Shown: one piece after another, positions 1 through 64,000 of the stretch
Position numbering within the stretch: position 1 is the stretch's first letter
Layout of the letters: the number at the start of each line of letters is the position of its first letter
Origin: Luteolibacter luteus
Lineage (GTDB): Bacteria > Verrucomicrobiota > Verrucomicrobiia > Verrucomicrobiales > Akkermansiaceae
DNA: 64,000 nucleotides
Reading direction: 5' to 3'
Assembly: GCF_012913485.1 (NCBI RefSeq)
Contig: NZ_CP051774.1
Coordinates: forward strand, 3,782,001-3,846,000
Notes under the pieces: generated by a model
Seen by the model: the letters and a program-made list of their open reading frames with translations, nothing else
What the model was told of the DNA's origin: nothing
Database searches by the model: none
Made by a program: the position numbers and the translations under genes

Positions 1-2
1 TC

Positions 3-356
3 CCTGACTCAACTTCGGTTGCCCCTGAGCTGGAGTTCGAAGATGCTTGGGATGTGGAAGCCGTCTCTGCCCTGATCCGCTCAAAGTGCGATCATGGAGA
101 GACGCCCGCATTCCTCTTCGTAGGCCGAAAAGAAGCCGGACTCCTGCGAGAGCATCTCGCGGAAGTCTTCGGCACGGATGCTGTCGCCACCCTCCATGAT
201 ACCTATTACATGGGTCTGGAAGTGGTGGAGATCGAATGCGACAGCTTCGTCTTTGCCGGTGGCCGCAAAGTCGTCCGGACCCTGCAGGATCCCATTTCAC
301 GGAGGCCCGAGTGGCGCGACCGCCAAGTCGATGCGCTCTGGCAATTCCGCATCTGA
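3..356 (+). CDS. C-terminal part of an unidentified protein (start outside window)
   Basis: The reading frame is open from the left edge and ends with TGA at 354-356, giving about 117 residues. A GTG at 54 is an in-frame alternative start, but the frame continues upstream without a stop, so the gene probably begins outside the window. The fragment is mixed alpha/beta in character, with the segment HDTYYMGLEVVEIE and a C-terminal Arg/Trp-rich stretch. I recognise no family. It is followed by about 200 bases with no gene before pckG. Confidence 0.5.
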   Translation, partial: PDSTSVAPELEFEDAWDVEAVSALIRSKCDHGETPAFLFVGRKEAGLLREHLAEVFGTDAVATLHDTYYMGLEVVEIECDSFVFAGGRKVVRTLQDPISRRPEWRDRQVDALWQFRI

Positions 357-552
357 TTTTCCCCTCCCATCTTGGGCGGCCAGCGCCCCATCCGTCGTCA
401 CGGCGGGCGGGGCGACGGCGGCCCGATCGGGAAAAGGGGGGCAGCAGTTTCGATCAAGGGAAGGACCGATTCCGGTCAAATCTCCGCAGATGCTGCCCAT
501 TCTAGCTGATTGAATTGAACAATGCGCGCCGACTGCTTCTGATAGCACGGAT

Positions 553-2388
553 ATGAGCGCTCCCGTTCGTCACGCCGAACTTCTCGCCTGGGTCGAGGAG
601 ATGACTGCCCTGTGCCAGCCTGATCATGTTGAATGGTGCGATGGCTCCCAGGAAGAATGGGATCGGCTCTGTGAACTACTCGTCGAGAAGGGCACCTTCA
701 CTCGGCTGAATCCGGAGAAGCGCCCGAACTCCTTCCTCGCTCGCTCGGCACCATCCGACGTCGCCCGCGTCGAGGATCGCACTTTCATTTGCTCCCGCCG
801 GAGGGATCTAGCAGGTCCGACGAATCACTGGATGGAGCCTTTCCAGATGAAGACGCTGCTTCTCGGGAAATTCGGCGGCTCGATGAAGGGACGGACCATG
901 TATGTGGTGCCGTTCTGCATGGGCCCGCTCGATTCACCGCTGGCGAAGATCGGCGTGCAGGTCACGGATAGCGCGTACGTCGCAGTGAATACCCGCATTA
1001 TGGCGCACATGGGCAGGCGCGTGCTGGATCGCTTGGAAGCCGAAGCGAGCGGCGAGATCGCCTCCAAGCGGGATGGCCATGGCCGCTTCATTCCCTGCCT
1101 TCATTCGATCGGCGCACCCCTTCAGCCGGGACAGCAGGATGTGCCGTGGCCCTGTGACGAAGAGAAATACATCGTCCACTTTCCGGAATCGCGTGAGATC
1201 TGGTCATATGGCTCCGGCTACGGCGGCAATGCCCTGCTCGGCAAGAAATGCCTCGCCCTGCGGATCGCCAGCAACATCGCACGCGAGCACAACTGGATGG
1301 CAGAGCACATGCTGATCCTCGGCCTTGAATCTCCGAAGGGGGAGAAGACCTACGTGACCGCTGCTTTCCCCTCTGCCTGCGGAAAGACCAATCTGGCGAT
1401 GATTGTTCCTCCGCAGACCTATGCCGAAGCCGGCTGGAAGACGACCATTGTCGGGGATGACATCGCATGGTTGTGGCCGCATGAGGACGGAAGGCTGCAT
1501 GCGATCAATCCGGAGACAGGTTACTTTGGCGTGGCTCCCGGGACTTCCTACGAGACCAATCCGATCGCGATGGAGTCGATGAAGGAGAACACCATTTTCA
1601 CGAACGTCGCGCTGACCGATGACGGCGATGTCTGGTGGGAAGGCCTCAGCAAGGAGGCCCCCGCCCATCTCATTGATTGGCAGGGCAAGGACTGGACGCC
1701 GGATTGCGGGCGTCCTGCGGCCCATGCGAATGCGCGCTTCACCGCGCCCGCCAGCCAATGTCCGACGATTGACCCGGAGTGGCAAAATCCCGAGGGAGTT
1801 CCCGTTTCCGCGATCATCTTCGGCGGACGCCGCCCGAATACAATGCCGCTGGTCTATCAGGCCTTCAATTGGTCGCATGGCGTCTATGTCGGCGCCACCA
1901 TGGGCTCGGAGGTCACCGCCGCGGCGATCGGCCTGAAAGCCGGGGTGCGCCGCGATCCCTTCGCGATGCTTCCTTTCACCGGCTACAACATGGCGGACTA
2001 CTTCCACCACTGGCTCGACATGCGTCGCAAGGTCACGCACCTGCCGCGTTTCTTCCACGTGAACTGGTTCCGCAAGGATGCCGAGGGCAAGTTCCTGTGG
2101 CCCGGTTTCGGGGAGAACATGCGCGTGCTCGAGTGGATCGTGAACCGCTGCCGTGGACGCATCCCGGGGCACGAAACACAGATTGGCTGGACCCCCGATT
2201 GGGTGGATTTCAATACCGATGGCCTCGCTGGCTTCGACGAAGCGCGCTTCGACCAATGCATGGCCTTCGATGCCGAGGAGTGGAAGCAGGAGATCCTCTC
2301 GCAGGGCGAACTCTTCTTGAAGCTCTATGACTACCTGCCGAAGGAAGTCGTCTTCCAGCGCGAGCTTCTGGCAGCCCGCCTGAGCTGA
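553..2388 (+). CDS. pckG: Phosphoenolpyruvate carboxykinase (GTP)
   Basis: This 611-residue cytosolic enzyme interconverts oxaloacetate + GTP and PEP + GDP + CO2, the entry step of gluconeogenesis and an anaplerotic or cataplerotic switch. The GTP-type P-loop FPSACGKTN lies at residues 272-280, with the reactive cysteine at 276. GDDIAWLW and [13 protein letters not shown] further on are typical of the GTP family rather than the ATP family. Length matches the family (about 600-620). The ATG at 553 begins [16 protein letters not shown], and no better start was seen. It stands alone and ends at a strong bidirectional terminator, facing the minus-strand peptidase gene. Confidence 0.95.
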
Positions 2389-2402
2389 AGTGCCGATTAA
2401 AA

Positions 2403-2436
2403 AGAAAGCGCCGCTCCTTCCGGAGCGGCGCTTCTT
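2403..2436. terminator. Bidirectional intrinsic terminator between pckG and the C39-like peptidase gene
   Basis: A near-perfect hairpin has arms AAGCGCCGCTCC (2406-2417) and GGAGCGGCGCTT (2422-2433) around a TTCC loop. It is flanked by AAAGAA on the left and CTTCTT on the right, so it has a short U-rich tail in both directions. It lies 15-45 bases after the pckG stop and just before the stop of the convergent gene, where a shared terminator is expected. Confidence 0.85.
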
Positions 2437-2453
2437 CGTGAAAGGAAGGAAGC

Positions 2454-3821
2454 TTACTTGTTCGGCACCATGGAATACATCGCCATGGTCATGCAGAAGG
2501 CCTCATCGGTGCGCATGGTCTTCTTCTCGTGACCTTCACCCCATGAGTCGGTGTAGTAGATCTTGTGTTCCTCTTCGTTCGGGGAATCGAAATTGTAGCC
2601 GATGATCAGGCGCATGTGGCCACCGCCTACCTGTGGAATGTCCTTCTCCTTGAACATGCCGAGGTAGAGGGTCCAGCAGAGCGGGATGCCTTGGTCGACG
2701 TATTCCTTGATCTTGCGCTTGAAGTGATCGTAGGTCGGCTGGCTGCGCTTCATTTCGCGGAAGGCATCCTTGTTGACCGATTGCCAGAAGTAGCGCGGGT
2801 CGATCATGTATTCATCCGGATCCATGTCGAAGGTCTTCACGTTCTTCTGCTTCGCGATCCGGTTGTAGCCGCGGATGTCCTTCTCCATCTGCTTCATGTC
2901 GAATTCAATGTGTTTCAGGGTCCGCAGGTGAACCTTGCCGGTGACCTTCTGGAAGGCCTTCTCCATGGCATCGCCACTGGTGCCACGATCGCTGGTGTTG
3001 GCGAGCTGGGCCATTTCATGCTGATCCATGTCCGCTCCGAAATAGCGGGTCACGCGCTCGATCGAGGCGACCACGCAGTAGCCCTTTTCGCCTTGGTCAA
3101 CCATCGGGACGCCATCGATCCAGGTGAAGCCGTCGGAGTCTTTCTTCACATTCGCGGCGAAGCTTCCGCGGCGACCGACGCCCTTTTGCTCGTTCTTCGC
3201 CTTGCTCAGCGAGGCCATGCGGAGGCGAATGAATTCCACCCGCTTCTCCTTCTTGTTGATGCTGCCTTCCAAGGCCACCGCGGTGTCGCCCTTTTTCCAG
3301 ACCCAGCCGCTCATGGCGACGGCGCCCTCTTGGGCGCGGGGGGTGGCGCGGACCTCCAGCTTTTTGTCGAGCTTGCCCTTCCACATCGTCATTCTCTTGT
3401 CGAACTCGCTGGAGGAAATCTCGCCGTCGTCGCCCCGGTTATAGACGGAGATGGTGGCATCCACAGGCGTGCCGTCTGCCGTGCCGCGCATCACCACCTC
3501 GCCCACCGTCTCGTCGAGCAGCTTGAATTCACCGGGACGGGCACGCAGGCCGTCCTTAGCTCCGGAAAGCCAGGAGAAACCCTCTTCGCGGAAGCGGATG
3601 GTAACGCCCTTCTCCTTTGCTTTCTCGACCCGCTGCTTGTCGGTTTCACTGAGTTCTTCCTCAGGTCCTTTGATGTCTTGAAGAGGTTTCGCCCACAGGC
3701 CTTCGTCGAATACGACTTCATCGAGCGAGACGAGCTCCTTCTTATCTTTCTTGTCGTCTTCGTCTGCGGCGAAGGACGGAAGCGCGAGCAATGCGGCGGT
3801 AAGTGCTGCAAGGGTTTTCAT
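2454..3821 (-). CDS. Secreted C39-like (papain-fold) cysteine peptidase
   Basis: The predicted 455-residue product starts MKTLAALTAALLALPSFAADE, a clear Sec signal peptide. The open frame extends 45 codons further upstream, but that extension lacks coding character and hides the signal, so ATG at 3821 is chosen. After a Lys/Glu-rich region and a beta-rich middle part, a C39_2-like peptidase domain fills the C-terminal half. It has Cys249 in DQGEKGYCVVAS, His402 in GGGHMRLIIGYN and Asp425 in YTDSWGEG, the expected triad order. An EF-hand-like stretch (NRGDDGEISSSEFDKR) lies in the middle. It is probably periplasmic; the substrate is unknown. It is a single gene facing pckG. Confidence 0.7.
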   Translation of the reverse strand: MKTLAALTAALLALPSFAADEDDKKDKKELVSLDEVVFDEGLWAKPLQDIKGPEEELSETDKQRVEKAKEKGVTIRFREEGFSWLSGAKDGLRARPGEFKLLDETVGEVVMRGTADGTPVDATISVYNRGDDGEISSSEFDKRMTMWKGKLDKKLEVRATPRAQEGAVAMSGWVWKKGDTAVALEGSINKKEKRVEFIRLRMASLSKAKNEQKGVGRRGSFAANVKKDSDGFTWIDGVPMVDQGEKGYCVVASIERVTRYFGADMDQHEMAQLANTSDRGTSGDAMEKAFQKVTGKVHLRTLKHIEFDMKQMEKDIRGYNRIAKQKNVKTFDMDPDEYMIDPRYFWQSVNKDAFREMKRSQPTYDHFKRKIKEYVDQGIPLCWTLYLGMFKEKDIPQVGGGHMRLIIGYNFDSPNEEEHKIYYTDSWGEGHEKKTMRTDEAFCMTMAMYSMVPNK

Positions 3822-4094
3822 CTGATGCGTTGATATAAAGCGGGAGGCAGCATGTCCAAACAATGTTCCGGGGAAGTTGTTTAACTTTCCTTGAGCACTG
3901 GCCTCTCGCTGGAGTGGCTGTTCGAGCCCGATTTCAGGGGAGTTCATGCGGTTCACCTCTTGTTTCGGAGCCGCGGGTGAAAAACGGACGAAGGATTTGA
4001 GAAATTCCCCGGGAGGCCCAAATAGACCTCAGACAAAGCGGAATCGGATTGTTATTTTGTCTCCTCCGGATAGTTCCAAGGCACAAAAATCACC

Positions 4095-4448
4095 ATGACC
4101 CAGAACTCCCGCCAAGCCCTGATCGAACTCCTGTTCCTCTCGCTCTACCTCGACAATCATCTCTCCTTGGCCGAGGACGACGTGCTCACGGATGCCTTGG
4201 ATCACCTCGGCTGGGATTCGGCCCATCCGCGGGAGACTTTCATTTTCCAAGCTTTCTCGAACGCCCGTGAAGCTTCTGCCGATGCCATCAAGATCGAGGG
4301 CTTCCTCGACCAACGTTCGGACATCATCAAGGCCGACGGTGCCGAACCCCAGGCCCTTACGTGGCTGACCAAGGTGCTGGGTGCCGACGGGATCTCTCCT
4401 TCCGAGGAGCGCTTTTTGCATCGCCTCGAGAAGCGCCTATTTGCCTAA
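4095..4448 (+). CDS. Small all-helical protein, TerB-like
   Basis: This is a 117-residue soluble, acidic protein without a signal peptide. Its C-terminal pattern (TWLTKVLGADGISPSEERFLHRLEKRL) resembles the second repeat of TerB/DUF533-type helical bundles, where an acidic ADG-x-SxxE loop precedes a leucine-rich helix. The N-terminal half (LFLSLYLDNHLSLAEDDVL) could be the first copy of the same repeat. That resemblance is by eye only. It lies just before the 3' end of the convergent exporter operon, and no functional link is evident. Confidence 0.5.
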   Translation: MTQNSRQALIELLFLSLYLDNHLSLAEDDVLTDALDHLGWDSAHPRETFIFQAFSNAREASADAIKIEGFLDQRSDIIKADGAEPQALTWLTKVLGADGISPSEERFLHRLEKRLFA

Positions 4449-4455
4449 GCGGCGG

Positions 4456-5568
4456 TCATGCGGTCTTCCGCCGGAACATAATGGCGGCCGCTGTCAGGTT
4501 GATCGCCCCGATCACCACCAGCGGCCAAGTCAGGGCAAAAACCCGCTCGAGGGAGGCGTCTTTCAGAAAGACCCCCTTCACGATCTCCACGAAGTGCCGC
4601 ACGGGATTCGGCCAGGTGATCACCTGGAGCCAGCGCGGCATGTTTTCCACCGGTGCCGCGAAACCGGAAAGCATTACTGCGGGCATCATGAAGGAGAAGG
4701 CGCCGAGGAAGGCCTGTTGCTGGGTATTGCAGAGCGAGGAGATGAAAAGCCCCACGCCCACCAGCGACATCGCGTAGCAGAACATGCCGGTGTAGAGGAA
4801 GATCAGGCTGCCGCGGAAGGGCACATCGTAGATGAAGACCGCCGCGCAGAGGATCAGCGTGGCTTGGAAAAAGGCCACGATCATGGCCGGGACGGCTTTC
4901 CCGATCATGATCATTTCCGGCGTCAGCGGGGACACCAGCAGCTGGTCGAAGGTGCCCTGTTCCCGCTCCCGTGAAACGGAAAGCGCGGTGAGGATCAGCG
5001 AGCCGATAGTGGTGATGATCGCCACCAGGTTCGGCAGGATGAAGTTCCGGTAGTCCAGATTCGGGTTATACCAGTAGCGGGTCACGACCTCGGAAGGCAG
5101 CGCCGCGCCCTTGGCCTCCAGGCGGTCCTTCATAAAAGTCTCCGTGATCCCTTGGAGATAGCCGAAGGCGATCTGCGCACCATTCGATCTTCGCCCGTCC
5201 AGTACCACCTGCACCGGTGCTGTCTCACCCGAGGCGAGGCGCCGTGAAAAATCCTCGGGGATGCTCACGCTGAGCATGGTCTTCCGGGATTCGATAGCCT
5301 CCCTCATGTCCTCCTCGCTGTGGAGGGGGATGACTTCGGTGAAGGCATTCGATTGTGCGAAGCGTTGCACCAGCTCCTGTGCCGGTGCCCCCGTGTCACG
5401 GTTGAAAATCCCCAGCGAGGCGTTTTTCACCTCGAGCGTCGCCGCAAACGGAAAGAGCAGAGTCTGCAAGATCACAGGCATGATCAGCAGCGTGCGGCTG
5501 GAAGGATTGCCAAAGACCGACTGCAGCTCCTTCACGACCAAGGCATGGATGCGGGGCAGAAATCTCAT
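4456..5568 (-). CDS. ybhR: ABC-2 type exporter permease, YbhR-like
   Basis: This 370-residue inner-membrane permease has the ABC-2 layout: a cytoplasmic N-terminus, one TM helix near 25-45 and a large periplasmic loop (about 45-180). Five or six TM helices follow, with the SREREQGTFDQLLVSPL coupling helix typical of the family. It is the last of five co-directional genes (cecR-ybhG-ybhF-ybhS-ybhR order), starting 26 bases after ybhS. Its length matches E. coli YbhR (about 368). With YbhS it should form the membrane pore driven by YbhF. The substrate is uncertain; in E. coli this exporter has been linked to drug and cation efflux. Confidence 0.85.
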   Translation of the reverse strand: MRFLPRIHALVVKELQSVFGNPSSRTLLIMPVILQTLLFPFAATLEVKNASLGIFNRDTGAPAQELVQRFAQSNAFTEVIPLHSEEDMREAIESRKTMLSVSIPEDFSRRLASGETAPVQVVLDGRRSNGAQIAFGYLQGITETFMKDRLEAKGAALPSEVVTRYWYNPNLDYRNFILPNLVAIITTIGSLILTALSVSREREQGTFDQLLVSPLTPEMIMIGKAVPAMIVAFFQATLILCAAVFIYDVPFRGSLIFLYTGMFCYAMSLVGVGLFISSLCNTQQQAFLGAFSFMMPAVMLSGFAAPVENMPRWLQVITWPNPVRHFVEIVKGVFLKDASLERVFALTWPLVVIGAINLTAAAIMFRRKTA

Positions 5569-5594
5569 TGCGCGTCAGGGTGGAGGGATCGGGT

Positions 5595-6737
5595 TCATTC
5601 CATGCGTCGCTTGGTCATCCTTGCGGTGATCCCCAGGAAAAAGGTGGCGGAGGCCATCAAGAGGAGGATGTCCGGCATCAGGTGCTTCCAGTCCGTCGGA
5701 ACCTGGAAGAGCGTCTGGATGGCGGAAACGAAGTAGCGCGCCGGGATCAGATGCGTCACACCGCGCAGGAAGGTGGGCATGCTGGAAATTTCATAGATGA
5801 ATCCCGAGAGCATGGTGGCCGGCAGGAAGGCTGCATTCAGCGCGGCTTGTGCTGCATTGAATTGGTTCCGTGTCGCCGTCGAAATCGCTAGGCCGATTCC
5901 GAGCACGCTCAGGAGGAAAAAGGTGCCGACCACGCAGAGCGCCAGCACCGAACCACGGAAAGGAACGCCCAGCAGCCAGCGCGCGGAGGCCACGCAGAGC
6001 AGCAGCGAAAACATTCCCAAGGCGTAGTAGGGCAGGATCTTGCTCAGCAGCAGCTCCGCGCGGGTCACGGGGGAAGCGAGCAGGGCCTCCATGGTTCCGC
6101 GTTCCCACTCCCGCGCCACCACCAGTGAAGTCAGTAGAGCGCCGATCACCGTCATGATCACGGTGATGGACCCGGGGATCAGGAAATTCCGGCTCTTGGC
6201 CGATGGGTTGTACCAATACCGTGGCTCCAGGGCCACGTCGCGCTTCAACTCCTCCCCCCGGTCATCGGCGCGCTGCGTCATCCAGATCTGCCACACGCCG
6301 CTCACGTAGTTCGCGACGAATTGCGCCGTGTTTGGCTCCGAGCCATCCGCGACCACCTGCAGGGGAGCGGTGTCGGAGGTAACCTTCATCCGCCGTGAGA
6401 AATCCGAAGGAATCACCACGAAGCCACGGATCTTCGAGTCCGCCATGTCGCGAGCCATGTCCTCCCGTGTCTGGTAGTGGTGGATCTCCATCGACGGCGT
6501 TCCGACCAAGGCTGAGGAGAAACCTTCGGCTTCGGTGCCTGTTGCCTCGTTGAGGAGGCCGATCTTCAGCGTCGGCGTATCGAGGTTGATTCCGAAGCCG
6601 AAGACAAACATCAGCAGCATCGGCAGCGCGAAGGCGATGAGGTTGCTACTCGGATCCCGCAGCATCTGCAGCGTTTCCTTCCAGCACAGCGCCTTCAGCC
6701 TGCGGATCGAAAATGACGTCTTTGACGCCCCGCTCAT
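5595..6737 (-). CDS. ybhS: ABC-2 type exporter permease, YbhS-like
   Basis: This 380-residue permease has the same fold as its downstream neighbour: an N-terminal TM helix (NLIAFALPMLLMFVFGFGI), a periplasmic loop and a C-terminal membrane domain. The coupling motif is VAREWERGTMEALLASPVT. Its ATG shares one base with the ybhF stop (6737), which indicates translational coupling. The two permeases are clearly related but diverged, as in E. coli YbhS/YbhR, so a heterodimer is expected. Confidence 0.85.
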   Translation of the reverse strand: MSGASKTSFSIRRLKALCWKETLQMLRDPSSNLIAFALPMLLMFVFGFGINLDTPTLKIGLLNEATGTEAEGFSSALVGTPSMEIHHYQTREDMARDMADSKIRGFVVIPSDFSRRMKVTSDTAPLQVVADGSEPNTAQFVANYVSGVWQIWMTQRADDRGEELKRDVALEPRYWYNPSAKSRNFLIPGSITVIMTVIGALLTSLVVAREWERGTMEALLASPVTRAELLLSKILPYYALGMFSLLLCVASARWLLGVPFRGSVLALCVVGTFFLLSVLGIGLAISTATRNQFNAAQAALNAAFLPATMLSGFIYEISSMPTFLRGVTHLIPARYFVSAIQTLFQVPTDWKHLMPDILLLMASATFFLGITARMTKRRME

Positions 6738-8500
6738 CAGGGATCCTCCTTTCCGGTCACGAGTTCGATAAAGGCATCCTCCATGGTCGGGTCCGGATTC
6801 TCCTTCGTCGCCACGCTTTCCTTCAGCTCGTCCGGCGTGCCATTGGCGATCAGCTTGCCACGATAGACCAGGCCGATGCGGTCACAGTATTCCGCCTCGT
6901 CCATGAAGTGGGTGGTCACCATCACGGTCACTCCACGTTCCACCAGGCCATTGATATGGGTCCAGAATTCGCGGCGTGTCACCGGATCCACGCCGGAGGT
7001 CGGTTCGTCCAGGAAGAGGATGTCCGGCTCGTGCATCACGGAGCAGGCGAGCGCCAGCCGCTGCTTGTAGCCGAGCGAGAGTGAATCCGTTTTCGCGTTC
7101 AGGAAGGGATCGAGGTGGAAGATGTGCGCCATCTCTTCGCTCCGTTCCTTTTGTTGCTTTCTATCCAAGCCATAAATGCCGGAGAAGAATGCCAGGTTCT
7201 GGGTCACCGTCAGGTTTCCGTAGAGGGAAAACTTCTGGGCCATGTAGCCGAGCTTCTGCCGGGCTTTCCTGCCGCTTTTCCGCAGGTCCATTCCTACCAC
7301 TTTCGCGGTGCCTGCGGTCGGAACCAGCAAGCCGCACATCATCTTGAAGGTTGTCGATTTCCCCGCGCCGTTCGGACCCAGCAGGCCATAGATCTCGCCG
7401 CGCTTCACCTGGAAGGTGACGTCATCAGTCGCCTTGAAGTCGCCAAATTGTTTCGTGAGATTCTGTGCCTCGATGACAGTCTCCCCGTTGCGGGGGATTT
7501 CGGTGGTGTGTTTTGCCAGGATCGATTCGCCGCTGGGGCCGCCTCCAAGGAGGTCGATGAAGGCATCCTCGAAGCGGGGTTTCACCACCACCCACTCGGC
7601 GTCTGCATTTGCGCCGATCTCCTGGGGCGGGAATGTCCCCTGATCCTTGCGGATCGTCAGGCGCAGGCTGTGGCCCTGGATCGTTCCATCGCTGACCTCG
7701 GGGCGCGAGAGTGCGCGGGTCAACATCTGCCGCTTGGCTTCGCCGGGCTCGCGGAGATTGTAGACGCGGCCAGCCAATGGATCGGCGATTTCCCCGGGCG
7801 TGCCGCTGAAGAGCATCTTGCCCTCGTTTAGCACCAGCGTCGTGCCGCAGAGTTCCGCCTCATCGAGGTAGGCGGTGCTCCATACCACGGCGATGCCTTG
7901 GTTCACCAAGTCCTCTACCATCCCCCAGAGTTCGCGGCGGGAAATCGGGTCCACGCCCACCCCGGGCTCATCTAACAAAAGGAGCTTTGGCTTGCCGAGG
8001 AGCGCACAGGCCAAGCCGAGCTTCTGCTTCATCCCGCCCGAGAGCTTTCCGGCAAAGCGTCCGGTAAAGCGCTTGAGGTCGGTGAAGGTGAGCAGGCGCT
8101 CGAAGGCTTCTTCGCGTTCCTGGCCGATCACATGGCGAAGATCCGCCTGGAGTTTCAGGTTCTCCATGACCGTGAGATCCTCATAGAGACCGAACTTCTG
8201 GGGCATGTAGCCCACGTCGCCACGGATGACGGCAGCCTCGGCGATGGGATCATGGCCGAGGGTCTGGATCTTTCCGTTGTCCGGCTCCATCAAGCCTGCA
8301 ATCAGGCGTAACAAGGTCGTCTTTCCCGCGCCATCGGGCCCGGCGAGCCCGGTGATCAAGCCCTTGCGGACTTCGCCGGACACGGAATCCAGCGCGGGCT
8401 TGTCCATCCCGGGAAAGGTCTTCGTGACCTCATGGAAGCTGATCACCACTTCGCCCGGCTGCGAAGCTGCTGACTCCTTTTCTATATTCCCATTCGCCAT
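6737..8500 (-). CDS. ybhF: Tandem ABC ATPase, YbhF-like
   Basis: A 587-residue protein with two complete nucleotide-binding domains. Domain 1 has Walker A GPDGAGKT (54-61), signature LSGGM (153-157) and Walker B LLLLDEP (173-179). Domain 2 has Walker A GPNGAGKS (375-382), a degenerate signature LSLGY (474-478) and Walker B ILFLDEP (494-500), followed by TTHFMDEAEYCDRIGLVYRG. The altered second signature is also a feature of E. coli YbhF as I recall it, so it is a family trait rather than damage. It powers the YbhS/YbhR permease pair. It starts 36 bases after ybhG and overlaps ybhS by one base. Confidence 0.9.
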   Translation of the reverse strand: MANGNIEKESAASQPGEVVISFHEVTKTFPGMDKPALDSVSGEVRKGLITGLAGPDGAGKTTLLRLIAGLMEPDNGKIQTLGHDPIAEAAVIRGDVGYMPQKFGLYEDLTVMENLKLQADLRHVIGQEREEAFERLLTFTDLKRFTGRFAGKLSGGMKQKLGLACALLGKPKLLLLDEPGVGVDPISRRELWGMVEDLVNQGIAVVWSTAYLDEAELCGTTLVLNEGKMLFSGTPGEIADPLAGRVYNLREPGEAKRQMLTRALSRPEVSDGTIQGHSLRLTIRKDQGTFPPQEIGANADAEWVVVKPRFEDAFIDLLGGGPSGESILAKHTTEIPRNGETVIEAQNLTKQFGDFKATDDVTFQVKRGEIYGLLGPNGAGKSTTFKMMCGLLVPTAGTAKVVGMDLRKSGRKARQKLGYMAQKFSLYGNLTVTQNLAFFSGIYGLDRKQQKERSEEMAHIFHLDPFLNAKTDSLSLGYKQRLALACSVMHEPDILFLDEPTSGVDPVTRREFWTHINGLVERGVTVMVTTHFMDEAEYCDRIGLVYRGKLIANGTPDELKESVATKENPDPTMEDAFIELVTGKEDP

Positions 8501-8536
8501 GCGGTGCCGGGCTTTTGATGTCTGATGCCTGCGGGC

Positions 8537-9610
8537 TTACTTGGATTCGCCGGCGGGGAGTTCGACCGTCACCGGCATTCCTTGCCGCAAGGAGCCATCT
8601 GAATCTTCCACCACCACGCGCAGGCGATAGACCAGCGAGGTGCGAAGCTCTTCCGTCTCCACCGACTTCGGCGTGAACTCGGCGCGGGGCGAAACGAAGC
8701 CCACGGTGCCGTGATAGACCTTGTCGCGGTCGCCATCGGTCTTGAGCGTTACCTTGGTGCCCGGCGGGAATTTTCCAAGCTGCGGTTCATGCACGTAGGC
8801 GCGCACCCAGACCGGCTTTTCAAGCGAAAGGGTCAGCACGGTCGGCCCGGCTTGCACGATGGCGCCCGGTTCGAGTGCCCGGGTGATGATCACGCCGTCG
8901 GAGGGGCTTTTCAGCTCGGTGTCCGCCAGCTTGATTTCCGCAGTCTTCACGGCCGCCTCGGCTTTCAGGACTTCCGCTTCCGAGGCACCGACACCTGCCG
9001 ACGCGGCATTCACCGCGGCTTCCGATGCCGCGATCTCTTCCTTGCGGAAACCTGCTTCGAGCTGGTTCAGGTTCGCCTCGGCGACCTTCGCCCGCTGTTG
9101 CGCTTCATGGAAGGCGGCTTCCGCGTTCTCGAAATTCTGGCGGGAGACCCCGTTCGTCTTTACCAGCTGCGATTGCCGCGTGTAGGCGCGCTCGGCATTT
9201 TCCATCGTCACTTGGGCCTGTGCCAAGGTCGCGCGAGCTTGGTCGATCTCTTCGGTACGATAACCTGCGCGTTTCAGATCAGCGTCTGCCTTGGCTTGTC
9301 CCAGTGTGGCCTTGGCTTGCCCCAAGCCCGCCTTGGTCTGTTCAAGCGTGGCTTTGGCTTGTTCCAGATCGCGCTCATAGGGTTCGTTGTCGATCCGGGC
9401 CAGGAGTTCGCCAGCCTTCACCAGATCGCCCTCGTCCTTGAGCACTTCCGCGATCCGGCCTGAGACGCGGAACCCGAGATCAACGCCGCGGATGTCCACG
9501 TTGCCGTGCAGGACCAGCGGCTCGTGATTGCTACGGTACTTCCCGTAGAAATACCATCCGCCTCCCGCCAGTGCGGCGAGCAGCAGGATCACAGGGATTG
9601 CCTTTTTCAT
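8537..9610 (-). CDS. ybhG: Membrane fusion (HlyD-family) subunit, YbhG-like
   Basis: The 357-residue protein has an N-terminal membrane anchor (IPVILLLAALAGGGWYFYG). A first lipoyl half follows (GNVDIRGVDLGFRVSGRIAE), then a long Ala/Gln/Glu-rich coiled-coil hairpin (about 75-215), the second lipoyl half (KSPSDGVIITRALEPGAIV) and a beta barrel (PVWVRAYVHEPQLGKFPPG). Segments such as FVSPRAEFTPKSVET and LRQGMPVTVELP closely match E. coli YbhG. It is anchored in the inner membrane and should link the ABC core to an outer-membrane channel encoded elsewhere. Its ATG overlaps the cecR stop by four bases (9607-9610). Confidence 0.9.
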   Translation of the reverse strand: MKKAIPVILLLAALAGGGWYFYGKYRSNHEPLVLHGNVDIRGVDLGFRVSGRIAEVLKDEGDLVKAGELLARIDNEPYERDLEQAKATLEQTKAGLGQAKATLGQAKADADLKRAGYRTEEIDQARATLAQAQVTMENAERAYTRQSQLVKTNGVSRQNFENAEAAFHEAQQRAKVAEANLNQLEAGFRKEEIAASEAAVNAASAGVGASEAEVLKAEAAVKTAEIKLADTELKSPSDGVIITRALEPGAIVQAGPTVLTLSLEKPVWVRAYVHEPQLGKFPPGTKVTLKTDGDRDKVYHGTVGFVSPRAEFTPKSVETEELRTSLVYRLRVVVEDSDGSLRQGMPVTVELPAGESK

Positions 9611-10299
9611 CGTTGAACTCCTTTCGTTGTCAGTCCTTCACAGATCAGCTCGACATGTTCGTCGAGGATCGCCGCAATTTGTGCGGTGTGGCTCTCGTCG
9701 AGCTTGGCCACTCCGAGCCGGCGGAGAATCGTTGCTCTCGCCAGGGTGAAGACCAGCACCTGGCCGAAGATCGCGTGGGTCCGCAGGATCACCTGCTGGG
9801 ATTCTGCCTCTTCTCCCGTGGCCACTGCCACAGCCCGGGTGAAAAGCTGGTGGAGAGGGCGCAGTGTCTTTTCGTAGAGAAGATCGAATTTCTCGCTGGG
9901 AGCCGCTTGCTCGCGCAGCATCACCAGCCGGATCTTCTCGAATTCTGAGCCCTCCAGTTGTTCTCCTAGAAGAGTCCGCATCATCCGCTTCATGATCGAC
10001 TTGGCCAACTTCTGGTCGGGTCTTCCTTCCTTGAAGCGTTCCCGCGCTTCCTCAGCCACCTTGCCGAAGACGCCTTGGACATACTGGCCGATGCCTTCGA
10101 GGACCGCCGTGTAGAGAGTCTCCTTATTGACGAAGTAATAGGCGATAGCCGCCACGTTCTGACCCGCCTCATCCGCAATCTCCCGGACCGAGGCGTTGTC
10201 GTAGCCCTTTTCGCCGAACTTCTTCAGCGCAGCCAGCAGCAGCTTCCGCCGCGCTTGCTCGCCTTTGTTCGGACTCGATGGAAACAGTTCCCGCTCCAC
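9607..10299 (-). CDS. cecR: TetR-family repressor, CecR-like
   Basis: About 230 residues from the GTG at 10299. The helix-turn-helix lies near the N-terminus (ASVREIADEAGQNVAAIAYYF). The ligand domain ends with THAIFGQVLVFTLARATILRRLG and HVELICEGL, matching E. coli CecR/YbiH. The open frame runs 12 codons further to a TTG at 10335, but that TTG is part of a TTGACA -35 element inside the operator, so it is unlikely to be the start. GTG 10299 is my choice; it has no convincing Shine-Dalgarno. The first gene of the exporter operon is thus its own regulator, as in E. coli cecR-ybhGFSR. Confidence 0.85.
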   Translation of the reverse strand: MERELFPSSPNKGEQARRKLLLAALKKFGEKGYDNASVREIADEAGQNVAAIAYYFVNKETLYTAVLEGIGQYVQGVFGKVAEEARERFKEGRPDQKLAKSIMKRMMRTLLGEQLEGSEFEKIRLVMLREQAAPSEKFDLLYEKTLRPLHQLFTRAVAVATGEEAESQQVILRTHAIFGQVLVFTLARATILRRLGVAKLDESHTAQIAAILDEHVELICEGLTTKGVQR

Positions 10300-10307
10300 G
10301 AAGAAAG

Positions 10308-10335
10308 AAATTACACGACCGTCCAAAAATGTCAA
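10308..10335 (-). promoter_or_regulatory. Promoter of the cecR-ybhGFSR operon
   Basis: Read on the minus strand, TTGACA (10335-10330) is a perfect -35 box, followed 16 bases later by TAATTT (10313-10308) as a weaker -10. The putative GTG start is only 9 bases further, so the transcript would have a very short leader. The element lies inside the 37-base inverted repeat listed next. Confidence 0.5.
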
Positions 10336-10347
10336 ACGATTGTGTAA
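10311..10347. promoter_or_regulatory. Palindromic operator, candidate CecR binding site
   Basis: An inverted repeat has left arm TTACACGACCGT (10311-10322) and right arm ACGATTGTGTAA (10336-10347). Ten of the 12 arm positions are complementary, and the arms are separated by 13 bases. It covers the -35 and part of the -10 of the operon promoter, an ideal place for an autoregulatory TetR-family repressor. The TTACAC/GTGTAA ends are exact. The assignment to CecR is inferred from position. Confidence 0.6.
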
Positions 10348-10472
10348 GTTTGGTGGCTAGCCCGGCAGGGATTTCGTTTTCCGTCGCTGCGGAAGAATCT
10401 CCCCGGAGCTTCATCAGGGCTTCACATTGCCCTGCCATGGATCTCTTTCAGAATCCAAACCTCTGCCTTGTG

Positions 10473-11036
10473 ATGGCAAAAAAGAAAGCCCCTCTCCCTC
10501 TGATTGTGTTCACGGTTTCGTTGGCTGGCATTCTCCTTCTTGGGGCCTTCGCGTCCCCTTGCATGCCCATCAACAAGTCGAAGAAGCTGCAGACCTTGAA
10601 CGATGCCATGGGGCTCCAGACCGCGCTCAACAACTACTACAGTGAGTACGAAAAGCTGCCGGAATTCGGCATGGGGGGCGATGAAGCGCAGACCGATGGC
10701 GTGGTCGGTTCCAAGCTTCTCACCATTCTTCTGGGGAAGGAGGAGGTGAGTGATGACATGCAGAACAAGAAGCAGATCACGTTTCTCAATGCGAAGGTGA
10801 ACAAGAACAGAGCCAAGGGCGGCCTCATCTACTCCAATGGTGGATCCGCAACCCTTCCCGAAGGGCTCTACGATGCATGGGGGAGACCCTTCCGACTGAA
10901 GTTCGATCTCGATAACGACCAGGAAATCGCAGATCCACTCGAGGAAGGAAACATCATCCGCAACAAGCAGGTGATCGTTTATAGCGACGGGGAGGACAAA
11001 AAGCCCCAAAGCGAAGACGACATCAAAACGTGGTGA
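10473..11036 (+). CDS. GspG-like pseudopilin paralogue without a prepilin signal
   Basis: This 187-residue protein shares its whole globular part with the pseudopilin at 14192-14794: DAMGLQTALNNYYSEYEKLP, an FGMGGDEAQTDG block, LLTILLGKEEVSD, QNKKQITFLNAKVNKN, PEGLYDAWGRPF and the C-terminal DDIKTW. The N-terminus keeps a hydrophobic helix (LPLIVFTVSLAGILLLGAF) but lacks the G|FTLVE prepilin peptidase site. It should therefore stay membrane-anchored and unprocessed. ATG 10473 aligns with the paralogue start; ATG 10437 is an alternative. It is followed 39 bases later by a second paralogue, so the two are probably co-transcribed. Confidence 0.7.
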   Translation: MAKKKAPLPLIVFTVSLAGILLLGAFASPCMPINKSKKLQTLNDAMGLQTALNNYYSEYEKLPEFGMGGDEAQTDGVVGSKLLTILLGKEEVSDDMQNKKQITFLNAKVNKNRAKGGLIYSNGGSATLPEGLYDAWGRPFRLKFDLDNDQEIADPLEEGNIIRNKQVIVYSDGEDKKPQSEDDIKTW

Positions 11037-11075
11037 CTTTTGCCTCTTTGCACCAATCGACTCTTCCGGAAAACG

Positions 11076-11630
11076 ATGGGCATGAGCAGGGACTTCATCA
11101 TCACCATGGGAGTGATTGTTGCCGGGGTGGTGGCTGTGAGCCTCTACACATCCCTAGTCGGTGTTCCGGGTCGGCCGCATGCTTGGACTGCCGGTGACGT
11201 GAAGTCCCTCGCGATGGCCATCGAATATTTCCATGAAGAGTATGGAATGTATCCCGACTTCGGCATGGAGGGAGATGAAGCTCAGGCCGACGGGCGATCG
11301 GGTTCATCGCTTTTCACCATCCTTCTTGGCAAGGAGGTGGTGACGGACAAGATTCAGAATAGGAAGCGGATTGCCTTCCTCAACGTGAAGGTAAGCAAGA
11401 GTAGAGCTAGGGGTGGCCTTGTGTACTCGAGCGGAGGTTCCGGCGTCATTCCCGAAGGTCTTTACGACGCTTGGGGCAATCCCCTGCATATGAAGTTCGA
11501 TATCGACTGCGACCAACAGATCGAGGATCCGCTCGAACAAGGGAAGGTCATCCGCAACAAGCCTGTTGTCGTTTACAGCTTTGGCCCGGACAGAAATCCG
11601 GGCGGAGGAGACGACATCATCTCATGGTAG
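11076..11630 (+). CDS. Second GspG-like paralogue without a prepilin signal
   Basis: About 184 residues from ATG 11076 (ATG 11082 also possible). The hydrophobic N-terminus is DFIITMGVIVAGVVAVSLYTS and again has no G|FTLVE motif. The globular domain has the same blocks as its neighbours (YPDFGMEGDEAQADG, LFTILLGKEVV, PEGLYDAWGNP, EDPLEQGKVIRNKPVVVYS, DDIISW) but is the most diverged of the three. It lies just downstream of the first paralogue, facing the 3' end of rnr. A role in a type II-like secretion or pilus machine is inferred only from homology within the window. Confidence 0.7.
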   Translation: MGMSRDFIITMGVIVAGVVAVSLYTSLVGVPGRPHAWTAGDVKSLAMAIEYFHEEYGMYPDFGMEGDEAQADGRSGSSLFTILLGKEVVTDKIQNRKRIAFLNVKVSKSRARGGLVYSSGGSGVIPEGLYDAWGNPLHMKFDIDCDQQIEDPLEQGKVIRNKPVVVYSFGPDRNPGGGDDIISW

Positions 11631-11662
11631 CAGCTTGCCGCGTCGTGATCCATGTTCAGGCT

Positions 11663-14002
11663 TTACCGCTTCTTCTTCCCCGGCTTGCGATCCTTGCTTT
11701 TTCCCTTTGGCGGCCAGCTCTTTTCAAACTTCCGCTTCTTCTCCTTCTTGGCAGGCTTCTCCTCCCACTTCGCCGGAGCGCCGTGAACCTTCGGCTGAGC
11801 TTCGCCTTTCTCCAGCGCGATGCGGAAGTCGATGAACTTCCCTTGGAAGTCGATGCGCTGCACCTGCATCTTGATCCGTTGGCCGAGTTGGAACTGCAGC
11901 CCGCTTCGCGAAACGAAGCGCATCTGTGATTGCTCGAAGCGCCACTCGCCACGAGGCAAATCCTCGCGCTTGATCATGCCGCGAGCGCCAAGATCGGTCG
12001 CTTCCACCAGCAAGCCCATCATACGCACGTCTGTCACCACGCCCTCGAATACCGGAGGCTCCGGCATCTTCGAGCAGAGGTTCAGGTACTCGAGCATCTT
12101 GAGTTGCTTCGTCTCGTTCTCCGCTTCGGCCGAGGTCCGCTCGGTGTCGGAGATGTGGCGCGCGAATTCTGCGAGTTCGTTCTGCCCCGGAACCTTGTCC
12201 GTCTGTTTCGGAGGATTGGTGAGGAAGGCTTGGAGTGACCGGTGCACGATCAAATCCGCATAGCGCCGGATCGGGCTGGTGAAATGGCAGTAGTCGCCCT
12301 TCGCCAAGCCGTAGTGTCCCAGCGGATCCGCGGCATACATCGCGCGCTTCAGGCTCTTGAGCAGCCCCAGCTTGATCAGATGCTCATCGGGTCGGCCTTT
12401 CGCGCTATCGAGCAGCTTTTGAATGTGGGCACGGTTCGTCAGGTCCCCGGGCTGATATCCATGCGCCCGTGCGGTCTCGGTATATTCGTGCAGCTTTCCG
12501 AAATCCGGATCCTCGTGGACGCGATAAATGGTCGGCTTGTTCTTGATCTTCAGCAGACGCGCGACCGCTTCGTTCGCGATCAACATGCACTCCTCGATCA
12601 ATTGGTGACTGGCCGTGTGTTCCACTTGGTGGACCTCCACCGGCTTGCCCTTTTCATCCAGCTTCACGCGGATCTCCGGCATCTCCAGATCCAGGGCGCC
12701 ATCGGCGAAGCGCTTCTTGCGCAGGATCGCGGCCATCTTCCATGCCTCGCGCACCATCTCCTCGAGGCCCTTCACCGAGCCTTCCGGAGCGGGCTTGCCA
12801 TCCAGGATTGCCTGAGCCTGCTTATAGGAAAGCTTCGCCTGTGAATTGATCACGGCATCGCAGAAGGTCGTCTTGCTCACCTTGCCCGTTGGGGAAATCT
12901 CGATCACCGCGCATTTCGTCAGGCGGTTCACATCCGGCTTCAGTGAACAAATCCCATTGCTCAACTCCGGCGGCAGCATCGGCAGCACACGATCGACCAG
13001 ATAAGTCGAGTTCCCGCGCTCCGAAGCTTCCTTGTCGAGTGCGGTCCTCGGTTTCACGTAGTGAGATACGTCCGCGATGTGCACCGCGAGGGTCCACCCC
13101 TTGCCATGCTTCTCCACCCAGATCGCATCGTCGTGGTCCTTCGCATCCGCGGGGTCGATCGTGATGACCAGACGGTCCCGCCAATCCTCGCGCCGCGCGA
13201 TCTCCTTCGGATCGACCTCCTCCGGCACCGCGCGCGTTTCCCGTAGCACTTCCTCCGGGAATGAGGTGCGCAGACCCTGTCGGTGGATCACGGCCATGAT
13301 GTCCACCCCTGCGTCGCCCGGCCAGCCGAGCACTTCCAAGATCCTGCCGCGCGGGGTGCGATGCTTCTCCCACTGCTCCAGATCCACCACGACCAGCTGT
13401 CCCGGCTCCGCGGTCGTATCGCCGTGCACGTCGATCTGGCCTTCCATTGCGGGGTCCTCGGTCTCGACCCAGCCGAATTTTCCTTTCCTCTTATACACCC
13501 CGACCACCCGGCCGCTGCGGCGCTCGAGCACGCGCTCCACCTTGCCGCGCGCATCCGGTTCCTCTTCTTCCGAGAAACGCTTGCCCTGACGCCAGCGCGC
13601 GGGACGGGGGAGGTGAAAGATGACCTCCACGCGATCGCCTTCGAGCGCGGTGCCGGTATCGCGACGGGGAATGTGCAAGCGCGAGTACTTCTTCAGGTCG
13701 ATCCCCGAGGCCAGATTGCCGGGATCCGCCATGTCCGGGTAAAACCACGCATGTCCCCGGGGCAGGAAGCGGATGGTGCCGCGCAGATGGTTGCCGGTTT
13801 TCGCCTTCGGCGTCTCATACCGGCCCTTTTTCCCTTCTTCGATCACCCCTTCCTTCACCATCGCTGCCAGTTCCCCGCGCAGTAGCGGTCGGTCATTGGT
13901 GGAGAGGGACAGTTCGCGGGAGAGTTCCGACTTATTCATCGGGCGGTAACCCTTGCCGCCCATCAAGCGGAGCAACTCGCCCCGCAGTTCTTTTCGATCC
14001 AT
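11663..14002 (-). CDS. rnr: Ribonuclease R (RNB-family 3'-5' exoribonuclease)
   Basis: A 779-residue processive exoribonuclease that degrades structured RNA in the cytoplasm. An N-terminal winged-helix region (about 1-65) is followed by cold-shock/OB domains (about 70-230). The RNB catalytic core has the metal-binding motif TIDPADAKDHDDA at 281-293. A C-terminal S1 domain (FEGVVTDVRMMGLLVEATDLGARG) and a Lys-rich tail complete it. The basic tail and helix-turn-helix N-terminus favour RNase R over RNase II. It sits alone on the minus strand, between pseudopilin paralogues on the other strand. Confidence 0.92.
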   Translation of the reverse strand: MDRKELRGELLRLMGGKGYRPMNKSELSRELSLSTNDRPLLRGELAAMVKEGVIEEGKKGRYETPKAKTGNHLRGTIRFLPRGHAWFYPDMADPGNLASGIDLKKYSRLHIPRRDTGTALEGDRVEVIFHLPRPARWRQGKRFSEEEEPDARGKVERVLERRSGRVVGVYKRKGKFGWVETEDPAMEGQIDVHGDTTAEPGQLVVVDLEQWEKHRTPRGRILEVLGWPGDAGVDIMAVIHRQGLRTSFPEEVLRETRAVPEEVDPKEIARREDWRDRLVITIDPADAKDHDDAIWVEKHGKGWTLAVHIADVSHYVKPRTALDKEASERGNSTYLVDRVLPMLPPELSNGICSLKPDVNRLTKCAVIEISPTGKVSKTTFCDAVINSQAKLSYKQAQAILDGKPAPEGSVKGLEEMVREAWKMAAILRKKRFADGALDLEMPEIRVKLDEKGKPVEVHQVEHTASHQLIEECMLIANEAVARLLKIKNKPTIYRVHEDPDFGKLHEYTETARAHGYQPGDLTNRAHIQKLLDSAKGRPDEHLIKLGLLKSLKRAMYAADPLGHYGLAKGDYCHFTSPIRRYADLIVHRSLQAFLTNPPKQTDKVPGQNELAEFARHISDTERTSAEAENETKQLKMLEYLNLCSKMPEPPVFEGVVTDVRMMGLLVEATDLGARGMIKREDLPRGEWRFEQSQMRFVSRSGLQFQLGQRIKMQVQRIDFQGKFIDFRIALEKGEAQPKVHGAPAKWEEKPAKKEKKRKFEKSWPPKGKSKDRKPGKKKR

Positions 14003-14191
14003 ACGCCCGCATCATGCACGCTTAAAGCCAAGGTGGCAACCCGGGAGCGGTGGTCCCCCGCGCCCCAACAAATCCTCTTGGCACTGAGCGCCCCTGCACT
14101 ATCTTGAAAAAACTCCCACCGGGGAAAAACGGATGATTGCCACCGCTCCGGCTTTTGGCTCTCTTTCAGGAAATCTACGAAATATCCAGAC

Positions 14192-14794
14192 ATGAAAACC
14201 CGTCCAGCCAACCGCACCAACCGCGGTTTCACCCTCGTCGAGCTTCTCGTCGTGATCTCCATCATCGTGGTGCTCGCCGCGATGAGCTTCGGTGCTGCAA
14301 ACATGGCCATCAACAAGGCCAAGAAGCTCCAGAGTTCCAATGACGCGAACGGGCTGAAGACCGCCATTGAGAACTACTACCAGGAGTACAGCAAGATGCC
14401 TGACTTCGGTATGTCGGGCGACGAAGGCCAGACGGATGGCCAGACCGGTTCCGAACTCCTCACCATCCTTCTGGGCAAGGAAGAAGTGAGCGACAGCATG
14501 CAGAACAAGAAGCAGATCGTCTTCCTCAACGCCAAGGTGAACAAGAACAAGAACAAGGGTGGTCTTGTTTACTCCAACGGTGGTAACGGTGCTACCCCGG
14601 AAGGCCTCTATGATGCCTGGGGCAATCCGTTCCACATCAAGATCGACGACGACTATGATGGTGAGATCACCGATCCGCTCGAGCAGGGCAATATCGTCCG
14701 CAACAAGCAGGTGATCGTTTACAGCTACGGTCCCGATGGCGCGAAGGGCGCGAAGGGCAAGACCGGCGTGGGCGATGACATCAAGACTTGGTAA
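14192..14794 (+). CDS. Type II secretion GspG-like major pseudopilin
   Basis: A 200-residue protein with a canonical type III prepilin signal: a short basic leader, Gly12 and then F13TLVE17 with a long hydrophobic helix (LLVVISIIVVLAAMSFGAAN). After cleavage and N-methylation by a prepilin peptidase it should polymerise into a pseudopilus at the inner membrane. The globular part includes PEGLYDAWGNPFHIK, typical of GspG C-termini, and Asp-rich segments that could bind calcium (KIDDDYDGEITD). It has two signal-less paralogues 2.5-3.7 kb upstream. No secretin, ATPase or platform gene is adjacent, so the machine must be encoded elsewhere. Confidence 0.8.
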   Translation: MKTRPANRTNRGFTLVELLVVISIIVVLAAMSFGAANMAINKAKKLQSSNDANGLKTAIENYYQEYSKMPDFGMSGDEGQTDGQTGSELLTILLGKEEVSDSMQNKKQIVFLNAKVNKNKNKGGLVYSNGGNGATPEGLYDAWGNPFHIKIDDDYDGEITDPLEQGNIVRNKQVIVYSYGPDGAKGAKGKTGVGDDIKTW

Positions 14795-14824
14795 GCTCCC
14801 GCGTTCATAAGCCTCTTTCATCCA

Positions 14825-14855
14825 CCCCGCCCGGCTTGGCCGCGGCGGGGTTTTT
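14825..14855 (+). terminator. Intrinsic terminator of the GspG-like gene
   Basis: A hairpin with arms CCCCGCC (14825-14831) and GGCGGGG (14844-14850) is followed directly by TTTTT, 30 bases after the stop of the pseudopilin gene. Confidence 0.85.
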
Positions 14856-15086
14856 CGTGTCCCGTGCTCTGGATCGCAAGGAATTGATCGTTAGCGCCTT
14901 TCAAATCAGATTCTGCAATAATCGGCAGAAATTGAGATCAAAAGTGATCTGGCGTGGAAGATGCAGTGAGGCCAGCGGGCTCATGCCCAGCCTCCCCTTC
15001 GCGATCGCCATCACGTCCGGTGAAAACCTGCCCTCAGCACCGTGTGTTGCGGGCGATTGCGAACTCTTTCCAGCGGTAGGATGGTC

Positions 15087-15129
15087 GCGAGGCGGTACCC
15101 CATGAATTCAGGGATACCGCCTCGCCTTT
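15087..15129 (+). terminator. Orphan terminator-like hairpin in a gene-free gap
   Basis: Eleven-base arms GCGAGGCGGTA (15087-15097) and TACCGCCTCGC (15115-15125) are perfectly complementary and followed by CTTTT. It lies 230 bases after the previous plus-strand terminator, with no credible protein gene between them. It may therefore end an unrecognised small transcript. On the minus strand it lies just after the EF-hand gene stop, but there it would lack a U-tract. The rest of 14856-15086 shows nothing else I can name. Confidence 0.5.
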
Positions 15130-15177
15130 TCCATCCGGCAGCGCAGGTATCCTCAAACCAAGCGCTGCGACGGGCTG

Positions 15178-15741
15178 CTAAGGGCCCTTATTCGCCTGCG
15201 GTGGCTGTGCCGGTCCATGTCCGTGCGGTGGCCCTTGGGGCTGCAGTTCACGAGGCGTCAGTTCGCCGTCACCGTTCTTGTCGAGTTTGGCCAGCCCTTC
15301 CGGTGCGGTCTGGATCTCGCTTGCGGAGACCTTCCCGTCGCGATCCGTGTCGAGGGTCGCAATCACGGGTGGCAACGGCCGATGGGGAGGGCGGCCCTCC
15401 TGGTCCGCTCCCTCCGTGGGTGGCGGACCGGCTCGGAGAGGCGGGGGGCTGCCTGCTGGGCCATGTGGTGGTGGCGGCGCACCTTCCGGGGGCTCGGGTA
15501 ACAGTTCGTCCAAGGTTAGTTCGCCATCGCCGTTTTCATCCAGCGCCTTGAGCGCCTCGCCCGAGGCGGCAATCTCCGCTGCGGAGATTTTGTGATCCCG
15601 GTCGCTATCCAGCGTTTGGATCAGGGGCATCGGAGGATGCGGAGGATGTCCACCCTCCGGAGGTCCCTGGCGTTCCTCTTGGGCCTGGCATGCGATCGCC
15701 GCCAGCAGTGCTGCGGCGAAGGTGATCGTGGTCGTATTCAT
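15178..15741 (-). CDS. Secreted four-EF-hand protein
   Basis: This 187-residue protein starts MNTTTITFAAALLAAIACQA, a signal peptide, at ATG 15741; the longer open frame upstream is not used. Four canonical EF-hand loops occur in two pairs: DSDRDHKIS, DENGDGELT, DTDRDGKVS and DKNGDGELT. The pairs are joined by a long Pro/Gly/His-rich linker. It should bind calcium in the periplasm or outside. It is transcribed divergently from a CpxRA-like two-component pair, 217 bases away. This is the relative position of cpxP next to cpxRA in enterobacteria, so a sensory accessory role is plausible but unproven. Confidence 0.85.
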   Translation of the reverse strand: MNTTTITFAAALLAAIACQAQEERQGPPEGGHPPHPPMPLIQTLDSDRDHKISAAEIAASGEALKALDENGDGELTLDELLPEPPEGAPPPPHGPAGSPPPLRAGPPPTEGADQEGRPPHRPLPPVIATLDTDRDGKVSASEIQTAPEGLAKLDKNGDGELTPRELQPQGPPHGHGPAQPPQANKGP

Positions 15742-15897
15742 TGTTGTTATCCGTTCGTGGTTTAAGCGGCGGAGAACCGTCATCCGCCAACGATGGAACC
15801 GGCCCATTGTTAAGCGTGTGTGTGGGTTGCGGTGGCTTCGTGTAAAAGTCGCCTTTTCCCCGGAACACAGGCCGCTCTTCCACCTCCCGGAAGTTTT

Positions 15898-15913
15898 GTT
15901 AAGGAGAGGTAAA
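15898..15913 (+). promoter_or_regulatory. Possible CpxR-like direct-repeat box
   Basis: GTTAA (15898-15902) and GTAAA (15909-15913) are separated by 6 bases. This fits the CpxR consensus of two GTAAA elements 4-8 bases apart with one mismatch. It lies 45 bases before the response regulator start, in the divergent region. Two TTAAGCG copies (15762-15768, 15810-15816) lie nearer the EF-hand gene. Such short motifs occur by chance. Confidence 0.25.
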
Positions 15914-15958
15914 ACCGGTGGCTGAATGTCGCCGGCTTGCGCCATCCTCCCCTGAAGC

Positions 15959-16687
15959 ATGAATCCGAGGGATCTTCCCCAAGCCCGTCCCCTGCTGGTA
16001 GTGGACGACGATCGCAAGCTCTGCGGGCTGATCCGCGATTACCTGGCTCCTCACGGTTGGCAGGTGGACATGCGCCATACCGGTACCGAGGGCCTCGAAG
16101 CGGCCCGCTCCGGAAAGTTCGAGGCTGTGCTGCTCGATGTGATGATGCCGGGCATGGATGGCTTTGAGGTCCTGCGTGAACTCCGGAAATCCTCCACCGT
16201 GCCCGTCCTCATGCTGACCGCGATGGGAGAAGAGGCGGATCGCATCGTCGGCTTGGAACTCGGCGCGGATGATTATCTGCCGAAGACCTTCTCCAGCCGC
16301 GAGCTGCTCGCCCGCCTGCGCGCCGTCACGCGTCGCTCCGTTTCCCCGCCGGCCGGCGATGATGCCATCGCGAAGGATCTGGTCGCAGGCGAGCTGGTCT
16401 TGAATGAAGGCTGCCACGTGGCGACCCTCGCCGGCGAAGCGCTGGAACTCACCGCGCTGGAATTCGCGATCTTGGCGACCCTGCTGAAATCAAAGGGACG
16501 CGTGAAAACCCGGGAGTCCTTGTTAGAGGAAGTCTCGGACCGTCGCTTTGATGTCTTCGATCGGTCGATCGATGTGCACGTTTCCCAGCTTCGCCGGAAG
16601 CTCGGGGATGATCCGAAACAGCCGCGCTTCATCCACACCATCCGCGGCGTGGGTTACAAGCTGATGGACGAGGGCGCCGGATCATGA
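15959..16687 (+). CDS. OmpR/CpxR-family response regulator
   Basis: A 242-residue transcription factor. The receiver domain (about 10-125) has the acidic pocket DDD at 16-18, the phospho-acceptor Asp60 in AVLLDVMMPGMDGFE, and a Thr/Lys switch (MLTAMG, YLPKTF). A winged-helix DNA-binding domain follows, ending in LRRKLGDDPKQPRFIHTIRGVGYKL. Its stop overlaps the kinase start by four bases (ATGA, 16684-16687), so the pair is translationally coupled. It resembles CpxR most closely by eye. Targets are unknown; the divergent EF-hand gene is the obvious candidate. Confidence 0.88.
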   Translation: MNPRDLPQARPLLVVDDDRKLCGLIRDYLAPHGWQVDMRHTGTEGLEAARSGKFEAVLLDVMMPGMDGFEVLRELRKSSTVPVLMLTAMGEEADRIVGLELGADDYLPKTFSSRELLARLRAVTRRSVSPPAGDDAIAKDLVAGELVLNEGCHVATLAGEALELTALEFAILATLLKSKGRVKTRESLLEEVSDRRFDVFDRSIDVHVSQLRRKLGDDPKQPRFIHTIRGVGYKLMDEGAGS

Positions 16688-18297
16688 AGAGCCGCGCGAG
16701 ATTTCCCCTGATGGCGAAGATGCTTGTTTGGCTTCTCGTCCACCTCGGCGTGCTCGCGGCGGTCTTCGCGCTCTTCGTTGCCTGGCAATTGCGGCTCGGG
16801 TTGGACTCGCTGCTCAGCGGTGCGGCTGGTGAGCGCCTGAAAATCGCCGGGGATGAACTCGCCACGGAATTGCGAGCCTCGCAGCGGAAAGAATGGCCTG
16901 AGATTCTCAGGCAGCATGAGCAGGCTCTGGGCATCCAGCTCTTCCTGCAGCTCGGTCCGGATCAATGGATCGGCCCGCGCCCGGAAGCGGTACCGGAGAA
17001 TGTGGAACGGCGGATCAAGGAATTCCGCCGGCCCCAAGGGGACGCCAGGCCACCCCGTGGCTTTGGCGGGCGTGGTCCCGAGGGGCGCCGCGGCCCGCCG
17101 CCAGAGGGGCCTCCCGATGACTTTGCGGAAGGCCCGCCTCCCGGGGGCGGACCTCCAGGCATGCGCGGCTTTCCACCGCCTCGTGAAGGCCCCGGGGAAG
17201 AAGATGGTCGTCCCCGGATGGCAGATCGCATGGCCAAGCCCCAGGTGCGTCCCGATTTCCTGATCCGGGGCAAGGGCGGGAATGGCTACTGGGCCGGCAT
17301 CGATCTTCCTCTTTTCGACCCTCCTCAAGAAGTCCCGCTGCATGCGCTTCTCATCCTGCGCTCGGCCGACCTCTCCGGAAACGGCCTCTTCTTTGATTTG
17401 AAGCCATGGGGTGTCGGTGCCTTGGTCGTACTCGGCTTGAGCCTCCTGCTGTGGGCTCCCTTCATCATTGGGATCACCCGCTACGTCTCGCGGCTTTCCA
17501 GGGCCACGGAAGCGATTGCGGACGGCAGATTCGAAGCGCGCGTCGGCGTTGAGCGCTCGGACGAATTGGGAAGCCTCGGCGCATCGATTGAATCGATGGC
17601 ATCACGGCTTGATCGGCTTGTGCGTGGCCAGAAGCGCTTTCTCGGAGATGTGGCTCATGAGCTGTGCTCGCCGCTCGCACGTATCCGCACGGGGCTTGGC
17701 GTCATGGAGTATGGACTCTCCTCGGAACAACAGACGCGGCTCGAATCCATCGAGGAGGATGTGAGCGAGCTGTCGCGGCTGGTTTCGGAAGTACTCGCGT
17801 TCACAAAGGCGAGCACCGCGCCTGGTTCGGTCCGCCTCGAGAACGTGGAGATCCTGCCCATCGTGCAGCTCGCGCTCTCCCGGGAGTGTGCCGGCCAGCA
17901 TTCGGAGATCCGCATCGCGCCGGCCCTTGCCGTGACAGCGGATCGGAATCTCTTCGCGCGTGCCGTGGCGAATGTTCTTCGAAACGCCCGCAATCACGGC
18001 GGTGATGATTGCTTGGTGAAGATCGCCGCGGCTCCGCATGGCGATGCAGTGGAATTGGTGATCGCGGATAATGGACCCGGAGTGGACTCCGCCGATCTGC
18101 CGCGCCTGTTTGAGCCCTTCTACCGGCCGGATGCAGCGCGGACCCGTGAAGCGGGAGGATCCGGGCTTGGCTTGGCCATTGTACGCGCAGGCGTGGAGGC
18201 ATGTGGCGGGACCGTGCGTGCCGAGCCGGCAGCACCGCACGGGTTGGCAGTGATCTTCCGCCTTCCGGTGGCGAAGTACGATAAATCTAGTAATTGA
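16684..18297 (+). CDS. CpxA-like sensor histidine kinase with Pro/Gly-rich sensor loop
   Basis: A 537-residue inner-membrane kinase. TM1 spans about 12-34 and TM2 about 243-265, framing a periplasmic loop of some 200 residues. Residues 117-190 of that loop are almost entirely Pro, Gly, Arg and acidic residues. HAMP (266-315) and the H-box VAHELCSPLAR with His325 follow. The ATPase domain carries NVLRNARNHGG (N box), DNGPGVD (G1) and GGSGLGLAIV (G2). It is coupled to the preceding response regulator. The sensor loop shares its unusual Pro-rich composition with the linker of the divergent EF-hand protein. Confidence 0.88.
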   Translation: MKSRARFPLMAKMLVWLLVHLGVLAAVFALFVAWQLRLGLDSLLSGAAGERLKIAGDELATELRASQRKEWPEILRQHEQALGIQLFLQLGPDQWIGPRPEAVPENVERRIKEFRRPQGDARPPRGFGGRGPEGRRGPPPEGPPDDFAEGPPPGGGPPGMRGFPPPREGPGEEDGRPRMADRMAKPQVRPDFLIRGKGGNGYWAGIDLPLFDPPQEVPLHALLILRSADLSGNGLFFDLKPWGVGALVVLGLSLLLWAPFIIGITRYVSRLSRATEAIADGRFEARVGVERSDELGSLGASIESMASRLDRLVRGQKRFLGDVAHELCSPLARIRTGLGVMEYGLSSEQQTRLESIEEDVSELSRLVSEVLAFTKASTAPGSVRLENVEILPIVQLALSRECAGQHSEIRIAPALAVTADRNLFARAVANVLRNARNHGGDDCLVKIAAAPHGDAVELVIADNGPGVDSADLPRLFEPFYRPDAARTREAGGSGLGLAIVRAGVEACGGTVRAEPAAPHGLAVIFRLPVAKYDKSSN

Positions 18298-18860
18298 CCC
18301 GATGCCGGCGCCCGCAGCCCGGATGTCCCAGCCATCGCTGCAGTTTCCTCTGCGCCCTCATTCGAGGGGAGAATCTCCTTAGATCGGCCGCAGTCCTCCT
18401 CAAGCGGGGAGCCAGCTCCTAGGGACAGATCCAGAAGGAGGACCCCGAGACCTCCATAGACGCCTTCGGAGGGCCGGAACGGGGCTCACCGACCCCTTTG
18501 GAGGGCCCGGAAAGTGTCCCGCCGCCCGACTGGGGACCTCAGGAACCCGCACGGAATGAAGTCTGAACTTGCGGAATCACTGGGAATTCAATAGGTTAAG
18601 GCAGCGGATCTTCTTCCGATCTCGTCACCAAAAGTGCCGTTGCGCGTCCGTAAAGGTGTGCAATCTATTGATCCGTAATAAAGAACACATAGCCCCAAGC
18701 GGCATTTCAGCCCCGTTTTTGACGTCCTTCTGCATCCGAGCACGTGGAGGGAGCGGCGAAGTCGCCCCGGAGCTCAAAAAACTTCAAGAGTATCATTGTT
18801 GAAAACCAATGACTTGAGTGTTTCCTCTGAAAAAACTGGAGAAAACCTTCACGAAAGAGA
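18298..18860. other. Gene-free stretch upstream of the rRNA operon
   Basis: No convincing coding region. A 77-codon open frame at 18569-18802 has no recognisable domain and a biased Arg/Cys/His composition. Around 18450-18495 short inverted segments (CCTCC ... GGAGG) could form a weak hairpin after the kinase gene. The 50 bases before 18861 are A-rich (GAAAAAACTGGAGAAAACC), consistent with an upstream activating (UP-type) region for the rRNA promoter. Confidence 0.5.
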
Positions 18861-18890
18861 TTGACCCGCGGGGCCGGTTCAGACTAGGGT
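18861..18890 (+). promoter_or_regulatory. rRNA operon promoter
   Basis: TTGACC (18861-18866) and TAGGGT (18885-18890) are separated by 18 bases. An A-rich upstream region and a GC-rich discriminator (CTCCCCGTCGCCG) follow the layout of growth-regulated rRNA promoters. Transcription should begin near 18897, about 300 bases before the 16S 5' end. Confidence 0.6.
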
Positions 18891-18928
18891 CTCCCCGTCG
18901 CCGCAACGCTAGCGACGCGAGAGACGAA

Positions 18929-18966
18929 GGTCGATCGCGACTCCTCGAGAGTCCGATCGGCTTTTT
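18929..18966 (+). terminator. Terminator-like hairpin in the rRNA leader
   Basis: Arms GGTCGATCG (18929-18937) and CGATCGGCT (18954-18962) pair with two wobble pairs. They continue after one bulged C into GACTC (18939-18943) and GAGTC (18949-18953). A run of five T (18962-18966) follows immediately. It lies about 70 bases after the expected start of transcription. It could act as an attenuator or mark a small leader RNA. Confidence 0.55.
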
Positions 18967-18983
18967 AGTCCCCTCGAACGAAG

Positions 18984-18994
18984 GATCTTTCACA
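18984..18994 (+). promoter_or_regulatory. boxA-like antitermination element, rRNA leader
   Basis: GATCTTTCACA matches 9 of 11 positions of the bacterial boxA core GCTCTTTAACA. It lies downstream of the promoter and before the 16S gene, as expected for NusB/S10 loading. Confidence 0.4.
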
Positions 18995-19200
18995 AGCATG
19001 GCCCGGTCTTGAAGGGTGCAAGTTGTTCACGGCGAAGGTTGTAAACAGATGGCATGCCAAAAATGACCGGGTGAAGAGGAAAAGGCTAAATTGTGTGCTG
19101 CGTGCATGAGAGTGCGCGCGGTGTTTTGAGGGAAGCCGCAAGGCGGAACTTGAAACGGTCAATTTGACGATGGTCCGCAAGGACTCATCGCATACGTTTT

Positions 19201-20720
<1,520 letters not shown>

Positions 20721-20906
20721 TGGAGCAGTCACAAACCTTCTCAAGGTCCCTGTGACAGGTCGAGACCCTGCCTCATCTGTAAAAAGATGAAGGGGTTGTG
20801 GATCAGATGAAGAATCCCACACCAAAATATTAATTCCCGCGCGGATTTGAAGCCCGCAGCACACGATTTAGCTTTCGTCCTCTTCTTCTTCAAAAGTTCC
20901 CCGTGA

Positions 20907-20982
20907 GGGGGTATAGCTCAGTTGGTAGAGCGCCAGCTTTGCAAGCTGGATGTCCGGGGTTCGAATCCCCGTGCCTCCACCA
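20907..20982 (+). tRNA. tRNA-Ala (TGC)
   Basis: A full cloverleaf of 76 bases with encoded CCA. The acceptor stem is GGGGGTA/TGCCTCC (one G-T and one T-G pair). The anticodon stem CCAGC/GCTGG holds TGC, and the T arm is CCGGGGTTCGAATCCCCG. It lies in the 16S-23S spacer, 189 bases after 16S. Confidence 0.97.
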
Positions 20983-21011
20983 ACTTCCAAAAGCTGCGCC
21001 TCTTGAATAAA

Positions 21012-21088
21012 GGGCCTGTAGCTCAGTTGGTTAGAGCACCGCCTTGATAAGGCGGGGGTCATAGGTTCGAGTCCTATCAGGCCCACCA
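21012..21088 (+). tRNA. tRNA-Ile (GAT)
   Basis: A full cloverleaf of 77 bases with encoded CCA. The acceptor stem is GGGCCTG/CAGGCCC, the anticodon stem CCGCC/GGCGG holds GAT, and the T arm is ATAGGTTCGAGTCCTAT. It follows tRNA-Ala by 29 bases. The Ala-then-Ile order is the reverse of the common Ile-Ala order in bacterial rRNA spacers. Confidence 0.97.
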
Positions 21089-21140
21089 TTCGCGAGTGAA
21101 CTTGGAAAAGAACATGAATAACAACTTGTGAGAGCATTGC

Positions 21141-21152
21141 CGCTCTTTGACA
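21141..21152 (+). promoter_or_regulatory. boxA antitermination element in the 16S-23S spacer
   Basis: CGCTCTTTGACA matches the boxA core GCTCTTTAACA with one mismatch. It partly overlaps a small hairpin AGAGC...GCTCT (21132-21146), comparable to a boxB stem. Its position, about 180 bases before 23S, matches spacer boxA sites of other bacteria. Confidence 0.6.
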
Positions 21153-21333
21153 TCCGCATGGAGAAATAAAGTTTTTTAAGACTGCAAAAAATCAATTGTT
21201 CACATGAGCCATTATTTGCGCGGTCCTTGGATATACAAATGATTTGCCGGATTGACTCAGTCCGGCGCGGCGCAAACCGCAGCTGCTTTACGGCAAAGCT
21301 GAAGGTGCGTCGCAAGAACGCTGATTTCGATAT

Positions 21334-24172
<2,839 letters not shown>

Positions 24173-24341
24173 GTTCGGAATCGCTTGTTCAACCAAGTGA
24201 TCGCGACCGGCTCAAAGTGGACGAATTGAGGTCATTGAAAAACTTGAAACTCTCCGTGCGGATGTCAGGGAGCGGCATGCGACTGGCAGCTCAGACAACC
24301 AGAGTCCCGGCCCTGATCGATGAGATCGACAACAGGGCCGC

Positions 24342-24461
24342 CCTCTGGTGGCCAGAGCGCGGTGGAACCACCCGGTCCCATTCCGAACCCGGAAGTGAAA
24401 CGCTGCAGCGCCGATGGTATTGGGACGATAGGTCCTGTGAGAGTAGGTCGTCGCCAGGTAT
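24342..24461 (+). rRNA. 5S ribosomal RNA
   Basis: About 120 bases, with the conserved core AGCGCGGTGGAACCACCCGG, CCGAACCCGGAAGTGAAACG and GAGAGTAGGTCGTCGCCAGG. The ends are set by the terminal pairing of CTCTGGTGGC with GTCGCCAGGT and are approximate. A precursor hairpin GGCCCTG...CAGGGCC (about 24309-24339) precedes it and may guide processing. Confidence 0.95.
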
Positions 24462-24463
24462 TT

Positions 24464-24504
24464 GCCCGGCATCTTCAGAAATGAAGGTGCCGGGCTCTTT
24501 TTTT
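24464..24504 (+). terminator. Intrinsic terminator of the rRNA operon
   Basis: A long hairpin with arms GCCCGGCATCTTCA and TGAAGGTGCCGGGC around a short AGAAA-type loop is followed by TCTTTTTTT, immediately after 5S. Confidence 0.92.
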
Positions 24505-24816
24505 GCCCGCGAGGAGCCAGCAGGGGATGCGATGCGGTGGCGAATTGCTGGATCGACCGGATATCCCTTCGAGATCGATTGTCACCCGGAACCTTGATTG
24601 GATCGAGGGTGTCGGCTTCGCCCCAAGTCCGGGTTACGGAGGCTGAGACCCCTCCGGGATCGGGGCAGCGGGAATGCCTTCTTGGTGCCCGCGCATTGAA
24701 TATGCGTGGGGCCTCTCGAGTGGCTTGGGGGCATCTGTCAGAGATGCCCGCGAGTTCCGTAGACCTACCCGCAGAGGTGGCTGCCAGGAACCGTGTTGTG
24801 AGGAGAGTCTAGCTCG
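24505..24816. other. Gene-free stretch downstream of the rRNA operon
   Basis: No coding region is supported. One 8-base-pair hairpin (GGGCATCT 24729-24736, AGATGCCC 24742-24749) is present without a T-tract. Nothing else was recognised. Confidence 0.5.
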
Positions 24817-25788
24817 CTACGCGGATAGTAATCTATCCACCTGCTTAGTCACTCGGGGCATGGGATCGCGCTTTGCGTATTCCCGAAGCACGTGGATGAA
24901 GTGCTCTCGGCTGGGAGCGAGAAGGAGTTCTGGCGCAATTTCCTGAAGCAGGGGACTTGCCGGATTGGCAATCACTTGAAGGGCGTCGAGGGCGACGAGT
25001 GAAAGCGGTCGGCCGGAGCTAAGCCAGGACTCGACGCGGGGCCAATCCAGCTTCGAAGCCGCGGCGATCTGTCCCCAGTGATCTGAATGCGGTGAAAAGT
25101 AGTTTTCTTCGATCCAATCCAAGATCTTTGGATTTTGAAAATGGATCAGAACTGAAATTGATTTCGCCCGCTCCGCGTCCGGCATTGCAGCCAAGGATTT
25201 GGTGGTGCGTTCAAATGCATCCGTGAAGGGCATGCAGGCTGCGCTTGCCGCGACGAGACTATGAAGTCCCAAGCCTTCAACTTGCCACGATTCCCGCACG
25301 AAATCCCCCGCGTTCCCTTTGACGCAGAAGGTCATCACGTCCAGGCAGGTCTCACGTACGGCCCGGCTCACAGGAGCTTGGGTGTGACGTCTCACCTCCT
25401 CCAGAATCTTGTCCGGAGGATGCGTGCGCCACGCTTTCTGGAGCTTGGCATCGAAGTCCCAGCGAGTCACCGAATATTCCAGAAGCCGCCTGGGATCTCC
25501 GGCGACATCTTTCAAGTGCGGTACCGGCAGATCCGAGGCGTCCTCGACCTCGGTCATCGGTTGGAGAGCTTCTCCATCCTCCTCATAAAAATCGTCGTGG
25601 ATGAGGTAGCCAGTCCAGCCGTGACGCTTTGCCAAGTTGTACCACTCCAGTGGCCGCAGGCTCCGCGCGATCAAACGATCTTTGCACGACCCGCAAAGCA
25701 GGTAGGGCAGATCCGTTCCGGCGTCGTGGTATTCCAGCTGAGCGAGCGCGCTTTCACAGCTCTCACAAAACGTTGGTGCAGCAGGCAT
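24817..25788 (-). CDS. Hypothetical protein with N-terminal zinc-ribbon-like motif
   Basis: A 323-residue soluble protein without a signal peptide. The N-terminus carries two CxxC pairs (CESC at 8-11 and CGSC at about 32-35), spaced like a small zinc ribbon. The motif LEWYNLAKRHGWTGYLIHDDFYEEDGEAL follows. The remainder is predicted helical, with repeat-like stretches rich in Ala, Leu and Trp that could be HEAT-like. It is transcribed in the same direction as ftsK, 34 bases behind it, so it may be read from the ftsK transcript. I recognise no named family. Confidence 0.6.
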   Translation of the reverse strand: MPAAPTFCESCESALAQLEYHDAGTDLPYLLCGSCKDRLIARSLRPLEWYNLAKRHGWTGYLIHDDFYEEDGEALQPMTEVEDASDLPVPHLKDVAGDPRRLLEYSVTRWDFDAKLQKAWRTHPPDKILEEVRRHTQAPVSRAVRETCLDVMTFCVKGNAGDFVRESWQVEGLGLHSLVAASAACMPFTDAFERTTKSLAAMPDAERAKSISVLIHFQNPKILDWIEENYFSPHSDHWGQIAAASKLDWPRVESWLSSGRPLSLVALDALQVIANPASPLLQEIAPELLLAPSREHFIHVLREYAKRDPMPRVTKQVDRLLSA

Positions 25789-25822
25789 CGTCTGGATAAT
25801 TGGAGATGAATCGCCCCACGTA

Positions 25823-28279
25823 TTACTTCAGATAGACCTCGCGCGGCTTTGCTCCGTCGCCAGGTCCCACCACACCGCGAGCTTCGAGAATATCCACCAT
25901 GCGGGCGGCCCGGGTGTAGCCCAGACGCAGGCGCCGCTGCAGGAGGGAAGTGCTGCACTTCTGTTCCTGTCGCGCCACCTCGATGCACTTCATGATCAGC
26001 TCCTCGTCGGCAGGCGAGATGTCATCTTCATCCTCGCCGTCATCCCCGCCGCTATCGATGGAACGCTGGATGTCCGTTTCGAAGTTCGGTTCCGCCTGAG
26101 CCGCGCAGTGGTCGACAAGGCGTTCCACTTCTTCATCCGAAACGAAAGCACCTTGCGAGCGCTCCAGCTTTGCGGAACCCGGAGGCAGGTAAAGCATATC
26201 GCCCTTACCCACGAGCTTCTCGGCCCCCTTGGTGTCGAGGATCACGCGCGAATCAAGCTGCGAGGAGACCTGGAAGGCGATGCGGCAGGGGATGTTTGCC
26301 TTGATGATGCCGGTCACCACGTCGGCACGCGGCGTCTGCGTGGCGATGATCAAATGGATACCCGCGGCACGAGCCTTCTGCGCGATACGTGCGATGCACA
26401 TTTCCACGTCCGCCGGCGCGGTCTGCATCAGGTCGGCGAGCTCGTCGATGAGCACCACGATGTAAGGATAACGATCCGGGATCTTCTCTTCCTCGATCGG
26501 CAGCTCGTCTTCTTCCGCCTCCGGGCCCAGCTCGCCGGACTCCAGCGCGGCAGCGATCGATTCGATGGATTCCATGTCCACTTCCTCGTCGGCATTCCAT
26601 GGCGGAGTGTCGTCCTTTGCTTCCTCGGCCGCAGCTTCGGTTTTCTCCGGGCGCACCCGGTGATTGAAGGCATCGAAGTTCCGCACGCCGGTTTTCGCGA
26701 AGACCCGGTAGCGTTTCTCCATCTCGTTTACCACCCACTTCAGCGCGGCGACCACCTTCTTCGGATCGGTCACCACCGGCACGACAAGGTGGGGCAGCTT
26801 GTTGTACATCTGCATTTCCACCACCTTCGGGTCGACCATGATGAAGCGCAGCTCATCAGGCCCGAACTTGAAGAGCATCGAGGCAATGATCGAATTGATG
26901 CAGACCGATTTGCCCGAGCCAGTGGCGCCGGCCACCAGCAGGTGAGGCATTGCGGCGAGGTCGCCGATAACGGTCTTGCCGTACACATCTTTGCCCAGCG
27001 CGAGCGGGATCTTCTTCTTCGCCGAGCGGAATTCCGGATCCTGTAGCAGCTCGCGCAGCGGCACCGATACCTTCTGCGAGTTTGCGAGCTCGATGCCCAC
27101 GGTGTCCTTGCCCGGAATCGGTGCGAGGATGTTGATCCGCTCCGCACAGGTCGCGCGGGCAATGTCTGCTTCCAGCTGGGAAATGCGGGACACGCGCAAA
27201 CCGGTGGATGGATAGATCTCGTAGCGGGTGATCGTCGGACCGCGCGTGATGTCACCCGGCGTTACCTCGATACCGAAGGCGCGAAGCGTGTCGATGATGG
27301 TCCGTTGGGTGGCCAGCAGTTCATCACGATTGGCTTCCGGTGCCTCGGTCTCCTCGACTTCATCCAGCAGGTCAAAGCCTGGCAGCTCATAGTCCTCGAA
27401 GCCCGCCACGGAAAGGGAGAGGTGGCTCGGTGTCTTGCGCTCGAAAGGCTTGTCTCCTGGCTTCGGCGCTTCGATCCGGCGCTGGGAAGCATCGATGATC
27501 TGAGGTGCCGGCGTTTCGCGCAGTGGCAACTCCTGCTGGGCTTCCGGCTGGGTAGCGATCGGCTCGGGAGCTGGCTTCCCTGCTTCTCGCTCCTTGCGGC
27601 GGCGCTCGCGCTCCTTCTCGCGCTCATTGTTGCGGAGCTCATCCTTGCTCGCTTGCAAGGCTGCCTCCGCACGGCGTTCCCGCTGGCGGGCGATCTGATC
27701 CAAGATCAACTGATTCACCCCCTTCACGAATTTCACCGGCGGTTGCCCCGTTAGCAGGATTAAGGAAACGAGATACGCGGCTCCCAGGAAAAGCATCGAA
27801 CCGATGCGGCTGAGCAGGGGCAGGAAGAGATAATTTCCGAGAAGATGTCCGATCACCCCGCCCGCATGCCGGGAAATGTCGATGCGTTCGCCCCCATGCC
27901 ATGCGTGCATGAAAGCGGCACCGCTGAGGGTCAGGATGATGAAGCCGATCATCGTCCGTGGCCACAGGCGGCCATCGAAGACCAGCTTCACCACGCCAAA
28001 CCAGATGAGCGCGACCGGGACGATGTAGCCCGCCGCTCCAAACAGCGCTACTTGGACAAAGCCCAGCGCCACCCCGAGACCCCCGATCAGGTTGTGATTC
28101 TTTCCGCGGAAGATCTCCATCCAGTTCGCCCAGTCGGACGGCAGATCATCGGTCGAGTAGGAGACCACGGAAAGGAAGGCGAGGAGGCCGGCACAAATCA
28201 GGATGATGCCGATGACCTCATTGGACCATCGGGGTGCCTCGGACACTTCGCCGCGCTTTCGGTTATCGCTCTTTGCCAT
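25823..28279 (-). CDS. ftsK: DNA translocase FtsK/SpoIIIE
   Basis: An 818-residue membrane-anchored motor for chromosome segregation at the division septum. ATG 28279 is chosen because a good Shine-Dalgarno (GGGGGAG) precedes it; the frame stays open 16 codons upstream. Four TM helices (about 20-185) are followed by a charged linker. The alpha/beta motor has Walker A GATGSGKS (451-458) and Walker B VVLIDELADL. The gamma winged-helix domain (STSLLQRRLRLGYTRAARMVDILE) that reads orienting sequences is at the C-terminus. An acidic insert of about 58 residues (about 543-600) sits just before Walker B and looks longer than in well-known FtsK proteins. Confidence 0.95.
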   Translation of the reverse strand: MAKSDNRKRGEVSEAPRWSNEVIGIILICAGLLAFLSVVSYSTDDLPSDWANWMEIFRGKNHNLIGGLGVALGFVQVALFGAAGYIVPVALIWFGVVKLVFDGRLWPRTMIGFIILTLSGAAFMHAWHGGERIDISRHAGGVIGHLLGNYLFLPLLSRIGSMLFLGAAYLVSLILLTGQPPVKFVKGVNQLILDQIARQRERRAEAALQASKDELRNNEREKERERRRKEREAGKPAPEPIATQPEAQQELPLRETPAPQIIDASQRRIEAPKPGDKPFERKTPSHLSLSVAGFEDYELPGFDLLDEVEETEAPEANRDELLATQRTIIDTLRAFGIEVTPGDITRGPTITRYEIYPSTGLRVSRISQLEADIARATCAERINILAPIPGKDTVGIELANSQKVSVPLRELLQDPEFRSAKKKIPLALGKDVYGKTVIGDLAAMPHLLVAGATGSGKSVCINSIIASMLFKFGPDELRFIMVDPKVVEMQMYNKLPHLVVPVVTDPKKVVAALKWVVNEMEKRYRVFAKTGVRNFDAFNHRVRPEKTEAAAEEAKDDTPPWNADEEVDMESIESIAAALESGELGPEAEEDELPIEEEKIPDRYPYIVVLIDELADLMQTAPADVEMCIARIAQKARAAGIHLIIATQTPRADVVTGIIKANIPCRIAFQVSSQLDSRVILDTKGAEKLVGKGDMLYLPPGSAKLERSQGAFVSDEEVERLVDHCAAQAEPNFETDIQRSIDSGGDDGEDEDDISPADEELIMKCIEVARQEQKCSTSLLQRRLRLGYTRAARMVDILEARGVVGPGDGAKPREVYLK

Positions 28280-28448
28280 GTGGATTTCTCCCCCGGCCAG
28301 CATCCCCTCCAAGGGGCTTCCGGGCAAGATCGATTTCGGAAGCTGTAAAATACGGAAAGCCTTACTAATTCATGGTTTTCCCGATCTTGTCGAGGTTGCC
28401 ATATCTCGTGCTTTGCGATGCGGAAATCCTCGCGCATGTTCCGCCTCC

Positions 28449-29378
28449 GTGGAACCCATCGTTTTTCAGCCCCTCTACATGCAGCGCGTCTGGGGAGGAC
28501 GCGAACTCGAACAGCAGTATGGCCGGACCCTGCCCGATTCAGCTCCTTACGGGGAGTCGTGGGAAATCGTGGACCGGGAGAAGGAGCAATCGGTCGTCAA
28601 AGGAGGCCATTACGATGGGGCGACTCTTCACGAACTGTGGACGGAGCATCGCGTCGAGGTTTTCGGTGAAGGCCTTCCGAACAGCGAGCGCTTTCCCTTG
28701 CTGATCAAGGTCCTCGATGCCCGTGATGACCTCTCGATCCAAGTTCATCCCCCCGCGCACCTGGCTGCGCAACTTGCCGGGGAGCCGAAAACCGAGATGT
28801 GGTACATCGCGGACGCGGATCCGGGCGCGAAGCTCTACGTGGGTCTCAAGGAAGGCGTCAGCCGCGAGGATTTCGAGAAAGCCATCAGCAAGGGCACCTT
28901 GGAAAAAAGCGTCCATCCGATTGAGCCGGACATCGGCGAGTCGATCTTCATCCCCTCCGGCCGCCTCCACGCGATCGGTGCCGGCTTTCTCATCCATGAG
29001 ATCCAGCAAAACAGCGACACCACCTACCGGGTCTTCGACTGGAACCGCATGGGCCTCGACGGAAAGCCGCGCGAACTCCATGTGGAGGAATCCCTCGCCA
29101 GCATCGACTTCGATGACTTCGAGCCGGGCATGGACAAGCCGACAGGTCCGGTCATCGCGGAATGCGAGTACTTCCGGGTAGAAAAACTGGAGCTCTCCGA
29201 AGGCAACGCAACCAGCAACTGGAATGCCGAGCACTTCTCGATTTTCTCGGTCGCGGAAGGTGCCGTGCAGTGCGGTGGCCAGCGTTTCGGAAAAGGCGAT
29301 TTCTTCCTGCTGCCAAAGGGCGATGGCACCGTCGTCGCCCAAAAGCACTCGGTCCTGTTGCGCACCACCCTTCCGTGA
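28449..29378 (+). CDS. manA: Mannose-6-phosphate isomerase (class I)
   Basis: A 309-residue cupin-fold enzyme interconverting mannose-6-phosphate and fructose-6-phosphate, feeding GDP-mannose and cell-surface sugar synthesis. Family blocks include VWGGRELEQQYGR, PLLIKVLDARDDLSIQVHPP with the zinc-binding Gln/His, EMWYIADADPGAKLYVG, and IPSGRLHAIGAGFLIHEIQQNSDTTYRVFDW. Start is GTG at 28449 (MEPIVFQPLYMQRVWGG). The frame is open much further upstream, but that part overlaps the ftsK start region and lacks homology. It is the short bacterial type (about 310 residues), divergent from ftsK. Confidence 0.9.
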   Translation: MEPIVFQPLYMQRVWGGRELEQQYGRTLPDSAPYGESWEIVDREKEQSVVKGGHYDGATLHELWTEHRVEVFGEGLPNSERFPLLIKVLDARDDLSIQVHPPAHLAAQLAGEPKTEMWYIADADPGAKLYVGLKEGVSREDFEKAISKGTLEKSVHPIEPDIGESIFIPSGRLHAIGAGFLIHEIQQNSDTTYRVFDWNRMGLDGKPRELHVEESLASIDFDDFEPGMDKPTGPVIAECEYFRVEKLELSEGNATSNWNAEHFSIFSVAEGAVQCGGQRFGKGDFFLLPKGDGTVVAQKHSVLLRTTLP

Positions 29379-29387
29379 GGCGGCGGT

Positions 29388-29789
29388 TCAGTGCTGGGTC
29401 AGATACCAACCGATGGACTTGCCCCGTTTGTCGTAAAAGACGCGATGATGATAAACCACTGGAGCCATGAGGCTGGTCATTCCTCCGAAGGTGAAGCGAT
29501 CCACCTTCTCCACACGGTGATTTCCGGCCTCCTCCTCAAGGCTTTGCCATGAGGGGGAGTGCCACCCTTGCGCTGGCCGCTCTGCGGTTTCCCTGCCAAA
29601 GGCGGAGGTGCCATTGGCTTTGATCCCTGCAGTGATCTCGTCCGAGCTCTGCCCATCGCGGTAGAGCTTCTGTAGTTCTGGATACTTCGCGCGCTGCTCG
29701 GCCTTTGATGCGGCATATTTCGCCGGAGTCATCGGAGAACAGGCGGAGACGGCGAGGGCGATCGCCAAAGCGGGAAGCCGGGTTTTCAT
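29388..29789 (-). CDS. Small lipoprotein of unknown function
   Basis: 133 residues starting at ATG 29789: [20 protein letters not shown], a lipoprotein signal with Cys after VSA. The mature part is Lys/Glu-rich, then has a small beta-rich domain ([36 protein letters not shown]) resembling signal-fold or outer-membrane lipoprotein modules. Its start overlaps the folD stop by four bases (29786-29789), so it is co-translated with folD, which is unusual company for a metabolic enzyme. Confidence 0.6.
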
Positions 29790-30658
29790 CCGAGCTGCCG
29801 TGCTGCTTGTAGCGTGTTCTTGATCAGCAGCGCGATAGTCATCGGACCCACGCCGCCAGGAACCGGCGTGATCGCCGAGCACTTGGGCGCGACTTCGTCG
29901 TAAGCGACATCGCCCACGAGACGATAGCCCTTCTTCGTGGATGGATCGTCGATGCGGTTGATACCGACGTCGATCACCACAGCACCTTCCTTCATCCAAT
30001 CCGCCTTCACCATTTCGGGGCGGCCGACGGCGGCCACGATGATATCGGCGCGGCGGCAGATGGCGGGCAGGTCCTTACTGCGGGAGTGGGCGACGGTGAC
30101 GGTGGCATCGGAGCCCTTTGCCATCAGCAGTAGCGCCATGGGCTTGCCAACGATCATGCTGCGGCCGATCACCACGGCTTCCGCGCCCGCGGTCTTCACC
30201 CCGGCGGCGGCGAGCAAACGCATGCAGCCGGCGGGGGTGCAGGGGACAAAACCGGTCGGATCTTCCAGCGCCAGCTTTGCGACGTTCTCGGGATGGAAGC
30301 CATCCACGTCTTTGCGCGGATCGATCGCACGGACCACGGCTTCTTCATCGATGTGCTTTGGCGGCGGGCTCTGCACCAAAATGCCATGGATTGCCGGATC
30401 CGCATTCAGGCGCTGGACCACCGCGATCAGTTCCTCCTGGGTTGTCTCAGCGGGCAGCACGATTTTCTCCGAGTGAAGGCCCAGGTCCGCGCAGGTGCGG
30501 ACCTTTGAGCCGACATAGACATGAGATGCCGGATCATCGCCGACGAGCACCACGGCGAGACCGGGCACAGTGCCCTTTGCCTTCAGTTCGGCCACCTCGG
30601 CGCGGCATTCTTCGAGCACGGAGGCGGCGACCGCCTTGCCATCAATTACGGAAGTCAT
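29786..30658 (-). CDS. folD: Bifunctional methylene-THF dehydrogenase / methenyl-THF cyclohydrolase
   Basis: A 290-residue cytosolic enzyme of one-carbon metabolism. It oxidises 5,10-methylene-THF with NADP and hydrolyses the product to 10-formyl-THF. Signatures are [15 protein letters not shown] (catalytic Tyr/Lys), [53 protein letters not shown] and [21 protein letters not shown] 30658 ([13 protein letters not shown]) is the family start. It overlaps the acyltransferase stop by four bases upstream and the lipoprotein gene downstream. Confidence 0.95.
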
Positions 30659-31341
30659 CGTAGATCGTGGGAAATGGTTTCTCCGGTGCCGCGCAGCATC
30701 AGTTCCTCGATGCGGCGGCGCCACGTTTCGAAGTCATCTTCGGAAAGCCCCCGCGGGACGGCAAGCGCCTCGTCGAAAATGACGCGCACCTTGCTACAGG
30801 GCTTCGGAATCGCAAAACGGTCCCAGGTTTTCAACTCCCAGCACGCAGGATACTCCACGTGGATCGGGATGATCGGTGCACCACTGGCCTCCGCCAGCTT
30901 CACCAGCCCGGGCTGGATCACGTGGCGCGGACCCCGCGGCCCGTCCGGGGTGATACACACGTCGGTGCCCTCGCGCAGGGTCTTCAGCATGCTGACCAGA
31001 GCCGCGACTCCACGTCGTGAGGAGGACCCTCGCACCGACCCGATGCCGAAAACCCCGACCGCTCTTGCGAGCGCTGCCCCGTCATGGCTGGCGCTGGTGA
31101 GGACCACCGCCTTGCGGTGCTTGCCACAGGCCTTTTTCCACGCGGCGGGGACGGTGAAAATGCGGTTGTGCCAGAGGCAGTAGATCACCGGCCCGGAAAT
31201 CCCCCCGGGCCGGGTAAGCCCGCACCGGTCCACGATCTCGAAGCGCAGAGTGGCGCAATAGGCCTGCATGATGCGCCCCGCCAGCTTGCCCAAGAAAGTG
31301 GACTTTCCGCTCTCGCGGATCTCGCTGCTCTTCCGGGCCAT
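30655..31341 (-). CDS. DUF374-family lysophospholipid acyltransferase-like protein
   Basis: A 228-residue protein of the DUF374/LPLAT-like family. The LWHNR block contains the conserved His. [13 protein letters not shown], a [11 protein letters not shown] segment, and ITPDGPRGP with [17 protein letters not shown] are characteristic. The N-terminal region is weakly hydrophobic, so it is probably a membrane-associated acyltransferase acting on lipid or lipid A-like precursors. Its ATG shares one base with the stop of the upstream FGGY gene, and its stop overlaps folD by four bases. Confidence 0.82.
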
Positions 31342-32834
31342 TACAGGAAACCTCCCGTGTGGAGGGTCTCGACCAAATATTGCTGCCGGGCCAGTAGCTC
31401 CTCGTAAAACTCATGCCGCACCGGATCGGGATCTCGGCGGGTGGAATCGTCCACCGTGACGATGTAGCCCGCGATTTCGTCGAAGCCGAGTGATTCGCCG
31501 TTGAGCCGGAAATACACCACCGCTGCCTGCATGGCTGCGCCCAGCAGCGGGCCACCCGTGCCGGCCACCGCGACTACCGGCACCCCGAAGACATCGGCGA
31601 GCAGTTGCTGGAAAGCCGGACCAGCATCCCGCGCCACGCGGACGCCTGCAGGCTCGAAGCCAAGATCCCGCAGGCGGCTGAAGCCATAGCCGAAGCCAAG
31701 TGCAAGGCCCTCTGCGGAGGCACGGGCCAGATTGCCCGGCGTGAAATTGTCGAGAGTGATCCCGTGCAGGACCCCGGTGGCATCCGGCAGGCGAGGGGTC
31801 GTTTCTCCCCGCAGATAGGGGAGGAAGAGCAAGCCGTTGGCCCCGGCGCTGGTGTTTGCGAGCGCCTGCTCGAATTGTGCTCCAGACCAACCATAGTGCC
31901 GCCGGACCAATTCGAGAGCCGCCACCGCATTCGACATGCCGAGGCGGGTCAGCCAGCGCCCGGAAGCATCGCATAGCGTGGCTGCCTCCCCTCGGAAATC
32001 GACAACGGGGCGATCCGAAATCGCGGCCAGCGAGCCGTCGGCCGAAAGATCCGCCACCACCGAGCCATCGCCCGCAGCTCCTACCGCCAAAGCGGCGAGG
32101 GCAGCGGCTCCCGAACCGGGTGCCACGATCACGCTTTCCGGCAGACCCCATGCCTGACAGAGCGCCGGCCGGAGTTGACCGCGCGGCTGCAGCGGGGAAA
32201 TCCCCGGCGGCATCATGTCATAAAGCCTACCATCGACGAATTCCAGAAGCTCCGCACTCCAGCGGCGCTGTGGCACGTCGAAAAGCCCCGTGGTCGCGGC
32301 AGAACCAGCCTCGATGCCGGATTCTCCAGTCAGCCAGTAGCCGATGAAATCTTGCGGCGTCATCAAACGCGCCGCGCGTTGAAAATGATAAGGTTCGTGC
32401 TGCTTCAGCCACAGTGCCTGTGCTGCCAGCGAGCCCGGTTCGACCGGGTTGCCCGCCAGTTCGATCAGGCCCGGGGCTCCGCCGAAGGCACGGGCGAATT
32501 CGTCCGCCTGACGCTGGGCCGAGCGATCGATACCCAGTTTCGCGGGACGGACGATGCGGTTTCCTTCGTCGAGGACCACCATGCCGCCGCTGGGAGCGGT
32601 CACTCCGATGCCGGAAACCCCGCCACGTCCATCGCCTAGAGCTTCCAAGCACTGGCGCATCGCCAAGTCCGCGGCACCGATCCACGAGGCGGGATCCTGC
32701 TCCCGATACCCGTCGGGCAGCCCTTCGACCCACGCATGGGCGGCCACTGACTCGGCCGCGACGGTGGCGGCTTCGAGATCCAGCGCCACCACGCGGGTTG
32801 CAGCGTGGCCGATTTCGATTCCCAGAAAATACAT
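31341..32834 (-). CDS. FGGY-family (xylulokinase-like) protein lacking catalytic residues
   Basis: This 497-residue protein aligns by eye along the full length of E. coli XylB (for example YREQDPASW, VLDEGNRIVRPAKL, PQDFIGYWLTGE, FLPYLRGETTPRLPDATGVLHGI). Key sites differ. The first phosphate motif DLGT is EIGH (7-10), and QMHG is PSGG (81-84). The catalytic-base motif GGGDN is GSGAA, with Ala243 where XylB has Asp233. LGTSG is replaced by LSADGS, and the late GGGA nucleotide motif by VARD. It is the first gene of a four-gene overlapping cluster. It is probably a non-catalytic sugar or nucleotide binder, or has a changed reaction. Confidence 0.75.
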   Translation of the reverse strand: MYFLGIEIGHAATRVVALDLEAATVAAESVAAHAWVEGLPDGYREQDPASWIGAADLAMRQCLEALGDGRGGVSGIGVTAPSGGMVVLDEGNRIVRPAKLGIDRSAQRQADEFARAFGGAPGLIELAGNPVEPGSLAAQALWLKQHEPYHFQRAARLMTPQDFIGYWLTGESGIEAGSAATTGLFDVPQRRWSAELLEFVDGRLYDMMPPGISPLQPRGQLRPALCQAWGLPESVIVAPGSGAAALAALAVGAAGDGSVVADLSADGSLAAISDRPVVDFRGEAATLCDASGRWLTRLGMSNAVAALELVRRHYGWSGAQFEQALANTSAGANGLLFLPYLRGETTPRLPDATGVLHGITLDNFTPGNLARASAEGLALGFGYGFSRLRDLGFEPAGVRVARDAGPAFQQLLADVFGVPVVAVAGTGGPLLGAAMQAAVVYFRLNGESLGFDEIAGYIVTVDDSTRRDPDPVRHEFYEELLARQQYLVETLHTGGFL

Positions 32835-33011
32835 GCAGGGGAGCGGCCAGGCTTTATCCGCTAAGCCCCGCCGTGGTGCCCTAGACTTTTCCGGCTAACG
32901 GCTTCTTGGCAAGAACGGGAAATCAGGAATGACGAATTCCGGACGTCCCCCGCCCGGCTAACGGGAAATGCTTGCTCTTGAATCCGCGCTTTCCTGCCGC
33001 ATCGTCGGCGC

Positions 33012-33473
33012 GTGAGCGATTTCGAACAGAAAGTCCGCGAGGCCTTGGCCTCCCCCCAGAATCAAGGAGAGATCGCCGATGCCGACGCCGTCGGAACGGT
33101 GGGTTCGCCGGACTGCGGGGACATGCTGCGGATGTGGCTGAAGTTCACCGAAAAGGACGGCAAGCGGGTGATCGACCGCGCCTCCTTCCAATCCTTCGGC
33201 TGCCAGACCGCGATCGCCGTCGCCTCCATGGCCACCGAGCTGCTCAAGGGAAAGACCGCCGAGGAAGCGCGCGAGCTCTCCGCAAATGAACTCACCGGCG
33301 ACCTTGGCCCTCTCCCGCCCATGAAAATCCACTGCGGCCAGTTGGTCGAAGGTGCTCTGAAGAATGCGCTTGATCAAACCCCGGCCGCTACCTCGGCGAC
33401 CCCGGTGGGAACCACTCTTTCCGAGACCATGAAGCAGCCCGCCGGAAAGATCCGCATCGTGCCGGTGGATTGA
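33012..33473 (+). CDS. NifU/IscU-like Fe-S cluster scaffold protein
   Basis: 153 residues from GTG 33012. The three cluster-binding cysteines of IscU/NifU-N are present: Cys35 in SPDCGDM, Cys64 in GCQTA and Cys108 in IHCGQLVEGAL. Asp37 lies beside the first, as in IscU. The fold region (FTEKDGKRVIDRASFQSFGC) is typical. The C-terminus is longer and Thr/Pro-rich compared with IscU. It should assemble 2Fe-2S or 4Fe-4S clusters for transfer. No cysteine desulfurase is adjacent; an A-type carrier is 7 kb away. A tiny gene follows 3 bases after the stop. Confidence 0.85.
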   Translation: MSDFEQKVREALASPQNQGEIADADAVGTVGSPDCGDMLRMWLKFTEKDGKRVIDRASFQSFGCQTAIAVASMATELLKGKTAEEARELSANELTGDLGPLPPMKIHCGQLVEGALKNALDQTPAATSATPVGTTLSETMKQPAGKIRIVPVD

Positions 33474-33476
33474 CGT

Positions 33477-33620
33477 GTGTTGAAGCAGGAACTCATTCGC
33501 ACGCTGAGGGAGATTGCCGCGAAGTGCGGTTCGGCTTCCGTGCTTCATAAGAAAAGTTCCTGCTGCACCCGGATCGAAGGGGGTGGAGATCGCTTCTGGA
33601 TCCAGCTCCATGAGTTGTGA
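33477..33620 (+). CDS. 47-residue unknown protein between nifU-like and GNAT genes
   Basis: A short frame from GTG 33477 (or TTG 33480) to TGA 33618-33620. The product is mixed: a Lys/Arg-rich amphipathic helix (LKQELIRTLREIAAKCG), then KKSSCCTRIEGGGDRFWIQL. It starts 3 bases after the NifU-like stop and overlaps the GNAT start by four bases (GTGA, 33617-33620). That arrangement, and a coding-like third-base pattern, argue it is real and translationally coupled. Three cysteines, two adjacent, suggest metal or redox chemistry. No family recognised. Confidence 0.55.
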   Translation: MLKQELIRTLREIAAKCGSASVLHKKSSCCTRIEGGGDRFWIQLHEL

Positions 33621-34030
33621 GAATCCGGCGCGCGCATCCGAAGGATCTCAGGGCAATCAAGGAGATCGACCCTATGGCCAAACGCCGCGGGCACCTTCTC
33701 AAGCAGGCACTTCAGGAGAGAGGCCTATTCGTGTTGGTGGAAAAGGAGCGGCTGCTGGCATTTGCCATTCTCAGGCGTGGCTTTTTCGAACGTTTTTTCC
33801 TCGAGCTGCTGTTGGTCCATCCCGATCACCGGCGTGAAGGCTGGGGTACTCGATTGATCGAAAGGATGGAGAAACTCGCCGAAGCGAAAGGCGAACTCTG
33901 GACCTCCACCAACCAATCCAACCGGACCATGAAGCGTCTGCTTCACGCTCGAGGCTATCGTCAGGCTGGAAAAATAATCGGTCTCGATGAAGGAGATCCG
34001 GAGCTCTTCTTCGTCAAGGCGCTTCGCTAG
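33617..34030 (+). CDS. GNAT-family N-acetyltransferase
   Basis: 137 residues from GTG 33617, which overlaps the upstream mini-gene. It has the GNAT layout: the N-terminal IRRAHPKDLRAIKEID, the core strand ELLLVHPDHRREGWGTRLIERME with the acetyl-CoA pyrophosphate loop (RREGWGTRL), and the C-terminal NRTMKRLLHARGYRQAG. The loop RREGWGT fits the RxxGxG/A consensus. It resembles single-domain protein or small-molecule acetyltransferases. The substrate is unknown. Confidence 0.82.
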   Translation: MRIRRAHPKDLRAIKEIDPMAKRRGHLLKQALQERGLFVLVEKERLLAFAILRRGFFERFFLELLLVHPDHRREGWGTRLIERMEKLAEAKGELWTSTNQSNRTMKRLLHARGYRQAGKIIGLDEGDPELFFVKALR

Positions 34031-34113
34031 TCCGCTTGTTCAAGAAGTTGGTCTCCTCGGGCCCGTCGTTTTCCGGGCATGACAGGGGAGGGCTCTTCAT
34101 CTAGCCAATCGCC

Positions 34114-34779
34114 ATGGGCATCATCCAGGATATCTTCACTTATCCCTTCCGGGGTTCGGGAAAGTACATGCTGCTGATCGGCGCGATCCTTTCCGCTCTT
34201 TCGGAGTGGGTTCAATTTGCGCCCATGTTCGGAGTCATCGCTTCGCTGATTCTTGGTGCCTATCTTATCGCAACCTACTTCGAGATCATTGAAACCACCG
34301 CGACAGGAAGCAACGAAGCCCCGATGTTTCCGAACGTGTCGAACGTCTGGGAAGATCTTGTCTGGCCGATGCTCAAATCGGTCATCGTGTTCTTCGCCTC
34401 CTTCGCGCCTGTTCTGATTTACACCTACGGCGTGGATGAGGCCCACCAGCAGAAGGGCCTGGTGTTTGCGTTGCTCGGATTTGGCGCCATCTACTTTCCC
34501 ATGGCGATGATGGCGGTGGTGGTGCTTGGCTATCTGGGGGCCATTAGCCCTCACATCGTCTTTCCGGCTATTATCCGTGCCGGAGGCCTTTACTGGCTGG
34601 CGGTGTTTTTGTTCGCGCTTCTCTTCATGTTCGAGATGTTCCTCGGCGGATTGGTGGCCGGAATTCCGATTGCAGGCACCCTGATCATGGCGGCGGTCGG
34701 CATCATCGTGATGATGCTGAACGGCCGGATCCTCGGAATCATTTACCGGGAGAGACGCGAAGAGATGGGCTGGATCTGA
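34114..34779 (+). CDS. Multi-pass membrane protein, DUF4013-like
   Basis: 221 residues with about five or six hydrophobic segments: MLLIGAILSALSEWV, VIASLILGAYLIA, SVIVFFASFAPVLIYTY, FGAIYFPMAMMAVVVLGY, LYWLAVFLFALLFMFEMF and IPIAGTLIMAAVGIIVMML. The start motif (QDIFTYPFRGSGKYMLLIG) resembles the DYRRAFSYPFRDPN-type start of DUF4013 membrane proteins. It is a single gene with a Lys/Arg/Glu-rich cytoplasmic end. Function unknown. Confidence 0.65.
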   Translation: MGIIQDIFTYPFRGSGKYMLLIGAILSALSEWVQFAPMFGVIASLILGAYLIATYFEIIETTATGSNEAPMFPNVSNVWEDLVWPMLKSVIVFFASFAPVLIYTYGVDEAHQQKGLVFALLGFGAIYFPMAMMAVVVLGYLGAISPHIVFPAIIRAGGLYWLAVFLFALLFMFEMFLGGLVAGIPIAGTLIMAAVGIIVMMLNGRILGIIYRERREEMGWI

Positions 34780-34788
34780 ACGCTGCGA

Positions 34789-34932
34789 ATGAGCAACGAT
34801 TTCGAGCAACTCTGGCGTACTGTTCTTGGTGGTCGTCGGCACGGGAAATACTTCGTTCACGGGCCGGATCACTGGCGGCGCGTGGAGCGGCACGGCCTTC
34901 TCGAAGCCGCAAATTTGGAGGGCTATCGTTGA
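34789..34932 (+). pseudogene. Truncated HD-domain-like protein, N-terminal fragment
   Basis: An ATG at 34789, 9 bases after the preceding gene, opens a 47-codon frame whose product contains FVHGPDHWRRVERHGLLEAA. This looks like the opening HGPxHWxRVxxNGL motif of HD-type phosphohydrolases, which normally continue for 100 or more residues with FALFHDSRR-type HD ligands. Here the frame stops at 34930-34932, and no continuation was seen in other frames up to 35185. I read it as the remnant of a lost gene; the family call is from memory of the motif. Confidence 0.45.
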
Positions 34933-35185
34933 GAGCCCCGGTCGTCCTCTGGATGGATGCCCAAAGAGAGATCCGAGTGCCGACAAGGCCAGAAAGGAGA
35001 GCCCCTTTCTAGGAGGTTAGCGGCTACGTGGCCTTTTCAGAGCGACCACTGCCGGTGAATAGGCGACTTTTCACTTCCTGACCAAACGGGTGCACCGGCC
35101 GCCGGGATGGATCGTTTCTTTCTGGCCCTCGCAGGATCAGGTCGCTTTCCTCCGTAGGCATCAGAATTCACCCTGCCTGCGCACC

Positions 35186-36958
35186 GTGCTCGAACTCCAG
35201 GACGTAAGTTTCACCATTCAGAAGGACGGCGAGTCCGTGAACCTCGTCGATCAGGTCAATATCAAGGTCCCGCGCGGGCACTTCATGGCGATCGTCGGGC
35301 CATCGGGCTGCGGTAAGACCACCCTGCTGAAGGTCATCGCCGGCCTGAATCCCGAGTCCGCGGGCGGCCTCTTCTGGGAAGGCCGGAACCTCTCGATCGA
35401 AGGGGATCTCGATGCCTCGGATATCGGCTACGTACCCCAGTTCTCCATCGCCTATGATCCCCTCACGGTGGACGAGTCCGTCGAAGCGGCGACCCGTCTC
35501 CGCGTGAAGGTCCGCAATATGGAAGATCTGGATCAACGGATCGACCGGGTGCTGGAAGAGACCGGCCTCGCTGCCATCGCGGATCGTCAGGTCAAGGTGC
35601 TGTCCGGTGGCCAAAAGCGCCGCCTCGGCCTCGCGATGGAACTCGTGTCCGATCCCAAGCTTCTTCTTTGCGACGAAGTGACCAGCGGTCTCGACCCGCG
35701 CTCGGAACGCGAGATTGTCCGCCTGCTCCACGATCTTTCGCGGAAGGAAGGCCGCATCGTGCTCTCCGTCACTCACTCGCTGGCCCATCTCGAGCTCTAC
35801 GACTCCATCCTGGTCCTCCATGAAGGTCGCGTGGCCTTCCATGGTCCGCCCGATCAAGTCACCCACTACTTCTCCGTACATGATACGGAGGAGATCTACC
35901 CGAAGCTCGCCACCCAGACTTCCGAGCGCTGGCAGAGCTCATGGATGAAGCACCGGGAACCCTACTACACCAAGCTGGAGCGGAACCGCCAGCGCCTGGT
36001 GGACGCGGGTAGCCTGGAAATGCCGCGTCAGGAGGAAGCCCCCGATCCCTCGGCGACCACCCCGCTCGGGACCAAGCCGCAGCCCGAGAAAGTTCGCACG
36101 CCGGGCTTCTTTACCCAATTCACCACCCTGCTTTCCCGCCGCTGGAGGATCTTCTTCCGGGACCGTGGGCAGGTCTTCCTGCAGCTCGCGATCCTGATCT
36201 GCTTTCCCCTGCTCGTGACGCTTTTCTCGGAAGATGCGAAAGGCCAGATCGCGAATCTTTCCGATACCCGCCAGACGGATATCAAGGAAATGATCAGCGA
36301 GGAGGCCATGGTGAAAAAGGGGCAGGTCCAGGTGGGCTCCGCCGTCTCCGGCATCATCATGTTCCAAGTCATCTTGCTCTGCCTGATGGCCTCGAACAAT
36401 TCCGCCCGCGAGATCGCCGCCGAGCGCCCGATCTTCGAGAAAGAGAAGTTCGGCGGCCTACGGCCCACGGCCTACTTGGCCAGCAAGGTGACCTTCCTCG
36501 CCTGTCTTGTGCTCGCCCAGTCGCTCTGGATGGCGGTCTTCGTGAATATGTTCGCGCCCTTCCGCGGCGGGACCGGAGGCTTTGAGAGCCACATCATCTT
36601 CCTCCTGCTGGTAAATGGCGGGATGACGGCGATCTGCCTCGGGATCTCCTCCCTGATGCGCACGGCCGAGCAGGCTTCCTTGCTTTCGATTTATCTGGTC
36701 GGCTTCCAATTGCCCCTTTCCGGTGCCGTTCTTGCTCTTCCCGGTGCCGTCGAGAGCTTCACCCGGCCTTTCATCTCCGCTTACTGGGCTTGGTCCGGTA
36801 GCGTGAAGGCGCTCGAACCGAAAGTGCAGGATGCCGTTCAGACGGTGATCAGCACCTCCCTCTCCGAGAAACAGGTCTGCATGTACATCCTCGCCTTCCA
36901 CATCGGGGCTGGCCTCATCGCCGCTTGGATTGGAACCCGCCGCCACCAGTGGGATTGA
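35186..36958 (+). CDS. ABCG-type ABC transporter (ATPase fused to permease)
   Basis: About 590 residues from GTG 35186 (MLELQDVSFTI); the frame stays open to GTG 35090, but that extension has no homology. An N-terminal ATPase has Walker A GPSGCGKT, signature LSGGQ in LSGGQKRRLGLAMEL, and Walker B LLLCDEVTSGLDP. An ABC-2 membrane domain of six helices follows, with the coupling segment ARE.AAERPIFEKEKFGGLRP. ATPase-first half-transporters of this type dimerise and usually export lipids or hydrophobic compounds. It is monocistronic; the substrate is unknown. In bacteria this ABCG-like arrangement is less common than separate subunits. Confidence 0.85.
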   Translation: MLELQDVSFTIQKDGESVNLVDQVNIKVPRGHFMAIVGPSGCGKTTLLKVIAGLNPESAGGLFWEGRNLSIEGDLDASDIGYVPQFSIAYDPLTVDESVEAATRLRVKVRNMEDLDQRIDRVLEETGLAAIADRQVKVLSGGQKRRLGLAMELVSDPKLLLCDEVTSGLDPRSEREIVRLLHDLSRKEGRIVLSVTHSLAHLELYDSILVLHEGRVAFHGPPDQVTHYFSVHDTEEIYPKLATQTSERWQSSWMKHREPYYTKLERNRQRLVDAGSLEMPRQEEAPDPSATTPLGTKPQPEKVRTPGFFTQFTTLLSRRWRIFFRDRGQVFLQLAILICFPLLVTLFSEDAKGQIANLSDTRQTDIKEMISEEAMVKKGQVQVGSAVSGIIMFQVILLCLMASNNSAREIAAERPIFEKEKFGGLRPTAYLASKVTFLACLVLAQSLWMAVFVNMFAPFRGGTGGFESHIIFLLLVNGGMTAICLGISSLMRTAEQASLLSIYLVGFQLPLSGAVLALPGAVESFTRPFISAYWAWSGSVKALEPKVQDAVQTVISTSLSEKQVCMYILAFHIGAGLIAAWIGTRRHQWD

Positions 36959-37134
36959 GCGGGAAATGCCTATCTGCAGGAGTTTTTCTTTCCTGTTTGA
37001 ATCATCTGCCGGGAAAACGCGTCTTCCCTTTGGCTCCCGGCCTTAGAAAAGGCGTGAATCCCCCTGAAATTCGTGGAAACTTGCACTCGCAGGTCACGTT
37101 AAAGCCCTGCTCCGCCCTAACTCTCGAAATACCC

Positions 37135-37542
37135 ATGGCTCGTCGCGCCAGTTCAGGAATCAGCCCCGGTCTTCTCATCGGAATCGCCGTCTTCGTTGCC
37201 GCTGCCTTCTTCGGAGGGAAAGCTCTCTTGGGAAAAAAGGCGGACACCTTCTCCGATGCTTCCAAGCTCAGCATGGAGGACATGCTTGAGAACGGGAATT
37301 CACTGCGCGGGAACGAGTATGTCATCGAAGGCGTGGTGGACGAGAAGCTCCGCTGGATTCCGGATCGCGGCCAAGTGGTCAGCTTGAAGGTGAAGGGCTC
37401 CGGAGGTGCCGATGAATACGTCGGTGTCGAAATCCCGCCGGAGTTCTCGAAGGTGAACGTCGAGCGCGAGCAGCGCTACTCCATCAAGGTCAAATTCCGC
37501 CAGGGAGGCATTCCCGTGGCCACCGGTATCAACCGTCTCTGA
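37135..37542 (+). CDS. Membrane-anchored small beta-barrel (OB-like) protein
   Basis: 135 residues from ATG 37135. One TM helix (PGLLIGIAVFVAAAFFGG, about 11-28) is followed by a periplasmic domain with alternating strands (YVIEGVVDEKLRWIPDRGQVVSLKV, DEYVGVEIPPEF, RYSIKVKFRQGGIPVATGI) that resembles an OB fold. It lies 9 bases before a secreted protein gene and is probably in one operon with it. No family recognised. The longer open frame upstream overlaps the ABCG gene and is not used. Confidence 0.6.
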   Translation: MARRASSGISPGLLIGIAVFVAAAFFGGKALLGKKADTFSDASKLSMEDMLENGNSLRGNEYVIEGVVDEKLRWIPDRGQVVSLKVKGSGGADEYVGVEIPPEFSKVNVEREQRYSIKVKFRQGGIPVATGINRL

Positions 37543-37551
37543 GTCACTGCC

Positions 37552-39594
37552 ATGAGATCCTACGTCTCTCTCGCCGCCCTTCTGGCCACTGCCACGCTTT
37601 GTCCGGCCCAAGTACTTCACCCGGATGTGAAGGACCGTGTGACCAATCCGCAGGTCCCCGGCAATGGCGGACTTAACGCGGACAATACGAGCAATTCTTC
37701 CCAGCAGTCCCAACAGGCGAAGCCGAACTCATCGCCCTTCGGAAGTGAGCTCCCCTTCTTTGATCCTTCAGGGGAGACAATCTCTTGGAACGGGCATACG
37801 TGGGCTGCCACCGACAATCGTTTGCTCGCCGCCCGCTTCGAACGCTACCTGAACGAGCCGGAAGAGAATACCGGTGCCGCCAAGGAATATCGGGACACCA
37901 TCGCGGAGATCCTTGAGAAGATCTCGCCGCATCATCCCGGCGGGCCGGACTTCGCTGCGGGCGTGAAGCTCCTGCCGAAGGCCTCGTCCTTCCCGGCGGA
38001 TGCCAAGCTTTGCGATTCGCTTTCTCAAGCCATCTACACTGCGGTTCTCGCCAAGAAAGACGTTGCTGCCACCCGCGCCTTGAATGTCGCGATGGAGGAG
38101 GAGAAGCAACGTGTGATCCGCAATGCCGACATCGAGGCCCAAGGCACTCGCACCGGCCAGCGCCGTTCCTTCGGCGGGGGCGGGAACAACAATAATAACA
38201 ATGGTAACAACCAGCAAGCGGGCGGCGGCGGACAGGCGCAAGCCAACGGCAATGGAGTTCAGGTCAATGGTGGTGCGACAGCCGAGGCAGGTACTGGTAC
38301 CGGCTCCCTGGCCTATCGCGATAGCGAGCGGCGCATCGCCGAGATCGATGGCATGCGGAAGGAAAACCTCGCGAAGGGGGAGATCCAGACCTTCCAAGCC
38401 AAGGTCCAGTATCAAGCGTTGATGATGCAGTTCTTTGTGCAGCGGCGCTTCGAGCACGTGGTGATGGCGTCCCGCTTCTACAACCAGATTTTCCGGGATG
38501 GGGATAGCCAGCTGCACATCGACAAGAAGTCGGACATGTCGAAGCTCTTCAGCGAGAGCCTTGGCACCAGCCCTACCGTTTCTGCGTTGGACTCCCTCGC
38601 CAGCGAGGCGATCCGGGACGTCGACCAAGGCGTGGAAGCCTTCAAGTTCCTCGTCGAGAAGAAGGAATTCCAGAGCGCTGCGAAGCGCCTGAGCGAGGCT
38701 TATGTGGCAGGGGAGTTCATGCCTTCCATCCGCACGCTATCGCGTGACGACAAGCGCAAGGTCCTCGAGTTCGTTCGTGAATCCTACAAGCTCATCGCTG
38801 CTCTGGATGCGAAGGACTATACCACCGCCAAGGAGCTCACGACAAAGTTGAAGGCAGCCGCGGGTGATTTCGACTCGACCAAGCCGGAAGCTGCAATCGC
38901 GACGTACACGCGGGTCAGCGACATGCACATCATGACCGCGAAGAATCACGCGGCGGCAGGTGAAGTGGATAAGGCGAAGGAGGAAATCCAGAAGGCCATG
39001 GAAGTCTGGCCGCAGAACCCGAAGCTCGCCGAGTTCGATCGCCTCGTCGAAGCAAGCGGCACGATGGTGGTGGCGAAGAATGATTTCGACCGGCTCATCA
39101 ACGAGAACAATTACCGGGAGATCTTCCGCCGCCAGTATGAGATCGCTCCTGCCATCGCCGGAGATGCCAGCCGCGAAACTGCTTTCAAGCAGATCGTCAC
39201 CAACTTGACTCGCATCGAAGCCGCCATCGGCAAGGCAAACGAGTTCAGCAAGATCGGCAACTCGTATGCTGCTTGGGAGCAGCTCGATCAGATCCGGACC
39301 GAGTTTCCGGATGATCCGAACCTCGGCCGGGAGATCGAAAAGCTCGCGGGAAAAGTGGGGCGCTTCACCGAGGCTCTGGACAAAGCCCGCGGCTTTGAAG
39401 AGCGGAAAGACCGGCAGGTGGGCTCCGCCCTCTCTTGGTATCTGAAGGCGCGCTCGATCTATCCGCAGAGCGAGATGGCAGACGCCGGCATCCAGCGGAT
39501 GCTTGATCAGATCCTTCCTGACGAATCTTCCACCCCAAAGTCGAAGAAGGCGAAAGGTGAAGACGAGGCCGAAGCGGAGGACGGCGAACAATAG
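37552..39594 (+). CDS. Secreted helical repeat protein with Asn/Gly-rich linker
   Basis: 680 residues, starting MRSYVSLAALLATATLCPAQ (signal peptide). After a Gln/Ser/Asn-rich N-terminus comes a helical domain. Residues about 206-255 form a low-complexity linker of Asn, Gly, Gln and Ala. A long all-helical region with TPR-like units follows (AKNHAAAGEVDKAKEEIQKAMEVWPQNPKLAEFDRL; SYAAWEQLDQIRTEFPDDPNL), ending in an acidic tail. TPR units suggest a periplasmic assembly or scaffold role. It is co-directional with the OB-like gene 9 bases upstream. Confidence 0.6.
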   Translation: MRSYVSLAALLATATLCPAQVLHPDVKDRVTNPQVPGNGGLNADNTSNSSQQSQQAKPNSSPFGSELPFFDPSGETISWNGHTWAATDNRLLAARFERYLNEPEENTGAAKEYRDTIAEILEKISPHHPGGPDFAAGVKLLPKASSFPADAKLCDSLSQAIYTAVLAKKDVAATRALNVAMEEEKQRVIRNADIEAQGTRTGQRRSFGGGGNNNNNNGNNQQAGGGGQAQANGNGVQVNGGATAEAGTGTGSLAYRDSERRIAEIDGMRKENLAKGEIQTFQAKVQYQALMMQFFVQRRFEHVVMASRFYNQIFRDGDSQLHIDKKSDMSKLFSESLGTSPTVSALDSLASEAIRDVDQGVEAFKFLVEKKEFQSAAKRLSEAYVAGEFMPSIRTLSRDDKRKVLEFVRESYKLIAALDAKDYTTAKELTTKLKAAAGDFDSTKPEAAIATYTRVSDMHIMTAKNHAAAGEVDKAKEEIQKAMEVWPQNPKLAEFDRLVEASGTMVVAKNDFDRLINENNYREIFRRQYEIAPAIAGDASRETAFKQIVTNLTRIEAAIGKANEFSKIGNSYAAWEQLDQIRTEFPDDPNLGREIEKLAGKVGRFTEALDKARGFEERKDRQVGSALSWYLKARSIYPQSEMADAGIQRMLDQILPDESSTPKSKKAKGEDEAEAEDGEQ

Positions 39595-39686
39595 CCTTCG
39601 CCTGCGGGAGATCTCCCCTCTGCGCCTCGGGTGCTGCTAGGGTGGACCGTCGCGGTCCGCTTCTACGCCTCCGGTGTCTTCTCGCC

Positions 39687-40448
39687 TCACTGCCCTTCCG
39701 GACTCGCTTGGAAGACCGGCAAGGGGCCTCCCGGATTCAGCTCGACAGGAGCCGCGGTAGTGAACTTCTGCGTCTTGCCGACCTTGAAATCGCCGAAGGC
39801 GATCGGAGCCACGGTCAGGCAGATCACAGGAGTATCTTCGCCTTCCAATTTCGCGACATGCACCACGGCGGCGCAGTTGGGGAATTTCGAAACCTGAAGC
39901 AGATCGTTCGGAGCGATGAGGCTCGCGGCCGCAGGATCATCGGTCGGGAAGAGGTATTCGATCACCACGGGCCAAGGCGCGGGCGCTGTGAATTCATCCG
40001 GAGCGATCATCGCTTGGGCGCGCACCGCGAAGCCAGGATGGAAAATGTCGTCGGGGCCGAGCGGGCGTACCTGTTCGACCCGGTAATTCCCTTCGGTGTA
40101 TTGGATGAGGTTTTGCTCCCGGAAATTGGAGAGGTAGTTCCGCATCAGCGCCGCATTGAAGAGGGCGAGATCCTCTGCCGAGAGACCGGCGTAGCGGCGG
40201 TAAAAGGCCCGCGGGTCCGCGGAGTCGCCGGGCGGGGCCTCAAGCTGCTTCAGCGGTAGGGGAGGGGTGACGCGCCCGAGTTTCTTGAGGATCGCGAAGT
40301 TCCGGGGAATCTCCGGATGCTGAAAGAGATGCAGGCAGACCAGCCAGCTCAGCACGGCCAGGCACAGTGCGAGCACATTCGCCAGCGTCCACCAGTAGAA
40401 GGCGGCAGGGCGCTTTTTTTTCGGCGGCGGCTGCTTGTCGCGGGGCAT
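39687..40448 (-). CDS. Single-pass membrane protein of unknown function
   Basis: 253 residues with a Lys/Pro-rich cytoplasmic N-terminus, one TM helix (FYWWTLANVLALCLAVLSWLVCLHLF, about 17-42) and an extracytoplasmic domain with no motif I recognise (PRAFYRRYAGLSAEDLALFNAALMRNYL). Its ATG shares one base with the stop of the A-type carrier gene upstream, so the two are co-translated. The pairing with Fe-S assembly may be incidental. Confidence 0.6.
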   Translation of the reverse strand: MPRDKQPPPKKKRPAAFYWWTLANVLALCLAVLSWLVCLHLFQHPEIPRNFAILKKLGRVTPPLPLKQLEAPPGDSADPRAFYRRYAGLSAEDLALFNAALMRNYLSNFREQNLIQYTEGNYRVEQVRPLGPDDIFHPGFAVRAQAMIAPDEFTAPAPWPVVIEYLFPTDDPAAASLIAPNDLLQVSKFPNCAAVVHVAKLEGEDTPVICLTVAPIAFGDFKVGKTQKFTTAAPVELNPGGPLPVFQASPEGQ

Positions 40449-40816
40449 TAGTTCTTGCCGCAGTCTTCGACCGGCTCGGGAGTGGGTTCGCTGGCAGTTT
40501 CGAAAGAGGTGCCACAGCCGCAGGAACGGGCCGCATTGGGATTCTCAATCCGGAATCCCGAGTCGTTCAGGTCGTCGCAGTAGTCGATCTGGCAGCCGGA
40601 GAGTTTCGAGGTGCTATCGCCTGCCACGAAAACGCGTGCCCCGGACGATTCCACCACGGCATCGCCCTCCTCGGCGGCGGCGATTTCCATAACGTACTGC
40701 CAGCCGGCGCAGCCGCCTTTTTTCACGGCGAGCCGCAGCCCTTGGTCAGGCGTTGCTCCCTTGCGCTCCAGCAGTTGCCGCAATTCAGCGGCCGCCTTGT
40801 CGGTGATTGAGATCAT
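40448..40816 (-). CDS. A-type iron-sulfur carrier protein (IscA/ErpA/SufA family)
   Basis: 122 residues. The three conserved cysteines are present: Cys36 in KKGGCAGWQYVM, and Cys99 and Cys101 in SCGCGTSF. The N-terminus ISITDKAAAELRQLLERKG and the block LSGCQIDYCDDLNDSGFRIENPNA are typical. It should accept clusters from a scaffold and deliver them to target enzymes. A C-terminal extension with a further Cys (VEDCGKN) exceeds the usual 107-115 residues. It could cooperate with the NifU-like scaffold at 33.0 kb. Confidence 0.9.
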   Translation of the reverse strand: MISITDKAAAELRQLLERKGATPDQGLRLAVKKGGCAGWQYVMEIAAAEEGDAVVESSGARVFVAGDSTSKLSGCQIDYCDDLNDSGFRIENPNAARSCGCGTSFETASEPTPEPVEDCGKN

Positions 40817-41260
40817 CCCGCCGCACTGATACGGCCACCACGGCGGGGTGCGAGAGAAAAAACCCGGTCAAGCGAGCCGCGTGGCTCGAATGAAGCGGAG
40901 ACGAGGCATTCCACCGCTCGGAAACACCCGTTAGCGACGGGCAGATGGGCTCCCCTTGGCAGTAGAAGATCCCCGTCGGAATGTGGGAAGCTCCGCGGCA
41001 AGATGCGCCAGACCTGCAAAATCGATATTCCCCGAGCGGAGCGGGCCGGAGGGACAAAGGTGCCTCGGCAGCGGGAGATTGGTGTCGGAGGCGAAAATGC
41101 TGAGGCGGGCCGGGAGCGCTCCCGCAGATGTCATCCCCGGGCCATCCGTCGGAACCAGCCTGTTAATTTCCCTGTTTTAACAGGCATAACAGGCGGGAAA
41201 GCGGAGGGCTTTCTGCATTCTTTGGAGCGGGGTAGATGGCACACCAGCCGGACACGGTCC
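40817..41260. other. Gene-free gap of about 440 bases
   Basis: No protein gene is supported; the frames present have no start context or domain. Because zinc-ribbon coiled-coil genes like the next one are sometimes next to rnpB, I looked for the RNase P RNA signature (GAGGAAAGTCCGGGC) on both strands and did not find it. The one notable element is the nested inverted repeat at 41159-41193. Confidence 0.5.
41159..41193. repeat. Nested inverted repeats of CCTGTT/AACAGG
   Basis: Four copies of one 6-mer lie in 35 bases: CCTGTT at 41159 and 41171, and its complement AACAGG at 41179 and 41188. The inner pair forms CCTGTT-TT-AACAGG, and the outer pair encloses it. It lies 68 bases after the stop of the minus-strand zinc-ribbon gene. 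It could be a protein-binding site or, as RNA, a pair of competing hairpins. No T-tract follows. Confidence 0.45.
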
Positions 41261-41965
41261 TCACTCTTCCGCGTAGAGAAGGCGGCCGCAGCTCTCGCAC
41301 TGCACGCCTTCGGTGCCGGAATTCACCTTCACCAGTGTGGATGCCACCAGCTTGATGTGACAGCCGCTGCATTTGCCGCCGGAGACGGGGACCACCGCGA
41401 GGCTGTTCTTGGTCTTCAGGAGTCGTTCGTAGAGAGGCATCAGGGATTCCGGAGCCTCCTTCGCCAGACGCTCCCGTTCCACTTTCACCTCTGCCGCTTC
41501 GGCGCTTACACGCGTCCGGCGGTCAGCCAGTTTCGTCAAATCTTCATCTACCAGCCCCTTCGTCTTTGCCAGCGCCTGTTCGGCGGTGGTGAGGGTGCCG
41601 CGCAGGGCATCAGCCCGCTCCATCAGTTCCAGCTCCTTGGTTTCGAGGCCGTCCACGTCCTTTTCGTAGCGGATGATCTCGTTCCCAAGTGCCTGATACT
41701 CGTCGTTTTTCCGGGTCTCGAACTGCTGGGTCTTCAGTCGCGCGATCGTGGTTTTGCGGGTTCCCACATCGAGCTCCACCTTCTTGATCTCCACCTCGTT
41801 GGCTTGGAGTTCTTCCTTGGCCTTGCGGACCGCGGCTTCGTCTCCGGCGAGGCGCTCCTTGGCGCGGGCTTCATCCTTCGGAACCCGGTCCAGATCCTCG
41901 GCCAGGGTGCGCAGGCGGCGGTCACGATCCTGAAGCACCAGCAAGGCTTGGATATTTGGAGACAT
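41261..41965 (-). CDS. Coiled-coil protein with C4 zinc ribbon (CT398/zf-RING_7 type)
   Basis: 234 residues from ATG 41965 (MSPNIQALLVLQDRDRRL). About 170 residues of continuous heptad-rich coiled coil, very rich in Lys, Glu, Ala and Arg, precede a C-terminal zinc ribbon with CxxC pairs in GGKCSGCHIKL and GVQCESCGRLLY. Members of this family occur in many bacteria and Chlamydia, where they have been linked to secretion or envelope complexes. The function here is unknown. It is monocistronic and divergent from the next gene by 102 bases. Confidence 0.8.
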   Translation of the reverse strand: MSPNIQALLVLQDRDRRLRTLAEDLDRVPKDEARAKERLAGDEAAVRKAKEELQANEVEIKKVELDVGTRKTTIARLKTQQFETRKNDEYQALGNEIIRYEKDVDGLETKELELMERADALRGTLTTAEQALAKTKGLVDEDLTKLADRRTRVSAEAAEVKVERERLAKEAPESLMPLYERLLKTKNSLAVVPVSGGKCSGCHIKLVASTLVKVNSGTEGVQCESCGRLLYAEE

Positions 41966-42067
41966 GCCTGTTGTTAGCCGCGTGATTCCGGCGCTGCAAG
42001 CCCCGTCGCCGGGTCCAGCATCGCGGGTTGCCAAGCCGTCATCTTCCGCCAATCATTTGGACAATTC

Positions 42068-43687
42068 ATGGATGACCGACATAACGACCCCGAGACACTC
42101 CCGATCCGTTGCCCTGGGTGTGGCCAGCGTTTCAAGGTGGGACTGGAGTTGAAGGATCGCATGGTGGAATGCGGGACCTGCGAGCACCGCTTCCGCGTAA
42201 ACGATGAGGTGGTCGTCCGGCAGAAGAAATTCTATCCGGGTGAACGACGCGATATCTCCCTCGACCGCTTTTCGCGTATCCCGAAGGGCACGCCATTGCC
42301 GTCGAATTTCCAGACGATCCAGTACGCCTCCGAACCGGCGCTGCCTGACATCCAGCCGGTGTCCCCGCTGCGTCTTGTGCTTGGGTTTGTCGCGGGTGCC
42401 GGTGTGATCCTGGTCGCCTTGCTTCTCGCCTTTGGTGGCTCGCCGGGAGGCATGCTGGATGGTGCATCGCAACCGAAGCGTCTGGCCTTGGCCGGCTTCA
42501 CCGCGCTCATCGCGGCGATCTTCTTCATTGCGGCGAATCCTCGCAGGCGTGGCCGTGCGGTTTTTGGTTCGCTGGTGTCCGCCGCTTTGCTGGTTTCCTT
42601 CCCTTTCTTTTTCACGGAGGGAAATGCCCCCGTGGCCCCGTCGGCCCACGGGCTTTCCTACGATGAGTCCGTGAAGCATGAGGCGGAAGATGAGGCTCCG
42701 CCGCTCTCCAGTGATCTCGACGAACTCAAGAAGGAGATCAACACCACCCCCTTGGAGAAAGCGATCGCGGCTCTCGCCGCCAACCCCGAAAACAAAGGCC
42801 GCACCGCGGTCGGAATCTGGCTGCGGGACGTCAGGGAGTTCCAGAAGCTCCAGATTTCTTCCTACATCGAACGCACCACCGGAGCCATCCAGGGCCAGTC
42901 CTACATGTATGTCCGGGACGGCGGCTACCTGATGGTCGTCTCCGGAGTCACGGACGATCTCGCCGAGTTGTCGAAGATCTGCGAGCGCTTTGGTGAGGTG
43001 CGCCGCGTGATCGACCCTCTCCAAGTGATCGAAGTCGTGGTGCAGGAAGACAAGTTCACTCCCGGCGATTTGAAGAAGCTCACGAATCGCGACGATCCCG
43101 CTTTCTACGAGCTCAACAGGCGGGAACTGGAGAGCATCGACCTGAGCCGCGCCAAGGATGCCGTGACCCGTCTCGCGGAAGCAGAGCCCAAGCTTTATCG
43201 CAAGGACATCAATCGACGGATGCTCCAGTTGCTGAAGGAAAGCGATAAGGATGAGCAATCCGTCCAGATGCAGTCCCAGATTGGCCGTGCCCTGGTGGCA
43301 TGGAGCGAGGAGGGCGATGGCTCCGAGGCCTTGGTTCGCGAAGTGATTTCCCGCTATCCGGCGGCATCGGTCGATTTGCCGGAAAGCCTGGTGAAATTTC
43401 TGATGGTCAAAAAGGACGCGGCAGCGATTCCAATGGTGGACGCGCTGTGGGCTTCGGACTTCACCCGCTGGGAGGAAATCTATCTCGGCTTCGGCCCGGG
43501 CATTGAAGACTCCGTGCTTGCGCGGTTCCCCGAGGCTTCAGCTCCGATGAAGCGGTCCGCCACCCGTCTACTGTCGAAGAACGGGAGCGCGAAGAGCATC
43601 CCGGTCTTGGAGGCAGCGCTTCCGGATGCCGACTCCGAACTGAAAGTCCTGATCGAGCGGGCACTCGCTGCCATCCGTTCGCGTTAG
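42068..43687 (+). CDS. Membrane protein with N-terminal zinc ribbon
   Basis: 539 residues. The N-terminus has a zinc ribbon of MJ0042 type (IRCPGCGQRFKV ... VECGTCEHRFRV), then hydrophobic segments at about 100-180 (LVLGFVAGAGVILVALLLAF; GFTALIAAIFFIAAN; VFGSLVSAALLVSFPFFF). A large soluble region contains a beta domain and an alpha-helical part of HEAT-like character (RFPEASAPMKRSATRLLSKNGSAKSIPVLEAAL). It seems restricted to planctomycete/verrucomicrobial-type genomes as far as I know. Function unknown. The next gene follows 28 bases later. Confidence 0.6.
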   Translation: MDDRHNDPETLPIRCPGCGQRFKVGLELKDRMVECGTCEHRFRVNDEVVVRQKKFYPGERRDISLDRFSRIPKGTPLPSNFQTIQYASEPALPDIQPVSPLRLVLGFVAGAGVILVALLLAFGGSPGGMLDGASQPKRLALAGFTALIAAIFFIAANPRRRGRAVFGSLVSAALLVSFPFFFTEGNAPVAPSAHGLSYDESVKHEAEDEAPPLSSDLDELKKEINTTPLEKAIAALAANPENKGRTAVGIWLRDVREFQKLQISSYIERTTGAIQGQSYMYVRDGGYLMVVSGVTDDLAELSKICERFGEVRRVIDPLQVIEVVVQEDKFTPGDLKKLTNRDDPAFYELNRRELESIDLSRAKDAVTRLAEAEPKLYRKDINRRMLQLLKESDKDEQSVQMQSQIGRALVAWSEEGDGSEALVREVISRYPAASVDLPESLVKFLMVKKDAAAIPMVDALWASDFTRWEEIYLGFGPGIEDSVLARFPEASAPMKRSATRLLSKNGSAKSIPVLEAALPDADSELKVLIERALAAIRSR

Positions 43688-43715
43688 TATCCTCGCATCC
43701 CTTTCTTCCGACGGC

Positions 43716-45320
43716 ATGAGGTTCCTTCCCATCCTCGCTGCAAGCTCCGCGCTGGTGCTCTGCCAGTGCGGCACCCCGTCACCTCCTCGATGCTCCATCC
43801 TGCCGCGCGAGTCGCGGGGTGAGTCAAAGGTCCATCTTGAGCAGGCGCGCCAGGCTTGGGTCTCCCTCGGGTCCGGGATCTCCGGTGCGGAACGGGATGC
43901 GGCATTGCTTTCTTATAACCACGCCTTGGCCAGGCTGGTGGACCGCCTCCATTGCGGAAAAGGCAGCGTGCATGAGAAGGCCGCCGCGATGGGAACGACA
44001 ATCGACGAGACCCACTCCTTGGGAGCGGGCATTCGCGTTGCGGACCTCGATGCATTGGTGCCGGCGTCGTCGGTATCCACGAAGGATGTCGGCGAGCGTC
44101 ACGTCGTAACCGGACTGGGTGTTCCGTTGGTAGGCTGGAAGAAGACGGCGGAGGAAGGGAAGCCGCGCTGGGAATTCGAGCCGCCCACCGGAATCCCGCT
44201 CAATCTGACCGCCGTGCTGCGCTTTCCTGCGGGCAAGCAGCCGGAGTGGTCCTTTGTCTATCCGGGCAGGGCGAAGACCGTGAAGGTCGGAGCCAAGGAG
44301 ATGACCATGGCGGCGGACTGGTCCGCTCCTGCCGCGCTTTACTGGCACATGTCGGATCTGGACGACTTGGATCTGGAGAAGGTTTTCCTGCCGAGTCGCT
44401 TCAGCGAGGAAACTTCACTCTACGTCGTCGCCCCCTACGACCCGAAGCGTATTCCGCTTGTGCTGGTGCACGGGTTGAACTCGAGCCCGGGTACTTTCAA
44501 GAAGCTCTACAATGAGCTGAATCGCGAGCCATGGTTCCGAGATCATTATCAGGTCTGGGTCTACAGTTACCCCACCGGTAACAACTGGCTCTACAGCGCC
44601 GCGCGTTTTCGCCAGGAAATGAAGAAAGCGGATGACTACGCGCGTCGCCACGGCCCCACCGACCAATGGGAGCGGATGGTGATCGTTGCGCACTCGATGG
44701 GCGGAGTGATCACGCATGCCTCGCTGAAGAAGCCAGGGGAGGCGATGTACAATGCCTTCGACAAGCGGCCGCTGGATCAGATCAGCACCAACAAGAAAAC
44801 GCGGGAGGCGATCCAGATCCTGACGATGTACGAGCCGCTACAGCCTCCGGACCGCGTGGTATTCCTCGCGGCACCGCATCAGGGCTCACCGTCGGCGGAC
44901 CGCTTTTTCTCGGCGCTCTTGCGCCGTTTGATCCGCCTTCCAAAAACTCTTACCGTCAATCTGGTGGACTTCACGCTGAATGACCTGTCGAGCCTGGCGA
45001 CTTCCGGCCAGAGTTCGTCCAAGGGTTGGTTCACCAGCATCGGGTCTCTTTCCCCCTCTTATCCCGCTTATCAGGCGCTCAAGGAGGTTCCCTTCCGCGA
45101 AGGGCTGAAAGAGCACTCGATCATCGGTGACCGCGGCCGGGGAGATACTCCAGATAGCTCGGATGGCATCGTGCCGTACTGGTCCTCCCATCTCGACGGC
45201 GTGGAGAGCGAGAAGATCGTTCCCTTCGGACATAGTGTCCAAGCTTGCCCGGAATGCGGTCAGGAAGTGAAGCGCATCCTGGAGCTGCATCTGGGCGAGA
45301 AGGCGAAGCGCGCGCGCTGA
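43716..45320 (+). CDS. Lipoprotein alpha/beta hydrolase
   Basis: 534 residues. MRFLPILAASSALVLCQCG is a lipoprotein-type signal. The hydrolase core begins near 245 with IPLVLVHGLNSSPGTFKKL (oxyanion region) and has the nucleophile elbow VIVAHSMGGVITH. A late GHSVQACPECG segment may carry the catalytic His. The large N-terminal part (about 25-240) resembles no domain I know. It is likely an envelope-anchored esterase or lipase. It is transcribed with the preceding membrane protein, possibly as an operon. Confidence 0.75.
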   Translation: MRFLPILAASSALVLCQCGTPSPPRCSILPRESRGESKVHLEQARQAWVSLGSGISGAERDAALLSYNHALARLVDRLHCGKGSVHEKAAAMGTTIDETHSLGAGIRVADLDALVPASSVSTKDVGERHVVTGLGVPLVGWKKTAEEGKPRWEFEPPTGIPLNLTAVLRFPAGKQPEWSFVYPGRAKTVKVGAKEMTMAADWSAPAALYWHMSDLDDLDLEKVFLPSRFSEETSLYVVAPYDPKRIPLVLVHGLNSSPGTFKKLYNELNREPWFRDHYQVWVYSYPTGNNWLYSAARFRQEMKKADDYARRHGPTDQWERMVIVAHSMGGVITHASLKKPGEAMYNAFDKRPLDQISTNKKTREAIQILTMYEPLQPPDRVVFLAAPHQGSPSADRFFSALLRRLIRLPKTLTVNLVDFTLNDLSSLATSGQSSSKGWFTSIGSLSPSYPAYQALKEVPFREGLKEHSIIGDRGRGDTPDSSDGIVPYWSSHLDGVESEKIVPFGHSVQACPECGQEVKRILELHLGEKAKRAR

Positions 45321-45370
45321 TTTGCGCTTTGCGCTTTTGCCTCCCCTCCACCTGTGCCTAACCTCGCGGG

Positions 45371-46165
45371 ATGACTTCCTCCCCTCCTGTTGCACTTACG
45401 ATCGCCGGTTCCGATTGCTCGGCGGGGGCAGGCTTGCAGGCGGATTTGAAGACCTTCCAGCACTTCGGCATCTTCGGTCTCACCACGGTTACTTGCGTGG
45501 TCGCGGAGACGCCGCAGATCGTGCGTTCCGTTCATGCAGTACCGCCTGCGATCCTCCAGGATCAATTGCGGGTGTTGCTTGAGGCTTTCCCGATCGCCGC
45601 GATCAAGACCGGGATGTTATTCTCGAAGGCACACATCGTTGCGGTAACGGAGTTGCTTTCGAACTACCCGCACATCCCGCTGGTGATCGATCCGGTGATG
45701 ATCGCTTCCACCGGGGATCCGCTTTTGGAAGACAATGCCATCGCCGCTTATCGCGACCGGCTCTTTCCCTTGGCCACGGTGATCACGCCGAACCTTGACG
45801 AAGCGGAGGTGCTCTGGGGAGCTCCAGTGAGGGATGAGACGACGATGGGGCGTGCCGCGTCCGAGCTTTCCGCCCGTCATGGATGCTCGGTCCTCCTGAA
45901 AGGCGGTCATCTCGGCGAGCCGGAATGTGCGGACCTGCTATGGCAGGGCGGGCTGCCCACTTGGTTCCGTGCTCCTCGCATCGAAGGCGCGGCTTCGCAT
46001 GGAACCGGCTGCACCTTGTCCGCCGCCATTGCTTCGGGCTTGGCGATGGGCCGGGACCTTCACGATGCCGTGGCGGGCGCGAAAGACTATCTGGGGAAAA
46101 CCTTGGAGACTTCGCTGGGTTGGAATGGGATCGCCGCGCTGAATCAAGGCACGGTTCCCTGGTAG
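45371..46165 (+). CDS. thiD: Hydroxymethylpyrimidine/phosphomethylpyrimidine kinase
   Basis: A 264-residue ribokinase-fold enzyme that phosphorylates HMP and HMP-P in thiamine synthesis. Signatures are TIAGSDCSAGAGLQADLKTF, VTPNLDEAEVLWG (as ITPNLDEAEVL), KGGH, and the anion-hole motif GAASHGTGCTLSAAIAS with the catalytic Cys. Length matches the family (about 265). No other thiamine gene or TPP riboswitch is adjacent. Its stop is 6 bases from the stop of the convergent regulator gene. Confidence 0.93.
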   Translation: MTSSPPVALTIAGSDCSAGAGLQADLKTFQHFGIFGLTTVTCVVAETPQIVRSVHAVPPAILQDQLRVLLEAFPIAAIKTGMLFSKAHIVAVTELLSNYPHIPLVIDPVMIASTGDPLLEDNAIAAYRDRLFPLATVITPNLDEAEVLWGAPVRDETTMGRAASELSARHGCSVLLKGGHLGEPECADLLWQGGLPTWFRAPRIEGAASHGTGCTLSAAIASGLAMGRDLHDAVAGAKDYLGKTLETSLGWNGIAALNQGTVPW

Positions 46166-46171
46166 GCATCT

Positions 46172-46849
46172 CTAACCCGGAAAGCGATACCCCGTCCCGC
46201 GCACCGTCGCGATGATCGCAGGTTGCGAAGGATCTGCTTCCACCTTCTTCCGCAGCATCAGCACATGCTGGTCCAGCGTCCGGGAATCCGGGAAGTATTC
46301 GAGTCCCCAGCATACATCCAGAAAGGTATCCCGGCTCACCGGCCTGCCTGCATTCTTGTGGAGCAGCTCAAGCATCGCGATTTCCCGGCGGCTGAGCTCG
46401 ATCTCTTTCCCTGAGCGTTCTGCCGTCAGTGCCTCCGGATGCACCGTGAGATCCCCCATCTGGAACCCGCCGCCCTTGCCGCCGGAAGAGTGGGTCCGGC
46501 GCAGCGCGGCGCGGATCCGGGCGATCACTTCGGCACGCGTGAAAGGCTTCCGGATGAAGTCATCCGCACCGAGATTCAAGCCGACCACCACGTCCACCTC
46601 CTCGCTTTTCGCGGACAGGAAGAGAATGGGCACGCTGCTATCTTTTGCCCGCACCCTTCGGCATACCTCGAAGCCATCCATCTCCGGCATCATGATGTCC
46701 AGACATAGCAACTGGGGATGATGCTTGGCCCAAAGCTCCAGCGCCTGTCGTCCGTCTTCGGCGGCCAAGGCCGTGAAGCCCTCGTCCTCGATGCACGCGG
46801 TCAGCGCCTCGCGGGTGAGGGGATCGTCTTCGGCAAGCAGGATGGTCAT
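46172..46849 (-). CDS. OmpR-family response regulator
   Basis: 225 residues. The receiver has the acidic pair AEDDP (8-9) and Asp51 in LLCLDIMMPEMDGFE. The switch region includes FLSAKSEEVDVVVGLNLGADDFIRKPF. The winged-helix output ends with LDQHVLMLRKKVEADPSQPAIIATVRGTGYRF. ATG overlaps the stop of the kinase gene by four bases (46846-46849). It is the last gene of a three-gene overlapping operon: secretin-like protein, kinase, regulator. Confidence 0.88.
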   Translation of the reverse strand: MTILLAEDDPLTREALTACIEDEGFTALAAEDGRQALELWAKHHPQLLCLDIMMPEMDGFEVCRRVRAKDSSVPILFLSAKSEEVDVVVGLNLGADDFIRKPFTRAEVIARIRAALRRTHSSGGKGGGFQMGDLTVHPEALTAERSGKEIELSRREIAMLELLHKNAGRPVSRDTFLDVCWGLEYFPDSRTLDQHVLMLRKKVEADPSQPAIIATVRGTGYRFPG

Positions 46850-48426
46850 GCGACAGAAGAGTTGTCTTGGGTAATCACGCTAAGAGCAGGAGTGGCGGGT
46901 AGCACGAGTTCGAAGCGGCAACCTTTGTCTGATGACACCAGCAACAAGTCGCCGCCCATGCGTCGCGCGAGATCACGGGCGATTGCGAGTCCGAGGCCGG
47001 TGCCGCTCGCGCCTTCGCTCACCCCGCGGTGCACGCGTTCGAAAGCTTCGAAGACCCGCTCGCTCTGATCGGCTGGAATTCCCGGGCCCCGGTCGCTGAC
47101 CCGAAGGTGAAGCTGTTCGCCAAGCATGCTGGTTTCGATGCCCATCCAGCCGCCGCTGCTCGCATACTTCTCCACGTTGTTGATCAGGTTTCCGACGATC
47201 TGGGAAAGGGCATCGGGATCGAGCCGCGTTCGTTCGCTCGCACCGCGCTGCCATTCGACCCGTACCTGGCGGCGATCAAGCGATGGCTGGAATTGAGCGA
47301 GGATGCCCTCCACCACCTCGTCGGGAGTGCAGGCGATTGAGCGCAGCTCCAAGGTCCGCCTCTCTCCCCGGGAAAAGGTCAGCACGTTCGAGACGAGGCG
47401 ACCCAAGCGCTGGACTTCCTCGTGCACCAGAGAGAGCCGGCGCCGCGACTCCGCCGGTCGATCTTCGAGGGCCCGTCGTGCGAGATCCAAATTGAGAAGG
47501 ATATTGGTAAGCGGGGTGCCAAGCTCGTGAGATACCCGGTTCACGAAAGACACCCGTTCCTCCGCGAGCCTCAACGCCCGCTTCTGCTGGGCATGGAGAT
47601 AGATCCCTGCCAAGGAGAGCACGAAGGCAATGCATGCCGCCGAAGCCAGGACCGTGGGATCATGCTGGGAGCGGATCTTCAGCTTGTCCCAGGCAAGAAC
47701 TTCCCATTCACCAAGGTTGGTCCGGTGTGGGAGTACCAGCGCTGCAGGTCCGGCCTGCGTTTCGGGTGGTGCCTCGAGCCATGGCCGTCCACTTGGACCT
47801 TGGATTGAGACAAGTTCCCCCGCTTCGCTCAGCGGGGAAAAGGGTACCTTCATCCACGTGGAGCAATGAGCTTCGAGGCAGCGGTCGAGTTCTTCCTGAT
47901 CGATCACAAAGGCGACCAGGTACAGCTCGCTGCTTCTGAACCAATACACCCGGTGGCTGGAATCCGGACCGGCAAGCCAACCTTTCCCGGGCGTGTTCCC
48001 TTCGAGAATCTCCTTCGGAATGACAACCGCCCGTTTGGGGCTTACCCGCCCGGCTTCGCTTTCGGTGAGGACTTGGGGAATCCGCGACGACTCACCAATC
48101 GCCGGCTTCTTCCCGTCGGCTTCATACCGTTTGCCCTCGGGACCAAAGACGAGCAGTTTTCGTATCCCCACGGTATTTTCACAGTGCGGGGATAGTTGGT
48201 TGGCGCTCCGTCGAAACGCATACGCCGCGAGTTCGTCCAAGTGTTGGAGATACAGCGCGTCCAAACGGTCGAGTTCCTCACGGAAGGAGGCGGTGAAATC
48301 GAAAAGTCGACCCCGGTCGGCGGGAACACGTTCCTCCGTGGTGCGCCGCGCCATCCGCTCGCCGCCCCAGAGCATCAGGACGGCGACGGCAAGCATGGGC
48401 ACCAACGTGAACCAGACGGCCTTCAT
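46846..48426 (-). CDS. Sensor histidine kinase
   Basis: 526 residues. TM1 is near the N-terminus (WFTLVPMLAVAVLMLW), followed by a periplasmic sensor of about 230 residues and TM2 at about 257-277. The H-box RVSHELGTPLTN has His300. The ATPase core has IVGNLINNVEKYA (N), SDRGPGIP (G1) and GASGTGLGLAIARDL (G2). No HAMP domain is evident between TM2 and the H-box. Its ATG overlaps the stop of the upstream exported protein gene by four bases, so all three genes are coupled. Confidence 0.88.
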   Translation of the reverse strand: MKAVWFTLVPMLAVAVLMLWGGERMARRTTEERVPADRGRLFDFTASFREELDRLDALYLQHLDELAAYAFRRSANQLSPHCENTVGIRKLLVFGPEGKRYEADGKKPAIGESSRIPQVLTESEAGRVSPKRAVVIPKEILEGNTPGKGWLAGPDSSHRVYWFRSSELYLVAFVIDQEELDRCLEAHCSTWMKVPFSPLSEAGELVSIQGPSGRPWLEAPPETQAGPAALVLPHRTNLGEWEVLAWDKLKIRSQHDPTVLASAACIAFVLSLAGIYLHAQQKRALRLAEERVSFVNRVSHELGTPLTNILLNLDLARRALEDRPAESRRRLSLVHEEVQRLGRLVSNVLTFSRGERRTLELRSIACTPDEVVEGILAQFQPSLDRRQVRVEWQRGASERTRLDPDALSQIVGNLINNVEKYASSGGWMGIETSMLGEQLHLRVSDRGPGIPADQSERVFEAFERVHRGVSEGASGTGLGLAIARDLARRMGGDLLLVSSDKGCRFELVLPATPALSVITQDNSSVA

Positions 48427-49244
48427 CGGGGAACTTTGATGATCTTTGCGGTGATGAAAGTGAACCAGACCTTCTTCGCCGAGTCAGCATCGAGTTTCGA
48501 GGCCGGAGGGCGGCTCAGGGTGCCGACCATCATGGGAATCCCGGTATGAAGGGTCAGGGCCGTCATCACGCGTTGGGACTCGAAAACGGGCATCTCCGTT
48601 TCCGAGGAGCCCTGTCCAAATTTGCTTCTATCCACCAAATGGACGGTGTCAGGAGCGAACCGGAGATCGATGATTTTACCACTGCCACCGATGGTCGGCT
48701 CGATCTCGAGGGTGAAACCCGTGTTCCGGGTTTCGAAGGAAGAAGGCAGGGCGGGGGCTTGCGATTCCGGTTTTGGAATCGGCGCGGGAGTGGTGGTCGG
48801 CTGTCCCCCGGTCTTCTCTCCGTCCTTTGGAGCGGGAACCGGATCGGGCTTGTTCCGGTGGATAAATTCCGTCGGGTAGATCTGCTCGGAGATCGTCTCC
48901 ATCATCGCCTTTTCCCCGGACCGGGCGCAGAGCATCGCGAACTGTTCCTGGGTTACCGTCCCAGCTTCGGTGCGCTTCACCAACTCTGCGTAGAGAGCGG
49001 CATCCGGAAGACCTTCCCTGCGGAGCGTCGCTGCATCCGCCAGGGGCAGCGAGAAGGACTCGTAGCAAAGTGAAACATAAGCAGGAAGATCGGCTTCCTC
49101 GTCTTCTGCTTCGACCCCGGCGACCGGATTGTTATTCCGGACGAAAGGATCGACGGCTTGGGCTGCGGCTACGAGGTTCTGAGCCGTTGCGAGGGATCCG
49201 CTCGCCAGAAGAGCGGCCGACAGGAAACGCAGATGGATTTTCAT
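48423..49244 (-). CDS. Exported protein with secretin-like C-terminal domain
   Basis: 273 residues from ATG 49244, with signal peptide MKIHLRFLSAALLASGSLATAQN. The middle part is Pro/Thr/Lys-rich. The C-terminal 100 residues (TRNTGFTLEIEPTIGG, IIDLRFAPDTVHLVDR, MMVGTLSRPP, KVWFTFITAKI) look like the secretin homology domain of type II/III outer-membrane channels, where GxxLEIEPxI is common. It is too short to be a full secretin. It heads the operon with a histidine kinase and response regulator, so it may supply or assemble the signal sensed by the kinase. Confidence 0.6.
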   Translation of the reverse strand: MKIHLRFLSAALLASGSLATAQNLVAAAQAVDPFVRNNNPVAGVEAEDEEADLPAYVSLCYESFSLPLADAATLRREGLPDAALYAELVKRTEAGTVTQEQFAMLCARSGEKAMMETISEQIYPTEFIHRNKPDPVPAPKDGEKTGGQPTTTPAPIPKPESQAPALPSSFETRNTGFTLEIEPTIGGSGKIIDLRFAPDTVHLVDRSKFGQGSSETEMPVFESQRVMTALTLHTGIPMMVGTLSRPPASKLDADSAKKVWFTFITAKIIKVPR

Positions 49245-49408
49245 GACTCTGGCAGCCTGCCATTTCCCCCGTCGTCCCCGGGTCAAATCCATGTCAAAAA
49301 TTAACTCACCCCTTCTTCCTGGGATGTTCGCGACCCGGGGTTTGCGACGATCCTGTCAGATTCACGTCCTTCCCCCTGCTTTCATGTGACGCGTACGTTG
49401 CAGGGATC

Positions 49409-51133
49409 ATGTCTCCGGGGATCTTTCTCATCGACGCGATCGGACCCTTCTTTCGCGGGTATGAGCGCCGTCGGATCAATTGGTCCAAGATTCCTTTCAC
49501 CCATTTGGCCACCGAAGGCGAAGCGCGCCAGCTTCAATGGGAGCGGATCCGGGAGGACATGCGGACCTTTGCGCGGGAGGTAGCTGCGTCCGGCTACAAC
49601 TCGGTGACCTTGGATGACTTGGCTCATCTCGCTCCCCATTCCTTGCACGAGCCGGAGACGGCCGCGCGGATCGCGGTCTTCCGGGAAGAGTTTTCCCGGA
49701 TCTTCTCCATCGTCCGGGAGGCGGGGCTCCAGATTTTCGTTACCTCCGACGTCCTGCCGGTGACCCCGGCGGTGGACGCGGCGATTGGTAATCACCGGGA
49801 GCGGTTGGAGGAATTTTACCGCGGCTTGGTGGATGATTTCCTCCGGGATTTCCCCGAAGTCACCGGCCTCGTCTTACGGATTGGCGAGAGTGACGGGGTG
49901 GACGTGAAAGATCCGATCCGGACGCGTCTTCACGTTCGCAGTGCCACGGAAACCAACCGCCTTCTGCAAAATCTCCTGCCCGTCTTTGAGAAGCACGACC
50001 GAACCCTGATCCTGCGGACTTGGACGGTGGGGGCCCACCGGGTGGGTGACCTTATTTGGCACCGGAGAACCTTGGCTGAGGCGCTCAGGGGAATTGATTC
50101 CCCGCAGTTCATCCTCTCGATGAAATACGGGGAGAGCGATTTCTTCCGCTATCTCCCGCTGAACCGCGCCTTCTTCCGCACGCCGCATCGGAAGCTCGTG
50201 GAACTCCAAGCACGACGGGAGTACGAGGGAGCGGGAGAATTTCCCAGCTTCATCGGCTGGGACTGCGAGCAGTATGCCCGCGAGCTACAGGGAGATGCCA
50301 ATCTTGCCGGCATCTCCGTGTGGTGCCAGACCGGGGGGTGGCACCGCTTTCGGCGCCTTGCTTTCCTCGAAAATGACGACCGCGATTTTTGGCTCCGCCT
50401 CAATACGATTGTGGCGCTGAGGATTTTCCGCGATCGCGAATCGGTGGAGGATGCCGTGGCCGGCCTTGTCGGAACGGCGAAGGCTCCCGCGGTGCTGGAA
50501 CTGCTGCGTCACGCGGAGACCGTGGTGAAGGAACTCCACTACATCGGTGATTTCGCGACGCAGAAGCTCTTTTTCCGCCGCGTCCGGATTCCCCCTCTTC
50601 TCCATGTTTACTGGGACTGCCTTTTCATCAACCACGCAGTGAGAAAGGTGCTTCGTCACTTCGTGAGAGATCCGGAACGGGCGCTTCGGGAGGGAGAAGC
50701 GGCCTACGCGCTATTCCCGCGGATGGTTGAATTGGCCCGCAGTTCCGGTCTTCCGGTCGCGGACATCGAGCACTGGAGGGACTTCTGCCATCTGGTCCGG
50801 TTGGCGCGGCGCTACTATTTCCTGCCTTTCGATCCGGCCTTGGGTGAACGCATCCGCGCATCGAAAAAGGCTTACAAGAAGGCTTGGCCGAGCGAGCGCA
50901 GACAGCGCTACCGGATCAAGGTCTCCTTCGAGCCCTTCAAGGTGAAGCGCCAGACGCTGGGCTGGCTCTCGACCCTGTTGCTCCGTCGTCAGCGCGGCTA
51001 CCGTCTGATCGACCACGTCTTCACGCTGAATCTCCTCGGCTTCATCTTCCGGCTTTTCCGCCCGGGGAAGAGCAAGGCGGTGCCGAAATTCCTGCGGAAG
51101 TCAGCGATGGGGGTGGATGCCCTTTTCCGATAG
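49409..51133 (+). CDS. Putative TIM-barrel glycoside hydrolase-like protein
   Basis: 574 residues, no signal peptide. Blocks such as FAREVAASGYNSVTLDDLAHL, EVTGLVLRIGESDG, LILRTWTVGAHRVGDLIW, FILSMKYGESDFF and GWDCEQYARE, with Glu or Asp at strand ends, suggest a TIM-barrel enzyme. The arrangement reminds me of GH67-type alpha-glucuronidases (RLNTIVALRIFRDRESVEDAVAG near the barrel end). The C-terminal 130 residues are basic and helical. Catalytic residues cannot be assigned with confidence. It could equally be a non-catalytic relative. It is monocistronic. Confidence 0.45.
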   Translation: MSPGIFLIDAIGPFFRGYERRRINWSKIPFTHLATEGEARQLQWERIREDMRTFAREVAASGYNSVTLDDLAHLAPHSLHEPETAARIAVFREEFSRIFSIVREAGLQIFVTSDVLPVTPAVDAAIGNHRERLEEFYRGLVDDFLRDFPEVTGLVLRIGESDGVDVKDPIRTRLHVRSATETNRLLQNLLPVFEKHDRTLILRTWTVGAHRVGDLIWHRRTLAEALRGIDSPQFILSMKYGESDFFRYLPLNRAFFRTPHRKLVELQARREYEGAGEFPSFIGWDCEQYARELQGDANLAGISVWCQTGGWHRFRRLAFLENDDRDFWLRLNTIVALRIFRDRESVEDAVAGLVGTAKAPAVLELLRHAETVVKELHYIGDFATQKLFFRRVRIPPLLHVYWDCLFINHAVRKVLRHFVRDPERALREGEAAYALFPRMVELARSSGLPVADIEHWRDFCHLVRLARRYYFLPFDPALGERIRASKKAYKKAWPSERRQRYRIKVSFEPFKVKRQTLGWLSTLLLRRQRGYRLIDHVFTLNLLGFIFRLFRPGKSKAVPKFLRKSAMGVDALFR

Positions 51134-51190
51134 TTGGGGCACTTGGATTAACTTGCTTCTAACTCAAATTCGTTTTCAGATGACGGCGAC

Positions 51191-51886
51191 ATGAGTTCTC
51201 TCCGTGTTCTTTTCTTCGCCCTGCCCGTGGCGCTCGGATTCATCCAGCCGGCGGCAGCGAAGCAGCGGGCCTTCTCCTTGCTCGATAAGGACGCGGACGG
51301 GTTCATCGATCCGGTTGAGTTCGCCGGGAACGCCAAGGGCCGTGCGTGGAACAAGGCCATGTCCAATTTCGAAAAGCGGGACGCCGATGATGACGGTCTC
51401 CTTTCCTCCTCAGAATATGGGCCGACCAAGTCCAACGGCGGAGGCCTCTACCACGTGCCAGGAGAGCAGGAAGCAATTCCCCTGAAGTGGACCACGGGTG
51501 TGAATTTCATCTGGCAGGACGGAACCGCTTCCAGGAAGGAGCGCAGATCCTTCAAATCAACGCTGAAGAAGGCCGCACCTGCCCAGCGCGAAGAACTCCA
51601 GGCTTATTGGGATGCCGTGGAGGCGGCGGTGCTTGAAGCCGGGGCCGACGGGGCCATTGGCGCGATTGCAGAGGTGTGGGGACAGATCGATCCGGAAGCT
51701 GCCGCGGAGTGGATCTCGTCCATTCTCCATGATATCCCCGAGTACGAGGATTGGATCATAGGAATTGTCAGCGGTTGGCCGGGATATGATCCCGATGCAA
51801 CCGCCGAGTGGCTGGCCGGCATCTTGGATGGCCTTCCGCTTTCCGGGATTCCAGTGCGTCCCGAGCCTCCGTCCCGAGAACCCTGA
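51191..51886 (+). CDS. Secreted EF-hand protein
   Basis: 231 residues from ATG 51191. The signal peptide is SSLRVLFFALPVALGFIQPAAA. Two EF-hand loops are visible: DKDADGFIDPVE and a second, DADDDGLLSSSE. The C-terminal half has two similar segments (ADGAIGAIAEVWGQIDPEAAAEWIS; GIVSGWPGYDPDATAEWLAGIL), so a short internal repeat of the form PxAxAEWxxxIL exists. It probably binds calcium extracytoplasmically. It faces the flavin-fold gene downstream. Confidence 0.7.
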   Translation: MSSLRVLFFALPVALGFIQPAAAKQRAFSLLDKDADGFIDPVEFAGNAKGRAWNKAMSNFEKRDADDDGLLSSSEYGPTKSNGGGLYHVPGEQEAIPLKWTTGVNFIWQDGTASRKERRSFKSTLKKAAPAQREELQAYWDAVEAAVLEAGADGAIGAIAEVWGQIDPEAAAEWISSILHDIPEYEDWIIGIVSGWPGYDPDATAEWLAGILDGLPLSGIPVRPEPPSREP

Positions 51887-51905
51887 GACGCGCCTCAGAA
51901 GGGTT
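51879..51905. terminator. Possible bidirectional hairpin between convergent genes
   Basis: AACC and CTGAG on the left pair with CTCAG and GGTT on the right, with a 3-base bulge (AAG). The hairpin overlaps the stop codons of both convergent genes. There is no clear T-tract, so it is only a candidate. Confidence 0.3.
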
Positions 51906-52344
51906 AGGGGACCTCGTGATATGCCAGGGCCCATTCGCGCATGTAGCGGACCCGCGAGGGATCGATCCGGTAGACGATAAGTTCCGGATTGTCCGGAGTG
52001 CCAAGGTAGGATCGTAGCAGCGGGTTCTTTTCCCAGATCGCCGCGAGCAACGCGGCATCGCTTTCGATGGATGCCATCCCGGTGATCCGCACCTGGTGGT
52101 GGTGATCGTCCAGATAGCAGAGTTCCACCTTGGGATTGGCCGCGATCTCGCCGGTCTTGTGGTAGCCGCGCAGGTTCGCGATCCAGATTGTGAATCGTTC
52201 CGTCTTCACCGGGGAGACCGGCCGCAACCGTGGCTGCCCGGCATCATCGCTGGCGAGCATCGGAAACTTGGCAGACTTCATCGTGGCCATCGCCAGTTCG
52301 AGAAGCTGTGCGGGATCGACGGGCTCGGGTTTGGGTTGTGCCAT
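51904..52344 (-). CDS. Pyridoxamine 5'-phosphate oxidase-like flavin-fold protein
   Basis: 146 residues from ATG 52344 (MAQPKPEPVDPAQLLEL); the open frame begins 25 codons upstream without coding character. It has the split-barrel pattern: FPMLASDDAGQPRLRPVSPV, TIWIANLRGYHKTGEIAANPKVELCYLDDHHHQVRITG and VYRIDPSRVRYM. Such proteins bind FMN or heme. The family includes general stress proteins (GS26 type). No substrate can be assigned. Confidence 0.75.
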   Translation of the reverse strand: MAQPKPEPVDPAQLLELAMATMKSAKFPMLASDDAGQPRLRPVSPVKTERFTIWIANLRGYHKTGEIAANPKVELCYLDDHHHQVRITGMASIESDAALLAAIWEKNPLLRSYLGTPDNPELIVYRIDPSRVRYMREWALAYHEVP

Positions 52345-52439
52345 CGTTCCCTGAAGATCCACGGGAAGGACGGATTGCCAATCCGATTCCGGCGGGAAGT
52401 GAACTTGCCTTGCGCCCAAGGTGCTGATTGGATGTTCAG

Positions 52440-52904
52440 GTGAAAAAGTTCCTCCCTTTGATCGCTTTGGTCGCGACCTTGAACGCTGGAGAACGTCCGG
52501 CGCTCTATCCTTTCGATGTCACCCTTGGTGGCACGAAGGCCGAAATGAAAGCAGGCAATGAACTCTTCGCGGAAGTTTCGAAGCCTGTTGCTGCCGACGC
52601 GGTGCTCTCGATCGAGAAGCAAGTGCCGATGCTTATCATCAACGCGTTTCCTTGCGGAGACGATGGTTCCATCGAAGAAGATCAGCCGGCTGCCGTCATC
52701 TTCGCGCAAAACGTGAAGGAGGTGAAGCTCGACGCCACCATGGACAAGAACAAGCTGAAGCCCGGCAGCTACCTCGCGAATGTCGTGGCGGACGACAAGA
52801 CCTCGCGGATCGTCTTTGTCGTCGCTGCCCCGGACACGAAGCCAGCGGTGGATTTTTCGAAGGTGCTGGGATTCCTCAAGAAGAAGACCCAGGGCGACAA
52901 GTGA
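52440..52904 (+). CDS. Small exported protein of unknown function
   Basis: 154 residues from GTG 52440, with signal peptide MKKFLPLIALVATLNAGE; a TTG at 52428 in the same frame would add 4 residues. The mature part alternates beta strands (YPFDVTLGGTKAEMKAG, AVLSIEKQVPMLIINAFP, SYLANVVADDKTSRIVFVVAA) with a Lys-rich end. It could be a periplasmic beta-sandwich protein. It lies close to and convergent with the dehydrogenase gene (7 bases between stops). Confidence 0.6.
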   Translation: MKKFLPLIALVATLNAGERPALYPFDVTLGGTKAEMKAGNELFAEVSKPVAADAVLSIEKQVPMLIINAFPCGDDGSIEEDQPAAVIFAQNVKEVKLDATMDKNKLKPGSYLANVVADDKTSRIVFVVAAPDTKPAVDFSKVLGFLKKKTQGDK

Positions 52905-52911
52905 GGTGATC

Positions 52912-53916
52912 TCAATAGCCGCGGGTAGGATCCGTGGCGTTCTTAAGAGGAAGGCCCCGGGCGAAGCGTCGGAGGTTGTCGTGGATCAGTTCGTTCTGGC
53001 GTGCTGGCCGGTCGCCGGAAACCCCAGCGATGTGAGGCGTGATGATGACATTCTTCATGCTCCGAAGCGGGCTGTCGGCGGGAAGCGGCTCGGGATCGAC
53101 GACGTCCAATCCCGCGCCGGCGAGCTTCTTGTCTTGCAGTGCCTTTACCAATGCCGCGGTGTCCACGACTTTCCCGCGTGAAACGTTGATGAAGTAGGCT
53201 CCATCCTTCATCGCTGCGAATTGGGGCGCGGCGATCATGTGCTCGCTTGCAGGCGTATGCGGGACGCAGTTCACTACCACGTCCGCCTTCGGCAAAAGCT
53301 CGTTCAATTCATCGGGACGCCCGCAGTAGTCCAGTGTCTGGGTAAGTGGAATGTCTTTCTCATCGACGGCCATGACCTTCATCCCGAAGGCACGGGCTCG
53401 CTCGGCTACTTGGGTGCCGATGCCGCCGAAGCCGACCACGAGCATTGTGCGACCCCGGAGTTCGGTGAGAGGCATTGCGGTGGGCCCGCTCTTTGGCCAG
53501 GCTCCTTCCTCTTGCGCCTTTTGATATTCCGCCATGTTTCGCGTCAAATGGAGCAGCAGTGCGAAAGCATGGTCGGCGATCTCGGGTCCCTGGTAGATCT
53601 TCAGATTGGTTACTGTGATCTTGCCATCCTTGAAGCGTGGAAGGTGCGTGTACTTTTCAATGCCCGCACTATAGACGTGCACCCAGCGGAGCTTTTCCCC
53701 GGCTTTCATCACTGCTTCGTCGGGCGTGCCAATGAAAGCCTCCGTTCCGGACACCTTCCCGGCGGCGTCGCCCAGTGACTTGTAGAAATCGAATTTCAGC
53801 GATGGAAACTCTTTCGAAAGAGACTCGGCCTCCTGTCTCATCCACTCCGGTGCGAGAACCGATTGTGCGCAGGCCGCACCATGAAGAAGGGTGAAGACGA
53901 GGACGGCGTATTTCAT
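52912..53916 (-). CDS. Exported-looking D-2-hydroxyacid dehydrogenase
   Basis: 334 residues from ATG 53916, starting MKYAVLVFTLLHGAACAQSV, a convincing signal peptide. The dehydrogenase is complete: NAD-binding GFGGIG (162-167) and the catalytic triad Arg247 (NVSRGKVVD), Glu276 (DVVDPEPLP) and His295 (ITPHIAG). Substrates of the family are 2-hydroxy acids such as glycerate, lactate or phosphoglycerate. The extracytoplasmic address is odd for an NAD(H)-dependent enzyme. The alternative is a downstream start (for example Met26), but that region aligns only with the family N-terminus. The longer upstream frame is not used. Confidence 0.85.
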   Translation of the reverse strand: MKYAVLVFTLLHGAACAQSVLAPEWMRQEAESLSKEFPSLKFDFYKSLGDAAGKVSGTEAFIGTPDEAVMKAGEKLRWVHVYSAGIEKYTHLPRFKDGKITVTNLKIYQGPEIADHAFALLLHLTRNMAEYQKAQEEGAWPKSGPTAMPLTELRGRTMLVVGFGGIGTQVAERARAFGMKVMAVDEKDIPLTQTLDYCGRPDELNELLPKADVVVNCVPHTPASEHMIAAPQFAAMKDGAYFINVSRGKVVDTAALVKALQDKKLAGAGLDVVDPEPLPADSPLRSMKNVIITPHIAGVSGDRPARQNELIHDNLRRFARGLPLKNATDPTRGY

Positions 53917-53959
53917 GATCCGCCCTATACGGGAGAGCTGATGCCGATGAAACAGCAAA

Positions 53960-55681
53960 TCAGGTCTTCTCCAGATCCTTCGTCTCGGTGAGCTTCCATT
54001 TGCCATCCTTGCCCATCTTCAGAAGCCAGTCGTGATGCTTCAGCAACGTGGAGCGATGACCGACGCTGACGAAGGTGTAGTGATGCTTCCTTAAGAACTT
54101 GTAGAGCCGCTCTTCATTCGGTTCATCCAGAGCGCTGGTCGATTCGTCGAGGAAAGCGATGGCGGGCTTCTTCAAAATCAGGCGGGCGAACGAAAGCCGT
54201 TGCTGCTCCCCGAGGGAAAGCATGTTCGCCCAGTCTGCCGGGCGATCGAAGTCGCCATCAACGCGGTCGGAGAGTTCGGGGAGATTCACCGTATCAAGGA
54301 TCTCCTGCATGTCCTCGCCTTCCATCTTGCGGGTGGCCTCCGGATAATCCAGTTGCGCGCGCAGGCTGCCGGGGACCATGTAAGGCCGCTGTGGCAGGAA
54401 CATCATGCTGCGATAGGGCGGGCGTCCGATCTTGCCTTCCCCGGAACTCCAGAGGCCGGCGATGGTGCGGAGCAGGGAGCTCTTGCCGGCACCGCTCTCG
54501 CCCATGATCAGCAGGCTCTTGCCAGGAGGGAGCCGGAAGTTCAGGTCCCGCAGGAGTTCGCGGTTCCCATCCGGCGTGGCTACGGTGAGATTTTCCAGCG
54601 AGATCGTGCGTTCATCCTCACTGATCTCGATATGCTCCGCGTTCTCCGCCTCGAGGTCGTCCTCCACGTCTCGTTCGTCGAGGAATTCCCACAGCGAGCC
54701 GAGACGCGTGACACCTGCGGCGAACGCGCTGAGCCGCTCGAACTGGGTGATGAAGAGCGAAATGGCGGCGAGGAAGGTGGCGAAGGCTCCGGTGGCTTGG
54801 GCGATCTTTCCAAACTCCACCTCCCCTCGCAGGAACATCGGGGCCACGATCATGAGCGGCAGGATCAGAGCGAGTGAATTGTAGCCTGTCGTGAAGAAAG
54901 CAAGGTTCCGGTTCCAGCGGATCAGGACCAGCATGTTCCCCACCACGCCGCCGAGGCGAGCACGCAGGTCCCGCAACTCGCGACGCTCTCCACGGTAGAA
55001 GGCGATCGATTCCGAATTGTCCCGCACCCGGACCAGCCCGTAGCGGAGATTCGCTTCGCGCTCGTATTGCAGGTAATTCAGGCCGATGAGGCGCTTCCCG
55101 ATCAAGAATGCAGCCAGGGTGCCAAACACAGCATAGCCCACCAAGACGCCAACCAAGGTGACCGAGATCGACCAGAGGACACCGGCATAGCCGATGATTT
55201 GGATCACCGAATTGATCACGATCAACGAGAAGGATAACGAGGTGATGGTGAAATTCTTCGCGTCTTCCGACATCCGCTGATCGGGGTTGTCGATTTCCTC
55301 GTGTCCCTGCAGCCGGTAGTAGGCGCGGTTGTAGAAATACCGCAGCATCAGGGTGCGGGCGAGGAAGTCCCGCCAGTTTAGCGCGAGGCGCTCCTCCACG
55401 TATCGGTAGTAGGCAGCGAGTGGAACGGTTGCGGCAAAAGTGCCCAGGTAGATCCATAGGCCCCGCTGGAAAGCCGGGGCATTCTGCTTCTCCAAAGCGG
55501 TCATCACATCGCTCATCACGAAGCCCGACCAGATCCCCACCCCCGTGACTGCCACCGAGAGGATGATGAGCGCGCTCAGCTGGGCCCAAGCCTTTCCCCA
55601 AGTGCGACCGAAGAAATAAGGTCGGATCAGCCGCCACAATTGCAGCCAGACGTGGCGGGTGAACTTGGGAGCCTGATCCAT
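53960..55681 (-). CDS. SbmA/BacA- or YddA-like ABC transporter (membrane domain plus ATPase)
   Basis: 573 residues. An N-terminal membrane domain of six helices of the SbmA/BacA type (TWGKAWAQLSALIILSVAVTG; ALNWRDFLARTLMLRYFYNRAYYRLQ; NPDQRMSEDAKNFT; ESIAFYRGERRE) is followed by an ATPase domain. It has Walker A GESGAGKSSL, signature LSLGEQQRLSFARL and Walker B AIAFLDESTSALDE. The signature LSLGE rather than LSGGQ is typical of the YddA branch. It probably acts in lipid, cofactor or peptide transport across the inner membrane. It is monocistronic. Confidence 0.85.
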   Translation of the reverse strand: MDQAPKFTRHVWLQLWRLIRPYFFGRTWGKAWAQLSALIILSVAVTGVGIWSGFVMSDVMTALEKQNAPAFQRGLWIYLGTFAATVPLAAYYRYVEERLALNWRDFLARTLMLRYFYNRAYYRLQGHEEIDNPDQRMSEDAKNFTITSLSFSLIVINSVIQIIGYAGVLWSISVTLVGVLVGYAVFGTLAAFLIGKRLIGLNYLQYEREANLRYGLVRVRDNSESIAFYRGERRELRDLRARLGGVVGNMLVLIRWNRNLAFFTTGYNSLALILPLMIVAPMFLRGEVEFGKIAQATGAFATFLAAISLFITQFERLSAFAAGVTRLGSLWEFLDERDVEDDLEAENAEHIEISEDERTISLENLTVATPDGNRELLRDLNFRLPPGKSLLIMGESGAGKSSLLRTIAGLWSSGEGKIGRPPYRSMMFLPQRPYMVPGSLRAQLDYPEATRKMEGEDMQEILDTVNLPELSDRVDGDFDRPADWANMLSLGEQQRLSFARLILKKPAIAFLDESTSALDEPNEERLYKFLRKHHYTFVSVGHRSTLLKHHDWLLKMGKDGKWKLTETKDLEKT

Positions 55682-55784
55682 GAATCGCGACTCACCATTT
55701 CAACCCGAAACGGCCACTTCGCGAGGTAAAACTCTCTCGTTTGCAATCGTTAGGGAATCGTGCGATTTTGCCTGTTCCTTGGTT

Positions 55785-57533
55785 TCAGGCTCCGGGAAGC
55801 GTGAGCGTGAAACAAGCGCCCCTCTCGCTATTCTCCAAGCGGAGGTCCCCGCCTCCGGCCTTGGCCAGGCGCCGCGACAGGGAAAGCCCCAGCCCTACGC
55901 CGGGACGGCTCTCTGCCGCCGCCGCTGCGGATTTGTGAAAAGCTCGGAAAATCCGCTTCCTGTCGGAGCGTGCCACGCCATTGCCATGATCGCGGACGCA
56001 GACCTTCACCCCTTGGCCATGGGGTTCGACCTCTAGCGCCACCTCATTAGGCTCCGATCCCGCCGCATACTTTGAAGCGTTGTCGATGAGATTGAAGAGC
56101 ACGTGCTCTACCGCCGCCGGATCCGCCTGCACGGTGGCATTCCAAGCCGGATCGTCGATGTCGGCGACCAGCTTGAGATTTGCTTCACTCAGTCGACCTT
56201 GGAAACGTTCGAGCATCGGGGCGACCATCTCTCCCAGCACGTGCCTGCCCGAGCTGGCGCGTGCGCTACCACGTTCGATGCGGGAGAAAGCGAGGACGTT
56301 CTCCACCAGGTGAGAGAGGCGTTCTGCTTCGCGGCGCAGTGTGAGGAAATACTCGCCACGCTTCTCTTCCTTGATCGCCCCGCTCTCCAGCATGCCCGAG
56401 TATAGCTGAAAGGTGGTCAGTGGCGTGCGGAGCTCATGCGTCACTGCCGAGACGAAAGATGCCCGCCGTTCACTTAGGCGCATCAATCCGATCACCAGCA
56501 GCCATGCGGCGAGGATGGCAAGCACCGCCGCCCCCCAACCCGCGGCCAAGGTCAACTGGATCCCGCGGGGCAGCGGCTCGGTCGCTGCCTCACCATTTCC
56601 CGGAGAGATCTTCCACGGGAATGATGCCAGCGCGAGGCCATCTCCCGCGTCCGAAGGCAGGGCGGGAATCAAGCGGGCCGTCGGAAAAAGGTCGGCCACT
56701 TCCCGGAGCAACATCGCCTTGAAGGCTCCTTCATCGAGCCACGAACCTTGGATCGAACGCATCGTGCTGCCATTGCTTTTCGTCCACTGCAGATGCCGTA
56801 GAAGGAAGAGTTCGCTCCCGAACTGCGCAGGACGTGGCAGGCCGCCTCGCAGAAGAGTCCAACCTCCGATACTGCTGCCCGCTGCATTTGGCACGACCGA
56901 GCCATCCTCGGGCAAGCTCGTCCCGTTGCTGAGATTGACGGCTCGGTTCGTCGTCGAGTTGAAGAACTCCTGCCCTTTGTCCACGGCACCGCGCACCGCG
57001 CGAGATCGTCCGGCAAATTCCTTGGTGTTCGCCAGCTTCTGGTACTCGTTGCTCTGGCGGGTGGTTTGTACTTCTTCCTGCTTGAGCGGTTCCTCGGACT
57101 TCGGAGGGGGCACCACCGACCAGCTTGAGGGGATTTCCGGCATGCCCGCGCACAGGGCGGAGAAGGCCTTCTGCTCAGGTGGCAAGCCGAGCGCCTCGCG
57201 GAGTGTTCCCGTCTTGTCGGGGTTGTCTGCGATGAATTCGCCGTCTTCCCGTGCGTCGAAGCGCAATTTCACTTCTGCCTTCGGAGCTTCCTTTAGCACG
57301 AGATCAGGCAGGGGGCGCTGGGCCTCGTCCGCGATCCATGCCGCCGCAGCAGAGTCGACCCGCCATAATGCGAGACGGATACGCTCTTGCTCGTCCGCCT
57401 TCGCTTCCATGCGGGCACGCTCGCGCTGCGTGTCGACCACGCCACGGGTGAGCGCCGCCATCGCGCCGAGGATGAGCACGGCGCAGAGCGCCAGAAGAGC
57501 GTGGGCCAGGCAGTTGGATTTTCCGCGCCTCAT
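55785..57533 (-). CDS. Sensor histidine kinase with large extracytoplasmic domain
   Basis: 582 residues from ATG 57533 (MRRGKSNCLAHAL); this start overlaps the regulator stop by four bases (57530-57533), which the longer frame does not. TM1 spans about 10-30, and a sensor of nearly 300 residues with an unusual Ser/Thr/Asn-rich stretch (SNGTSLPEDGSVVPNAAGSS) precedes TM2 (about 326-350). The H-box VTHELRTPLTT has His366. The ATPase core has NLIDNASKYAAG (N), RDHGNGVA (G1) and GVGLGLSLSRR (G2). It pairs with the preceding regulator. Confidence 0.88.
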   Translation of the reverse strand: MRRGKSNCLAHALLALCAVLILGAMAALTRGVVDTQRERARMEAKADEQERIRLALWRVDSAAAAWIADEAQRPLPDLVLKEAPKAEVKLRFDAREDGEFIADNPDKTGTLREALGLPPEQKAFSALCAGMPEIPSSWSVVPPPKSEEPLKQEEVQTTRQSNEYQKLANTKEFAGRSRAVRGAVDKGQEFFNSTTNRAVNLSNGTSLPEDGSVVPNAAGSSIGGWTLLRGGLPRPAQFGSELFLLRHLQWTKSNGSTMRSIQGSWLDEGAFKAMLLREVADLFPTARLIPALPSDAGDGLALASFPWKISPGNGEAATEPLPRGIQLTLAAGWGAAVLAILAAWLLVIGLMRLSERRASFVSAVTHELRTPLTTFQLYSGMLESGAIKEEKRGEYFLTLRREAERLSHLVENVLAFSRIERGSARASSGRHVLGEMVAPMLERFQGRLSEANLKLVADIDDPAWNATVQADPAAVEHVLFNLIDNASKYAAGSEPNEVALEVEPHGQGVKVCVRDHGNGVARSDRKRIFRAFHKSAAAAAESRPGVGLGLSLSRRLAKAGGGDLRLENSERGACFTLTLPGA

Positions 57534-58222
57534 GTTCCGCTGTGAAATCTCCATCCTCTTCCCCGGACCGTCACGAGCATTTCCTGATCGCGGTCGCGGA
57601 GCTTTGTCCGCAGGTGCATGATATGCATGTCGAGCGTCCGGGTCTCCGTGCGGGAGGGATCGAGTCCCCATACATGCCGGAGAATCTCATCCCGTGATAC
57701 CACGCGTCCGGCGGCGTCCAGCAGGTAGCGGAGCAGGCCGATCTCGCGTTCAGAAAGTAGATTGTCCGAGCCATCGTCGAAGTCGACCTTCCCGGAAATC
57801 AGATCCACCTTCCCGCCGCGCAGTTGCCGCTCCTCGGCGGGGGCGGTCCGTTCGCAGGTGCGCCGCAGGACTGCTTCCACCCGAGCCAACAGCTCGCGAA
57901 CGCTGAAAGGCTTCATCACGTAATCGTCTGCTCCCAAGCTCAAGCCCCGGACACGGTCGTTTTCTTCTCCGCGGGCGGAAAGGATGATCACCGCTTGCCC
58001 CGGACGCTGCTTCTTTAGTTCCGTGAGAATGGAGAAGCCATCGCGTCCCGGGAGCACCAGGTCCAATAGCAGCAGCCGGTAGTTCGCCCGCAGCGCGAGG
58101 TCCAGGCCGTTCATCCCGTCGCCCGCTTCCAAAGTACGGTAACCGCCGTACTCCAACGCGTCCACCACCCCCCGCCGGATGGCGGAGTCGTCTTCGATCA
58201 CGAGGATGGTTTGTTCGGGCAT
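57530..58222 (-). CDS. OmpR-family response regulator
   Basis: 230 residues from ATG 58222 (MPEQTILVIEDDSAIRR). The acidic pocket EDD is at 10-12 and Asp54 lies in LLLLDLVLPGRDGFSIL. The signalling residues include ILSARGEENDRVRGLSLGADDYVMKPFSVRELLARV. The winged-helix output includes TETRTLDMHIMHLRTKLRDRDQEMLVTVRGRGWRF. It precedes its kinase with a four-base overlap. A 46-residue membrane peptide gene ends 34 bases upstream on the same strand. Confidence 0.88.
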   Translation of the reverse strand: MPEQTILVIEDDSAIRRGVVDALEYGGYRTLEAGDGMNGLDLALRANYRLLLLDLVLPGRDGFSILTELKKQRPGQAVIILSARGEENDRVRGLSLGADDYVMKPFSVRELLARVEAVLRRTCERTAPAEERQLRGGKVDLISGKVDFDDGSDNLLSEREIGLLRYLLDAAGRVVSRDEILRHVWGLDPSRTETRTLDMHIMHLRTKLRDRDQEMLVTVRGRGWRFHSGT

Positions 58223-58256
58223 GGAATGAACGGTATAAGAATAAGCGGAAGCGCCG

Positions 58257-58397
58257 TCAGGGGGCAAGCAGGTCCTCAGGCTCCGCTTTTTCCAGACTGG
58301 TCCAGCGGGAGAACCCCTCCACCCATCCGCCGGCAAGAACCCCCGCCGCCATCAGAGCGAGGCCGATGACAACGAGGATGGTGGAGGCAAGCTTCAT
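58257..58397 (-). CDS. 46-residue single-TM peptide upstream of a two-component pair
   Basis: ATG 58397 preceded by an AAGGGA Shine-Dalgarno opens a 47-codon frame. The peptide starts MKLASTILVVIGLALMAAGV, a TM helix or uncleaved signal. LAGGWVEGFSRWTSLEKAEPEDL follows as a short acidic periplasmic tail. It lies 34 bases before the response regulator and 73 bases after the VWA gene, all minus strand, so a single transcript VWA - peptide - regulator - kinase is plausible. It is too short for ordinary gene callers. Small membrane proteins often tune sensor kinases, which is an inference here. Confidence 0.6.
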   Translation of the reverse strand: MKLASTILVVIGLALMAAGVLAGGWVEGFSRWTSLEKAEPEDLLAP

Positions 58398-58470
58398 GAC
58401 GGTGGTCCCTTCTTAGCCCCGGAAACAGGCTGGCGTTTGTAAAACGTTGGTAAAATTCGCGGACGGGGAC

Positions 58471-59634
58471 TCAAGGGGTCTGGAAGGAATAGCCCCGCAC
58501 AGCGGCTTGGTTCCGGGCCGTATCCACGATCGCCTGATCCAGCGTGACGACGCCGGTGGCAGCGGCTTGTCGCTTCATTTCCTCCACCACGAAGGCTTCC
58601 CGCTGGTGGGTCAGTTCCTGGATCTTCTTTTGCAGCCCGGCTCGCTCCGCGGTCATCTTCGCAAGATGGGCTTCGCGTTCCGCGGGGCTCATCGCTTTCA
58701 TCGCGTCCGGAAGTTGGTCCGCCGGCACATCCTCCAGCTTCATCCTGCCATCCTTGCACGCGTCTACCAAGTCCCAGCTTCCATTGTAGTAATTGCTGCT
58801 CGCCTTGGTTGCTGCCCGTCCGACGGCGGCGCCTTGGCGCGCATTCGCAGTGGCATCCCGATCCGCCTCGACCTGCTTGGCCATCCCCTCCCGGCAGAGC
58901 GCCCCATAGCCGAGATAGGTTTTGTTGATCTCGATGCTCAGGGAGGAAATCTCCTTATCCTGCGGGGCGTCCACGTGGGCCACCGCCTTGTCCTGATCGA
59001 TGATGAGATATTTCCCCTCTGCCAAGGCGGCACCATCGTGCCAAGCGCCGGCAATACCGGCTTCGCGACTGCCGCAATGAATCGTGTTCACCACGATGCC
59101 CTTTGACATCGCATCGCGGCAGGCTTGCCGCGCGTCCACCGGGCCTTGGAGGAAGGGCTCGTTGCCGGCGATGAAGATCGCCTTGTAGGTTTTGGGGGAA
59201 GAGTCCCACGAAAGGTCTGCCAGTGCGCGCTGGATAACAGCGCCGCAATACTCGTCGCCGCCGTTGGTGCGGAAGGCGAAGAGCTCCTTGCTCACTTCAT
59301 CGAGATCGCGTGTCAGTGGTTCGACGAGGCGGATCCAGTTGTTGGCGATGTTCAGGCCATTATTGCCGTATTCATAGAGGGCGACCTCCACAAAGGGCGT
59401 TTGACCGTCGCGCTTTGCTTCCGCAAATGTATTCACGACTTTCCAGAGCTGCGTCTTCGCTTGGTCGATGAGCCCGTCCATGCTGTTCGAGGTGTCAAGC
59501 AGCAGCGCGATCTGGACCTTGTTCTGAGGCTTGTCGTTGGGCAGGGGTGAATCCTGGGGTTCCTTGGCCAAGGCGGCAGGCATGAGCAGGGAGGCGACGA
59601 GGAACGAAGAGAGAAAAGGAATGTTCGTTTTCAT
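58471..59634 (-). CDS. Secreted VWA-domain protein
   Basis: 387 residues with signal peptide MKTNIPFLSSFLVASLLMPAALA. The VWA domain starts with IALLLDTSNSMDGL, whose MIDAS motif DTSNS is at 47-51. Later metal-site and strand blocks (VALYEYGNNGL, ELFAFRTNGGDEYCG, AIFIAGNEPF) follow. The C-terminal third is helical and coiled-coil-like (AEREAHLAKMTAERAGLQKKIQELTHQREAF). Such proteins mediate metal-dependent protein contacts in the periplasm or at the surface. It may be the first gene of the transcript running into the small peptide and two-component genes. Confidence 0.75.
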   Translation of the reverse strand: MKTNIPFLSSFLVASLLMPAALAKEPQDSPLPNDKPQNKVQIALLLDTSNSMDGLIDQAKTQLWKVVNTFAEAKRDGQTPFVEVALYEYGNNGLNIANNWIRLVEPLTRDLDEVSKELFAFRTNGGDEYCGAVIQRALADLSWDSSPKTYKAIFIAGNEPFLQGPVDARQACRDAMSKGIVVNTIHCGSREAGIAGAWHDGAALAEGKYLIIDQDKAVAHVDAPQDKEISSLSIEINKTYLGYGALCREGMAKQVEADRDATANARQGAAVGRAATKASSNYYNGSWDLVDACKDGRMKLEDVPADQLPDAMKAMSPAEREAHLAKMTAERAGLQKKIQELTHQREAFVVEEMKRQAAATGVVTLDQAIVDTARNQAAVRGYSFQTP

Positions 59635-59741
59635 GACATCCCTTCAGTAGCCCGGCGCCGCAGCCCTGTCCGTCAAGGCCACGTAAATTGAGCGGGAGAT
59701 TTCCCTTTGCGCCGGGGCGGGGGATGGCGCACAGCTAGCGC

Positions 59742-61037
59742 GTGTCCTCCGTCCTCCGCCGCACCGGTGCCTTCGCCTATCGTAACCCGCGGCTCTATGT
59801 GTATTTCACGGTGCTCTACAATGCCCGTGCCTACTATCCGGTGCTGGCGATTTTCTTTACAGACCTCGGTCTGACCTTGGATCGCTTCGTGTTCCTGAAC
59901 CTGATGTGGGCGCTGGCGATCTTTCTCTTGGAAGTGCCATCGGGAGCGCTGGCGGATACGCTCGGCCGGAAGAAGCTGCTCGTCTTCTCCTCCCTGATCA
60001 TGGTGGTGGAGATGGCGATCCTCTTGCTCGCCCCGAAGGATGGCGGGAATCTTCTCTTCGCGCTTTGCATCCTCAACCGCTTGCTCTCGGGCACTTCCGA
60101 GGCGGCGGCGAGTGGCGCGGACGAATCGATCGCCTACGATGCCCTGCCGGAAGAAGGACGCGCCCAAGCATGGGATGATGTCCTCTCTGCGGCGATGAAA
60201 TGGCGGTCCGCGGGCTTCTTCATCACGATGGCTCTCGGCGGTCTGCTCTACGACTTCACATGGGCCCAGAAGCTCGGAGTGAGCGTTCCCGTGGAAATAT
60301 CACACCGCTTGCCGATCGCGGTGGTCCTCGTTCAGGCGATTGCCTGTGTGGCGATCACCCTGCGCCTTGAAGAAACACCCCATGCCTCCGGAGAAGCGAA
60401 GGCGCGCTGTGCCTCCGCTTTCCGTCTCACTCTGCGCACCGCGAAGAAGGCCTTCACGACCCGCAGCATTGCCATGGTGATTGTAGGCGGGCTGCTCATC
60501 GATTCCGTAGCCCGGAACTTCGCCACCATGACCAGCGAATACTACCGGCTCATCCATTATCCGGAGTGGTCCTTCGGCTTGATCGGTGCCGTGGGAGGCT
60601 TCGTAGGGTTCTTCGTCCCTGCGATCGCCCGCTGGCTGAACGCGCGGTTCTCCGCGCTGGGTGTTCTCGGGATCTCCGCAGTGCTGGCGATTGCCTGCCT
60701 GTCGCTCATCGCTCCCGCTTGGCCTTGGGTGGGCCTGCTGCCGGTGATGCTGCTCATGACCCTGCTCGGTCTGGTCGGCTTCACGGTGGGCCGGCACCTG
60801 CATGCTTCGGCGGAATCTTCCGAGCGCGCCACCATGCTGAGCGTCCGTGGCCTTGCCTTCAATTTGGGCTACGGCACCTTTTCGCTCGGCTTTTCCCTGC
60901 TGCTCGCCCGCATGCGCGAGACGGTGGGAGACGACGCCTTCCGCTCTGCGTTGCTCTGGCAACTGCCGGTCGTAGCGGCGCTGATCGCCGGTTTCTTTCT
61001 CTGGGCCTGGTCAGGAAAGGGGAGGCGATCCGTCTGA
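59742..61037 (+). CDS. MFS transporter
   Basis: 431 residues from GTG 59742. Twelve TM helices are suggested by the hydrophobicity pattern. Family hallmarks are LGRKKLLVFSSLIMVVEMAILL with the loop 2-3 motif ADTLGRKK after GALADTLGR, and a central cytoplasmic loop near 200-215. It resembles drug or unknown-metabolite exporters. It is monocistronic, divergent from the VWA gene. The substrate is unknown. Confidence 0.82.
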   Translation: MSSVLRRTGAFAYRNPRLYVYFTVLYNARAYYPVLAIFFTDLGLTLDRFVFLNLMWALAIFLLEVPSGALADTLGRKKLLVFSSLIMVVEMAILLLAPKDGGNLLFALCILNRLLSGTSEAAASGADESIAYDALPEEGRAQAWDDVLSAAMKWRSAGFFITMALGGLLYDFTWAQKLGVSVPVEISHRLPIAVVLVQAIACVAITLRLEETPHASGEAKARCASAFRLTLRTAKKAFTTRSIAMVIVGGLLIDSVARNFATMTSEYYRLIHYPEWSFGLIGAVGGFVGFFVPAIARWLNARFSALGVLGISAVLAIACLSLIAPAWPWVGLLPVMLLMTLLGLVGFTVGRHLHASAESSERATMLSVRGLAFNLGYGTFSLGFSLLLARMRETVGDDAFRSALLWQLPVVAALIAGFFLWAWSGKGRRSV

Positions 61038-61105
61038 TCCGCCACGATCAAAGGGTGGCTTTTTCGTGAAAGCTTGGCGAAGGTGCTACTGTGCTCCTTC
61101 CCGTC

Positions 61106-63448
61106 ATGAAAATGCGCATCCTTACGGCCTTTCTCCTTTCTGCCGGCCCGCTGCTCGCCGCTTTTCCCGCCCTCCAGCTCAAGCCAGTCGCTGTCGGGCA
61201 GTTCTTTTCACCGACCACCGTCGCCCACGCGGGTGATGGCTCGGGCCGTCTTTTCATCACCGATCAACGGGGCAAGATTCACGTGCTTCAGGATGGAGTG
61301 GTGCTGCCGGTTCCCTTTCTTGATCTCTCCGCAAGGCTGGTGCCCGAGCTGAGTTTCGATGAACGCGGGCTGCTCGGCCTCGCCTTTCATCCGGACTACG
61401 AGGTGGAGGGCGCGGCGGGTAAGGGAAAGTTCTACGTCTTTTACAGCGCTCCGGCGATAGATACGGTTCCCGCGCCGATCAACTGCCGCAGCGTCATCGC
61501 CGAGTACCGGGTTTCCGCCGCGAATCCCAATGTCGCCGATCCGACCAGTGAGCGAGTGCTGCTGACTTTCAACAAACCGCAGTTCAACCACAACGGCGGG
61601 CAGCTCGCCTTCGGCCCTTCGGATAAGATGCTCTACATCGCCACCGGGGATGGCGGCGGCTCCAATGACAACCAGGCAGGTCACACTGGCAATGGAACGG
61701 CGGCCGTGCTGGGAAACTCACAAGACCTCACCAAGCTTCTTGGCAAGGTCTTGCGCATCGATCCCCTCGGTACCAACGGCCCCGGAGGCCAGTATGGTAT
61801 TCCTTCCGACAATCCCTTCGTCCTTTCCGATGTCCCGTCGCTTGATGAGCGAAAGGAGATCTACGCGTATGGCCTGCGGAACCCGTGGCGCTTCTCCTTT
61901 GATCGGGGTGGCGATCATCGGCTCTTCCTCGCGGACGTCGGGCAGGCGAACTTCGAAGAGATCAATTTGATCGTGCCTGGCGGGAACTACGGTTGGCGTC
62001 GCTTTGAAGGCTTCGCGGACGTGTTTCCGACCACTCCGTCTACCGGTCCCCATATCGAACCGATCGCAGCGTACGCCCACCCGTCTACCGCGGATCCCGG
62101 CGGCCTCCTAAAGATCGGATTGAGCGTTACCGGTGGATACGTTTATCGCGGAAGCGAAATCCCTGCGCTTCAGGGCAAATATGTCTTCGGCGATTGGTCG
62201 ACGTCCTTCAGCGTTCCGGGAGGCACCTTGCTTGGTTTGGAAGAAACCGCTCCGGGATCATTTGCGCTTTCGAAGTTGGATGTAACCGGTGGCAATCCGA
62301 TCGGGCGCTTCATTCCCACGTTCGGCGAAGATGAGGCAGGCGAACTCTATGTCGCCACGCGGACGATGGATGGGCCGTCCGAGCCGGAACCCGGCGGTCT
62401 TCCTTCGGGACAACTCTACAAGATCGTGGCCACTGCGACGGAGCAGACGGCGAACCTCGTGGCAGATCGCGACAATGCAATCTTCTCTGATTTCCCGGGA
62501 AACTCCAGTGGAGCCGGTGATCTCTACGCAGGGCAGATCGCCAACAGCCCGGCCTACCGTCGTGCGCTCATCCATTTCAATCTGTCGTCCATCCCTGCGG
62601 GTGCGGATGTCACCTCGGCAGAGGTCACGCTACAGGTGACCAAGGTAGGTCCCAGCACCGGTGGCGATTTCACTTTCGGGCTTCACCGGTTGACCGCGGA
62701 TTGGGGAGAAGGGACGAGCGTGAGCCTCGGCCAAGGAGCACCTGCCGACGAAGGTGAAGCGACTTGGGAAGACGCGAAGTTCAATCAGTTGTCATGGGAC
62801 ACTCCAGGTGGTGACTTCGTCGCCGGAGACTCCGCGAGCAGGGTGGTGAGCAATCTGGGTACCTATACTTGGAGCGCTGCCGGCCTCGCCGCCGATGTGC
62901 AGTCTTGGGTAGACCAACCCGCCTCCAATTTCGGCTGGATTTTGCGGGGGGACGAAACGACGGCTTCTGCGAAAGTTTTCGGTGCCAGGCATACCGCGGC
63001 GCCACCCCGGCTTACGGTGAAGTACTTGCCGGGTTCGGCGCAGACGCACCGCGAAATCTGGGAAAGCCAGTACTACCTGCCGGGCCAATATATCGATCCG
63101 GATGGAGATGCGGATTCCGACCAAATCAAGGAACTGCTTGAGTATGCTTGGGACCTCAATCCGCAGACAGTCCAGAAGCTGGAGGATTACTTCGGTGTGG
63201 AAATCGCCTCGCTTCCGCCTCGGTGGTTTTCCGCCGCGATCCGCGCGCGACCGATCTCGAGTATCATCTGGAAACGTCCGCCGACCTCACGATCTGGACT
63301 CCTGTGGTCAGCTCCGTCGCGGGTAATCCTCCGACTGGTTCCGCTTTCGTTTCCGAGACGACGGATTCCGCCAACACTGCCACGCGACGGGTCACGGCCA
63401 GTGTCCCTATCGACCATCAGGGCGATTCAAAGTTCTTCATCCGCCTGA
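61106..63448 (+). CDS. PQQ-type sugar dehydrogenase with DNRLRE domain; C-terminus out of frame
   Basis: From ATG 61106 (MKMRILTAFLLSAGPLLAA, signal peptide; GTG 61091 and ATG 61112 are alternatives). The first domain is a soluble glucose/sorbosone dehydrogenase beta-propeller: LFITDQRGKIHVL, LGLAFHPDY, NHNGGQLAFGPSDKMLYIATGDGG, IYAYGLRNPWRFSFD, GGNYGWRRFEG. A DNRLRE-type beta domain (about 450-650) follows. Near the C-terminus the frame becomes Arg/Ser/Pro-rich nonsense (after about 63220). The neighbouring frame continues with a plausible sequence to 63465. So the gene has a one-base frameshift, real or a sequencing error. Confidence 0.75.
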   Translation: MKMRILTAFLLSAGPLLAAFPALQLKPVAVGQFFSPTTVAHAGDGSGRLFITDQRGKIHVLQDGVVLPVPFLDLSARLVPELSFDERGLLGLAFHPDYEVEGAAGKGKFYVFYSAPAIDTVPAPINCRSVIAEYRVSAANPNVADPTSERVLLTFNKPQFNHNGGQLAFGPSDKMLYIATGDGGGSNDNQAGHTGNGTAAVLGNSQDLTKLLGKVLRIDPLGTNGPGGQYGIPSDNPFVLSDVPSLDERKEIYAYGLRNPWRFSFDRGGDHRLFLADVGQANFEEINLIVPGGNYGWRRFEGFADVFPTTPSTGPHIEPIAAYAHPSTADPGGLLKIGLSVTGGYVYRGSEIPALQGKYVFGDWSTSFSVPGGTLLGLEETAPGSFALSKLDVTGGNPIGRFIPTFGEDEAGELYVATRTMDGPSEPEPGGLPSGQLYKIVATATEQTANLVADRDNAIFSDFPGNSSGAGDLYAGQIANSPAYRRALIHFNLSSIPAGADVTSAEVTLQVTKVGPSTGGDFTFGLHRLTADWGEGTSVSLGQGAPADEGEATWEDAKFNQLSWDTPGGDFVAGDSASRVVSNLGTYTWSAAGLAADVQSWVDQPASNFGWILRGDETTASAKVFGARHTAAPPRLTVKYLPGSAQTHREIWESQYYLPGQYIDPDGDADSDQIKELLEYAWDLNPQTVQKLEDYFGVEIASLPPRWFSAAIRARPISSIIWKRPPTSRSGLLWSAPSRVILRLVPLSFPRRRIPPTLPRDGSRPVSLSTIRAIQSSSSA

Positions 63449-63465
63449 GCGTGCGCAGACCCTGA
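63223..63465 (+). pseudogene. Displaced C-terminal segment of the sugar dehydrogenase (frameshift product)
   Basis: In the frame one base back from the main gene, 80 codons encode VVFRRDPRATDLEYHLETSADLTIW, SETTDSANTATRRVTASVPI and SKFFIRLSVRRP. This resembles the beta-rich C-terminal segments (LEYxxETSxDLxxW) found at the end of many secreted verrucomicrobial proteins. The stop is at 63463-63465. The shift probably lies at 63218-63224 near GCCTCGGTGG. Restoring one base would make the protein end about 5 residues further than the current stop. Confidence 0.6.
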
Positions 63466-63471
63466 ACAATA

Positions 63472-64000
63472 TCACTTCCTGCCCATCGGTAGGCCACGAA
63501 TGATCAGCCCGGCGAGGATGCCGACTCCGATGACGGCCCAGAAGCCGGGCATCCGGATTACTTCCGCGGGCGGACTCATCCCGAAGATCGCGACGAGGGT
63601 GGCCAAGGGGAAGAAAAACGCAGCGAGTCGGTTCAGCTTCCTGGCCTCGATGGCGGCGTCGTGTGCGAAGCGGGACTGCTCTTCGGTGTTCTCGGCGAGG
63701 GAGAATTCCATTCCTGCCTTCGCATCCTCCGCTACCAGTTCGATCGCGCGCTCGAGTTCCACCGCGCGGTCTCGGAAGTTGATCAGTCGCCGTTCTTCCG
63801 GGCGGGCTTCACGGGCTTGCTGCATCACCGCCTGCATGTTGCGGGTGGCACGCAGGAGTGGTGTTACATGCTTCATCACGTCGAAGTACTGGCGCGGTGT
63901 ATTGGCCAACTCCACCGCTTCGTCCTGCGAGTGGATGTTCTTGTGATAGGTTTCGATGTGCGCATCCAGCGCTGCGAGTCCGCCGCCTTCCGGATAGCTT
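63472..64000 (-). CDS. C-terminal part of a CorA-like membrane protein (start outside window)
   Basis: The frame is open through the right edge, giving about 175 residues here. A long charged helical region (LLRATRNMQAVMQQAREARPEERRLINFRDRAVELERAIELV) is followed by two TM helices (FFFPLATLVAIFGM; FWAVIGVGILAGLIIRGL) and a basic end. This is the CorA layout, but the loop motif reads GMSP instead of the CorA signature GMN. It may be a diverged divalent cation transporter or a relative without that function. Confidence 0.6.
   Translation of the reverse strand, partial: SYPEGGGLAALDAHIETYHKNIHSQDEAVELANTPRQYFDVMKHVTPLLRATRNMQAVMQQAREARPEERRLINFRDRAVELERAIELVAEDAKAGMEFSLAENTEEQSRFAHDAAIEARKLNRLAAFFFPLATLVAIFGMSPPAEVIRMPGFWAVIGVGILAGLIIRGLPMGRK

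Follow-up and report, generated by a model that had tools for sequence, protein, structure and literature searches.

A predicted promoter element links a secreted VWA protein to an OmpR/PhoB-family two-component pair in Luteolibacter luteus and related Verrucomicrobiales

Gene content of the locus

The window analysed in this work is a 64,000-nucleotide stretch of the Luteolibacter luteus genome, which comprises 6.4 Mb on a single contig. The features considered below are the following, with coordinates given within the window.

53960..55681, minus strand: ABC transporter gene (ABC_membrane_2, SbmA/BacA-like), typed by Pfam and blastp neighbourhood
55785..57533, minus strand: histidine kinase (HK) gene, Pfam HisKA and HATPase_c
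57530..58222, minus strand: response regulator (RR) gene of the OmpR/PhoB family, Pfam Response_reg and Trans_reg_C
58257..58397, minus strand: 46-aa ORF, a signal-peptide-like N-terminus followed by 23 aa without known relatives
58435..58454, minus strand: second predicted box, TTTACCAACGTTTTACAAAC, between the VWA gene and the 46-aa ORF, from pattern search and profile
58471..59634, minus strand: VWA gene, 387 aa, PF00092
59668..59687, minus strand: predicted VWA promoter box, TTTACGTGGCCTTGACGGAC, from pattern search and a profile of 73 loci
59742-61037, plus strand: MFS transporter gene, divergent from the VWA gene

An earlier note on this DNA had described four same-strand genes with gaps of 73 and 34 bases and a 4-base overlap. 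This description is exact: the VWA gene, the 46-aa ORF, the RR gene and the HK gene are all encoded on the minus strand, with spacings of 73 nt (VWA to 46-aa ORF) and 34 nt (46-aa ORF to RR) and a 4-nt RR/HK overlap. The latter value refers to an HK start at 57533, which we preferred over a longer start at 57671; an alternative start at 57554 extends the overlap to 25 nt. The ABC transporter gene lies 103 nt past the HK gene on the same strand and is kept after it in at least five congeners, with 80-85% identity, and its co-transcription with HK is possible. In addition, a homologous MFS gene was observed after a second HK-RR pair close to the VWA locus in three other loci (L039-L041).

The VWA protein belongs to the VWA domain proteins, as indicated by a PF00092 match over the cut-off (24.4 versus 23.8 bits) and by a MIDAS motif of the DxSxS type (DTSNSM), whose DTS.SM.GL context is invariant among 19 homologues. 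A Sec-type signal was recognised by eye. The predicted model (pLDDT 85.0) consists of a VWA domain and a helical C-terminal part with a long helix (317-360), and its Foldseek matches comprise VWA A3, BatB (3ibs) and ITIH1 folds; searches with the sequence returned nothing from the PDB at 0.01 and no NCBIfam match. The closest named relatives are found in Haloferula sp. BvORR071 and Luteolibacter marinus. While the VWA fold is shared with bacterial VWA proteins of the BatA/BatB and YfbK types, as the BatB match illustrates, the window protein differs from them in the absence of a MoxR/DUF58 Bat operon, in its C-terminal helical part, in its conserved two-component context and in having no NCBIfam entry.

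The two-component pair shows the domain composition of OmpR/PhoB-family systems, namely a receiver and a winged-helix DNA-binding domain in the RR and HisKA plus HATPase_c in the HK. According to the predicted HK model (pLDDT 85.5), a long N-terminal transmembrane helix (3-71) is followed by an extracytoplasmic alpha/beta domain reaching to about residue 320, and then by a transmembrane segment, HisKA and HATPase_c, which form a standard kinase core. The top Foldseek match of this model is WalK, and the PDB matches are taken up by the kinase core, with the outer domain hardly covered.

Conservation of the VWA-RR-HK order and the promoter element

VWA relatives were detected in 53 of 117 family genomes and close HK relatives in 67 of 117. 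Neighbourhoods typed by blastp showed the VWA-RR-HK order in most family genomes carrying the VWA gene, including Akkermansia-like genomes of 3 Mb. A scan of named genomes provided 80 more loci, with the same order across Verrucomicrobiales and at two Planctomycetota loci (L215, L226). Altogether 94 distinct VWA loci were collected, 80 of them with enough downstream sequence to test for an RR gene. The RR gene lay downstream of the VWA gene at 56 of these 80 loci, a proportion that applies to loci picked by VWA similarity and is no census of all VWA genes; 22 of the 56 have, upstream, the gene for a VIT-VWA protein of about 750 aa that often precedes the VWA gene. Six Akkermansia-like loci (L071-L075, L078) keep the VWA-RR-HK order with a longer VWA gene. 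Thus, when the same four-gene order was searched for, as the earlier note had suggested, the VWA-RR-HK part proved widespread and the small ORF did not belong to it. Many congeners have the RR-HK pair and no VWA gene, so the VWA protein is dispensable for the pair.

The VWA gene and the 46-aa ORF are each preceded by a predicted promoter element, TTTAC-N6-TT(T/G)AC, a direct repeat with an 11-bp phase that abuts a weak -35 and is followed by a -10. Specifically, the box before the VWA gene has the form TTTAC-N6-TTGAC, with a -35-like CGGACA (59667-59672), a -10-like TACTGA (59644-59649) and the ATG 53 nt from the box start, and nowhere else in the 6.4-Mb genome does the 20-mer match without a mismatch. 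It sits in the short interval (59668-59742) between the VWA gene and the divergent MFS gene. The second box has the form TTTAC-N6-TTTAC, with a -35-like CAAACG, a -10-like TAAGAA (58410-58415) and the ATG 57 nt from its start. Three sites with at most one mismatch occur in the window, against 0.42 expected. Within the source genome, the 20-mer was found within one mismatch at three sites, which are the two window boxes and one before the gene of a 519-aa protein at 3.258 Mb.

Upstream of the first gene, the element was present on the coding strand at 73 of 111 eligible loci and on the opposite strand at 1 of 111. When these 73 sites were aligned, the repeats fell at positions 0 and 11 and an RGAC at 16-19, within a weak -35 at 15-20; a spacer of 17 nt separates the latter from a -10 (TA...T) at 38-43, and the start codon follows near 53-57. 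Such a geometry suggests that an activator binds directly next to the -35. Regulators of the OmpR/PhoB family bind tandem direct repeats with a phase of about 11 bp close to promoters, and the conserved repeat described here is a putative site of this type.

The regulon search relied on sequence patterns only. Across the 18 genomes of the genus the 20-mer gave 26 matches (reversed control, 4), which precede VWA, rhodanese-RR-HK, RR-HK and a few secreted-protein genes. In all six genomes in which VWA and the two-component genes lie apart (G009, G012, G014, G035, G052, G073), the box is found at both loci; here TTTACA-N5-TTTACA gave 21 matches (reversed control, 5), 12 of which correspond to a VWA/VIT-VWA operon or an RR gene. 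Family-wide, 55 of 60 matches to TTTACN6TTTACRSAC fell in the 67 genomes with the HK and 5 in the 50 genomes without it, while the reversed control gave 7 and 4 matches, respectively (tallies counted by hand from tables). The element follows the two-component system and the VWA gene rather than synteny. In the Akkermansia-like loci, however, no clear box was seen, only a candidate with 2-3 mismatches about 20-40 nt before the RR gene. Since gene order is conserved and the box is common to both loci even where they are unlinked, the proposal that these genes form one system holds for the VWA gene and the RR-HK pair; it is not supported for the 46-aa peptide. In agreement with the earlier note, whose author knew of no described system of such composition, the open literature searched contained no description of a VWA plus two-component unit, which is apparently a conserved and so far undescribed regulatory unit in Verrucomicrobiales.

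The proposed single operon was examined for terminators and separate promoters, either of which the earlier note had named as refuting it. No terminator-like site was found on the minus strand between the VWA and RR genes, but a second promoter-like element (58410-58454) lies ahead of the peptide. As the peptide side has its own predicted box, the single-operon picture is weakened, and we dropped it as the sole reading. The two boxes imply co-regulation and not necessarily one transcript, and the most fitting reading of the window genes is a pair of neighbouring transcription units that share one regulator.

The VWA gene is thus a predicted target of the regulator. Further candidate targets in the genus are the secreted rhodanese-like gene before the RR gene and a secreted protein of about 500 aa in five genomes. 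The latter carries 'LFKNGVAVVRASFE' or a close form in L127, L128, L131, L147 and L148; the one protein tested had no Pfam match, and by eye the group resembles mucoidy-inhibitor-like proteins. Giant secreted proteins of about 2300 aa are encoded behind the box in G009 and G035, and in the source genome an exact element lies 34 nt before a similar-looking 2257-aa ORF at 4.9587 Mb. This protein (region L253:5172-11995) is secreted, has no Pfam match and is encoded directly downstream of a 1169-aa YfbK-type VWA/TPR protein, a pair order similar to that in G009 and G035. Box-bearing TPR proteins of about 2800 aa occur in G012 and G052, with a similar start in G035, and the one tested (L254:2553-11003, 2816 aa) contains weak bacterial alpha-2-macroglobulin domains (MG2, A2M). 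The box is tied to the window RR only through co-occurrence, and another OmpR-family RR of the genome could bind it instead.

Besides being a target, the VWA protein might act as an extracytoplasmic co-sensor on the outer domain of the HK, in a three-component sensing mechanism. VWA domains with a MIDAS bind protein ligands, and feedback of output genes on the cognate kinase is known from other two-component systems (CpxP type); both points, and the tight and widespread linkage to RR-HK, speak for the idea. We nonetheless consider it rather unlikely, because the VWA gene also occurs unlinked and is missing from most congeners that keep RR-HK, and the regulator-target relation by itself explains the linkage.

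Origin of the 46-aa ORF

The 46-aa ORF had been proposed to encode a membrane peptide modulating the kinase. Its synonymous codons are host-like (0.085 bit/codon, compared with 0.126 +/- 0.09 for in-frame windows and -0.15 to -0.17 off-frame), so that the frame codes now or did so until recently, and a ribosome-site-like AAGGGA precedes its ATG. No Pfam match was obtained, rhodanese PF00581 included. A six-frame search of the 17 other genomes of the genus, carried out as a check of conservation, detected no relatives (best E = 0.06), nor did the other VWA-RR gaps contain a counterpart. Conservation with the adjacent two-component system, as expected of a small connector or kinase-modulating membrane peptide, was therefore not observed.

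In 10 of 16 resolved genomes of the genus, the position directly upstream of the RR gene is occupied by a secreted rhodanese-like gene with an invariant IYCNNNF loop, and in the window the 46-aa ORF takes this slot, correctly spaced from the box. Haloferula sp. BvORR071 (L039:7259-8841) has two tandem rhodanese-like genes between VWA and RR. The first 23 residues of the ORF resemble the signal peptide of the L041 rhodanese (MKTTCLVLAAAGLALMAAGVSLG / MKLASTILVVIGLALMAAGVLAG) with a BLOSUM score of 57, a value that none of 1000 segment shuffles and none of 74 unrelated signal peptides attained. Signal peptides converge easily, and the last 23 aa have no similarity to the rhodanese in protein or DNA, so that descent from the rhodanese is supported solely through the leader. 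In the sister genome L100, the slot contains only a rhodanese leader and the first codons before the RR gene (score 69 over 64 aligned columns, against at most 28 in shuffles); the slot is thus known to decay to a leader and a few codons. Taken together, the 46-aa ORF is probably either a relic of a lost secreted rhodanese-like gene or a neo-peptide reusing its leader, and we favour the relic.

It is improbable that the ORF encodes a functional small membrane or secreted kinase modulator recently evolved in this lineage. The host-like codons, the AAGGGA and its leading position after the RR box, directly ahead of RR-HK, would suit such a peptide, but it lacks relatives, its N-terminus is accounted for by the rhodanese signal peptide and the sister genome shows the slot decaying.

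Regulatory model and significance

The identity of the pair was assessed against known systems. The best NCBIfam matches are PhoB for the RR and WalK for the HK, both far under the curated cut-offs: 174.7 versus 296.2 bits for PhoB, 141 versus 340 bits for YycF (RR) and 138 versus 725 bits for WalK (HK). Twelve other RRs of the source genome score as full-length PhoB-like, six others are more PhoB-like than the window RR, and PhoU, at 0.747 Mb, has no genomic link to the RR at 3.84 Mb; a genome pattern search found no exact box at the PhoU location. The sequence of the predicted box agrees on the reverse strand with the WalR consensus, a direct repeat with an 11-bp phase (PMC4168254), TTTACA-N5-TTTACA being the reverse complement of one form of the site TGTWAH-N5-TGTWAH. 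The pair resembles WalK-WalR (YycG-YycF) in its OmpR-family RR, its HisKA kinase with an extracytoplasmic domain and its envelope-related candidate targets, but no WalH/WalI-type partner genes were seen here, and these candidates comprise VWA, VIT-VWA and rhodanese-like proteins and giant secreted ones. In PhoB-type activation the site abuts or overlaps the -35, and the family of the RR and the position of the predicted site are likenesses to PhoB-PhoR; the window pair differs from it in being unlinked to pst/phoU. An extra gene serving as target or cofactor beside a kinase pair recalls Cpx with CpxP and GraXSR, but here the accessory gene encodes a VWA protein, whose feedback on the kinase is only a proposal.

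We therefore dropped the PhoB-PhoR and WalK-WalR identities, since the model scores are too low, other RRs fit PhoB better and PhoU is unlinked. That the system is the phosphate or cell-wall regulator of the phylum is highly improbable despite the best matches to PhoB and WalK, also because box matches precede secreted-protein genes and not phosphate genes. Chance synteny of a housekeeping two-component system with an unrelated VWA gene is hardly credible: RR-HK without VWA in many genomes would fit, but the order is kept across genera and into Planctomycetota, and the same box stands ahead of VWA and RR alike even at unlinked loci.

The reading that we prefer, with a probability of roughly two in three, is a conserved envelope-signalling unit in which the RR would control a regulon of VWA, rhodanese-like and own-operon genes, the 46-aa ORF being a relic or a young peptide. 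The HK would respond through its large extracytoplasmic domain to an extracytoplasmic signal and, as the adjacency and families of the genes suggest, phosphorylate the RR, which would bind TTTAC-N6-TT(T/G)AC next to a weak -35 (RGAC), with the -10 lying 17-18 nt on. Its targets would be secreted proteins of the VWA, VIT-VWA and rhodanese-like types and some of very large size, and it would also act on its own operon, where the site geometry makes activation with positive feedback the most likely form of autoregulation. One copy of the element would drive the VWA gene and the other [46-aa ORF]-RR-HK, so that the two would be co-regulated whether or not transcription reads through. The 46-aa ORF would have kept the start signals and signal peptide of a rhodanese-like gene whose body was lost, or would be a young lineage-specific peptide reusing them. 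A broader scheme, which we regard as rather unlikely, would be a Verrucomicrobiales-wide envelope surveillance system: the kinase would be linked to the condition of secreted VWA/VIT-VWA proteins, with VWA feeding back on it, and a small regulon including alpha-2-macroglobulin-like giant proteins and further very large secreted proteins would serve a surface-defence or adhesion programme.

In conclusion, an unexplained gene neighbourhood becomes a predicted regulon, marked by a defined promoter element and spanning Luteolibacter, Haloferula, Roseibacillus and Prosthecobacter in an ecologically important phylum, with the gene order also found in Akkermansia-like genomes. To our knowledge, almost no two-component system of this phylum has a known target, and few regulators are known for bacterial VWA/VIT-VWA and alpha-2-macroglobulin-like secreted proteins; these proteins now gain a directly testable candidate regulator. 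In addition, good coding signals in a 'micropeptide' frame are compatible with its being the front remnant of a lost secreted gene. The 46-aa peptide is probably such debris, and the VWA-two-component regulon is the conserved, testable part of the locus.
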